DNA of 35,801 nucleotides, taken from a virus. The position numbers and the translations under genes are program-made. Where the stretch lies: positions 1 to 35,801 of the IMG/VR virus record IMGVR_UViG_3300045738_000588. One strand, 5' to 3'. The notes below the pieces were generated by a model. The model ran no database searches. It was not told the origin of the DNA and saw nothing but the letters and a program-made list of their open reading frames with translations. Positions 1 to 35,801 of the stretch are shown piece after piece (position 1 is the stretch's first letter; each line of letters starts with the position of its first letter).

Positions 1-127
1 CATCTCCCCATACGGTGTATGAAGTTATTTCAGTACCCTTCAGGTTGGTTTTGATTTTGTATAAGATGTCAGGATGCGGATTCGGCCGAAGTGATTTTGA
101 CAATTTATCTGAGGCTGAACTGACAAC
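1..127. repeat. Terminal direct repeat, left copy (circular contig overlap)
   Basis: These 127 bases are identical to the last 127 bases of the window. A reading frame runs unbroken across the joined ends, so this is the overlap of a circular assembly and not a mobile repeat. A length of 127 equals a k-mer size commonly used by short-read assemblers, which favours an assembly overlap over a true terminal repeat. The genome is then about 35,674 bp, either circularly permuted or with cohesive ends. Confidence 0.93.
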
Positions 128-352
128 CGCGAGGCGATCTTCGAGGAATTTCAAGTCCTCAGATTTTTTCGGAGATGGTTTGCTTCCCCTCAACTGTTGA
201 ACTCTTTCATCAAGGCGATCCATTCTCATGACAATGGAGTTTCTGAGTTCCTTTCCTTCGCTAACTGAAAGGCTGATCTGGATGGTGTCGATTTCTGGCC
301 TTGTGTGAGCTTTGATGTTGATGGGATTGCGTCTGTTGTGTCGTGTGTTCAT
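1..352 (-). CDS. Hypothetical protein, N-terminal part of the gene crossing the contig junction
   Basis: From the ATG at 352-350 the frame stays open to base 1 and continues, through the 127-base overlap, into the right end of the window, stopping at 35538. The joined protein is about 162 residues. The N-terminal half is basic and then heptad-like (residues 25-85 include RMDRLDERVQQLRG), suggesting a short coiled coil. I do not recognise a family. The start is chosen because a CAACCACA leader lies immediately upstream (353-360), as for neighbouring genes. A second leader-type repeat, AAATAATCACAACCAAAA on the minus strand, lies at 373-390, between this gene and the gene before it. Confidence 0.75.
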   Translation of the reverse strand, partial: MNTRHNRRNPINIKAHTRPEIDTIQISLSVSEGKELRNSIVMRMDRLDERVQQLRGSKPSPKKSEDLKFLEDRLAVVSSASDKLSKSLRPNPHPDILYKIKTNLKGTEITSYTVWGD

Positions 353-360
353 TGTGGTTG
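353..360 (-). promoter_or_regulatory. CAACCA leader motif (representative of a recurring set)
   Basis: CAACCACA or CAACCATA on the minus strand recurs just ahead of start codons at 353-360, 694-701, 920-927, 8699-8706, 32343-32350, 32354-32361, 33663-33670, 35463-35470 and 35479-35486. Shorter CAACC forms lie before 1144 and 8714. It is not complementary to the usual anti-Shine-Dalgarno sequence. CA-rich unpaired leaders can raise initiation, and a regulator-binding site is the alternative. Confidence 0.65.
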
Positions 361-372
361 TTTTTGTATGAT

Positions 373-390
373 TTTTGGTTGTGATTATTT
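373..390 (-). repeat. 18-bp leader repeat, copy 1
   Basis: The plus-strand sequence TTTTGGTTGTGATTATTT is repeated exactly at 1151-1168. Both copies lie just upstream (in the minus-strand sense) of a gene start, at 352 and 1144. They contain the CAACC core that recurs before most genes of this block, so they are probably part of the same 5' leader element. Confidence 0.6.
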
Positions 391-391
391 T

Positions 392-694
392 TTAGGAATG
401 TGATCTGGTGATCAGCTGTTTTGGCATGTAGGTGAAGTTGATGATCTGGCCGTTTTCTTCGTCGATGAGACAGAAGCCTCCGTACCACCAATTTTTCATG
501 TCTTTTTTGAGGAATCGTCTCGCTTTTGAAGGAGCAGATTTTTCGGATGACCAGAAAAAAGTGATGCATGGTCCATCCCAGATTTCCCCGAGTGAGGTGT
601 CGCGAGTTTTGAAGAGAGACCAGCCGAGTTTTTTCGGAAGTATTTCAGCGGGTTTTGTGTCGAGAGCCGAGATGGGAACGATTGTATTTTTCAT
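392..694 (-). CDS. Hypothetical protein, 100 aa
   Basis: This small protein begins at the ATG at 694, directly after a CAACCAC leader (694-701) preceded by an A-run on the minus strand. It is basic and rich in aromatic residues, with a central WDGPCITFFWSSEK segment and a KNWWYGGFCLIDEENG segment that read like two short beta hairpins of one compact domain. I do not recognise a family. It is followed after 39 bases by the junction gene. The overlapping open frame on the opposite strand is taken as a shadow, because only this frame has a leader motif and fits the all-minus-strand operon. Confidence 0.7.
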   Translation of the reverse strand: MKNTIVPISALDTKPAEILPKKLGWSLFKTRDTSLGEIWDGPCITFFWSSEKSAPSKARRFLKKDMKNWWYGGFCLIDEENGQIINFTYMPKQLITRSHS

Positions 695-721
695 GTGGTT
701 GTTTTTTTGGATTTGGTTGAT

Positions 722-919
722 TTAGAATTTCCCGTTGAGAAGGACGAATTTTTGTTCTGAGATGGGAGTATCTTTTTCCCAAGTTGTTTCAGTATGATTT
801 TCGAGTTCCGTGAGAGGAGATGTGGTTTTGATTTCACCCCATTTTTTCTTGGTGATAAACTCAACTTGGGCGTTTTGGTCACGGGTTTTGAGATCGGCGA
901 TTAGTTCTGCTACTGTCAT
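722..919 (-). CDS. Small phage protein, 65 aa
   Basis: Starts with MTVAELIADLKTRDQNAQVE, a pattern common among short phage accessory proteins that open with a helix of the type 'xLIxxLxxxDxNAxV' followed by beta strands. The rest (FITKKKWGEIKTTSPL) continues as strands. The start at 919 has an immediate CAACCACA leader (920-927), and a related TAACCACA stands at 940-947. No biochemical role is known for such proteins. Confidence 0.72.
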   Translation of the reverse strand: MTVAELIADLKTRDQNAQVEFITKKKWGEIKTTSPLTELENHTETTWEKDTPISEQKFVLLNGKF

Positions 920-952
920 TGTGGTTGTTTCCTTTATTTTGTGGTTAGTTTT

Positions 953-1144
953 TTATGCTGATGCTGGAACTGAAAATTCTGATCCCTCTTCGGTAAGAAT
1001 GATCCAGAAGTATTTGGTTTTTTTGATGGCGATGATGGTGGAAGTAATTTCCTCGGTTTTGCCAAATTTGTAATTTCTGGTGTAAGTGATTTTGTCCCCG
1101 ATTTGAGATTCGGAGTATTTGGTGTTTGCTTGGTATGTTTTCAT
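953..1144 (-). CDS. Small hypothetical protein, 63 aa, first gene of its operon
   Basis: A lysine- and threonine-rich, probably all-beta small protein (KITYTRNYKFGKTEEITSTI, then a tyrosine/tryptophan strand). The central SQIGDKITYTR segment resembles small barrel-like phage proteins, but no family is certain. It is the first gene after a 237-base noncoding region, and its start at 1144 is preceded by CCAACC plus the 18-bp leader repeat. It probably heads the transcript that continues through the junction gene and the MoxR-VWA block. Confidence 0.7.
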   Translation of the reverse strand: MKTYQANTKYSESQIGDKITYTRNYKFGKTEEITSTIIAIKKTKYFWIILTEEGSEFSVPASA

Positions 1145-1150
1145 GGTTGG

Positions 1151-1168
1151 TTTTGGTTGTGATTATTT
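1151..1168 (-). repeat. 18-bp leader repeat, copy 2
   Basis: Exact copy of the element at 373-390, here seven bases upstream of the start at 1144. It could be a translation leader or a binding site for a regulatory protein; the sequence does not tell which. Confidence 0.6.
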
Positions 1169-1203
1169 GTGTGTAGGAGGTGTGGCTGTTTGTGTGGAAG
1201 ATG

Positions 1204-1223
1204 TAATGTGAGTATTCACATTA
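1204..1223. promoter_or_regulatory. Perfect palindrome, candidate operator
   Basis: TAATGTGA-GTAT-TCACATTA: two eight-base arms around a four-base centre, about 60 bases upstream of the start at 1144 and overlapping the predicted -10 position. The TGTGA/TCACA half-sites recall CRP sites, but CRP needs six bases between them and here there are four. A site for another dimeric regulator or a short RNA hairpin is more likely. Confidence 0.5.
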
Positions 1224-1238
1224 GTATGAGAACGCTAC

Positions 1239-1251
1239 GCTGTAAACAAAA
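1239..1251 (-). promoter_or_regulatory. Shared promoter-like element, copy 1
   Basis: GCTGTAAACAAAA on the plus strand, that is TTTTGTTTACAGC reading in the direction of transcription. The same 13 bases occur at 9695-9707. Both copies lie about 90 bases upstream of the first gene of an operon, a spacing that suits a promoter with TTTACA as its -35 box. The -10 match is weak. Confidence 0.45.
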
Positions 1252-1381
1252 AAAACACATGAACAAACTCCTAGTCTACTGCGTTCCAACGATTTACGCA
1301 AAATCTTTTCACAGTTTTGGTGAGAAATCCCACCCAAATATCCCACATCAGGGGAATCTTACCTATATAAGAAAAGGCAGG

Positions 1382-1690
1382 TTACTTCCGTATGATCTCT
1401 ACAAGCTGAGACAGTTCTAATGTCACGAAGGTTTCCCCACGATTCCGCTTGTGAATAACGCAATATGGATTCCCGCCCGAATCCCTTTTTGACTGCTCAA
1501 TGGCTGAATAAAGGTTCAGCTTTTCCACATGTTTTGCTTCGATATGTAACGGGAAATCGGATATGACATCGGGCGAATCTTCCCCGCCTCTGAACTGGAT
1601 TCCCCGTCTAGCCTCGAACCCTAATTGACGCAATTGATCCGCGAGATCGCGTTCAAACCTCGCTCCTTTTGACCTGCTATTGATCGGCAT
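1382..1690 (-). CDS. PDDEXK nuclease, Holliday-junction resolvase type (Hjc-like)
   Basis: A 102-residue protein with the order of active-site residues of the archaeal Hjc/phage resolvase branch of the PDDEXK nucleases: Glu13 in KGARFERDLA, Asp41 in SPDV, and Glu51-Ala-Lys53 (IEAK). Family members cut four-way DNA junctions as metal-dependent dimers, resolving recombination intermediates and branched DNA before packaging. Its length is usual for these small phage versions. It overlaps the FkbM methyltransferase gene by 14 bases and is the last gene of the replication/modification operon. Other small PDDEXK nucleases share this motif, so junction specificity is inferred, helped by the annealing protein elsewhere in the operon. 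Confidence 0.8.
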   Translation of the reverse strand: MPINSRSKGARFERDLADQLRQLGFEARRGIQFRGGEDSPDVISDFPLHIEAKHVEKLNLYSAIEQSKRDSGGNPYCVIHKRNRGETFVTLELSQLVEIIRK

Positions 1691-2369
1691 CTACCACACG
1701 ATTTGCGTAAACTAATGATACCCATGCACGCTTGGTCTGGGGACGATAGTCCACATTGGTAAACGCCCTTTTCAATATGCCTATCAGTTCATTGTACTTG
1801 GTTCTAAGCTTGATGTCATTGAGGTGAGCATGGTGAAATTCCATAATGAACTCACGGCATCTACCCCACGATTTGATCGCGTGTAGGCACTCGTACTCTC
1901 CCCCTTCAATATCCATTTTTATGACGGTTGGATTCACACGCTCAATAGCGGAATTGATATTCTCACACCGCACGGCAATTGATGATCTCCCACGCTTCTC
2001 AACAAGCGAATGTGCCCCCTTGTTCTTCTTGCCATTGATACTGAATGTCCGTACCTCATCTTGTGTTCCAACTACGGCCTTGTTGTTCAACTCATACCCT
2101 GTCTTGAACCCATTGATTTCCACATTCTTGGTCGCTAGTTTGAAGTTCTCGGGGTCTGGTTCGAAGCTGAAAACAGACGCTCCTTTGGCCAGAGTTTGGA
2201 CTGTGAACATGCCGATATTCATCCCCACATCTAGCACAACATCATCTGGCCTAATGTTCAGTTTTCTGTATGCGTTTCCTGTGATGACTTCATGTACTAC
2301 AAACGGGTCTGAGGTCTCAGGTCGGACGAAAGCCTTCACGCCTTTTACTGTCATTCTCTGTAAAGCCAT
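1677..2369 (-). CDS. FkbM-family SAM-dependent methyltransferase
   Basis: A 230-residue class I methyltransferase of the FkbM type, a family that O-methylates hydroxyls, often on sugars. Visible motifs are the SAM-binding loop VLDVGMNIGMF (residues 45-55), the acidic FSFEPDP (67-73) that holds the SAM ribose, and VIKMDIEGGEYE (149-160), the hallmark of FkbM. The gene lies five bases after a second methyltransferase and, with it, directly downstream of a TET-associated-type glycosyltransferase. Methylation of a sugar or base in the same pathway is therefore a reasonable inference. Methylation of a host or virion glycan is the alternative. The gene is translationally coupled to the resolvase gene. 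Confidence 0.88.
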   Translation of the reverse strand: MALQRMTVKGVKAFVRPETSDPFVVHEVITGNAYRKLNIRPDDVVLDVGMNIGMFTVQTLAKGASVFSFEPDPENFKLATKNVEINGFKTGYELNNKAVVGTQDEVRTFSINGKKNKGAHSLVEKRGRSSIAVRCENINSAIERVNPTVIKMDIEGGEYECLHAIKSWGRCREFIMEFHHAHLNDIKLRTKYNELIGILKRAFTNVDYRPQTKRAWVSLVYANRVVDADQ

Positions 2370-2373
2370 AGCG

Positions 2374-3093
2374 TTAGAATCCGTGTGGGTTCATCCAGAT
2401 TTCGGCACGGCTAGAGGCACACTTATGCTTCTGTTTTTTGAACCCCATACCAGCCATTTGGTTGTTAAACATTGTGCTGATTTCTACTGCTGAGACAGCC
2501 TTTAGATTGTGTACATAGTCACCTGAGAATGCGTTAGCAATTACACATATCCAAGGCCTTAGCTTGGCCATTATTTCAATGAGATGCTCGACAGGCTTCT
2601 CGGTATTCTGGAAGTAATTTGAAGCAAAAACCATATCGGCTTTCTGCGGAATGACGGAGGCATCTGGCACTAATTCCCACCTGTTCTCATACGCCATCTT
2701 CTGGCACCAAGCATACTGTTTTGCCCCCTTAGTATTGGTTCCATAGACGCTGGCATTCGGGAACAATTCTTTGAATATTGTTGGCGTGTAGCCAACCCCG
2801 CATCCCAGATCAACAATACATTTTAGGTGCGGTATTTGGTCAGTCAGAGGCGTGGGTTTCTTGCCGTATGAGCCTGTGGCTATGTGCTGTAAGTCAGCAC
2901 GGCTTTTTCGCGAGAACTGATGCCATAGTTTCGCAACATAGTAATCATCTTCCTCTGTTAGATCAGTATGTTTTCCGCTCTTGAGGAGTTCCCTAGCCGT
3001 ATGGACATTGATGGGGTATAGGTGTGAATATCCCATAAGAAATCCCTTTAATAGTTGCGGAGGTGGCGTGTCTAAGATGGCTGATTTGCTCAT
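2374..3093 (-). CDS. Class I SAM-dependent methyltransferase
   Basis: A 239-residue protein with the SAM-binding glycine loop IVDLGCGVGYT (93-103), an acidic/polar end of strand 2 (VYGTNTKG) and a motif IV-like ADMVFASNYFQN stretch. It lacks the Pro-Cys motif of cytosine-C5 enzymes and the DPPY motif of amino-methyltransferases, so it is not an ordinary DNA base methylase and a small-molecule or sugar target is more likely. The N-terminal 85 residues are a helical extension outside the core. Its ATG overlaps the stop of the glycosyltransferase gene (ATGA), which ties the two together. Confidence 0.8.
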   Translation of the reverse strand: MSKSAILDTPPPQLLKGFLMGYSHLYPINVHTARELLKSGKHTDLTEEDDYYVAKLWHQFSRKSRADLQHIATGSYGKKPTPLTDQIPHLKCIVDLGCGVGYTPTIFKELFPNASVYGTNTKGAKQYAWCQKMAYENRWELVPDASVIPQKADMVFASNYFQNTEKPVEHLIEIMAKLRPWICVIANAFSGDYVHNLKAVSAVEISTMFNNQMAGMGFKKQKHKCASSRAEIWMNPHGF

Positions 3094-4007
3094 GTCATCC
3101 TGTTAGGAGACAGCACATCTTCTTCCCCCTTTTCACGCAGATTCATATCATAATTGTTGGGCTTTTCCGTGATTTTGTCCCAATCAATATCTTCCCGCCT
3201 TATCAACTTATTGGCCTTGAATGGCTCGTAGTCTACGAAGTGATGAATGCGTCCCCATCTGTGCATCATCTTGGAAACATCAGGATGCATGTCGCATTGC
3301 ATTTTCGTTTTATTGTAGGTTCCTTCCTTGTCATAAAATTCGCTGGAGTTCCCACCTTTCATTGCCTGAGTGACTGTCTTTTCTTGGAGGAAGGCGTTGA
3401 ATTGAGCCGTACAAAATCCATCCTTGAGAATCCGCAAACTGATGTCTGTGTCTTCGTTATACCGACCACGCCACCGATACGGAATGTCATTTCTAATCAG
3501 GTTACATGAATAGATTCTAGTGTTAAAAACGACTGGCTTCCTCTTGTACTTTGACGGAAGAAACATCATGTATTGAGGCCCTGCCATATACAGATTGATG
3601 TACCGCAAACTGAAATCTTCCATCGCTCTAAAGATCGAACCATCGGATACTTTTATCTGTCTATTCTTATGCGTCCTTCGGAACGATCTCAGGTTGTCAT
3701 CCATAACCCAATGCCACTTATGTCCCTCGGAAATAGAATGATCCCACGCGAAGTTTCTCGCTGGCCCTGGCCCCTTACTTTTCGTGTCTCCTAGCGTATC
3801 AAAGGTATCGTATTCATCTTGGTACTTCCTGTCCAAGACCACAACCTTTGGATACGCATTTCCCTTGATGGCCTCCCTGTATAGATTGGCCTCTTGTTCC
3901 TCGACTACTAAGTGGTGAGGAATCTTTAGATATGATAGATATTTGCTGGTCAGCCGTACCGAATGCCGACCCTTGGTGGGCAGGTAGATGGGAAACTGAG
4001 GCAACAT
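3090..4007 (-). CDS. TET-associated-type glycosyltransferase (TAGT-like)
   Basis: A 305-residue GT-A-like glycosyltransferase. The N-terminal strand carries PIYLPTKGR (6-14), followed by GPGPARNFAWDHS (79-91) and WHWVMDDN (98-105), where Asp103-Asp104 is the expected metal/UDP-sugar site. Conserved RWRGRYNEDTDISLR lies further on. This arrangement matches the TAGT family, described in phages beside TET/JBP oxygenases and thought to glycosylate hydroxymethylated bases in DNA. I find no TET/JBP or hydroxymethylase gene here, so the acceptor is unknown. The start is the ATG overlapping the stop of the ParB-like gene (TGATG). Flanking ParB-like and methyltransferase genes suggest one modification pathway. 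Confidence 0.78.
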   Translation of the reverse strand: MLPQFPIYLPTKGRHSVRLTSKYLSYLKIPHHLVVEEQEANLYREAIKGNAYPKVVVLDRKYQDEYDTFDTLGDTKSKGPGPARNFAWDHSISEGHKWHWVMDDNLRSFRRTHKNRQIKVSDGSIFRAMEDFSLRYINLYMAGPQYMMFLPSKYKRKPVVFNTRIYSCNLIRNDIPYRWRGRYNEDTDISLRILKDGFCTAQFNAFLQEKTVTQAMKGGNSSEFYDKEGTYNKTKMQCDMHPDVSKMMHRWGRIHHFVDYEPFKANKLIRREDIDWDKITEKPNNYDMNLREKGEEDVLSPNRMT

Positions 4008-4621
4008 CAATACCGCTTGTCTTCAATCTTGTCCTGAGGCTTATCTGGGTACCACATTGCTCGGGTCTTTTCCGTAACCTCTATGCCTAGCTTTTTAGCG
4101 AAAGCGTGCCTGTCCTCATCGTTTTCAAACGACACGACAATTCTGTTATGAGGAGTCAAATCCTCTGATGAGTATTCTGGCATCCCTGCCCATTCTTCAT
4201 CGGAACTATTCACGCCTACCCCGTTGACTCTCACATTCAGTACATCCTGACTAAAGCCCGTGCCTAGAAGTTCCGTGAGGTCTGAACTATCAATCTCTTG
4301 AAGTATCTCGGTCAGTTGAGATTCATCCACAAATCCCAACCTAGCTATTTCATTATCTCCAGTTAGTAGCTTTAACGCCTTCGCATGATTAGGCCCGATG
4401 TTAACCTTGAACGCGGGTACCACTTCTGCCCCCATCTTCAGTAACGCCAAGTATACGCCATGCCCCGCTAGGATGGTATTGTCCTTCGCCACAACTATGT
4501 TCCGATAGAACCCATGCTCCTCAATGGAAGCCACGATGTGGTCGATCTGGGATTCTGGATGTTTGCGGTAGTTCTTTTCGTGCGGCTTGAGGTCTGCTAC
4601 CTTCAGTTCAACTGTTTTCAT
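4007..4621 (-). CDS. ParB/sulfiredoxin-fold protein 2, degenerate active loop
   Basis: A 204-residue protein. Residues 1-80 form a ParB N-terminal-type domain (LKPHEKNYRKHPESQIDHIV, then ILAGHGVYLALLKMG). The GHG of the nucleotide/DNA loop is kept, but the usual following arginines, as in GHGRRRAA of its neighbour, are replaced by VYLAL, so this copy may have lost or changed activity. Helices follow, and the C-terminal third (RIVVSFENDEDRHAFAKKLG) looks like a separate small alpha/beta domain. The start at 4621 forms an ATGA overlap with the previous gene, and AACCATT precedes it. Phage ParB-like proteins often sit with DNA modification genes; the activity is unknown. Confidence 0.75.
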   Translation of the reverse strand: MKTVELKVADLKPHEKNYRKHPESQIDHIVASIEEHGFYRNIVVAKDNTILAGHGVYLALLKMGAEVVPAFKVNIGPNHAKALKLLTGDNEIARLGFVDESQLTEILQEIDSSDLTELLGTGFSQDVLNVRVNGVGVNSSDEEWAGMPEYSSEDLTPHNRIVVSFENDEDRHAFAKKLGIEVTEKTRAMWYPDKPQDKIEDKRY

Positions 4622-5091
4622 AATGGTTTTTTGCAGTACGGACAATTCGTGTCCATGGTTGGTGAATCTCCTTGGTGAAACTGAGACATTAGATGACTGA
4701 GATCATTTTCGCTAAAGCCTGTCAACTCCATATCTATTGCCCCGCTGTCCAATTCGCCTAGCACATCCTTTAGAATAGTGGTATCGAGTATGGATAGGGA
4801 TGCGATTTGGTTATCGGCTATCAGGTCGGTGTTTTCCTCTTCGTCCGTTTCATATTCCTGATACTCAACTGGAACAAATTCCAGACCTGCCTTGATTGCC
4901 GCTCTGCGTCTTCCGTGGCCTTTTGTGATCAGACCGCTTCGCTTGCTCACCACGATAGCCTGTCTCCATGCCACCGATAGGATTTTGCCTAAGAGCCGAA
5001 TTTGCTCCTCTGGATGTGTGTTGGGATTCCGAGGATTTGGCTTAAGTTTCTTCGGCTTTACCAGTTCGTCATATTTGCAAAGTATCCGCAT
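4618..5091 (-). CDS. ParB/sulfiredoxin-fold protein 1
   Basis: A 157-residue protein with a canonical ParB-like N-terminal domain: LKPNPRNPNTHPEEQIRLL (17-35) followed by LITKGHGRRRAAIKAG. The GHGR loop is intact, unlike in the paralogous neighbour. After a helical region (DTTILKDVLGELDSGAID) it ends in NCPYCKKPL, a half zinc-knuckle unusual at the tail of this family. In chromosomal ParB this fold binds and hydrolyses CTP. Phage versions are single-domain and of unknown chemistry, and no centromere-binding HTH is present here, so plasmid-type partitioning is unlikely. It overlaps the gene before it by 23 bases. Confidence 0.8.
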   Translation of the reverse strand: MRILCKYDELVKPKKLKPNPRNPNTHPEEQIRLLGKILSVAWRQAIVVSKRSGLITKGHGRRRAAIKAGLEFVPVEYQEYETDEEENTDLIADNQIASLSILDTTILKDVLGELDSGAIDMELTGFSENDLSHLMSQFHQGDSPTMDTNCPYCKKPL

Positions 5092-5641
5092 GCCACCGCA
5101 AGCCCTTGATCCCTTCGGTCAGAATATAGTCCTTGATCATCTCGGTGGTATCGTATCCTTTTTTTGCTTTAAGCCAAGTACGAATGTAATCAAGTTTTTC
5201 GTCAGCACAATAGAGCCAAGATTCGATGTCTTCCTCATGGCGAACCTCCACAATTGCTTCTGATCCATACCTGATATTCTCATGCGTGGGATAGTTATTC
5301 GGATCAAATCTCAGAGTGAAATTATCGACCATGAGATTGACAGGCCAACACCCTTTGGTTGTTAGATGTATTGGCTTATTGGTGGAATCCAAATACGCCT
5401 TAGTCAGTTGCGGAGTAAACGACTCAGGGTTACACGGATCGTCTTCCATGAGATCGGTCTCGCCTTGAATTTGTACAAAGCAGGGATCGCATTCATCCAC
5501 ATACTTGTGTATTGATTGGAGGCTCATTCTCTGGACGGCCGTCTTCGATGTACATGTGGTAAGGAGTACACAATGTTTACCGAAATAATGCCCGTACTCG
5601 CAAATGGTATTTTCGATCTTCCCTATCCTGAGTTGTTTCAT
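5069..5641 (-). CDS. Unrecognised protein heading the modification cluster, 190 aa
   Basis: I cannot assign a family. The middle alternates strands and helices: KHCVLLTTCTSK (22-33), CFVQIQGETDLMEDDP and then PIHLTTKGCWP. The spacing faintly recalls strands 1-4 of a radical-SAM barrel (a GGE-like QGET and a TNG-like TKG), but the CxxxCxxC iron-sulfur motif is absent, so I do not call it one. It has seven or more cysteines. Its ATG overlaps the stop of the helicase-loader gene (ATGA), and a G8 run seven bases upstream may replace the Shine-Dalgarno sequence. Position suggests a role in the ParB/glycosyltransferase pathway. Confidence 0.65.
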   Translation of the reverse strand: MKQLRIGKIENTICEYGHYFGKHCVLLTTCTSKTAVQRMSLQSIHKYVDECDPCFVQIQGETDLMEDDPCNPESFTPQLTKAYLDSTNKPIHLTTKGCWPVNLMVDNFTLRFDPNNYPTHENIRYGSEAIVEVRHEEDIESWLYCADEKLDYIRTWLKAKKGYDTTEMIKDYILTEGIKGLRWHADTLQI

Positions 5642-6420
5642 TTCTGCACCCCCCCCGCCCCTTGAAAAGATACGCTGTGGTAAAACTCCTTGAACCGCCT
5701 CAGTAACGCCTTGCAGGTTTCATCATGCTCGGGATTTGCTCGCAGGATTCGTTGCTCTAATTTGTCCCCATTGTAGTTCGTGGTGATGATGATTGGCTTT
5801 CCTTCCTCGCATCTCCTGTCGACAATATCGAACAGATCAGTCATCCATTTGTCTCCGACCTTTTCCTTTCCTAAGTCATCAATGAACAGCAGAGGAGTTC
5901 GGGTTAGGTCTGACATGAATCTATCGTGAGTTTTATCGAAGACAGATTTGAGTAAAAGGTCAGATAGCCTTCGGCTTGAGTAATATGTCCAACCATACCC
6001 CTCGTCTGCTCGCTGTTTTATTTTCGCCCAGACACATCTGGTCTTTCCCGTTCCACTCTCGCCATGGAGAATCATTCCCCTCGGTTGATACTTCCATCCT
6101 AGAACCTTGCCTAATGGTCCCTGCGGAAGCCTAGAGTGATCCGTTTCTTTCATTATTTGAGGACATTCCTTTTCATATTTCAGCCGCATTCTCAGCCGCC
6201 ATTCATCTTGTTTCCTCAGGCGATCCTTTTCTTTTTCTTCCGCGATTAGCCTGTCGGTTTCTTCTTCGCAAAACCGATACTCTGGAAACCATTCCCCACC
6301 GAACATTACCTGCTCGGCTTCAAATATTGTCCCCGTATTCTCGCAGACGAATTTGTGTACTCTGCTCTCGCTGTCTATCGTTTCCCCAATTTTTTTAGGT
6401 TCAGTTGAATCCTCGCTCAT
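5638..6420 (-). CDS. DnaC/IstB-like helicase loader ATPase
   Basis: A 260-residue AAA+ ATPase of the DnaC/IstB type. Walker A is GESGTGKT (120-127), Walker B LLFIDD (177-182), a sensor-1 ITTNYN follows, and RRF near the C-terminus is a candidate arginine finger. Such proteins load the replicative helicase at the origin. The first 95 residues are charged and helical and include a cysteine pair (FVCENTG, RFCEEE) that may form part of a helicase- or metal-binding domain. It sits just after an initiator-like gene, as in lambda O-P and many phages. No helicase gene is present, so it presumably recruits the host helicase. The C-terminal GAGGVQ codons contain a G8 run. Confidence 0.85.
   Translation of the reverse strand: MSEDSTEPKKIGETIDSESRVHKFVCENTGTIFEAEQVMFGGEWFPEYRFCEEETDRLIAEEKEKDRLRKQDEWRLRMRLKYEKECPQIMKETDHSRLPQGPLGKVLGWKYQPRGMILHGESGTGKTRCVWAKIKQRADEGYGWTYYSSRRLSDLLLKSVFDKTHDRFMSDLTRTPLLFIDDLGKEKVGDKWMTDLFDIVDRRCEEGKPIIITTNYNGDKLEQRILRANPEHDETCKALLRRFKEFYHSVSFQGAGGVQK
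5649..5666 (-). repeat. 18-nt G8-containing repeat, copy 1
   Basis: The plus-strand sequence CCCCCCCCGCCCCTTGAA occurs identically at 33685-33702. Here it is inside the end of the helicase-loader gene, and its G8 run lies seven bases before the next start codon. An RNA with this G-run could act as a ribosome-binding or slippage site. Confidence 0.6.
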
Positions 6421-7225
6421 GATCTACTTTCTCTATTCGTTGTGGTTGTGCTGTGTCGTAATTTCCATCCATTATCTTCTGCCAGTTCTTCGGAATCAAA
6501 ACCCAATCGAAAGTCGCCTTCCAATCTGAGGATTGCCCCGTCAGAAAAGGGCTGAACTTAACTTTTTCAGATATAACTCTGAACGGATATAGTTCATCGG
6601 CATCCTTCGGTATGTCTTCCAGTTCGGCACGGCCTGTCTTGAGCCGATCTAGCAGGCTCTTTAGCCTTCTGGCTCTACCCTTGGTGTGGTGCTTGACCTG
6701 TGGTTTGCCTGCGATCTTCGGGGATACCTCCCTGTTCCATAATCCAATGGCTAGGTCGAGTATAGTTTCCACTACCTTATCCACTACCTTATCTTTATCC
6801 TTATCCTTATCCTTATCCTTATCCTGTACTGTTTGGCAAGGCTTGACCAACATTTGAATATTGTAGAGATGGTCGATTGGCAGATGGTTCTTTTCAATGG
6901 ATTCGTATATCGGTTTGTGTGGGTTATAGTCCTCCTTTAGTCCCTTCGGGTACTGAAACATTATGAACTTCGTCAGCCATACTCTTTCCCCAGTTCCGAT
7001 CCGCTCAAGGCGACCAGTTTGGATGATTTCCTCAATGGAATCCCCAACGACCTCAATGGTTAGCCCAGTTTTGAACTCTGCTCCCCTGAGATCAATTTCC
7101 CAGACCCCTGCCGAGTCACATTCGTCCACGAGAAACAAGAAGAATAGTTTTCGCGATGGTTCCATTTCTCTGAACCAGACCTGATTCCATTTGTTTATGT
7201 CTGTGAATCGCTTAACGCTCCTCAT
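6401..7225 (-). CDS. Phage replication initiator/replisome organiser-like protein
   Basis: A 274-residue protein. The N-terminal 100 residues (WFREMEPSRKLFFLFLVDEC, then LIQTGRLERI-type strands) look like the winged-helix domain of phage replisome organisers. A linker of alternating Lys-Asp (residues about 135-145) is encoded by five perfect TTATCC repeats (6795-6824). The C-terminus (SSDWKATFDWVLIPKNWQKI) is the conserved motif of DnaT/DnaD-like and lambda-O-like partners. The start has the clearest Shine-Dalgarno in the window, AAAGGAGG six bases before ATG, and overlaps the preceding stop. It probably binds the origin and works with the helicase loader that follows. Some origins lie within such genes, but no iterons are evident here. 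Confidence 0.78.
   Translation of the reverse strand: MRSVKRFTDINKWNQVWFREMEPSRKLFFLFLVDECDSAGVWEIDLRGAEFKTGLTIEVVGDSIEEIIQTGRLERIGTGERVWLTKFIMFQYPKGLKEDYNPHKPIYESIEKNHLPIDHLYNIQMLVKPCQTVQDKDKDKDKDKDKVVDKVVETILDLAIGLWNREVSPKIAGKPQVKHHTKGRARRLKSLLDRLKTGRAELEDIPKDADELYPFRVISEKVKFSPFLTGQSSDWKATFDWVLIPKNWQKIMDGNYDTAQPQRIEKVDHERGFN
6795..6824. repeat. Hexanucleotide tandem repeat (TTATCC)x5
   Basis: Five perfect tandem copies inside the initiator-like gene, encoding a Lys-Asp linker. Six-base units keep the frame, so copy-number change would only alter linker length. Confidence 0.85.
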
Positions 7226-7635
7226 TCCGTCCCTCCTTTCTGCGGTTGAACAATCGTGATCGGCTTTCCTTTGGCGATGTCTTTTGCTACGAACTCAATT
7301 ATTGATTTGGCGTAATTAGTAGCGAATACAATGCCACCATAGGCGAACACTTTTTTTCGGTTCTTATCCGCATCCTCAACTGCGAGTTTAAAGAAGGGGA
7401 AGTTAACCTTTTCCAGCTTAACTGTCTTCTCGTCTACGCCAATGATTGGGTGATTTGTCCAAGGGTGAGGAACCCATCCATCTTCGGGGATTTCCTCGCT
7501 GACTTTCCATTCCCTAATGGTGTCACATACGGAGCAGAAGACATTATAGATGTTACCCCAATGGTTCGTCTCATGTTCCTCCTCCTTTCCGCATTTGCCA
7601 CACTCATAGGCTTTCGTTTTGATTTCCATTTTCAT
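7222..7635 (-). CDS. Zinc-ribbon protein, 137 aa
   Basis: Residues 12-37 contain CGKC and, 18 residues later, CSVC, a classic four-cysteine zinc ribbon. The remainder is an alpha/beta region (VNFPFFKLAVEDADK, VFAYGGIVFATNYAKS, IIEFVAKDIAKGKPITIV) without a recognised family. Its place directly before the initiator gene suggests a nucleic-acid-binding role in replication or early regulation, but that is inference. The start at 7635 overlaps the preceding gene by 32 bases. Confidence 0.72.
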   Translation of the reverse strand: MKMEIKTKAYECGKCGKEEEHETNHWGNIYNVFCSVCDTIREWKVSEEIPEDGWVPHPWTNHPIIGVDEKTVKLEKVNFPFFKLAVEDADKNRKKVFAYGGIVFATNYAKSIIEFVAKDIAKGKPITIVQPQKGGTE

Positions 7636-7810
7636 TCATCATTTCATTTATTGTTTTTTCAGATTGTCGGACGAACTCTTCGTGGTCGAATGAGTCCCCC
7701 AACTTCATTTTGTCGATCTCGGCATTCGTGTCTTTGACTTGCTTGACTAGCTCGTCTATCTCTTCCTGCCGAACCTTCCGTGGTTGTTTACTTCTTGTAC
7801 ACATGATCAT
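7604..7810 (-). CDS. Small helical protein, 68 aa
   Basis: A short, highly charged protein (VRQEEIDELVKQVKDTNAEI and onward) that is almost entirely predicted helix with heptad spacing, so probably a coiled coil. It overlaps both neighbours (23 and 32 bases), typical of a real small phage gene in a compact operon. Either ATG, 7810 or 7804, could be used. No function assigned. Confidence 0.6.
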   Translation of the reverse strand: MIMCTRSKQPRKVRQEEIDELVKQVKDTNAEIDKMKLGDSFDHEEFVRQSEKTINEMMNENGNQNESL

Positions 7811-8201
7811 ATTGCCCTTCGGCCTTAGTCCCCTTTAGCAAGGTGTTGATTATTTCTTCCGCATAAGGCTTTTGATGTCCTTGAGCAATGGCCCCGAGGC
7901 AGATTTGAGTTCCGACATTTAGGCTTGAGTTGAACTGCGTTATTCTCTGGATGGCCTCAATGATCCACATGGGGAAGACCATATTCTTAGCCCAACCTTT
8001 GTCTCCCTCCTTTAGTTTGTACCAGAGGAACGAGGCGATCATTAAGGCGTAATCCTTAGATTGGATATTAGCCTCAGTTATGCCGTCCTCTCTGGTTCGG
8101 AAAACATGAACTATTTTCGCATCATTTTTGCCGAGAAGTTCATCCTGATCATCGTTGTTATTGCTATGCGTCTCTCGCGTACTGCTAGGAACTCCTTTCA
8201 T
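7788..8201 (-). CDS. Hypothetical protein, 137 aa
   Basis: The start is placed at the ATG at 8201, which overlaps the previous stop (ATGA) and has GGGAGGA about ten bases upstream. The open frame begins earlier at a GTG, but that would cut further into the neighbour. The N-terminus is a disordered Ser/Asn/Asp stretch; the body (DYALMIASFLWYKLKEGDK, AKNMVFPMWIIEAIQRITQF) is helical and amphipathic. No family recognised. It lies among the replication genes. Confidence 0.68.
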   Translation of the reverse strand: MKGVPSSTRETHSNNNDDQDELLGKNDAKIVHVFRTREDGITEANIQSKDYALMIASFLWYKLKEGDKGWAKNMVFPMWIIEAIQRITQFNSSLNVGTQICLGAIAQGHQKPYAEEIINTLLKGTKAEGQYDHVYKK

Positions 8202-8398
8202 TCGTTTCTGTCCTCCCAGCACTTGCCGTTTTGGTATTGATAGACCAACTCGACTTCCTCTGGGAATGCCAGATGCATCTGCTCCATTTTACTTCTGTCA
8301 GATCGCGATATTAGGCGAAGCAGTTTGGCTGTGAACCATGTCCCATGTCCACTCAGTACTGCCTGTAGGTTTTCTTTGTCATATTCAGTCATTGGCAT
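8198..8398 (-). CDS. Small conserved-type phage protein, 66 aa
   Basis: The start is taken at 8398, two bases after the previous stop, with GGAG in range. The frame is open further upstream, but a longer start would overlap the neighbouring gene. The core LLRLISRSDRSKMEQMHLAF followed by PEEVELVYQYQNG matches a pattern I know from many small phage proteins of the form 'LxxLISKADxxNxxRLRxAFPxEV'. Their function is unknown; they usually sit in recombination/replication regions, as here. Confidence 0.68.
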   Translation of the reverse strand: MPMTEYDKENLQAVLSGHGTWFTAKLLRLISRSDRSKMEQMHLAFPEEVELVYQYQNGKCWEDRNE

Positions 8399-8399
8399 A

Positions 8400-8714
8400 T
8401 CAGAATAACTCCAGTTGGCGTTTGTTTGGTTCAACGAATTTTCGGTGTAAGACAATCCGTACTGTTTTTCCTGTAACAGCACATCTGTGTCTCCCGACTT
8501 CGAACACTAATCCCACGCGAATCAATTCGGTGAGGCGAGGTCTGACATGGTTCATATCTGTGAACCCCATTGCCGTTCTTATGTCCCTATCAGACTGAGG
8601 GCGGGGCGTACCTTCAAGATACTTCAATATCTCTTTGGCACGGTTCCCTAATGCGTCCTTTTCTTCTTCATAGGCACGCAGGCTATTGTCGTGCATTCTG
8701 TGGTTGTTTGGCAT
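8400..8714 (-). CDS. Winged-helix protein with a C-terminal sliding-clamp-binding motif
   Basis: A 104-residue protein. Residues 25-90 (AKEILKYLEG, SDRDIRTAMGFTDMNHVRPR, LTELIRVGLVFEVG) have the helix-turn-helix-wing layout of winged-helix DNA-binding domains. The last five residues are QLELF, matching the bacterial beta-clamp-binding consensus QL(S/D)LF at an exposed C-terminus. This suggests recruitment to the host replication clamp. Two starts are possible: ATG 8714, directly after CAACC, and ATG 8696, after CAACCACA (8699-8706). I use the longer. The gene follows the annealing-protein gene, which fits a role at replication or recombination forks. Confidence 0.75.
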   Translation of the reverse strand: MPNNHRMHDNSLRAYEEEKDALGNRAKEILKYLEGTPRPQSDRDIRTAMGFTDMNHVRPRLTELIRVGLVFEVGRHRCAVTGKTVRIVLHRKFVEPNKRQLELF

Positions 8715-8729
8715 GGTTGTTTTCCCCAA

Positions 8730-9608
8730 TCAGAATGGTACATCTTCCTCTAGGTCTGGATCGGGTTCGGCCTCTGCTTTCGCAATGCCTCCCTCCTCCA
8801 ACTTCTGCTCCTCAACGGCCTTGTCTGCCTTCGTTTTCTTTTCCTTGGGCACTTTAATGGCTGTGGCTGGCTTCAGCCCTTCGGCGTAGTCTTTCAACTG
8901 GTCGAAGTTCTCGGAAGTTGCGTACCATTTCTTCTGCTCCGTATCCCATCTTGCACCCTTTTCCTTCGCGGCATCTTTTTCCTTGAAGGGAACATTGAGA
9001 TAGAGTCGTGCTGAATCTGGGATTGCGGAACGCACGGGGTCTTTGTCACGGACATCATTTGTCTCTTTGGTCTGCTCAAAGACATCATCCTTATCTGGTT
9101 TTGTAGTGGTTTGGGAATCATCACTAGGTATGTCTTCTCCACAATACAAAGGTAAGCCTAACCCTGTGAAGACCGCGATGGCTTTTACCGCACCACGCTG
9201 ACAGGCATCAGAGATTTCTCTCGCATCTGGATTCTCGATTGCCCCGAATCTATTGTCCATAATGGGGAACTGAATGCAGGTTGTTCTGCCGACCCCATCT
9301 GTAAGGAAAGGTCGAACCGAAGCCGTTGCTTCGCCAGACCCATATTGGTGCGTATGAACTATGCCGCCATCTGGGGCTTTTTCAAAGTCGACCATCACCG
9401 AAGGTAGTTCCTCTTTGATAAGCCGATAGGCATGTGCCCATGATAAGTAGGAGGCTCGAAATGACCCTCCTGAGTTTCCTCGTTTCTCCACGAACTTCCC
9501 TATCTTGGCTTCATAAAGCCTAGAGAAGATTTCGGACGGAATAACGAGAGCATTGATACCTGCTTGACAGGTTGTTGTCTCTTCCATTATTTGTGACCCT
9601 TCATTCAT
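8730..9608 (-). CDS. Sak3-like (DUF1071) single-strand annealing protein with DUF5710 domain and SSB-like tail
   Basis: A 292-residue protein in three parts. Residues about 25-165 match DUF1071/Sak3 annealing proteins: SFRASYLSWAHAYRLIKEEL, FPIMDNRF, then KAIAVFTGLGLPLYCGED. Residues about 200-232 form a DUF5710-type module (LYLNVPFKEKDAAKEKGARW, then KKWYA). After a Lys/Glu-rich linker the protein ends in DPDLEEDVPF, which closely resembles the acidic C-terminal tip of bacterial SSB (DDDIPF type) used to recruit partners. Known Sak3 proteins anneal single strands in phage recombination. A fused SSB-like tip is unusual. Two starts are possible, 9608 and 9587; the second has GAAGG upstream. 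It is the first gene of the replication operon. Confidence 0.82.
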   Translation of the reverse strand: MNEGSQIMEETTTCQAGINALVIPSEIFSRLYEAKIGKFVEKRGNSGGSFRASYLSWAHAYRLIKEELPSVMVDFEKAPDGGIVHTHQYGSGEATASVRPFLTDGVGRTTCIQFPIMDNRFGAIENPDAREISDACQRGAVKAIAVFTGLGLPLYCGEDIPSDDSQTTTKPDKDDVFEQTKETNDVRDKDPVRSAIPDSARLYLNVPFKEKDAAKEKGARWDTEQKKWYATSENFDQLKDYAEGLKPATAIKVPKEKKTKADKAVEEQKLEEGGIAKAEAEPDPDLEEDVPF

Positions 9609-9621
9609 TTATTGTTTTAAG

Positions 9622-9659
9622 GTCCCTTCAGCCTCGGTGCTGTTGGGACTTTTCTTTTT
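9622..9659 (+). terminator. Hairpin with T-tract on the plus strand (or structured 5' leader on the minus strand)
   Basis: GTCCC-TT-CAGC pairs with GCTG-TT-GGGAC around a six-base loop, and TTTTCTTTTT follows on the plus strand. That is a textbook intrinsic terminator for plus-strand transcription, yet no plus-strand gene exists. On the minus strand the same hairpin lies 14 bases before the annealing-protein start, so it may instead control that gene. Confidence 0.6.
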
Positions 9660-9694
9660 GACTGGAAGCCGCATAACTAACATGGCATATCCCA

Positions 9695-9707
9695 GCTGTA
9701 AACAAAA
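9695..9707 (-). promoter_or_regulatory. Shared promoter-like element, copy 2
   Basis: Same 13 bases as 1239-1251, here 87 bases upstream of the start at 9608. Read on the minus strand it offers TTTACA as a -35 box. The candidate -10 (TAGTTA, 17 bases on) is poor, so it could instead be a site for a phage activator. Confidence 0.45.
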
Positions 9708-9723
9708 GATTTGAAAAGATTTG

Positions 9724-9739
9724 AGGCTTGGCTAAGCCT
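9724..9739 (-). terminator. Weak terminator-like hairpin after the late operon
   Basis: AGGCTT-GGCT-AAGCCT forms a six-pair stem with a four-base loop. On the minus strand it is followed by CAAATCTTTTCAAATCTTTT, which is only partly U-rich. It lies about 55 bases after the last late gene. Confidence 0.45.
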
Positions 9740-9795
9740 TGAAATGTCACTTCTTAAGGAGTCGATTCGACCCCCTAGAATGTACTGTTTAAGCC

Positions 9796-10032
9796 CTACT
9801 TGGTCAGTAGCCTATCTATTTTTCTGTTCATATCTCTGAGTGCCTCGCTGACCTGATCGATACTTTTGACCATCGCATGATTTTCGGCTCCCTGCTTCTG
9901 GACTTCCAGTTGCAGTTTTAAGATTTTAGCCTCCTCCTCTTTGAAACGGCCATAAAGGTCTTTCAAGAAGTATGAAACCACGCCAAAGACTGCTACCCAA
10001 GTCCAATGTAAAAGATCACTTATGTCGCTCAT
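9796..10032 (-). CDS. Holin-like small membrane protein
   Basis: A 78-residue protein with one N-terminal membrane segment (WTWVAVFGVVSYFLKDLYGRF, about residues 10-28) followed by a long charged coiled coil ending in NRKIDRLLTK. One membrane span plus a cytoplasmic coiled coil is a frequent design for small phage holin or holin-antagonist proteins. It overlaps the lipoprotein/spanin gene by 17 bases, forming a plausible two-gene lysis cassette at the end of the late operon. A structural or tail-associated membrane protein cannot be excluded. Confidence 0.6.
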   Translation of the reverse strand: MSDISDLLHWTWVAVFGVVSYFLKDLYGRFKEEEAKILKLQLEVQKQGAENHAMVKSIDQVSEALRDMNRKIDRLLTK

Positions 10033-10429
10033 TTTTCTTATGTAAGTATTTTGTGTAAAGTATCGGGATCAACAAATACAAAGCAAACCCAATAGCCGAC
10101 AGCTTAAGTAAGCCATAAATCTCGTCTAGGACTTTATCCATCCATCCATTTGATTCCTGCTCTAATTGGAGTTCAACGAGCTTAGAAATGTCGCCTTCAG
10201 ACAAAGCTTTTATCGTTTTGATGTTTGTAGCCACCGAATCAGCCTCCTCGTCAGAGGCCTTTATGACCTCCCCAGCGGCGTACCCTAGACCTGCCCCTGC
10301 TCCAGCCCCTACTGGGCCTCCCAGACTGCCTCCTGCCCCTCCAATGACCGCTCCCGCCATCGGGTAAAGAGTGGAGACACGACAGCCAGCCAAAAGTGTC
10401 GACAGGAATAACAAAAGTACGCATCTCAT
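10016..10429 (-). CDS. Lipoprotein with C-terminal membrane segment, candidate u-spanin
   Basis: A 137-residue protein. The N-terminus MRCVLLLFLSTLLAGC is a lipoprotein signal with lipobox LAGC and acylated Cys16. Residues 25-52 are glycine-zipper-like (AVIGGAGGSLGGPVGAGAGA). After a soluble helical stretch there is a second hydrophobic segment at 106-126 (LSAIGFALYLLIPILYTKYL) with a basic tail. An outer-membrane lipid anchor at one end and an inner-membrane span at the other is the topology of unimolecular spanins such as T1 gp11, which fuse the two membranes at lysis. The adjacent holin-like gene supports this. A glycine-zipper envelope lipoprotein of other purpose is the alternative. Confidence 0.6.
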   Translation of the reverse strand: MRCVLLLFLSTLLAGCRVSTLYPMAGAVIGGAGGSLGGPVGAGAGAGLGYAAGEVIKASDEEADSVATNIKTIKALSEGDISKLVELQLEQESNGWMDKVLDEIYGLLKLSAIGFALYLLIPILYTKYLHKKNERHK

Positions 10430-10487
10430 GTCATCTGGCCTTTCGTCAACATCGCGGACATTTCACCCCCACCATTTGTCCGCAAGT

Positions 10488-11213
10488 TCATTCTCGACTC
10501 GCTGTAATTTTTTTCCTGAGACCCAAAAGAGATGCCGAGAGAGCAAGCGAAAATTCCCATGCTGTTTTAGATTCAAATCCCGCGAATGCTCCTCCGTGAG
10601 TAGCCATGATTTCTGCCAGCCTCCAGCCTGCGAAATGAACAAGGAAATCTCCCCGATCCCAAGTCCCGATCCAATCTTGGTCTGCGTTGGCTGAGTACGA
10701 GTTAAAGATGCGGTGAGCCACGGGCTGAATGTTGTGATGCCACTCGGGGCATCCTGCTCTGAATTGCTGTAAGACTCCCTGCTCATAAAGTCCGTCTGGG
10801 CAAGCCCCTTGGAGTTTGAGGATGGCTTGAAACAATGCCAAGCTAGATTGGTGAGCCAGTAGGACTCCTGCGTTGATAGGGTACTTCCAATCTGTCCCTG
10901 TGTAAACTACCCTGAAGTCATAGTCAGCCAGAAGGTCGTTCAGACTCAGGTCGAGGTTAGTGATGAAAATGTCAGCGTCCAAGACCATGTGCCACTCCGC
11001 ATCTCCCCGTTTCATACTTTCGATTAGGAGAGGGATTTTGTCCCATGCGTGAACAAGCTTGGGCAACTGCCTACCGACATGAGCATTGAACCGATAGTTG
11101 TGCTGATTGGCCCAAGCCATTTGCAGTTTGGCACTCGCCTTCCCGAACTGATTCCACTCAGGAATCTTCGAGCCATCGTAGTAGGTGTGAACCCTTACTG
11201 AGTCAAAAATCAT
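10488..11213 (-). CDS. GT34-like glycosyltransferase (galactosyltransferase GMA12/MNN10 type)
   Basis: A 241-residue GT-A-fold enzyme resembling family GT34. AEWHMVLDADIFI (72-84) contains the metal-binding DxD (Asp79-Ala-Asp81). INAGVLLAHQSSLALFQAIL and EQGVLQQF follow in the order usual for this group, and GDFLVHFAGW near the end supplies the late conserved histidine. The frame opens earlier, but the ATG at 11213 gives only an 11-base overlap with the sulfotransferase gene and has GGGGG five bases upstream, so I use it. Close coupling to a sulfotransferase suggests that a glycan is built and then sulfated, either on the virion or the host surface. Confidence 0.72.
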   Translation of the reverse strand: MIFDSVRVHTYYDGSKIPEWNQFGKASAKLQMAWANQHNYRFNAHVGRQLPKLVHAWDKIPLLIESMKRGDAEWHMVLDADIFITNLDLSLNDLLADYDFRVVYTGTDWKYPINAGVLLAHQSSLALFQAILKLQGACPDGLYEQGVLQQFRAGCPEWHHNIQPVAHRIFNSYSANADQDWIGTWDRGDFLVHFAGWRLAEIMATHGGAFAGFESKTAWEFSLALSASLLGLRKKITASRE

Positions 11214-11787
11214 ACTGCCCCCACGCGATGTCTTGCTTACATAAAGCCGATGCGATGGCTTTTGTTTTTGCGTTATATTTCTTTCGGTACTCACCGAATG
11301 AAGCCGTTTTATTGCTGACCTTCATAGGCAGAGCTTGGCTGAAAAACTGGCAGACCTCTTCCCACTCTTTTTCCATTCTTTCGAGCCTGATGACTCTGAC
11401 ATTTTTCGGAACCTTGCCGTTGACCATAACGAAAGCTTTCTGCCGAAACGGGGCGTGAATGTATGCGTCATATCTGTGGCCATGCTTCCCGCCGAAGAAG
11501 GGGCTGTTCGTCCAATGATGGGGACACCATTTCAACATCCATTCTGTGAACGAACATTGGTAGTCATGGAGCTGTTTAGTTTGCTTGTGAAATTTCCACC
11601 AAGAATAGAGACGCGACCAAGGATTTCTGGTGATGGCTAGGAACTGAGAATCGTAGAAAGCCTTTTTGCCTACGCAGTCATAAACCTCTTGGAGACACGC
11701 ATGCTTTTCCCAGATTGGCTTCGGTGGGGAGAATATGTCACGAATGCTAGTCCCTCCATTCTTCGGTATGTGTACCAAGCAATTCAT
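11203..11787 (-). CDS. Sulfotransferase (Sulfotransfer_2-like)
   Basis: A 194-residue protein opening with CLVHIPKNGGTSI (3-15), the P-loop-like 5'-phosphosulfate-binding motif of Golgi-type and bacterial sulfotransferases. It is followed by AITRNPWSRLYSWW (51-64), the 3'-phosphate-binding motif. Such enzymes move sulfate from PAPS to hydroxyl groups, usually on carbohydrates. It is shorter than typical members (about 250) but keeps both cofactor motifs. It starts at an ATGA overlap with the small gene before it and overlaps the glycosyltransferase gene after it. Sulfotransferases are uncommon in small tailed phages; the acceptor cannot be read from the sequence. Confidence 0.8.
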   Translation of the reverse strand: MNCLVHIPKNGGTSIRDIFSPPKPIWEKHACLQEVYDCVGKKAFYDSQFLAITRNPWSRLYSWWKFHKQTKQLHDYQCSFTEWMLKWCPHHWTNSPFFGGKHGHRYDAYIHAPFRQKAFVMVNGKVPKNVRVIRLERMEKEWEEVCQFFSQALPMKVSNKTASFGEYRKKYNAKTKAIASALCKQDIAWGQYDF

Positions 11788-12062
11788 TTCTTATAAGGAA
11801 GGACTTTATTGGCTAGCCTCCGTCTCTTTTTGCATCCACCGCAAGGCTTTTTGACCCCCAGAGCCTTAGTGATCTTCGCGATGGTATCTCCCAGCCCTCG
11901 GCTTTTTCTTTGGCCGATGTCTACGAGGAAAGTATTCCAGATTTCGTCAGGAATTGTATGTGCCCCACCGAGAGGCTTTCCGTATTCTTTAATCAGGGAG
12001 TTGAACTGCTTTCGCCAAGGTTTTCTCTGAGCGATCTGGTTGAATTGCTTGCTGACTAACAT
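11784..12062 (-). CDS. Small basic protein with C-terminal Cys motif, 92 aa
   Basis: A basic protein whose C-terminal half, GLGDTIAKITKALGVKKPCG followed by GCKKRRRLANKVLPYKK, matches a pattern I recall from many short phage proteins ('GDTIAKxTKAxGIKK...CGCxxRRxxLNxxFPY'). The two or three cysteines near the end may bind metal. Function is unknown. The gene follows a terminator-like hairpin and is coupled by ATGA to the sulfotransferase. Confidence 0.68.
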   Translation of the reverse strand: MLVSKQFNQIAQRKPWRKQFNSLIKEYGKPLGGAHTIPDEIWNTFLVDIGQRKSRGLGDTIAKITKALGVKKPCGGCKKRRRLANKVLPYKK

Positions 12063-12076
12063 AAGATATTTTGCTC

Positions 12077-12120
12077 AAAAAATATTAGGGTGGGACATTT
12101 TTTCCGATTTTGTGTCCCAC
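12077..12120 (-). terminator. Rho-independent terminator-like hairpin
   Basis: Perfect eight-base arms, GTGGGACA (12090-12097) and TGTCCCAC (12113-12120), enclose a 15-base loop. On the minus strand the stem is followed after seven bases by six U residues (12082-12077). It begins right at the stop codon of the propeller gene, so it could end or attenuate late transcription there. Confidence 0.6.
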
Positions 12121-13182
12121 TCATAACGCATACATGTGTTTCATTAAATCGGTAATTTTGATTTTGTACATCGCTGAATAGGAATCGCCTTCTCCGCTGA
12201 AGACATACACGGCTCTGTCCCAAGCAAACGCACCTGAGAAATACACGACACCATCATGCCTTCCTCCCGTTGAAATGCCTCCACCAACGAATGGTTGTGG
12301 CGTCCACGCGAATGGGATCATCGTCTTGCAATCGAACAGAATCGCGTGCTGATAGTAGGTTCGATTTCGACTGCCTTTTCCTTTCGGAGTCATGAATTGA
12401 TGGCAGAACATTAGGAAACATTCTCCGTAGTGAGGAACTGTGACCAAAATCGGGTTCGTGCTGTTGCTTAGATATTTCCATCCCAGCCTAGGTAAACGCA
12501 TCTCAGTTGTGACTACTTCCAGAACCCCTCCACCATCATCGCACTTAAATAGTACCCAAGGCTCTATGGAGTAAAGGCAATACATCTGGTCTTTGTAGCT
12601 ATAAAAGACCCAATTCTTTTCCTCTCGTCTAGTTTTGACACCGACCCGATGGCCGTGCATTTCCCTGATAAAAGAAATCCGATTGTCTAGCAAGATTCCC
12701 AACGCAGTTCGGCATTGGACTTGTTTCTGAGGCCAGCCTTTATTCAGGTAAAAGTAGTTTGTAAAGTTCGTGTAGATATGGTCCTTGTGCCGAAACAATC
12801 TCCAATCTTCTGGACGGCAAGACAGGGGCATTCCGCTCATGATGGGGGAGGGGGGTTGAATGTCTATCCCCCTACGGCTAATCGTTCCCTCGCTGATCTG
12901 TGGCACACCTTTATCCGTTAACAAATATCCACTCCATGTGGCTTCGCTTGGCTCGGTTCTGAAGATCAATGTCAGGTCATTCCCATCGCTGACTACTGAC
13001 GGATTGAATATGCCATGAGCAGTAAAGTCATAACTGCCTTTATCAAAAAGTTTCGTGCGTTCTATCGCTGTGGAATTGTCTATTTTTAGGCCGTTTAGAA
13101 TCGCGACTTTCTCTGGTTCGTCTGCGGACATCCATTGCTCGCCTAGCCCCCAACTGCCTACGATTTCTTTCGCTTTCAACAT
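12121..13182 (-). CDS. Five-bladed beta-propeller, GH130/GH43-like glycosidase-type protein
   Basis: A 353-residue protein, all beta, with propeller blade motifs: GIFNPSVVSDGNDLTLIFRT (about 55-75), RPEDWRLFRHKDHIYTNFTN, SNSTNPILVTVPHYGECFLM, and VYFSGAFAWDRAVYVFSGEG close to the end. The 'NPSV...R.E' and 'EDwR' elements are those of GH130 mannoside phosphorylases/hydrolases and relatives. Catalysis is not proven from sequence; it may bind sugar only. The ATG at 13182 overlaps the esterase stop (ATGTTGA). With the esterase it probably forms a carbohydrate-degrading tail set. Polysaccharide depolymerase is an inference. Confidence 0.65.
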   Translation of the reverse strand: MLKAKEIVGSWGLGEQWMSADEPEKVAILNGLKIDNSTAIERTKLFDKGSYDFTAHGIFNPSVVSDGNDLTLIFRTEPSEATWSGYLLTDKGVPQISEGTISRRGIDIQPPSPIMSGMPLSCRPEDWRLFRHKDHIYTNFTNYFYLNKGWPQKQVQCRTALGILLDNRISFIREMHGHRVGVKTRREEKNWVFYSYKDQMYCLYSIEPWVLFKCDDGGGVLEVVTTEMRLPRLGWKYLSNSTNPILVTVPHYGECFLMFCHQFMTPKGKGSRNRTYYQHAILFDCKTMIPFAWTPQPFVGGGISTGGRHDGVVYFSGAFAWDRAVYVFSGEGDSYSAMYKIKITDLMKHMYAL

Positions 13183-14258
13183 GGCGGGGCATCGCACGGT
13201 GAGGCAATGGCGGGACAGCAAGCCCTGAGGTCGGTCTTCCCCTTCGGCTCATTGTCTGGCTCGAGCAAATCCCAGTATGTGTCTCCTATGTGTTTTGCAA
13301 CTTTTGAAGATTCGACTTTTCCTGTTGTGTCTGGAGGAGTTGTGGGGGGTTCGGGCGGTTCGGGATTCGATGTGACAAACCTTTTGAAGAAGTCCCAAAC
13401 AGTAGTGCTAGCCCAATCAGGCCACTCATGCCCCCATCCGTCTATTTTGTAATGCTCAACAGGAGAACCCCCTGCGTAAATGTCGTGCGTAATGTCTCCG
13501 TCTACCGAAGTGGCAGGCGTTTCATTCAAGCCGTTATTGTCTACCCATTTGGCCACGACTTCTGGAGTGGAGACATTGTAGATAGTCGAACCATCATAGG
13601 CCACAATTGAGTCATCGGTTCCGTGTATGTCTAGGACAGGGATTCCTGACGCAGAACAGTTGGCATAAGTGTGGTCAGACATCGACCCCGTTACGGACGC
13701 AATCCCTGCTGTCATACCTTGGCAAGCTAAGTGGTAACTCATGAAGCCTCCGTTCGACATTCCCGTACTGAAAACGCTGTTGGGATTAGTGGAGTAATCG
13801 TCACCGATCTCCGAAATCATTTCTGTGAGAAATCCGACATCATCAGCGGAACACAAGGCCATTCCACCGACAAAAGGAATCGAAGGAGGCACGACCCAAC
13901 CGACATTCCAACAAGTGTTTCCTCGAATGTCTTTGGTTCCTTGAGGATGGGCAATAATGAATCCATTCGTGTCAGCGATGTCACGGAAGTCTCCGTATTC
14001 AATTTGTTCCTCTGCCGTCATAGTGTAGCCATGTAGATTCAGAAGCAAAGGCATTCCAGCCGACCAATCTTCTGGCACATACAAAATGTACTTTCGGCTC
14101 TTGCCTCCGTGCGTTATAGACTTCTCGACTAACCCTGTCTCTACCTCACCTTCCTCCTCCTCTTCCTCTTCCTCCTCACCACCTTCACCGCTAACGCCTT
14201 CGCCACAGCAAACGGTGAAGTCTACTGTGCGACTACCACTTGCGTTTTCGCAACTCAT
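13176..14258 (-). CDS. PHB-depolymerase/feruloyl-esterase-like alpha/beta hydrolase (LpqC type)
   Basis: A 360-residue protein. After a Cys-containing leader and a poly-Glu linker (nine consecutive Glu near residue 30), an alpha/beta-hydrolase domain runs from about 45 to 290. The oxyanion strand is LLLNLHGYTMT, the nucleophile elbow GMSNGG (Ser168), the acid GTDDS (Asp215) and the histidine GWGHEWP (His277). This is the LpqC/PHB-depolymerase/feruloyl-esterase family, so removal of acyl groups from host polysaccharide is plausible. A proline-rich linker leads to a C-terminal tail with several cysteines (ACCPAIASPCDAPPC). Its start overlaps the Cys-rich gene's stop. It may be a tail-mounted enzyme, tethered through disulfides or metal to the neighbour. 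Confidence 0.8.
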   Translation of the reverse strand: MSCENASGSRTVDFTVCCGEGVSGEGGEEEEEEEEEGEVETGLVEKSITHGGKSRKYILYVPEDWSAGMPLLLNLHGYTMTAEEQIEYGDFRDIADTNGFIIAHPQGTKDIRGNTCWNVGWVVPPSIPFVGGMALCSADDVGFLTEMISEIGDDYSTNPNSVFSTGMSNGGFMSYHLACQGMTAGIASVTGSMSDHTYANCSASGIPVLDIHGTDDSIVAYDGSTIYNVSTPEVVAKWVDNNGLNETPATSVDGDITHDIYAGGSPVEHYKIDGWGHEWPDWASTTVWDFFKRFVTSNPEPPEPPTTPPDTTGKVESSKVAKHIGDTYWDLLEPDNEPKGKTDLRACCPAIASPCDAPPC

Positions 14259-15082
14259 GTACAGCTAGATGTTGGCGGTTCCACTTCATCTTCATCGCAA
14301 ATAGTCGTTACTGTTTCAACGCAAAAAGTTTTCGTCTCAGGTTCGCCTTTGTAACACTTTTCGCAATCTGGCTCACATGGGTCTGGGTCCGTACAACAGC
14401 CCGATCCTTGGCATGGGTCTGGGTCAGTACAACAGCCTGATCCAACTCCCGATCCAACTCCCGATCCGCATGGCGTAGTTCCCGATCCGCAACAGGGGGG
14501 AATCCCTGATCCACAAGGCGTGGTACCCGAACCACAACAAGGCGAGATTCCAGAACCGCAGGGCTGAACTCCAGAGCCGCAACATTCCAATCCTTCGAAC
14601 CCACATTCTGCCGTTTCATCCTCGCAGGAAATGTCGATGGTAGAGACGCAAGAATCGCAACCCGTATTATCGACCCAACCTCCGTCAATGACCGACTCAT
14701 AAGTTGTGAAATATGCCCAGTACTTTACATCGGAATCATCGTCTAAATATTTGCCTTCGCCCTGCGTATCGCACCCGATGGTTTCGTTCTCATAGTCACC
14801 GATTAGCCACCGCTCAAGTTCGGCAAAATATTCTGGCCCACCAGACTGGTATCCGCACGCATCTTCATTGGCATCGTACCATTGAGTACTGGTGCAGACG
14901 AAGAACTTTTTTTCACATGTACTACTCGGCCCTACAACCTGAGTTTCGTAAGTGGCTATGTATATGCCTGTGACTGATTCCTCCAAGAGACAGACGCAAC
15001 AAGGGTCGCATGGGTCTTCCTGTGAGACGCACGGGTCATCGCAACAATCTCCCTCGCTATTCGGGCTTGGAAAGAACGCCAT
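14255..15082 (-). CDS. Extremely cysteine-rich tail-region protein with CGSG repeats
   Basis: A 275-residue acidic protein with 35 cysteines (about 13 percent). It has a Cys-rich head (GDCCDDPCVSQEDPCDPCC), a more ordinary globular middle (about 33-160) with tyrosine- and tryptophan-rich strands, then a repeat region. There CCGSGxxPCGSGxxP units repeat about three times, followed by VGSGVGSG and two CCTDPDPC copies. No family recognised. Placement just after the tail genes and its ATGA coupling to an esterase suggest a tail fibre or scaffold-like virion part that is cross-linked by disulfides or binds metal. It would have to fold in an oxidising place or in the mature particle. Not a metallothionein by size or pattern. 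Confidence 0.75.
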   Translation of the reverse strand: MAFFPSPNSEGDCCDDPCVSQEDPCDPCCVCLLEESVTGIYIATYETQVVGPSSTCEKKFFVCTSTQWYDANEDACGYQSGGPEYFAELERWLIGDYENETIGCDTQGEGKYLDDDSDVKYWAYFTTYESVIDGGWVDNTGCDSCVSTIDISCEDETAECGFEGLECCGSGVQPCGSGISPCCGSGTTPCGSGIPPCCGSGTTPCGSGVGSGVGSGCCTDPDPCQGSGCCTDPDPCEPDCEKCYKGEPETKTFCVETVTTICDEDEVEPPTSSCT

Positions 15083-15088
15083 GACCCA

Positions 15089-15454
15089 TCATGTCTCGAT
15101 GACAAATTTGTAGGTTTGCGTCACTCCATCTTCGCAGACCTCAAGTTCCTTTATTGAGTACTTGGAATCCACATAGTCGATGGCAGTAATGGTGCCTTCA
15201 TCGACGGTGACTTTATACATTTTAGTTATATCTGAGGAGTCAATCAGTTCGAACTCACCGCTGATCTCATACCCCAGTTTTTTGTAATAAATGTAAATGG
15301 TATCATCTGTGTAAACGACCCGATCTGAGGTATCGGCATAAATCTCAATGTTCCCCAAGGCATTCAGAGCCTTGATGACTTTATTCCCGTAGTTCGTGGT
15401 CAGGAAAGTCGGTGTCTTCCCCTTTACTAATTCAGCTAGATTCCATCCGCTCAT
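15089..15454 (-). CDS. Hypothetical tail-region protein, 121 aa
   Basis: A mostly beta protein (DTIYIYYKKLGYEISGEFEL, MYKVTVDEGTITAIDYVDSK) with a short helical start. It overlaps the preceding tail gene by four bases (ATGA). Position directly after the distal tail protein suggests a minor tail or baseplate component; no family is recognised. Confidence 0.65.
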   Translation of the reverse strand: MSGWNLAELVKGKTPTFLTTNYGNKVIKALNALGNIEIYADTSDRVVYTDDTIYIYYKKLGYEISGEFELIDSSDITKMYKVTVDEGTITAIDYVDSKYSIKELEVCEDGVTQTYKFVIET

Positions 15455-16299
15455 TGTGCCAGCACTTCAATGTTAAGCATTGCCCAGATGTTTCCTAGCC
15501 ACGGGCTAACAGTGGTCTCGGCAGTACGCACATATGAAGAGCCAGACACATAACTTTCGTATGTAGTCATGGTCGGAGTAGTGTCGGAAGCAACGAAATT
15601 GACTGTGTTCCCACCAGAATCAATTGGTTCGAATTTCGGTAGTGTTATCAGGTCGGTCTCGGGGTCATTTGTGCGGACATAAGACCATGTGTTTTTGGAG
15701 ACAACAATGTTGTTGAACTGCATCCGAATCGGGTTCCCTTTGTCCGTACTGGTAGATCGGTAGGCAGGAAAAGTGAAACCAGCCATCTTGAACTCCTCAT
15801 GGCCGTCTGGCAGGGAGGCGTAATTCCTATTGTACGACATGATCCCGTTGTCTAGGAAATTGAAGCCGTCCTCTGAGGTGAGGTAACACTTCGCTCGGTA
15901 GGCGGTCAGAGAACTGGAAGTAACTCCTTCGTAGAGTACCGCTAATGTGATTGTGGTATCGCTGTCTATGCTCGCGATTAGGTGGCTGACTCCGTTAAGC
16001 CAAATGACATCGTTCGGAAGGAAATCTGAGGTGAAAGTTGTTGCCGTTCCCGTCACGACATCTGTGTTGGTGATCACGCTGACAGTCCCGCTGATTTCTA
16101 ACTTCAAGTACGGATGCGGAGTCCCCACAGCAAGCGGAGAAAAGTTATCGAACTGCTGGACATATTGATCCGTGAAAGTCATTGCCGAATGATCCAGAGG
16201 AAATGGAAAGTCAATGACGGGGCGAACTGAAATTTTGACCGCCTGACCGAACCCATCGCTATTGGGATCATCGTATAGATTTTGACCGACTTGATACAT
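15451..16299 (-). CDS. Minor tail protein, 282 aa
   Basis: The first gene after the tape measure, its ATG overlapping that stop (TAATG). Residues about 72-130 (GTVSVITNTDVVTGTATTFT, DVIWLNGVSHLIASIDSDTT) form a small beta domain seen in many tail and tail-tip proteins ('GTvsvt...VtGtGTxF...l..GD.I'). The flanks are further strands with few helices. By position and content it is probably a distal-tail protein. Confidence 0.68.
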   Translation of the reverse strand: MYQVGQNLYDDPNSDGFGQAVKISVRPVIDFPFPLDHSAMTFTDQYVQQFDNFSPLAVGTPHPYLKLEISGTVSVITNTDVVTGTATTFTSDFLPNDVIWLNGVSHLIASIDSDTTITLAVLYEGVTSSSLTAYRAKCYLTSEDGFNFLDNGIMSYNRNYASLPDGHEEFKMAGFTFPAYRSTSTDKGNPIRMQFNNIVVSKNTWSYVRTNDPETDLITLPKFEPIDSGGNTVNFVASDTTPTMTTYESYVSGSSYVRTAETTVSPWLGNIWAMLNIEVLAQ

Positions 16300-19094
16300 T
16301 ACTGGTTTATGAAATATCCCTTAGTTGTTTTATCAATATTCTGTAAATGCTTGGCTGACTTATTGGCGGCTCTGAGCATGGCTCCCGACCCCTTGGCTAA
16401 CTGACCCAAGGCCTTTGTGTCTAGCTTTAAGTTATCGATCTTGACAGGAATGGGACTCGAAGCAGTCACCTTGATCTCACCATGATTAGCCATCCGCACC
16501 AAATCATTCTTAGAAGCGATTTCATTTATCTCCTCAAACTTCTCTTTTGTCGCGTCCATTGTCTCTGGCAACTCCTTGATGTCTCCCGTGTCAATCTTTA
16601 GGTCATCCACTCCGTACTTCATGGATTCCATCTCTTCTCCGACCTTTCTTAGTCCTTCTTCGATCTCTTTAGCTTCGCCCCCCATTGCCTTAAATCCAGC
16701 CACAGATTCCTTAGTTTTTGTGGTCAACTTCACCTGTTCATCCTTGGCTTTTCTGATCTCGGCATTGATCTTGCCAGCCCCCACGGCAACCTTATCTACC
16801 AGCACCTTGGCAGGTGGAAGTTTGTTGTTGAATTTCTGCTGATGTTCTCCTGCTAGTTTCAGCCTTTTATTTGTACCAGCGATCCCCTTGTCTATCTGTT
16901 TGAGAATCTTGTCTTCCTTCAGTCTGAACTCAATCATCCGTTCAGACAATCCGTCCTTCCGCATCATGTCTTTCCGAATCTCAGTTTCGGTTTCCTTGAT
17001 CAACTGAAGGGCGGCTTTATGCCGAAGAAGTTTCTTGATTCCTTCCTCTGTGGCATCGTTAGCCACTTGGGCATCCTTCGCAAGCCGTGCCTTTATTTGT
17101 AACAATCTCCTCTCGTCCCGATTCCGTAAATTCGTCTTGGAAAGTAGCTTGTCTACGATGGCTAACGCATCGTTGTGAAGTGTTGCCTCCTGCTTGATGA
17201 GGGCGTTGATTTCCTTCTGTCTCTCGGCCTGCTTTTTAGCCAGTTCGGCTTTGGCTTTGGCGAGGACTTTCAAGCGAGCAGACAGCACAGTCATTCTCTC
17301 CATATTCGCCCTGATCTCGTCTTCCCTATCCTTCAGTTCCTTCATCTTGGCGATGCGTTCTTGAAGTAACTTTTTTTGCTCCTCTTCCAGCTTTTTCTTC
17401 TTCTCGATTTCCAGCCTAGTCTTCTTGTTAGCTTCGGCTAACTTCTCTGCGTCCTTGACGGCTTCCTTCATGGCTTTATTGGCCATAGCCTCCTCGTTCA
17501 TGAACTCCCAGTTACCTGTTTCCTTCCAGATGTCTCCGATTTCCTTTACCACATTAGCCGTGTCCGATTTGAACTTATCCCAACCCTTGCCTATGTTGTC
17601 TATCTCATCATTGAAGACCTTCTTGACATTCGGCCCCCAGTTGGTAAATGAATCGAGAACATTGTCCAACTCCCTGTCGACTACCTTACCGAATTTTGCC
17701 CATGCAGACGGAGAGAATCCTGCGGACACAGCTTCGGCAAATGCCATCATTATGGCACCCGCTCCTTCTACGATTGTGAACAGCGGTTGGAACACAGCCT
17801 TTATGATCTTTCCAAACGCCATAAAGATCGTGATCATCAGTTCGATTGTGGTCAGCATTTGCCTGAAAATGTTCACCTGAGTAGCGGCAACTTTTATCAT
17901 GAATTTGAATACGACAGCCAGTATATCAAACGCTTTACTAAGGAACCCAGCACCTTCGGCTCCATCCTCCAAATAGCCTACGAGATTTGAGAAATATCCG
18001 ATGGCCATATCCACAATACTTCCAGAGCCTCCAGCGATCCTAGTGAACACTTCTCCCAGCCGTCTAAAAATGTCATTCACCTTTTCCCCAGCTACGGCTA
18101 GCTTATCTGAGAACGAATCCTTCATTTCGTTCGAGGCATCCCTAGTGGCGTTCATTCTCGTCTCTTGATCCTTCAAGGCTTCATTCAATCCTCTCGCCCC
18201 GTCTGCCGTGAGAATGAGTGCGGCTTTACCTGCCTCCAAAGACCCGAACATATCAATCATGCTCGCGTCATTTTCGTCAGCGGACTCACGCATGGCTACC
18301 AGAGCATCCCTGACTGAGCCTCCCTCCCTAATGAACGCAGGGAATGATGTGCCTGTCAGTTCCTTAAAGTTCTTGTCCGCGACTGAACCAGACTTGGCTA
18401 ATTCGGAAAGCATGGCGTTGAGTTGAGTTCCCGCCTCTGCTGTTTTCCCATCCCCTAGTTTGGATGTCATATCGGCGAACATTGCCCCTACATCCGAGAA
18501 GGAAACCCCGAGGGCGGCAGCGATGGGAGTCACCTTGCCTATGTTCGCTCCTAACTCTGTGAAATTCGTTACCCCCCCCACCACGGTTGTGAATAAAACA
18601 TCCGAGACATCTCTGGCCTTGGAGGCTTCCATTCCGTAACCATTGAGGACGGTGGTGATTGCCCCTACCGCATCGGCTAAAGATGCGACTCCTCCCTTGG
18701 CGGCTTCGGAGGCTACCCTTAAGAAATCGACAACATTTTCTTTCGGGATTCCCGCTGACAACGCATTGTACATTCCCTGTAAAGCATCGGTGACGGGGAT
18801 ACCATAGGCAGTCGAAATCTCCCTCGCCCCATCGAGCAGTCGTTTCTTCATTTTGTCGGATGCTTCAGGAATCAAGGTGAACACCTCATGAGCCTTTTTG
18901 TTCATGTCCAAAAACCCCTTGATCCCTTTGGCGGCAAACGCAACTAAAGCGGCAGCCGCTATTGCGATTCCTGCCACAAAAGCCCCTTTCAAAAACCCCG
19001 CGAATTTGCTTCCAGAGGTCTGCCCTTTCTTTGCTCCAGCTTGAAACTTAGATGAGTCGAGGCCAAGTGAAGCCATGATGGAAAACTTAGCCAT
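16299..19094 (-). CDS. Tail tape measure protein (TP901-like core)
   Basis: A 931-residue protein, the longest in the genome. The N-terminus has a hydrophobic run (FVAGIAIAAAALVAFAAKGI, about 34-55). Residues 90-330 match the TP901 tape-measure core: TAYGIPVTDALQGMYNALSA, KGGVASLADAVGAITTVLNG, TTVVGGVTNFTELG. Further hydrophobic helices follow to about 470, then a long Lys/Glu coiled coil (about 520-800). Such proteins set tail length and help DNA pass into the cell; roughly 930 residues implies a tail of about 130-140 nm by the usual 1.5 angstroms per residue. It starts at the stop of the chaperone gene. The codons for VVGGVT contain a G8 run (18572-18579). Confidence 0.9.
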   Translation of the reverse strand: MAKFSIMASLGLDSSKFQAGAKKGQTSGSKFAGFLKGAFVAGIAIAAAALVAFAAKGIKGFLDMNKKAHEVFTLIPEASDKMKKRLLDGAREISTAYGIPVTDALQGMYNALSAGIPKENVVDFLRVASEAAKGGVASLADAVGAITTVLNGYGMEASKARDVSDVLFTTVVGGVTNFTELGANIGKVTPIAAALGVSFSDVGAMFADMTSKLGDGKTAEAGTQLNAMLSELAKSGSVADKNFKELTGTSFPAFIREGGSVRDALVAMRESADENDASMIDMFGSLEAGKAALILTADGARGLNEALKDQETRMNATRDASNEMKDSFSDKLAVAGEKVNDIFRRLGEVFTRIAGGSGSIVDMAIGYFSNLVGYLEDGAEGAGFLSKAFDILAVVFKFMIKVAATQVNIFRQMLTTIELMITIFMAFGKIIKAVFQPLFTIVEGAGAIMMAFAEAVSAGFSPSAWAKFGKVVDRELDNVLDSFTNWGPNVKKVFNDEIDNIGKGWDKFKSDTANVVKEIGDIWKETGNWEFMNEEAMANKAMKEAVKDAEKLAEANKKTRLEIEKKKKLEEEQKKLLQERIAKMKELKDREDEIRANMERMTVLSARLKVLAKAKAELAKKQAERQKEINALIKQEATLHNDALAIVDKLLSKTNLRNRDERRLLQIKARLAKDAQVANDATEEGIKKLLRHKAALQLIKETETEIRKDMMRKDGLSERMIEFRLKEDKILKQIDKGIAGTNKRLKLAGEHQQKFNNKLPPAKVLVDKVAVGAGKINAEIRKAKDEQVKLTTKTKESVAGFKAMGGEAKEIEEGLRKVGEEMESMKYGVDDLKIDTGDIKELPETMDATKEKFEEINEIASKNDLVRMANHGEIKVTASSPIPVKIDNLKLDTKALGQLAKGSGAMLRAANKSAKHLQNIDKTTKGYFINQ

Positions 19095-19699
19095 TAGTTA
19101 TCCCCGTTCACTTGTTTGAGATATTCTGCCTTCAGCTTGTCCGAGGCAGGATTGAAGCCGATATATGTACCGCCAGATGCCTGTACTAATCTCTTCGTTA
19201 TTACTGCCATCAATTGGAACATTTGTCCCAACGGCAAATCCAGAACTATATCGGCATTCCATCCGTACTGGCTTGCGAGCAAATCAATGACTGAAGCCGC
19301 GAAGTGTTCTGTGGCAGGGGAACCATCTTCTCCACCTTGAGCCATGTAAGAAAGATTGTCATTAATGTACTCTGAGATTTCTGCCTCTAAAGTTTCTGGA
19401 AGTTTTTTGACAGACTTTCTAAAGGCCTTTGCTTCGGCCTCTCTCGGTGTGAATTTGTCAGAACATATCCAAAGGAATGTCACCACATCTTCGTGGTCGG
19501 CATTCTCGCCTTTCAGTAGCGGGGAATCAATCTGCTCAAGATAGATTAGCTTCCGCAGGCTCATCGGAGGCATCGTTGTACCTGCGATTGTGTGTGGAAC
19601 CTCTACCCACGCCTCTGCTCGCTTCCTAAAGTCATCGTCTCTGGCTTCAGCGATCTTCTCTCGGTAGTGTTCCCACAACTGTCGTGGGTTATCTTCCAC
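19094..19699 (-). CDS. Probable tail assembly chaperone, 201 aa
   Basis: A helical, acidic protein placed between the tail-tube-like gene and the tape measure, where tail assembly chaperones (lambda G/T) are encoded. The segment FAASVIDLLASQYGWNADIV followed by DLPLGQMFQLMAVI is a pattern I associate with phage tail-region proteins of this position. No slippery site for a G/GT-type frameshift is evident, and the tape measure follows without a gap, so only one product is expected. It starts with GTG at 19699; no better ATG is available upstream. Confidence 0.6.
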   Translation of the reverse strand: MEDNPRQLWEHYREKIAEARDDDFRKRAEAWVEVPHTIAGTTMPPMSLRKLIYLEQIDSPLLKGENADHEDVVTFLWICSDKFTPREAEAKAFRKSVKKLPETLEAEISEYINDNLSYMAQGGEDGSPATEHFAASVIDLLASQYGWNADIVLDLPLGQMFQLMAVITKRLVQASGGTYIGFNPASDKLKAEYLKQVNGDN

Positions 19700-19707
19700 A
19701 CCGAGTG

Positions 19708-20058
19708 TTAGTTGATCTTGTGATAGAAGTTGATGGATACTTTGGCGTAATCTCCTTGCGACTGAGATTCGCTTACATCTTGGATGATGTATGTGCCATC
19801 ATTGTCCCCAGATGCTAGCGTAAATTCCTCTCCGCGAGCAGGTGCTGTATCGGAGGCTGTGATCTGCAAGGTAGCAGAGCCTTCGATGCGTCCAGGGACT
19901 ATCGTTGATCCCACGGGTTCGCCATTTGAATCATCAATGTCTACTCTGTTCGCCGTAGAGTTGAAACTCATAGCCTCCAGAATGTAGGTCTTTGTATCAA
20001 TCGTGATCGGGCTGTATTCGATCCCGAATTTGTGTGTGCCGTCTTGTGTAATAGCCAT
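19708..20058 (-). CDS. Putative major tail (tube) protein, 116 aa
   Basis: A small all-beta protein (THKFGIEYSPITIDTKTYIL, SATLQITASDTAPARGEEFT, YAKVSINFYHKIN) located immediately before the chaperone and tape-measure genes, the usual place of the tail tube gene. It is shorter than typical tube proteins (about 150-250), so it may be a minimal tube or a minor tail protein. The leader is CAA-rich, ending in GCATT before ATG. Confidence 0.55.
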   Translation of the reverse strand: MAITQDGTHKFGIEYSPITIDTKTYILEAMSFNSTANRVDIDDSNGEPVGSTIVPGRIEGSATLQITASDTAPARGEEFTLASGDNDGTYIIQDVSESQSQGDYAKVSINFYHKIN

Positions 20059-20095
20059 AATGCTTTTGTTTGAGTTTTTGGTTTAAAGGCCGAGT

Positions 20096-20281
20096 CTAGG
20101 AATCCCCAGTATCTGCGTTCCAGTTCTGCTTCGAAGTTTTTGTTTTCTTGGTTGGAGTCGCCTCTGGTGAGGCTTCCTTTTCCTCGACTTGCCTCAATGC
20201 CCATTTCAGTTCCATGGTGGTTAACCTTTTCCGTAGTTTCGGTCTAGGATTGTCGATGAAATCTAGTACAATTTTTCGCAT
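20096..20281 (-). CDS. Small basic protein, 61 aa
   Basis: MRKIVLDFIDNPRPKLRKRL followed by a helix and a Lys/Thr-rich tail. AGGA six bases before the ATG supports translation. Of two overlapping frames here I choose this one for its ribosome-binding site. The gene lies between the methyltransferase and tail-tube genes; function unknown. Confidence 0.55.
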   Translation of the reverse strand: MRKIVLDFIDNPRPKLRKRLTTMELKWALRQVEEKEASPEATPTKKTKTSKQNWNADTGDS

Positions 20282-20306
20282 GGCTTTCCTATCTTTAGTT
20301 GTGCTG

Positions 20307-20858
20307 TCAACAGTTTGTAACGATCAGCAGTCCCCGCTCGCATCTCTCGTCCTCTCGACTGCTAGTTTGATATAACATTTGTGAGTATTTTCGGCTCTTG
20401 GCTTCGGTGATGTATCGCTTGAGATTCTGGAAGTTTCTGTTCGTTACATCGTGAGCGACTAGGTATCCATTCGGTCTGAGCATGTCGTACAAGGCATCGC
20501 ACCAGAGGTGGCTTGCTCCGTGTGCCCCATCTGACATAATGAAATCAAACTTTGTGCTAGTATTGTTCCGCACATAATCCCTCTCAGACATGGTGACAAC
20601 ATCAGCACCGCTCTTGACTAATTCGGCGGCTATCGGTGGCTGTTTGCCCTTCCAATCTTGCCAGTTGTCTACGCAAGTTAGCTTGCCCCATCCGTTGTAA
20701 CTCAAGGCTTGAAGAATCACCTGAGACACATTCCCAGTACCCACTCCTAATTCCAGAACCGCTTTCGGCTTCGCTGACACTAGAAGGCCTTGAATTAGGT
20801 ACAAATGACATTTATCTATGGCCTGATAGCCGTAACTGAGTTTATCCAGATTGATCAC
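20307..20858 (-). CDS. Class I SAM methyltransferase inside the head-tail operon
   Basis: A 183-residue methyltransferase of the Methyltransf_24 kind. The SAM loop is VLELGVGTGNVSQ (34-46), strand 2 ends in LTCVDNW, and FDFIMSDGAHGASHLW holds the catalytic-region acidic motif, with a late strand GYLVAHDVTN. This group often acts on sugars or small molecules. It starts with GTG, overlapping the previous stop (GTGA), and so is cotranslated with connector/tail genes. That is an odd place for an enzyme. It could modify a virion protein or glycan. It is not a DNA methylase by motif. Confidence 0.78.
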   Translation of the reverse strand: MINLDKLSYGYQAIDKCHLYLIQGLLVSAKPKAVLELGVGTGNVSQVILQALSYNGWGKLTCVDNWQDWKGKQPPIAAELVKSGADVVTMSERDYVRNNTSTKFDFIMSDGAHGASHLWCDALYDMLRPNGYLVAHDVTNRNFQNLKRYITEAKSRKYSQMLYQTSSREDERCERGLLIVTNC

Positions 20859-21295
20859 GACAAGAGACAGGAGGCTCTCAGTTGATATTCCGAGGATGTG
20901 ATTCTCATTGATCCGTTAATGGCGTTGGCAGATGTCACTAGCCGAATGTAAGAAACATTGTGGTCTGGGAGGTTGGTCGGAGTGAAATTGTCAGCAGATC
21001 GAAGGAACTTTTCCCTCACAGACTGAATGCCATCGTAATGCGTTGAGCGAGAGGTGCCGTCATCCATATTCGTTACCAATCTAACCTCAATGTTCAGGTC
21101 GAACTTTGCGTATTCGGGCTGTGACTCACCTGTTTCGTCTAGCGTTTCATCGAACTCCAGACCAGACACCTCCACTTCGATTCTAGGCGTGAGTAGATTG
21201 TTCTCATCAAACCCCTTGAAGAGTGTGTAGCCATCAATGCCACCGAGGAAATCTCCCACGGCATCCTCGAACGATTGTTCGATTTTGAAATTCAC
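20855..21295 (-). CDS. Probable tail terminator/completion protein, 146 aa
   Basis: An alpha/beta protein with two long strands (DLNIEVRLVTNMDDGTSRST, HNVSYIRLVTSANAINGSMR) in the slot where lambda-like phages encode the tail terminator (U-like) between connector and tube genes. The GTG start overlaps the previous stop, and GGAGG lies about twelve bases upstream. The assignment is by position and general shape only. Confidence 0.55.
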   Translation of the reverse strand: MNFKIEQSFEDAVGDFLGGIDGYTLFKGFDENNLLTPRIEVEVSGLEFDETLDETGESQPEYAKFDLNIEVRLVTNMDDGTSRSTHYDGIQSVREKFLRSADNFTPTNLPDHNVSYIRLVTSANAINGSMRITSSEYQLRASCLLS

Positions 21296-21639
21296 TGGCT
21301 AGTGTACCTCCTATTGCAGATCAAGGTCATCTGTATGGGGTTATCGGCATCATCTGTCTCGATGCTCAGCACTTTGATTTGCCGTCCTGCCGAGTCGGTG
21401 AAGATTGACCCGATGCTAGGCAGATTGTCGTACTTGGTAGAGTTGATGGTGAACTCCGAATCCGCATCCTGATAGACCCCGTTGACTTCCACTTCTCTTG
21501 ACTCGTCCATCTGCGTACAAGTCGCATCGAAAACCACATCGGTAATGGACGCGGGAAGCACCCCCGTGATGGAGGTGCTTCGCTGACCAATAATATGGTC
21601 TAGATCACTACTAAGTAGCGTCTGATCGAACTGTCCCAT
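21292..21639 (-). CDS. Probable head-tail connector protein, 115 aa
   Basis: A beta-rich small protein (TSITGVLPASITDVVFDATC, EFTINSTKYDNLPSIGSIFT, IKVLSIETDDADNPIQMTLI) encoded two genes after the capsid gene, where connectors or head-completion proteins (lambda FII-like) occur. I use the ATG at 21639 rather than the upstream TTG because it reduces overlap and has TAAGG before it. No direct motif for a named family. Confidence 0.52.
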   Translation of the reverse strand: MGQFDQTLLSSDLDHIIGQRSTSITGVLPASITDVVFDATCTQMDESREVEVNGVYQDADSEFTINSTKYDNLPSIGSIFTDSAGRQIKVLSIETDDADNPIQMTLICNRRYTSQ

Positions 21640-21814
21640 CCCTGACAACCTTACGGATTCTCTTGGCTCCCCGTTCCGAGAAATATCCTATTCTTACGAA
21701 TTGGTTTGGGTTGCGGACTTTCCAAATGCTCATGACTTTTCCCAGCTCGTCTGTCCTTATGTTCGTGACTGAGCCGTCAGCCTTTTCTCCGTAAACTGTG
21801 CCTAGTGTAGCCAT
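21611..21814 (-). CDS. Small protein after the capsid gene, 67 aa
   Basis: MATLGTVYGEKADGSVTNIR with a later basic strand (FVRIGYFSERGAKRIRKVVR). The start at 21814, five bases after the capsid stop, is preferred over an upstream start that would lie inside the capsid gene. By position it may be a head-completion or packaging accessory protein. Function unknown. Confidence 0.58.
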   Translation of the reverse strand: MATLGTVYGEKADGSVTNIRTDELGKVMSIWKVRNPNQFVRIGYFSERGAKRIRKVVRDGTVRSDAT

Positions 21815-21819
21815 AATGA

Positions 21820-22752
21820 TTACTCGGCTGGAGTTACAAGTCGAACGCAAGCCTTCGGGTTGATTGTGACATATCCGTACAACGCCTCAAGCACAGCAAA
21901 TGATTCGCCTGTGGTGGCTTTGTAGAACTGTCGATAACCCATGGTCATTCCGTCATCATTGGACAATCTATCCGTCCGAGTGTAAGCGGCTTCTCCACCA
22001 GAATTAGGCTGAAGATATCTGAAGGCTACACCGATGGCGGCAGGATGAACTAACAGGCCAACTAATCTCTCATCATTGTCTGGCAACTGTGGTGTTTCGT
22101 ACACGGCTGGTATTCCCAAAATGGAAGGAACCTTACCACCGCGAATCGCATCGGAAGAGCCATAGGCATCGGCGGTTAGCTCGGTTAGGCTCAAAAGCCC
22201 AGCGAAGTAGTCCGAATTAAGAATCAGCGAGCATTGAGCGGGGTCGCCACCATTCGTTACCATTGCCTTTCTGGCCCCGATGATGTCATCAAGGGAGAGT
22301 GAAGACGCTGACGCTGGGACTTCCTCTGAGGTCGAAAACGGGTCGTTGAGAATCGTACTGCAAATGCTGACGAAAATTGTGTTAGCCAAGTCGGCACCTT
22401 TCTGCTGACCGAACCGCTCTAATTGTGCAACTGAGTTCTCGCTAACTTGCGTATCATTCAGTTTCCAATTGGTGAAGAGATGGCTGTCTAAGTTGATGGT
22501 AGCCTCGCTGATCTTCGTGTCCTTGTCTGCGTCATACGAAGTCGTTCCTGCGGTAAAGGCAGATACGGTAGAGGTTCCGTCATTTGCGAACTCAGGGATG
22601 TAAGGAATGACGATCTTCTCGCCTACTTGTCCCGCATCTGAGTCGAACGATGTCGTGAAGGCTTGCAGAGGTGCTAGCTTTTTGGTGAATGCCTCAAGGG
22701 CGTTGGCAGAAATGATTTTTCCTGCGAGGTCTGCGTCAATTGTAGTTGCCAT
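21820..22752 (-). CDS. Major capsid protein (HK97-fold type)
   Basis: A 310-residue protein. The N-terminal region (LEAFTKKLAPLQAFTTSFDS, GEKIVIPYIPEF), an E-loop-like segment (about 60-110) and a P-domain/A-domain pattern (SLDDIIGARKAMVTNG, SLILNSDYFAGLLSLTELTA, ILGIPAVYETPQLPD, LLVHPAAIGVAFRYLQ) are those of HK97-fold coat proteins of the P2/lambda-like sort. The length is usual. It follows the protease-scaffold gene after 25 bases, with GGAG about twelve bases before ATG. It builds the icosahedral shell. No separate decoration protein gene is obvious. Confidence 0.88.
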   Translation of the reverse strand: MATTIDADLAGKIISANALEAFTKKLAPLQAFTTSFDSDAGQVGEKIVIPYIPEFANDGTSTVSAFTAGTTSYDADKDTKISEATINLDSHLFTNWKLNDTQVSENSVAQLERFGQQKGADLANTIFVSICSTILNDPFSTSEEVPASASSLSLDDIIGARKAMVTNGGDPAQCSLILNSDYFAGLLSLTELTADAYGSSDAIRGGKVPSILGIPAVYETPQLPDNDERLVGLLVHPAAIGVAFRYLQPNSGGEAAYTRTDRLSNDDGMTMGYRQFYKATTGESFAVLEALYGYVTINPKACVRLVTPAE

Positions 22753-22777
22753 TATATGTTGATCTCCGTGTTAGAAT

Positions 22778-23254
22778 CTAGTGGTTTGTCTTCAAAGCTT
22801 GAGCCAGTCGACCCCTGTTTTTCTTCGTGAATTGTATCAGTTCTGAGCCGTTGAGTTTCATGTACTTCTCGCGAAGGGACTCTTCGTTTTCTTCCTTCTG
22901 TTGTACTGGCTTGGGCTGAACCTTTTTGAGTAACCCTAGCTTGTTCAAGGTCATGAGTTTTTCAACTGCTTCTCCTTGGCTAGCCGTAGTGGCAACGAGT
23001 GCGTCTACCTTTGTACTCAGGTCGCTTAGTCCTTGGGCTACCTCTGAGATCAAGTCCAATGTGGCGTCTTCTCCATCCGTATCTTCTTCGTCCTTTTCTT
23101 CGTCTTCTGGATCATCGGACTCGGTGGTTTCTTCCTCGACTTCCTCCATGGATTCGGCCTCTAAAGTAGTGGGTTCTTTTTCAGCGGCTTCTTCAGTTGC
23201 CTCTGTGTCGGTGGTTTCGTTTTCCTCGACGCTAGATTCGATGGTGTCTTCCAT
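22778..23254 (-). CDS. Possible internal-start scaffold protein (Nu3-like), 158 aa
   Basis: An in-frame ATG at 23254 within the protease gene lies exactly where the acidic scaffold part begins (MEDTIESSVEENETTD). It is preceded by AAAAAAACCATT, and the 14-mer AAAAAACCATTATG also occurs at the true start of the ParB-like gene at 4621. Lambda makes its scaffold Nu3 from such an internal start. This is a prediction from start context only. Confidence 0.45.
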   Translation of the reverse strand: MEDTIESSVEENETTDTEATEEAAEKEPTTLEAESMEEVEEETTESDDPEDEEKDEEDTDGEDATLDLISEVAQGLSDLSTKVDALVATTASQGEAVEKLMTLNKLGLLKKVQPKPVQQKEENEESLREKYMKLNGSELIQFTKKNRGRLAQALKTNH

Positions 23255-23839
23255 AATGGTTTTTTTGTTTTGCTGGCTTTTGAGTGAATTGAAAAGTCCC
23301 TTGTCATTACAGGCAGGTTCGTCAACAAAGTCTGCCGAATATATTTCCACGAAACGAACAACTGGCATGTCATATTTGGAACCAGCAGGCCGTTCATTGT
23401 CTTTAGCCGAAAGTTCTTTGCCGTCTGCCGTGATCCAAAAAAGTTCGTTTTCAAACACAAGGCTAATCCCGAATGTCTCAGGAATCTCATGTGCGATGTC
23501 GAACAGCCTATTGTATCTGTCTGGCTCGTCTTTTTTGAAAGAATCCAAGGCCACAAACTCTTTAGCCATCAGCCTGTCATCCAGAATATAGAACCCTTGG
23601 AAGTAACCAATTTGGCTCAGGATTCTATCAGCCTCCAATGCTCCATTGTGAGTGAGAAAGGCGGGAATCTTAGAAGGGACTACCTCTAGTGCCGTGTACA
23701 GACTTTGCTCATCAACGATAACTCCATGCCCCTTTGCCTCACCCGCTTGGATCAGGCTTATGTCTCGCATGACACCAACGGTGTCCGTTACCTTTGCGTG
23801 ACGAAAGGCATTCCGATTTGATAACTTATCTGGTAGCAT
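22778..23839 (-). CDS. Prohead protease with C-terminal scaffold domain
   Basis: A 353-residue protein. The N-terminal 185 residues (DISLIQAGEAKGHGVIVDEQ, PAFLTHNG, ETFGISLVFENEL, VRFVEIYSADFVDEPACNDK) look like phage head maturation proteases. The rest is a very acidic stretch (about 200-265, Glu/Asp/Thr), then a helical coiled coil and a basic end (KKNRGRLAQALKT), the usual design of scaffolds, where the basic tail meets the capsid protein. Lambda C-Nu3 has the same fused order. I choose the ATG at 23839, eight bases after the portal stop, over an upstream TTG inside the portal gene. Confidence 0.75.
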   Translation of the reverse strand: MLPDKLSNRNAFRHAKVTDTVGVMRDISLIQAGEAKGHGVIVDEQSLYTALEVVPSKIPAFLTHNGALEADRILSQIGYFQGFYILDDRLMAKEFVALDSFKKDEPDRYNRLFDIAHEIPETFGISLVFENELFWITADGKELSAKDNERPAGSKYDMPVVRFVEIYSADFVDEPACNDKGLFNSLKSQQNKKTIMEDTIESSVEENETTDTEATEEAAEKEPTTLEAESMEEVEEETTESDDPEDEEKDEEDTDGEDATLDLISEVAQGLSDLSTKVDALVATTASQGEAVEKLMTLNKLGLLKKVQPKPVQQKEENEESLREKYMKLNGSELIQFTKKNRGRLAQALKTNH

Positions 23840-23846
23840 TAATTTT

Positions 23847-25334
23847 TCATCCCTGTTCAGTATTAGTCGGAGTGTCAACAGGCACGGGATCGTCTGGCTC
23901 TTCGTGAGGTTGATACGCAAAGCTTCCGTATGTAGTAATCGGATTCATCAGGTCACGCCACGAATCTAAATCGTACTGCTTGGCAAGCTGTTTTGCCTTC
24001 GAAATGTCCTTGGCTTTTTGTGTAAAAACTTCCTCTGGAGTTGTGCCGAACTGCGTACAGAGTTGGTCAATACTCATGGCTCCCATCTGGAGATACTGGC
24101 TGTCAGCTTGAACTTGGGACGAGCGATTGATCCACCGAAAGGCAGGAGATTGCCAAGGGACTTCCGAGAGATTGACTTCCTGTTTTATGGTTAGTTCTTT
24201 TCGAGAAATGGCGTGAGCCAACTTCCATTTCCACCATCTATTCATCGTCTGTTGCATGAATCTCTGTTCAGCCTCGATGGTGTTTTGGTACAGCAGAACC
24301 ATGCCTTGAGAAGCCGAAAAGCTTGTTTCGCCTATCGTCATCAATAAGTACTCAGTCGGGATGCCTATTGTGCTTCCGACCTTCCTCAGTTTGTAGATTA
24401 GCCAATCAATTGCGTTAACATTTGGCCGTCCGCTTGGGCTGATCACGCTGACATCTTCCCCTGGTTCTAAGTAGTGGAAACGGCCAGGTTCAAAGTACTC
24501 CAGTCGGCTGTCTTCCTCTTCTCGGCTACCCAGTTCAAAATCCAACGCAGATTCTTTTTTGACAGCGGCACTCAAAGACGCAGAGGCCTTGGCGGCTATC
24601 ATTTCAATATTCTCGTACTCTTCAATGTCCATCAGCACATCGACCGCTGTTGCTAATTCTGGAACTCCTCGCAACTGACCGATCCTCATTCGCTTGGTGT
24701 GGTGGATGAAATCTGCTACGGAAACAAGCTCACTTTTGCTCCGTTCTCCTCCACGCAAAGTTCCAATATAAAAGCCAGTTGGTTTACCGCTACTGTCGAT
24801 CTCTACTCCCTCAATGATCCCATCCTTATCCTCGGTGGCATTGGGTGTAAACACGCTAGGCGTATCCACTCCGATCTGTTCGCCTGCGATCAATTGTACC
24901 CTTCCATCTTCCAGAAGCAGTAAGCCTCCGTCACCATGGATCAGCGTCAATGAGGCCAGTAACTTTTGCGATTCCATCATCGAAAGCCCCGTCACCTCGC
25001 AGTCGGTTGCGTACTCGGCCCACCAACTTTGTAGCTCGGCATCTAACACGGGGTCGCCTGTGTCTGGTCTGGGTTTCAAACCGCCACCGATGACATCCTC
25101 CTCGCGGAGTCGGCAGATGGCTTTTACACAAGGATTGTTCCTTCTCTGGTCGAGAAGAATGCTGATCATTGACAGCCGATCTCCGAGGGGCAATTCTTTA
25201 TCTTCAGTAAAGATTCCTCCGTAAATTCTCTTCTGCTCGCGGTACCGAGTGTTCTTGGTAGCATCGTATCCAATGCCAATCCCGAATGCGTATCTAGTGG
25301 CTTTTCTAAGCCGTTGGAAAAAGTTAGCTTTCAT
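23847..25334 (-). CDS. Portal protein (lambda gpB family)
   Basis: A 495-residue protein with the lambda-type portal pattern: DQRRNNPCVKAICRLREEDV and IGGGLKPRP near the N-terminus, a wing region (SLTLIHGDGGLLLLEDGRVQ, VSVADFIHHTKRMRIGQLRG), and the stem/clip region VDVLMDIEEYENIEMIAAKA. LEPGEDVSVISPSGRPNVNA and GIPTEYLLMTIGETSFSAS follow. Twelve copies would form the DNA channel at one vertex, docking the terminase. The ATG at 25334 is used; a TTG precedes it directly. The gene lies between the gpW-like and protease genes, the lambda W-B-C order. Confidence 0.9.
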   Translation of the reverse strand: MKANFFQRLRKATRYAFGIGIGYDATKNTRYREQKRIYGGIFTEDKELPLGDRLSMISILLDQRRNNPCVKAICRLREEDVIGGGLKPRPDTGDPVLDAELQSWWAEYATDCEVTGLSMMESQKLLASLTLIHGDGGLLLLEDGRVQLIAGEQIGVDTPSVFTPNATEDKDGIIEGVEIDSSGKPTGFYIGTLRGGERSKSELVSVADFIHHTKRMRIGQLRGVPELATAVDVLMDIEEYENIEMIAAKASASLSAAVKKESALDFELGSREEEDSRLEYFEPGRFHYLEPGEDVSVISPSGRPNVNAIDWLIYKLRKVGSTIGIPTEYLLMTIGETSFSASQGMVLLYQNTIEAEQRFMQQTMNRWWKWKLAHAISRKELTIKQEVNLSEVPWQSPAFRWINRSSQVQADSQYLQMGAMSIDQLCTQFGTTPEEVFTQKAKDISKAKQLAKQYDLDSWRDLMNPITTYGSFAYQPHEEPDDPVPVDTPTNTEQG

Positions 25335-25596
25335 CAACTGGGGCCCCGATTACTTTCGTCTTCTGGCTGAAATCTACGAGGTTGTAGCCCAACGCTCTGG
25401 TAGTGCTAGTCGTTCGGGCGGCTATTCGTCTATTGAGTTGATTGACGAGCGATTGCAAATCCTGCCTCAGTTCATAAGTTACAGTTCGACCTCCGATGGT
25501 ATAGTTCGTGATACCCGTCAGCATAAGCTCGTCAAGAGCCGTCTGCATATTGTCACGCTGTGTTACTAAGTCAGCTACGCTCTGTATGTCTGCCAT
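25324..25596 (-). CDS. gpW-like head-tail joining protein, 90 aa
   Basis: A helix-hairpin-helix protein: VADLVTQRDNMQTALDELML, a hairpin TNYTIGGRTVTYE, then LRQDLQSLVNQLNRRIAAR. This is the fold order of lambda gpW, which plugs the portal after packaging, and it sits directly before the portal gene as W does. The frame is open from a TTG at 25626; I use the ATG at 25596 because no other ATG precedes the conserved helix. Slightly longer than W (68). Confidence 0.72.
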   Translation of the reverse strand: MADIQSVADLVTQRDNMQTALDELMLTGITNYTIGGRTVTYELRQDLQSLVNQLNRRIAARTTSTTRALGYNLVDFSQKTKVIGAPVDES

Positions 25597-25626
25597 GGTG
25601 TCATTACTTAAAGGATGATCCGTCAA

Positions 25627-26346
25627 CTAATCCAGCTCAAATCCATAGATTTCTTCGAATTTCTTAGGGTCTTCTAATACGCCCATCTTAATATGCTTGG
25701 CGAAAGATTTCTCCTGTCCCTTGATCGCATTCTGGATGACCTGCTTGCCTCCTGTGCCGTTGTAGACTGTCGCAGAAGTCGTTTCAAAATGTAATGTGTA
25801 CTTGGCACCCGCCCCTGTGTGCTTCACGCTTGTACAGCTTGCCCCGTAAGCTGGGTTTTTGGCAAATGCCGTCATGGCTTTTTTGTCTGCCTTTAAATTT
25901 AGAATGCCAGCCTTGATCGCAATGAAAACAAATGTAGATTTGGCCAATCCCACTCGGCCTAGCCTCTTTGCTCTCATTCCTTTTAGCCTCTTTTTGACTC
26001 TGGCAAAATTGCTAGAATTGACATCCGAAGGAATGCGGAAATTCCTGTCTCCCTCGAATCTAATCTTGGGAATTAGGTCAGGAGATTGCTGTGGATAGTT
26101 GATCCCATTGAAAGGGACTTCTGCGTCCTCAAAAGCCTTCTGACTACCTTTTATTGAAAAGCGTTTACCGATTTTAGATGCTGTCGAAGACTTCGTTTTT
26201 GTTACGCATTTTTCAAGCACAGCCTTCAGCCTACTCTTGATGATTTTTTTGGTATTTTGCTTGCCCGCGGCTTCCGCAAGCATGTTCATCATCCTGTTGA
26301 AGTTAGTGTAATCTAACTTGAAGTTTTTTTTGCTACTTTTCGCCAT
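25627..26346 (-). CDS. Basic protein of the head module, 239 aa
   Basis: A strongly basic protein (KSRLKAVLEKCVTKTKSSTA, ARVKKRLKGMRAKRLGRVGL) with an alpha/beta C-terminal part (TLHFETTSATVYNGTGGKQV). It stands between the terminase/membrane-protein genes and gpW. In layout it recalls minor head or head-completion proteins of the HK97-gp10 kind, but I cannot confirm a family. The basic charge fits contact with packaged DNA or capsid interior. Lambda has no gene at this position, so it is an addition to the lambda order. Confidence 0.6.
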   Translation of the reverse strand: MAKSSKKNFKLDYTNFNRMMNMLAEAAGKQNTKKIIKSRLKAVLEKCVTKTKSSTASKIGKRFSIKGSQKAFEDAEVPFNGINYPQQSPDLIPKIRFEGDRNFRIPSDVNSSNFARVKKRLKGMRAKRLGRVGLAKSTFVFIAIKAGILNLKADKKAMTAFAKNPAYGASCTSVKHTGAGAKYTLHFETTSATVYNGTGGKQVIQNAIKGQEKSFAKHIKMGVLEDPKKFEEIYGFELD

Positions 26347-26531
26347 GACTGAAACGCTACCCTAACCATGTAACACAGCGTCAATATAGGTAAGGCAATA
26401 ATCGCGGTCGGGATAGCCAATGCCATAGCAATCAGGAAGGCAGAACACGCCACGCCCCAATGGGCACCATCTCTGAGGTGTCTACCAAATGCTTTTTTGC
26501 TGTGGCCTTCGGATGCTAGGTCGCTTTTCAT
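26313..26531 (-). CDS. Small membrane protein after the large terminase, 72 aa
   Basis: The start at 26531 is chosen because the longer open frame overlaps the terminase by 200 bases. The protein has a basic N-terminus (MKSDLASEGHSKKAFGRHLR), a hydrophobic stretch of about 32 residues (WGVACSAFLIAMALAIPTAI through to VRVAF) that may form one or two spans, and a basic end. That is holin-like, but the location in the packaging module also allows a packaging-linked or superinfection-exclusion membrane protein. It overlaps both neighbours. Confidence 0.5.
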   Translation of the reverse strand: MKSDLASEGHSKKAFGRHLRDGAHWGVACSAFLIAMALAIPTAIIALPILTLCYMVRVAFQSWRKVAKKTSS

Positions 26532-28299
26532 TTTGTTTACTTTCTGGTTCTGTTGGTGGAAGAGGAGCGTCAGGTCTTTTCGGATCATGTACACGGCCGA
26601 ATCCCACCAATTTACTAAACGCGAGGCAGTAGGTTTCACAGTCCCAATAATGGTCTCCTGCTCCTGATTTTTTTCTCCATTCAACTTTTACTTCTCCTTT
26701 TCTGTTCACACTTTCATACTGCCATTTGGCACTCAGTTGTCTAAGGTACATAAGGTCTGGGTCTTTGTAAAGCTTCCACCCCTTCGTTTTACCTGCTCGC
26801 CTAGCCCCGAGTTCTCCCTGCCAAACTGTGACATCTAAATGGATCAATTTGATCTTATGTTTCCCCTGTTTGCCCGTGCCTGTGAACGGGTCTATCAGGT
26901 TAACTTTATACGGAACACTCATCGTTGCCCACCCCTTAACTCCCGTCCAGTTTCTCCTGCGTAAGTAAAGCTGTTCATAGATTTCTTGTGCCCGATCTCC
27001 GTACCCCGTGTCGATCACTCCGTACTGACATTTGTAGGTCTGAAAGGCGGTATCTAAGTCTTCAAAAGTTGGCACCATGGCGTGGTCGATCAGGTAACTT
27101 GTGCCGTCCCTATCAAACCCGCGAACGATATAGTAGTAGTGGCTTCGCTGGACATCCACAGACATTATTCTGATGTCTCCTTTGATGGTCCCCCGTTCAT
27201 AATCGCCCTCTAGTTCTTGAATTTTCTCAACGCTTACATTTAGGATTTCGTCCTTCCAAGGCTGTGCTAGCCACCCCTGTACAAAGTTCCTTATTCCGTC
27301 TACATTGTCGTGGGCCTGAATCCATTTTACCATGATGTCCGAGAAGGTGAGAGTCGGAGAATACATGCTGTTCAAATGATAACTGTGGTGGCGAATGCTT
27401 GTGGATTGAGGTTCCCATTCCCCTTGAGCCATCATCGTCTGTTTCTGCTTGTCGTTGATTGGCTTATCGCAGTTCTGGCAGTAATAAAAAGTCGTAGCCA
27501 TCACTTCGGGAAGGTTGTAGCCTTCGGCTGTTCTACCTCTTTCTCTGTCGTACCGAATACAGAACTTATCTCCAACCTTCCACTCGAAACTAATGCGGTT
27601 CAAACAATGCGGACAAGGCATGAGATATTTCCGCATATCCCCTGCATTGTACTCGCCCCAGATGCCCGTGGTTTCTTCCAGAGGAGTCGATGCTTGGATC
27701 ACCTTATAGTTCCTGCGACCCTTGACCCTATCTAGAGCCTCCCTGCGACTGCTCTCAGAAATAATGTCGATCTCATCTAGCACAAGAATGCTGACGGGAT
27801 AGTTCCTCACATTGGCACGGCTACCACCACCAACTAAATTGATAGAACAGCGATCAAACTCAAGGCGGTGCGTACTTATTTTGTCAGTATCTATCTTGCC
27901 CTCAGAGGTTTTTGGCATTCGGTCTAGCAGGCATTTGGTCTCCGAAAAGAAAGGGATTAGCCTATCCTGACTAAAGGATTTCACTACCGAGTCCGTGGGG
28001 TACACCATCAGTATGGGAGAGGGCTTTTGATCAACGCAATATCCCACGCCTACATAAATGGTAGTCGTTTTGCTAGTCTGGCTTCCCCAGCACAGAGAAA
28101 TGTTCCTCACCTTCGGGTCAATGAAACTCTCTAAGACCTCCCTCACATACGGATAACTAGTGGTAGAGTACAGCCCCGCTTGCTCGGTAATTCGCTCACT
28201 TAGAACCACATTTTTCTCAGCCCATTCTACCACGCTTGTGGTCTTAAAAGGCTCTAGGGCTTGAAGGGCAAACTTCCTGAGGTCGAACTGTTTTGCCAT
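26482..28299 (-). CDS. Terminase large subunit (lambda GpA family)
   Basis: A 605-residue packaging ATPase-nuclease. The ATPase domain has the A-loop CWGSQTSKT (70-78) and Walker B ILVLDEID (171-178). A two-CxxC zinc element (CPHC 229-232, CQNC 274-277) is typical of GpA. The nuclease part shows MSVDVQ (379-384, with Asp382), VIDTGYGD (Asp430) and DHYWDCETYCLA near the end. GpA-type enzymes cut at cos sites, which favours cohesive ends over headful packaging. With the small subunit it would recognise a site upstream, perhaps the repeat array at 29.9-30.4 kb. Confidence 0.93.
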   Translation of the reverse strand: MAKQFDLRKFALQALEPFKTTSVVEWAEKNVVLSERITEQAGLYSTTSYPYVREVLESFIDPKVRNISLCWGSQTSKTTTIYVGVGYCVDQKPSPILMVYPTDSVVKSFSQDRLIPFFSETKCLLDRMPKTSEGKIDTDKISTHRLEFDRCSINLVGGGSRANVRNYPVSILVLDEIDIISESSRREALDRVKGRRNYKVIQASTPLEETTGIWGEYNAGDMRKYLMPCPHCLNRISFEWKVGDKFCIRYDRERGRTAEGYNLPEVMATTFYYCQNCDKPINDKQKQTMMAQGEWEPQSTSIRHHSYHLNSMYSPTLTFSDIMVKWIQAHDNVDGIRNFVQGWLAQPWKDEILNVSVEKIQELEGDYERGTIKGDIRIMSVDVQRSHYYYIVRGFDRDGTSYLIDHAMVPTFEDLDTAFQTYKCQYGVIDTGYGDRAQEIYEQLYLRRRNWTGVKGWATMSVPYKVNLIDPFTGTGKQGKHKIKLIHLDVTVWQGELGARRAGKTKGWKLYKDPDLMYLRQLSAKWQYESVNRKGEVKVEWRKKSGAGDHYWDCETYCLAFSKLVGFGRVHDPKRPDAPLPPTEPESKQNEKRPSIRRPQQKSIW

Positions 28300-28305
28300 G
28301 TACGA

Positions 28306-28686
28306 TTACCCGTTTCGATTCGTCCACAAACTCTTCCTTAGAATCTCGGCTACCTTCGGGAATTGTTTTGATAGTTTTGCAAGCTCACGCTGTCTTTGCT
28401 TGTGCTGATATTGCCTACTCGTCCCAGCCTTCTTCGCTAGTTCTGAGTACGATTTCTTTTCTTCTCCAGACCCAGACAGAACCTGTAATGCCAATTGAAA
28501 TGATTCTGGCGAGGTTCGGTAGACACGGATCAATTGTTGGAGGTAGACAATACATTTCAGCGGACTGATCTCATAAAAGTCAATCAACCTTGCCGACAGC
28601 TCACTCGCGATAGCCGTGACTTCGTTTCGGGGGGTGGGTTCCTCTACGGCATGGAGTACCGCATCGTTGTATGGTACCACCTTCAC
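28306..28686 (-). CDS. Helix-turn-helix-like protein in the packaging module, 126 aa
   Basis: An all-helical protein. The segment SYSELAKKAGTSRQYQHKQR (about 79-98) looks like a helix-turn-helix, followed by a basic helix (ELAKLSKQFPKVAEILRK). The start is a GTG at 28686; no ATG exists in the frame before the conserved part. It is six bases from the large terminase start. It may be a second DNA-recognition factor for packaging or a regulator of late genes. No family is certain. Confidence 0.6.
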   Translation of the reverse strand: MKVVPYNDAVLHAVEEPTPRNEVTAIASELSARLIDFYEISPLKCIVYLQQLIRVYRTSPESFQLALQVLSGSGEEKKSYSELAKKAGTSRQYQHKQRQRELAKLSKQFPKVAEILRKSLWTNRNG

Positions 28687-28692
28687 CGATTG

Positions 28693-29010
28693 TTACTCGT
28701 CTTCTGTTGCGATGAGGTCATCTGCCTTTATGAATTTGAGCAAGCATTCCTTCACTTCATAGTTCGTCACACTAACGAGGGCAAGGTTCATAATCTCCTC
28801 CGTACCCCAATGCTTGGTAGTGGTGCTAGGCATGTTCCAATATTCCGACACGGATTCCTTCAGAGGCTCCAGTTCGGCCATGTCGAAGTCATTCATTTCT
28901 AAAAGTAGATCAATGAGTTCCTTCCCGATGTTTGCGTCGTAAATCTCAGGCTCTTGAAACAGATCAATCGCAAGTTTTACTAGGTCTTTTAGCGTGTTAC
29001 CTTCGGTCAT
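28693..29010 (-). CDS. Acidic helical protein between terminase genes, 105 aa
   Basis: An acidic, helical protein (LKDLVKLAIDLFQEPEIYDA, NDFDMAELEPLKESVSEYWN) whose ATG overlaps the stop of the small-terminase gene (ATGA). Not recognised. Tight coupling suggests a packaging accessory protein. Confidence 0.6.
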   Translation of the reverse strand: MTEGNTLKDLVKLAIDLFQEPEIYDANIGKELIDLLLEMNDFDMAELEPLKESVSEYWNMPSTTTKHWGTEEIMNLALVSVTNYEVKECLLKFIKADDLIATEDE

Positions 29011-29621
29011 TCTACCTCCATTTGAAGTTGCGTTAACATTTCATTGATACACACCCGAAGGTCAGCCTCTACCTTCTCGGCATTCGCAGGGTCGATCTGG
29101 TTCGCGTACCTCCTTGGGAAGTTTTCCAACAAGCGAGACATCGTGCTAGTCACTCTCGCTATGATCTGTTTTGCATCGGAGATGGGGACCCAATCCTCTT
29201 CGATCTTTTTCAGTTCTATCTCTTTTAGTTTCCGCTCGGCTATCTGCCTTCTGTGACGCTCCTGAGTTTCCAAAGCCTTCAGGTCTATGATTTCTTGAGC
29301 CGACCAATGCCGCCCCCCTACCGCAACCCTTCCCCCGCCCTGAGTTTGCGTAGATTCCTTCGTCTCAATGTAACCAATCCACTCCGTAATGTTGAGATTC
29401 TGAGGAGCGTCTGAGGATTTTTGCCAATTGTAAATCGACTGTCTACTAACACCGAGTAGATTTGACAGTTCGACAATTGTTTTTGCCGTCTGATTTGCTC
29501 CAGCATAGTCAGCGATGAACCTGCGTTCATTTGGCGTAAGTGGCTTCCCCTCTGACACTTTGCGAACGATATTTTGAGTATCGCCTCGCAGTACTTGCTC
29601 AGCCTGTTCTTTATTCAGCAT
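29007..29621 (-). CDS. Probable terminase small subunit (Nu1-like)
   Basis: A 204-residue protein with a clear helix-turn-helix (IVELSNLLGVSRQSIYNWQK, about 48-67), a Gly-rich linker (QTQGGGRVAVGG), a coiled coil (TQERHRRQIAERKLKEIELK) and a helical C-terminus (RLLENFPRRYANQIDPANAE). The DNA-binding, coiled-coil and large-subunit-binding order is that of lambda Nu1 and relatives. It is the first gene of the late operon, directly downstream of the repeat array, as nu1 lies beside cosB. Such proteins bind repeated sites there and direct the large subunit to cut. Confidence 0.78.
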   Translation of the reverse strand: MLNKEQAEQVLRGDTQNIVRKVSEGKPLTPNERRFIADYAGANQTAKTIVELSNLLGVSRQSIYNWQKSSDAPQNLNITEWIGYIETKESTQTQGGGRVAVGGRHWSAQEIIDLKALETQERHRRQIAERKLKEIELKKIEEDWVPISDAKQIIARVTSTMSRLLENFPRRYANQIDPANAEKVEADLRVCINEMLTQLQMEVE

Positions 29622-29723
29622 TCTTGCGTTAGTGTAAATAGTGTTTCTTCGAGGAAAAAACTGAAAAAGTAATGGGGGCGGGGGGGGGCACCGTGGCTAA
29701 CAAAGTCAAGGAATTTATTGGGT

Positions 29724-29742
29724 GGGGGGTGCTAGACCCCCC
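29724..29742. repeat. Inverted repeat GGGGGGT-GCTAG-ACCCCCC
   Basis: Seven-base arms of almost pure G/C around a five-base loop, about 100 bases upstream of the small terminase start. Neither side is followed by a T-run, so it is not a standard terminator. It could be a nicking or protein-binding site. Confidence 0.6.
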
Positions 29743-29920
29743 GATTCTTCCCGTTCCAAGACCCGCAGACTTAGTACGATAGACAGCGACTGAACTTTTC
29801 TTATTAGAATCTATCGGAGACATTAGCTTCCTAAATAGCCTAAATCTAAGCTTGAAGTCAAAGTTTTAGATGGCTGAGTCTTTGGCTCAAAAAGCTAGCC
29901 TAAATCTGTGGCTTTCCTCA

Positions 29921-30428
29921 GACCTAAGCTGAGACCTCAACTGCGACCTGCTAGATTAGATTCTGATGACCGCTGTTGATCTGTGGTGACCTGTGGTTTG
30001 ACCTGCGGACTTAGACAATGGTGAACTGTGTGACCTGTGGTGACCAAAAGTTTGACCGCACAAAATTAGACAATGGTGAACTGAGTGATCAGCGATGACC
30101 AAAGAAAAAGACCTGAGTGATCAGTTGAGGTCTCTCAGTTTGACCTAGCTTTTTAGACAATAGCGACCGCACTTGACCCCCCCCGCCATCTTTTTCATCC
30201 GCTTAGACCGTACTAATCTAGCGACACTCCCAGACATAGCCACATATTGTTCAGACAATGGCGACCAGAAATGATCAGGTTAGACCTCAGTAAAGACCAC
30301 CGAAATTAGACTTTAGCGACCTGCGATGATCAGTTTAGACCTCAGTAAAGACCTCGGACTTTAGACTTTAGCGACCTGTAATGCCTGCGTTAGACCTCAG
30401 TAAAGACCTCGGACTTTAGACAATGCGG
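29921..30428. repeat. GACC-rich directional repeat array with 55-bp tandem units
   Basis: Three 55-bp tandem copies are clear: 30251-30305, 30306-30360 and 30361-30415, with a partial fourth from 30416. The core reads TTAGACxxTAGCGACCTG, then TTAGACCTCAGTAAAGACC. Degenerate copies starting TTAGACAATGGTGAACTG lie at about 30011 and 30066. I count 24 GACC on the plus strand between 29921 and 30408 against one GGTC in the whole stretch 29881-30420, so the array is strongly directional. TGATCA occurs several times. Confidence 0.8.
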
Positions 30429-30487
30429 AAGTGGTCACACCTCCCCCACCGCTTTTTTTCCCCAACTATCCCCAACTATCTCCAATT

Positions 30488-31204
30488 TCACAGCCCCATT
30501 CTCACCGCTAACTCTTCAGCGGACGGCATAAATGTTATTAATTCCTTCCGTGTGACTCTTATGGAGTTGAGGTCTGTGAAGTTGCGGAAGTATTTCAGTA
30601 GTTTTGTCTTCCCCGTGAAGTCATACCATGTACTTTTTCGAGGAACAAAAGGCATAAACGCGAGGAGTGAATTGGTCTGGGACACGAACCTTTTGTACTT
30701 AGAAACCTTCTCGGCTAACTCCGTAATGAGACAATTTTTGGTCAGCACATGGCAGACCTCATCGTATGCCAAGAAGTCGACTGAAAGTTGAACCATTGGC
30801 AGGTTGGGCATCCCATTGTAAGGATGTGGAGCAACGAATCTATCATCGCCTGAGGCATCAAGAATAAGTACGGCACTTTCCTGATCCTTTCTCCTGTAAA
30901 GCCTGTGCTGAATACGGAAGCGATCTGCGTATCTGTCCAATTCCCAAGGGTTCATATTGGAGCAGTGGGCAAAATCATGCCTCTGTACGGCTATGGTACC
31001 CCCTCCCGCCCCTGATGCTGAGTCGCACACTTGATAAGGCCCCATAGGCGTATGTAGGAGTTCTTTGAAGTTAGTTGGTGGTAGGATATACCGACTGGAG
31101 GTAGTCGCTCTGTTAAGGAGCGGTAGGTACACGCCCATCATCCAATGCCAATATATGCCCCTATGACTAGCGGGGACTTTCGTGGTTACTCGGTATTCAT
31201 TCAT
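30488..31204 (-). CDS. Unrecognised protein downstream of the MoxR gene, 238 aa
   Basis: I cannot place this protein. It has a Trp/Tyr/Met-rich start (HRGIYWHWMMGVYLPLLNRA), a Gly-rich loop (SASGAGGGTIAVQRHDFAHC), strands ESAVLILDAS and LPMVQLSVDF, and a basic helical end. The start ATG at 31204 is preferred to an upstream alternative. Being last in the operon after the MoxR ATPase, it may be the substrate or a partner of that machine; that is inference. Unlike its upstream neighbours its start has no CAACCA leader. Confidence 0.62.
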   Translation of the reverse strand: MNEYRVTTKVPASHRGIYWHWMMGVYLPLLNRATTSSRYILPPTNFKELLHTPMGPYQVCDSASGAGGGTIAVQRHDFAHCSNMNPWELDRYADRFRIQHRLYRRKDQESAVLILDASGDDRFVAPHPYNGMPNLPMVQLSVDFLAYDEVCHVLTKNCLITELAEKVSKYKRFVSQTNSLLAFMPFVPRKSTWYDFTGKTKLLKYFRNFTDLNSIRVTRKELITFMPSAEELAVRMGL

Positions 31205-31261
31205 AATGACAAAATAAAGAGGGACAAAGGCCAACCACGGTCCTCTGCCCCTCTCGTTGTT

Positions 31262-31273
31262 TTTCGGCCGAAA
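31262..31273. promoter_or_regulatory. 12-bp perfect palindrome after the MoxR gene
   Basis: TTTCGGCCGAAA, four bases past the MoxR stop codon. It has no loop, so it cannot make a good hairpin; a protein-binding site is possible. Confidence 0.3.
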
Positions 31274-31277
31274 TTAG

Positions 31278-32330
31278 TTATCCATTTACGAGGCCGTTTG
31301 CTACGATTGCTAGGTCGGTGTAACCTTCCTGCTCGGTACATTCTGGAAACCGCTTTTCGCAGTCGGTTATGTACTTGGCTTGGTATTCGGTTGGCAGTTC
31401 TCGGTGTACCCATTTGGCGATGTTCACAAAATGCTTTTCGGTCATCTGTGTCAAACATTGAGTTAGGGCAAACAGGATGCTCGGCGAGGACGATTCCAGA
31501 TCGTCTAATGTAACAGACCCCCCCGTGGCAATTTTGCGAGGAATGCTACCGAGTGTCTCGATCATTTCTACGAATGAAAGAAATTCGGTGGCGAATGCCT
31601 CCCCGACTGCTCCCTCCAAAACCTCATGGGATTTCAAACCCACTTTGAAAAGGTCGCTGACCGCTTCGATTGTTCTCGGGCTAGGTTGATTAGACATTGT
31701 TTCCCCATCCGCATCTTGGTAGTTCGGATCGAAGCTGTGTAGCATATCTGGCTTCCAGTTCACAAACGATATGACTTCTGGAGCAATTTCATTTTCGTAT
31801 GCCCACTCTGTCCATGAATTGACATCTGCCTCAATCTTCAGCCGAGTTTTGAACCTGCTGATTAGCGGAGTGATCATTCCCGTGACTCCCGCCTTATCTT
31901 TCTTGCGGTTAGAAGCGGCTGTGAAAACAACATGGTCAGATATTCGGTGGCCATTTATCTCCCGTTGCATTATCAGTTGCATAAGTGCCGCGTGTACCCC
32001 CTTGGACGCTTGACCAATATCATCTAGGAAACAGATGGTGGGTTTATCCGCATCCAGTAGTTTCCTGAGTTGAGCCGTGGGTAAGAACTCGGCCCTAGTT
32101 TCGGTATACCCCCCCTCGCCATCTTCTACGCCCCGAACAATCGCTGGTACGCCTTTGAGGTCAGTTGGGTCGAATACCACGGGGTGCATTATTATTAGGT
32201 CATAATCCAATTCCTCCGCAAGCTGTTCAATGATTTTAGTTTTTCCGAGGCCAGGAGCCCCGAGAGTGAGAAACTGGAATTTGTTTTTAAGTAATTCCCG
32301 TGCTGTGGCTGTATATGTTTTCGTATTCAT
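31278..32330 (-). CDS. MoxR-family AAA+ ATPase (CobS-like)
   Basis: A 350-residue AAA+ ATPase. Walker A is GAPGLGKT (24-31), Walker B ICFLDD (99-104), sensor 1 AASNR (138-142), arginine finger ISRF (Arg159), sensor-2 region QPSPRTIEA. These spacings and the MoxR-type insert before Walker B identify the MoxR/CobS clade. Family members act as chaperone-like or metal-chelatase motors and usually work with a VWA-domain partner, whose gene lies just upstream here. Two CAACCATA leaders (32343-32350, 32354-32361) precede the start. What it remodels is unknown; candidates are virion parts or host complexes. Confidence 0.9.
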   Translation of the reverse strand: MNTKTYTATARELLKNKFQFLTLGAPGLGKTKIIEQLAEELDYDLIIMHPVVFDPTDLKGVPAIVRGVEDGEGGYTETRAEFLPTAQLRKLLDADKPTICFLDDIGQASKGVHAALMQLIMQREINGHRISDHVVFTAASNRKKDKAGVTGMITPLISRFKTRLKIEADVNSWTEWAYENEIAPEVISFVNWKPDMLHSFDPNYQDADGETMSNQPSPRTIEAVSDLFKVGLKSHEVLEGAVGEAFATEFLSFVEMIETLGSIPRKIATGGSVTLDDLESSSPSILFALTQCLTQMTEKHFVNIAKWVHRELPTEYQAKYITDCEKRFPECTEQEGYTDLAIVANGLVNG

Positions 32331-32362
32331 TTTTTGTTTTGGTATGGTTGATTTATGGTTGT

Positions 32363-33661
32363 TTAGTTTTCCATCCTGACCACCGCTAGATCGGTGTCGT
32401 TTCCAAATTGCGGTGAGCCATTTGGCGTGATTAAGAATAATGATTCTGCTTCTGGAAGTTTATCCACATGAACGAAACCATCTGTAAGGACGATGACCCC
32501 AATAGGCGGTTCGTCCAACTTGTCGATGAAGTCGAATGCGGATGTGAAATCTGTACCCCCCCCACCCTTCGGAGACGGGATGGGATCATCTGGTAATAGT
32601 TCAACCGCGGAATGTACTTCCGTATCAGCATATATTAAGGAAAAGGTATCTGGCATCCCCTGCTCGGCAAATACTTGAGTGGCACCCCTTAGTTCCGATA
32701 TGGCTTTTTCGAGATGCGGTGGAGTCATTGAGCCAGAGGTATCAACAACGACCGCCAATCTTCCGAGCGATTCGGCTGAAAAGCTAGGTAGGATTATGTC
32801 CCCGATTTGTTTCGGTGAGCGATACGAGTAATCAACTGGTGAGATTGATTCGATGAATCTTTCGAGGAGCATTTCCCATTGGACGGTGGGCTTGAATGTT
32901 TTCTCGATGTCGGTTGTGATCCCCGCTGGCATATTTCCCGCTTGCTGAGCAGAGTGAATGGCCTGCCTGACCTCCCGCTTCCTTCTGGCCTCCTGTTCTG
33001 GCTTATCGGCCTCTTGTTCACTCGGCCTAACCTCTCCCCATTCCCGTGGTTTAGGTGGCTGTTCGGTTTCGGTGGGTTTATCCCCTTCGGTATCTCCTTC
33101 GCTATCACCCTCGCCGTCTCCTTCGCCGTCCCCTTCGGTATCTTCATCGGGTTGTTTTTCATCCTCATTCTCATCTTCCTCCTCATCTTTTCTTTCATCC
33201 ATGAGCGTTTTGAAGATTTGTTCGGCTGATTGATTTTTGAATCTGGCGAGGTCCATTGGATTCGTCTGACCATCTGGTGGAAATTCAAATCGGTCTCTAT
33301 CAGTCAGGTGCTGGTTGATTGCGAAGTCACATGCTTGATTCCAGATACGGAAAACGCTCGAATCAATTCTGGCTTCGTTGGGGATTCTCAGATCATGGAG
33401 TAAAGCCTTATGCATGACTTCATGACAGATTAAGGTTCGCTGTTGCTTGGGGTTCAACTTGTCCCAGAAGTCGGGGCCGAATCCCATTCTGTCCCCGCTG
33501 ACATAAGCTGTGGTGTCTGGTTCGTCATCAATTACAATTTTCATTCCCAAGGCCAGCGAGGCAAAAAACGGCTCAAGGAAAATCAATTTCCCTATCTGTT
33601 TCCTGATACGCTTGTCGAGGTTGCTGGCAATGCCGAGTCGGTTTTGTAGTTCTGTATTCAT
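32363..33661 (-). CDS. Metallopeptidase-like plus VWA protein (DUF2201 type), MoxR partner
   Basis: A 432-residue protein. The N-terminal domain has HEVMHKALLH (80-89), a zinc-metallopeptidase HExxH with a further His, then WNQACDFAINQHL (107-119), the signature of DUF2201 N-terminal domains. An acidic low-complexity linker (about 155-235) carries Gly-Glu-Gly-Asp repeats. The C-terminal VWA domain has an intact MIDAS: DTSGS (307-311), Thr370 in GGGGTDF, and Asp394 in LTDG. In cobalt/magnesium chelatases and RavA-ViaA, MoxR ATPases act through such VWA proteins. An HExxH beside a MIDAS suggests a MoxR-controlled protease, still unproven. KGGGGTD codons contain a G8 run (32556-32563). Start has a CAACCACA leader. 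Confidence 0.87.
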   Translation of the reverse strand: MNTELQNRLGIASNLDKRIRKQIGKLIFLEPFFASLALGMKIVIDDEPDTTAYVSGDRMGFGPDFWDKLNPKQQRTLICHEVMHKALLHDLRIPNEARIDSSVFRIWNQACDFAINQHLTDRDRFEFPPDGQTNPMDLARFKNQSAEQIFKTLMDERKDEEEDENEDEKQPDEDTEGDGEGDGEGDSEGDTEGDKPTETEQPPKPREWGEVRPSEQEADKPEQEARRKREVRQAIHSAQQAGNMPAGITTDIEKTFKPTVQWEMLLERFIESISPVDYSYRSPKQIGDIILPSFSAESLGRLAVVVDTSGSMTPPHLEKAISELRGATQVFAEQGMPDTFSLIYADTEVHSAVELLPDDPIPSPKGGGGTDFTSAFDFIDKLDEPPIGVIVLTDGFVHVDKLPEAESLFLITPNGSPQFGNDTDLAVVRMEN

Positions 33662-33684
33662 TTGTGGTTGTGTTTTTAGGTTAA

Positions 33685-33702
33685 CCCCCCCCGCCCCTTG
33701 AA
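33685..33702 (-). repeat. 18-nt G8-containing repeat, copy 2
   Basis: Identical to 5649-5666, here noncoding, between the helical-protein gene and the VWA gene, 24 bases before the VWA start codon. Confidence 0.6.
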
Positions 33703-33740
33703 TGGACGGAGGAGGCGTTGCGGTTGTTTCGGTGTGTGTT

Positions 33741-34664
33741 TTATCGTGGCAGGTTAGCCATGATGCTATTCACCGCTGTCTTGAGCGATGCGGTGGCATC
33801 CTGTCGCTTTGTGTTCGGTTCCCCAACCCCTACCTTCAATTCTTCAAGGCTGGAACACTTATCGGCGAATATCTCCTTCGTCTGTTTGATGAGTTTTGAA
33901 AGAACTTTGTCATCTGCGAAGTTCATGTCATCTGCCGTTTTGAGAATTTCGATTACCGAATCATATGTTGAACTTCGGAACCGCTCTGCTTCGCCTGTCT
34001 CTAATGCTTGAAGCCTGCCGATAAGTTTTTCAACTGCTTCGATTATTCTCAGGTAATTCTCACGATTCGCGTCCTTGAGTTTCTGCTGAACATTTTGTGC
34101 TACGCTGTCCCTGATTTCGGCCAGAACTTCTGAATCCACATTGTTCAGCCTCGTATCGGCATCTGATATGGTTTCCATTTCTAGGCGAACCCCATATTTC
34201 TCAATCCATTCATCAATTGGAGGAAATTCCTCAACTTTGAACAATCCATTGAGCCGATGTTTCGCATCATCAATAATCAGGTCATATTTCCCTCGCAGTT
34301 CTCTCTTTTCGGTTTCAAACAATTCCTTCTGCTTGTTCATGAAGGTCAGGTATGCCGAAACCTTTTTCGAGGCGAGGAGGCGACCCCCGTTATCATCCCA
34401 CGGATGTGTATTCGCTCTGATGTATTTGTTTGTTGCGGATCGTATCTGGCGAAGAGGCCGAAGCATGATCGGTTGGATCAACCTTTTGGATACGCTCAGA
34501 GAATCCGAATCCGCATTGGAATGAGTAGCGTATTCCTCGGAGGCTTTCCTGTCGGTTTTTCGACCCTCCATGAAGGCCCATCTGACCCGAACAATGACGG
34601 CGGTTTTAGTTGGAAGGGGTTCGCGGTTTGCGTTCCCCAAGTTTTCTGGTGTGGTATCATTCAT
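33741..34664 (-). CDS. Helical protein of the MoxR-VWA block (possibly DUF3150-like), 307 aa
   Basis: A largely alpha-helical protein. The N-terminal part, LIQPIMLRPLRQIRSATNKY then THPWDDNGGRLLASKKVSAY, is followed by coiled coils (TFMNKQKELFETEKRELRGK) and PPIDEWIEKYGVRLEM. I recall this layout from DUF3150-type proteins encoded beside CobS/MoxR and VWA genes in phages, but I am not certain of the family. It is 79 bases upstream of the VWA gene. AAGGAAA lies before its ATG, so here a Shine-Dalgarno-like site replaces the CAACCA leader. A structural adaptor for the ATPase-VWA pair is a fair guess. Confidence 0.65.
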   Translation of the reverse strand: MNDTTPENLGNANREPLPTKTAVIVRVRWAFMEGRKTDRKASEEYATHSNADSDSLSVSKRLIQPIMLRPLRQIRSATNKYIRANTHPWDDNGGRLLASKKVSAYLTFMNKQKELFETEKRELRGKYDLIIDDAKHRLNGLFKVEEFPPIDEWIEKYGVRLEMETISDADTRLNNVDSEVLAEIRDSVAQNVQQKLKDANRENYLRIIEAVEKLIGRLQALETGEAERFRSSTYDSVIEILKTADDMNFADDKVLSKLIKQTKEIFADKCSSLEELKVGVGEPNTKRQDATASLKTAVNSIMANLPR

Positions 34665-34684
34665 TATGTTATTTCCTTATTGTT

Positions 34685-35455
34685 TTATGAGTTTAGGCGG
34701 TTTGCCCAATTCGGTGAGAGTCGGTTGAAGTATTCTGGTTGGGATTCCCCATAGTAGTTCATGCCAGTTGCGGTCTTGCTGATCACATATTCTGACAGTA
34801 CTGTTTCAATTGAGGCTCGGCTGACCACCACTTCGTATCGCTGTCCCCCGTGATAAACATCGTGGTGGGGAATTAGTGAAGCACAGGTTGAAGTCAGGTT
34901 CATTATTCTGAACCCACCACAGGTATCTTTGAGGATTTTCTGTTCGCGTTCCCCATCTGGCCAACCCCGTATCTCCTTGGCTGATATTTTGATTGTGGCC
35001 AGTTGAACTTTCAACACGGTATCGCTGTCCTCCGAGGTCAGCTTGCCCATCATTTCGATGAACCCAGATTCGTTATACCTTTTGACCTTACAGTCCTGAT
35101 ATTTCAAATCCACTTTGTATATCCCGAATGTGGAAACATCTGGAACCGCTACGCTGTGGTTGTCGAGGTGATTCATCCTCCCGATGTACCCATGGGGACT
35201 GATGTACATTCCCGCTGATCTGAGTTCAAGGAGTGGCCCTAGAGATCGGTGTGTTTTATTGAGGAAATTGTCCATCAGTTCGGACTGCTCGTCCCCCCCC
35301 ATGATTTCCTCCACATACGCATCTCTGATCTGCTGTAACATATGAAGATGTGTGTAGCAGAGTTCATCGTGTTCGTGTTCCGAATATTGATCCCTGATCC
35401 CCACGAACAGATGGAAGAGATATTGTGATTGTAGCCCTGTGATTGTGATATTCAT
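34685..35455 (-). CDS. Unrecognised protein upstream of the MoxR-VWA block, 256 aa
   Basis: The first half is helical and His/Glu-rich (FVGIRDQYSEHEHDELCYTH, LQQIRDAYVEEIMGGDEQSE). The second half is mainly strands (STFGIYKVDLKYQDCKVKRY, DTVLKVQLATIKISAKEIRG, GGQRYEVVVSRASIETVLSE). No family recognised. It lies 20 bases before the helical-protein gene and is preceded by two CAACCA leaders (35463-35470, 35479-35486). The codons for MGGD include a G8 run (35293-35300). By position it belongs to the MoxR-VWA operon. Confidence 0.65.
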   Translation of the reverse strand: MNITITGLQSQYLFHLFVGIRDQYSEHEHDELCYTHLHMLQQIRDAYVEEIMGGDEQSELMDNFLNKTHRSLGPLLELRSAGMYISPHGYIGRMNHLDNHSVAVPDVSTFGIYKVDLKYQDCKVKRYNESGFIEMMGKLTSEDSDTVLKVQLATIKISAKEIRGWPDGEREQKILKDTCGGFRIMNLTSTCASLIPHHDVYHGGQRYEVVVSRASIETVLSEYVISKTATGMNYYGESQPEYFNRLSPNWANRLNS

Positions 35456-35537
35456 TTTTGTTTATGGTTGTTTTGTTTTGTGGTTGTTTGTCCCCGTGGC
35501 TAATCGCACGGAAGAATGGTTTGAATCTTATATGTGG

Positions 35538-35801
35538 TTAACCCTTACGCTGGATGCCGCTTGATGGGTTTGAACAGGTGTGGCAGATAACCCGCTGGTC
35601 AGAGTTTTCCGCGATCCAATTAATGGCCTCCCTCTCGGTTTCAAATCGCTGAATGTATTCTGCTTGTGATCCTTCATCTCCCCATACGGTGTATGAAGTT
35701 ATTTCAGTACCCTTCAGGTTGGTTTTGATTTTGTATAAGATGTCAGGATGCGGATTCGGCCGAAGTGATTTTGACAATTTATCTGAGGCTGAACTGACAA
35801 C
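35538..35801 (-). CDS. Hypothetical protein, C-terminal part of the junction-spanning gene
   Basis: Continuation of the protein that starts at 352. The last 80 or so residues carry a small alpha/beta stretch (TEITSYTVWGDEGSQAEY, then FETEREAINWIAENSD), which resembles short phage proteins that format one beta hairpin and one helix. It has two cysteines near the end (VICHTCSNPSSG), a possible half zinc knuckle. The TAA stop is followed by an 80-base spacer with two CAACCA leader motifs before the next gene. No function can be assigned. Confidence 0.72.
   Translation of the reverse strand, partial: VVSSASDKLSKSLRPNPHPDILYKIKTNLKGTEITSYTVWGDEGSQAEYIQRFETEREAINWIAENSDQRVICHTCSNPSSGIQRKG
35675..35801. 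repeat. Terminal direct repeat, right copy
   Basis: Exact second copy of the first 127 bases. One copy should be removed when the genome is circularised. It lies inside the gene that spans the junction. Confidence 0.93.

Follow-up and report, generated by a model that had tools for sequence, protein, structure and literature searches.

In RavA-ViaA, NorQ-NorD, CbbQ-CbbO and Midasin, an AAA+ ring works with a VWA partner on cellular clients. To our knowledge, none of these systems has a zincin-DUF2201 domain or a DUF3150 partner. Activation of the client by NorQD needs the MIDAS (PMC9976466). Comparable pairs in phages include gp24/gp25 of N4 and the MoxR and metallopeptidase-vWA proteins of jumbo phages, the latter proposed to act in virion morphogenesis (PMC7824862), while p618/p892 of Acidianus two-tailed virus have a reported role in tail growth (PMC3893208). 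MoxR-vWA ternary conflict systems are also known (PMC7159879), with VMAP or a beta-propeller as the third component.

The locus described here has the same AAA+/VWA architecture and lies in a viral stretch of 35,801 nucleotides (the window), which contains a complete phage genome of 35,674 bp with an exact 127-bp repeat at both ends, i.e. a terminal repeat. A sequence-only reading had recognized an ATPase of the MoxR/CobS type paired with a metallopeptidase-VWA protein, as known from larger phages, and family matches bear this out. It had also proposed a five-gene system. The five ORFs are indeed present, all on the minus strand with gaps of 20-79 bp (Table 1), but the recurring unit consists of three core genes, encoding an AAA+ ATPase, a DUF3150-family protein and a zincin-VWA protein.

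Table 1. Features of the locus (positions in the window)
Feature	Position	Strand	Basis or context
g248, protein without family match	30488..31234	-	downstream of ATPase in one relative
CobS/MoxR-like AAA+ ATPase, 350 aa, core component 3	31278..32330	-	Pfam, PHROGs, motifs, tree
A/C-rich leader, two CAACCA copies, before ATPase start	32331..32370	-	
Zincin (DUF2201_N, HExxH)-VWA (DUF2201) protein, 432 aa, core component 2	32363..33661	-	Pfam, PHROGs, motifs
A/C-rich leader (ACACAACCACAA-ATG) before VWA gene	33662..33687	-	
DUF3150-family protein, 307 aa, core component 1 ('helical protein')	33741..34664	-	structure, profile-profile, weak Pfam
g256, orphan outside conserved unit	34685..35455	-	no relative found
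A/C-rich leader, two ACAACCA copies, before g256	35456..35490	-	

Components of the locus

The ATPase, by its sequence, is one that works like a MoxR ATPase. It passes the cut-off of the Pfam family AAA_5 (PF07728; 29.1 bits, cut-off 22), matches phrog_1297 (E=4e-54) and has the AAA domains of Midasin as its best match among solved structures, but it misses the cut-offs of the curated MoxR-type model AAA_3 (PF07726; 14 bits, cut-off 27) and of bpMoxR (15.9, cut-off 27). Alignment of the motifs places Walker A (GAPGLGKT), the sensor 1 Asn, the Arg finger and sensor 2, all present. In Walker B (FLDD), the catalytic Glu of hhhhDE is replaced by Asp (D103-D104). Thus the active site is complete except at one catalytic position, and the replacement may slow or abolish ATP hydrolysis.

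The VWA-partner gene adjoins the ATPase gene, with 32 bp between them. Its product combines a DUF2201_N metallopeptidase domain (E=2e-34) with a C-terminal DUF2201 VWA domain (E=1e-11) and matches phrog_1314 (E=7e-71). Both expected motif sets are intact and invariant across eight homologues, namely HExxH (H80-E81-xx-H84, with H89) and the MIDAS (D307-S309-S311, T370 and D394). The zincin domain is accordingly a putative protease, as judged from its motif. The 'HNH endonuclease' label carried by phrog_1314 was rejected, as the Pfam matches of the protein are to zincin and VWA families, with none to an HNH family. Matches to the ATPase family are found in 699 phage records and to the zincin-VWA family in 412.

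The third core product, first described only as a helical protein, belongs to the DUF3150 family. The Pfam match (PF11348) is weak, with 17.6 bits for a cut-off of 24.9, and the best of nine family members scores 3.7e-8. The assignment becomes clear from the predicted structure (AF2 model, pLDDT 82), which matches a DUF3150 protein in BFVD (E=5e-14, TM 0.76), and from a profile-profile comparison with canonical DUF3150 members of IncC, IncP-7, IncT and IncHI2 plasmids (P=7e-12). A Foldseek search of the PDB returned nothing below E=0.6. In the literature library searched, no paper on DUF3150 turned up, and no published account of it as a third partner was found.

The two outer genes differ in status. 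A homologue of g248 with 44% identity lies likewise downstream of the ATPase in the relative L002 and, because it aligns from Met11 (about 31204), this is probably the true start of g248; an AF2 model built from two sequences reaches a pLDDT of 32 and is uninformative. For g256, L002 has another gene in its place. Apart from g248 in L002, searches of viral contigs, phages, Pfam, PHROGs, NCBIfam and PADLOC found nothing for either protein. Weak matches at the locus to REase_II, AbiA, BAG and IetA were dismissed as coil or P-loop matches. Co-occurrence of all five genes in relatives had been set beforehand as a test, and only the three core genes recur as a unit. One of the accompanying genes, that of the helical protein, does encode a dedicated partner; a five-gene system with g248 and g256 is not supported.

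A metal chelatase or cofactor-insertion machine of the CobNST/BchHID kind is brought to mind by related plasmid ATPases, sometimes annotated CobS with a VWA partner annotated NorD. This function is highly improbable, as a CobN/BchH-sized subunit is impossible in the complete genome, where the longest ORF (931 aa) encodes the tape measure protein; the large subunit would have to be supplied by the host. The Pfam scan of the window also gave no C-terminal LARA domain of the RavA type.

Distribution and ancestry of the cassette

In a survey queried with the DUF3150 sequence alone, ATPase and VWA genes stand beside DUF3150 at all seven distinct viral loci and at one bacterial locus (Paraburkholderia), the core genes lying within about 3 kb of one another in shuffled order. 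Both genes also lie near DUF3150 in phage MinM2, and they accompany the three strong DUF3150 matches (3/3) among 399 Burkholderiales genomes. On Burkholderiales-type plasmids, the VWA gene adjoins DUF3150 in 30/30 cases among the matches listed. Conversely, many phages keep the AAA/VWA pair and have no recognizable DUF3150, so this subunit is not universally required. N4, S-TIM5, phage G and phiFa are such cases, with no DUF3150 found anywhere in them; the pairs of N4 and jumbo phages belong to the phrog_1297 and phrog_1314 families, as in the window, but their ATPases have a Walker-B DE instead of DD.

By sequence affinity, the closest relatives of the phage triad are on conjugative plasmids, not in other phages. 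In the ATPase tree, the window and L002 fall inside a clade of plasmid and bacterial ternary cassettes (support 100/99), and the ATPases of N4, jumbo phages and cyanophages fall outside it. Walker-B DD is found in all nine clade members (the window, L002 and seven plasmid or bacterial sequences) and in 0/20 others, which have DE or EE instead. Cassettes of Burkholderiales plasmids such as pRK1-1 and pBcn842-1 contain the same three families, adjacent and co-directional, with an ATPase of the same Walker-B DD clade. Their order is AAA-DUF3150-VWA as opposed to DUF3150-VWA-AAA in the phage, they adjoin PRTRC and/or type IV secretion genes, and they have no g248 or g256.

A parallel triad with canonical DUF3150 is found in the backbones of IncC, IncP-7 (pCAR1), IncT and IncHI2 plasmids, in the order AAA...DUF3150-VWA. 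The three-part logic is that of the phage and the DUF3150 proteins are homologous. In contrast, the ATPase resembles CobS and is no more than a distant relative of the phage ATPase, and the VWA protein is longer and aligned with its phage counterparts only over the HExxH segment. HExxH is present in the N-terminal part of three of the four VWA proteins; in Rts1, an IS2-type element disrupts the VWA gene. Canonical DUF3150 occurs on 1,118 plasmid records, among them 969 typed conjugative.

Genes for replication, recombination and nucleotide metabolism lie nearby. Beside phage and bacterial copies, they encode a primase and a sliding clamp (L122), ribonucleotide reductase (L121), DNA polymerase A (L097), Erf and a PD-(D/E)XK nuclease (L098) or RusA (L093). 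A dCTP deaminase gene lies beside N4 gp24/25 and also in JWAlpha. On plasmids, ssb-bet-exo lies inside the IncC cassette and ssb-recT-exo just ahead of the IncT cassette.

Possible functions of the three-gene cassette

The proximity of packaging genes raises a first possibility, in which the ATPase-VWA pair is a morphogenesis chaperone that assembles or matures heads or tails and the zincin domain processes structural proteins. The module adjoins the terminase genes in both the window, where it lies directly upstream of them, and L002, and the jumbo-phage proposal (PMC7824862) and the Acidianus virus precedent (PMC3893208) point the same way. Against this, conjugative plasmids carry the same triad, the phage ATPase belongs to the plasmid clade, and the module is absent from the sequence examined of relatives with a 49%-identical terminase. 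The A/C-rich leaders also speak against it. In the window and L002, their motif is common to the core genes and small non-structural genes and is not shared by packaging or structural genes (6/9 versus 1/40, p=4e-5, in a test devised only after the motif had been noticed). A scan for consensus promoters and terminators gave no excess over shuffled sequence. Plasmids make no virions, and the genes around the cassette serve replication, recombination or nucleotide metabolism. The core function is therefore unlikely to be virion assembly, and virion maturation, as first suggested, has lost ground.

Since the cassette is shared with conjugative plasmids, it probably helps mobile DNA to take hold, and not to build particles. 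The reading we favour, at slightly less than an even chance, is a three-part ATP-driven machine that remodels or clips DNA-metabolism or host complexes during establishment of mobile DNA and does not act on the virion. The AAA+ ring, presumably hexameric, would pull on a client; the VWA protein would seat on the ring and hold the client via the MIDAS metal site; and the zincin domain joined to it may clip the client, if it is indeed a protease. DUF3150 would be a dedicated third subunit, most likely an adaptor for selecting or presenting the client. The machine would act in the cell, with DNA replication or recombination complexes or host complexes as the probable class of client. Many conserved plasmid backbone genes are dispensable for establishment, and the closeness to recombination genes could be mere backbone history.

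One form of this establishment role is counter-defence. Here the target would be a defence complex of the host that endangers phage DNA on entry or DNA in conjugation, e.g. restriction or CRISPR effectors, and the cassette would take it apart or clip it. A cassette common to two kinds of invading DNA, a fixed core around which extra genes vary, and a hydrolase coupled to an unfoldase would all suit such a role. Its chances are nonetheless small, as no match to a defence or anti-defence family and no direct tie to a defence target were found. Slightly more doubtful still is an element-encoded defence or exclusion system acting on competing phages or plasmids. It has a model in the ternary MoxR-VWA conflict systems (PMC7159879), and some pair-only plasmid copies adjoin DUF262 or toxin-antitoxin genes. 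However, no VMAP, beta-propeller or effector domain and no PADLOC system match were found, and the third component of the phage is DUF3150.

The establishment reading can be extended, speculatively and with perhaps one chance in a few, to a general-purpose machine common to phages and conjugative plasmids. This tripartite protease-unfoldase would disassemble nucleoprotein complexes of the host or the element, and would have arisen on at least two occasions, with AAA+ and VWA proteins of different lineages joining the same DUF3150 subunit.

Canonical DUF3150 is present on over a thousand plasmid records. Most of these are typed as conjugative, and the IncC and IncHI2 backbones are among them. 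With DUF3150 as a recurring third partner, and with one type of cassette common to plasmids and phages, the range of hypotheses narrows, and a role confined to the virion or to the pilus becomes unlikely. For the pair, N4 offers a tractable model, and for the triad Pseudomonas putida KT2440 carrying pCAR1 does so.

Gene order and protein identities

The window ends carry an exact 127-bp repeat, and the genome in this 35,801-bp virus record is therefore complete, at about 35,674 bp. The minus strand holds nearly all genes. They run from a block of replication and nucleotide genes, encoding a Sak-like annealing protein, a DnaC-like loader, ParB-like proteins and RusA, through small genes over the record junction to five genes, all present in the ORF check as the sequence-only reading gave them. 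The genes terS-terL, portal, major head protein and tape measure follow.

The ATPase belongs to AAA_5 (phrog_1297), with Midasin AAA domains as closest solved relatives. In the 432-aa protein, a DUF2201_N zincin is fused to a DUF2201 VWA domain (phrog_1314), and the HExxH and MIDAS residues are unvarying among homologues. PHROGs and many RefSeq phage records (e.g. NC_008720 gp25) name phrog_1314 ‘HNH endonuclease’; for this zincin-VWA family, the name looks like an annotation error copied from record to record. The 307-aa protein, earlier described merely as helical, is now assigned to DUF3150. Its match to Pfam DUF3150 is sub-threshold; its AF2 model (nine homologues, pLDDT 82) matches DUF3150 proteins in BFVD (E=5e-14, TM 0.76), and profile comparison links it to the canonical DUF3150 of IncC, IncP-7, IncT and IncHI2 plasmids (P=7e-12). 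A similar structure was not found in the PDB, and the two remaining ORFs, g248 and g256, had zero matches in the libraries searched. Other features of the genome are compiled in the table.

Sequence features of the window and of its nearest relative phage, L002
Feature	Genome	Position	Strand	Context and reading
A/C-rich leader ‘AAACAACCACAA-ATG’	window	about 361-390, 702, 928, 1160, 32331-32370, 33662-33680, 35456-35490	minus	directly before starts
A/C-rich leader	L002/L008	50, 310, 652, 1341, 2104, 2598, 3577, 4865-4886		directly before starts
~55-bp repeat arrays (GGTCTTTACTGAGGTCTAA...)	window	30011-30421		gap before terS; could be packaging recognition site or origin
Different repeat array	L002	6739-6882		same place, before terS; same reading
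Poly-G tract inside identical 19-bp repeat (TTCAAGGGGCGGGGGGGGT)	window	33684-33702, 5648-5666		just upstream of VWA gene and of 190-aa gene; possible slippage or regulatory element
Poly-G tract	L002	about 3555-3570		before VWA gene; same reading
360-aa protein	window	13176-14258		tail region; second half reads like secreted alpha/beta-hydrolase/esterase (LLNLHGYTMTAEEQ...GMSNGG); PHROG match absent
Methyltransferase and glycosyltransferase-like genes	window	1677-4010, 10488-11787		beside ParB-like proteins; one matches phrog_842 (beta-glucosyl-HMC-alpha-glucosyltransferase); possible DNA or surface modification

A core of three genes

The proposed unit of five does not hold, as g256 is replaced in L002 by an unrelated ORF. 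DUF3150, VWA, ATPase and g248 lie upstream of terS-terL in L002 in the same order as in the window, with identities of 55, 60, 75 and 44%, respectively (terminase, 79%). Scans with the DUF3150 alignment alone retrieved ten viral loci (seven distinct once duplicates were merged) and, among bacteria, Paraburkholderia; ATPase and VWA genes adjoin DUF3150 at every one, in at least three gene orders. The same adjacency is seen in phage MinM2 and for all three strong DUF3150 hits in 399 Burkholderiales genomes. The converse fails: the ATPase/VWA pair is wider than DUF3150 and often occurs without it, as in N4, S-TIM5, phage G and phiFa. Among contigs with a 46-50%-identical terminase, an ATPase of the window's family was not found (records up to 30.7 kb), nor was DUF3150 in the three longest. 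Because these contigs are fragments, such absences are weak evidence.

A/C-rich leaders place the core with the non-structural block. In the window, they precede VWA, ATPase, g256 and three small genes just over the junction; in L002, the genes so marked are DUF3150, VWA, ATPase and five small ORFs. Packaging and structural genes have no such leader (6/9 versus 1/40, p=4e-5, in a post hoc test of a motif that recurs in the second genome). The strand bias of AACAACCA is 11:0 in the window and 8:0 in L002. The leaders mark one gene block in two phages, with Shine-Dalgarno sequences usually absent, and are possibly a translation or regulatory signal peculiar to the lineage.

Kinship with plasmid cassettes

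In an IQ-TREE phylogeny of 29 ATPases, those of the window and L002 share a clade with the ternary cassettes of plasmids and bacteria, with bootstrap 100 and SH-aLRT 99. Walker-B reads DD in 9/9 members of this clade and DE or EE in the 20 other ATPases; replacement of the catalytic Glu by Asp is a trait common to the clade, and may impair hydrolysis. Therefore, the phage cassette is related to plasmid cassettes rather than to the pair in N4 or jumbo phages. The VWA tree leaves the placement of both phages unresolved, with a long-branch warning, and does not conflict with the ATPase tree.

DUF3150 of the type found at locus L094 matched 44 plasmid records, mostly of Burkholderiales. The VWA gene is directly adjacent in 30/30 listed matches, which come from related, phylogenetically clustered plasmids and are not 30 independent events. 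ATPase, DUF3150 and VWA stand side by side in three of four inspected regions, small genes separating ATPase from DUF3150 in the Simplicispira region; PRTRC and/or VirB genes are close by in 3/4. On two other plasmids, pSYSA_M (L115) and pSna507_unt13 (L117), pair-only ATPase/VWA copies lie near DUF262 genes and near toxin-antitoxin-like or Sir2 genes, a possible defence context for other family members.

A parallel triad occurs on IncC, IncP-7, IncT and IncHI2 plasmids. ORF100-103 of pCAR1, which encode among others a VWA protein and a MoxR-like ATPase, have been noted also in R478, Rts1, SXT and R391 (PMC2642839). The DUF3150 check covered pCAR1, Rts1, R478 and pSN254. In the first three, the gene between ATPase and VWA is a canonical DUF3150 by annotation and match; IncC pSN254 has the order AAA - hypothetical - ssb - bet - exo - DUF3150 - VWA. 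These ATPase and VWA proteins are only distant relatives of the phage ones, but HExxH is also present in the VWA proteins of 3/4 of the plasmids. Canonical DUF3150 matched 1,118 plasmid records, 969 of them typed conjugative.

Proposed mechanism and client

The proposed working of NorQD has the VWA protein plugging the ring, with the client bound at its MIDAS (PMC9976466). Because of this established MoxR-VWA biology, the ATPase ring of the cassette is expected to pull on its client while the MIDAS of the VWA protein holds it. Fusion to a zincin suggests that the client would be clipped, as proposed for jumbo phages (PMC7824862), and DUF3150 would be the adaptor. The function of N4 gp24/gp25 is listed as ‘unknown’ (PMC2784036). 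Recombination, replication and nucleotide genes adjoin the cassette in several unrelated elements. Given these neighbours, and given that elements which make no virions also carry the triad, the favoured client is a DNA-metabolism or host complex while the element establishes itself, in preference to virion assembly.
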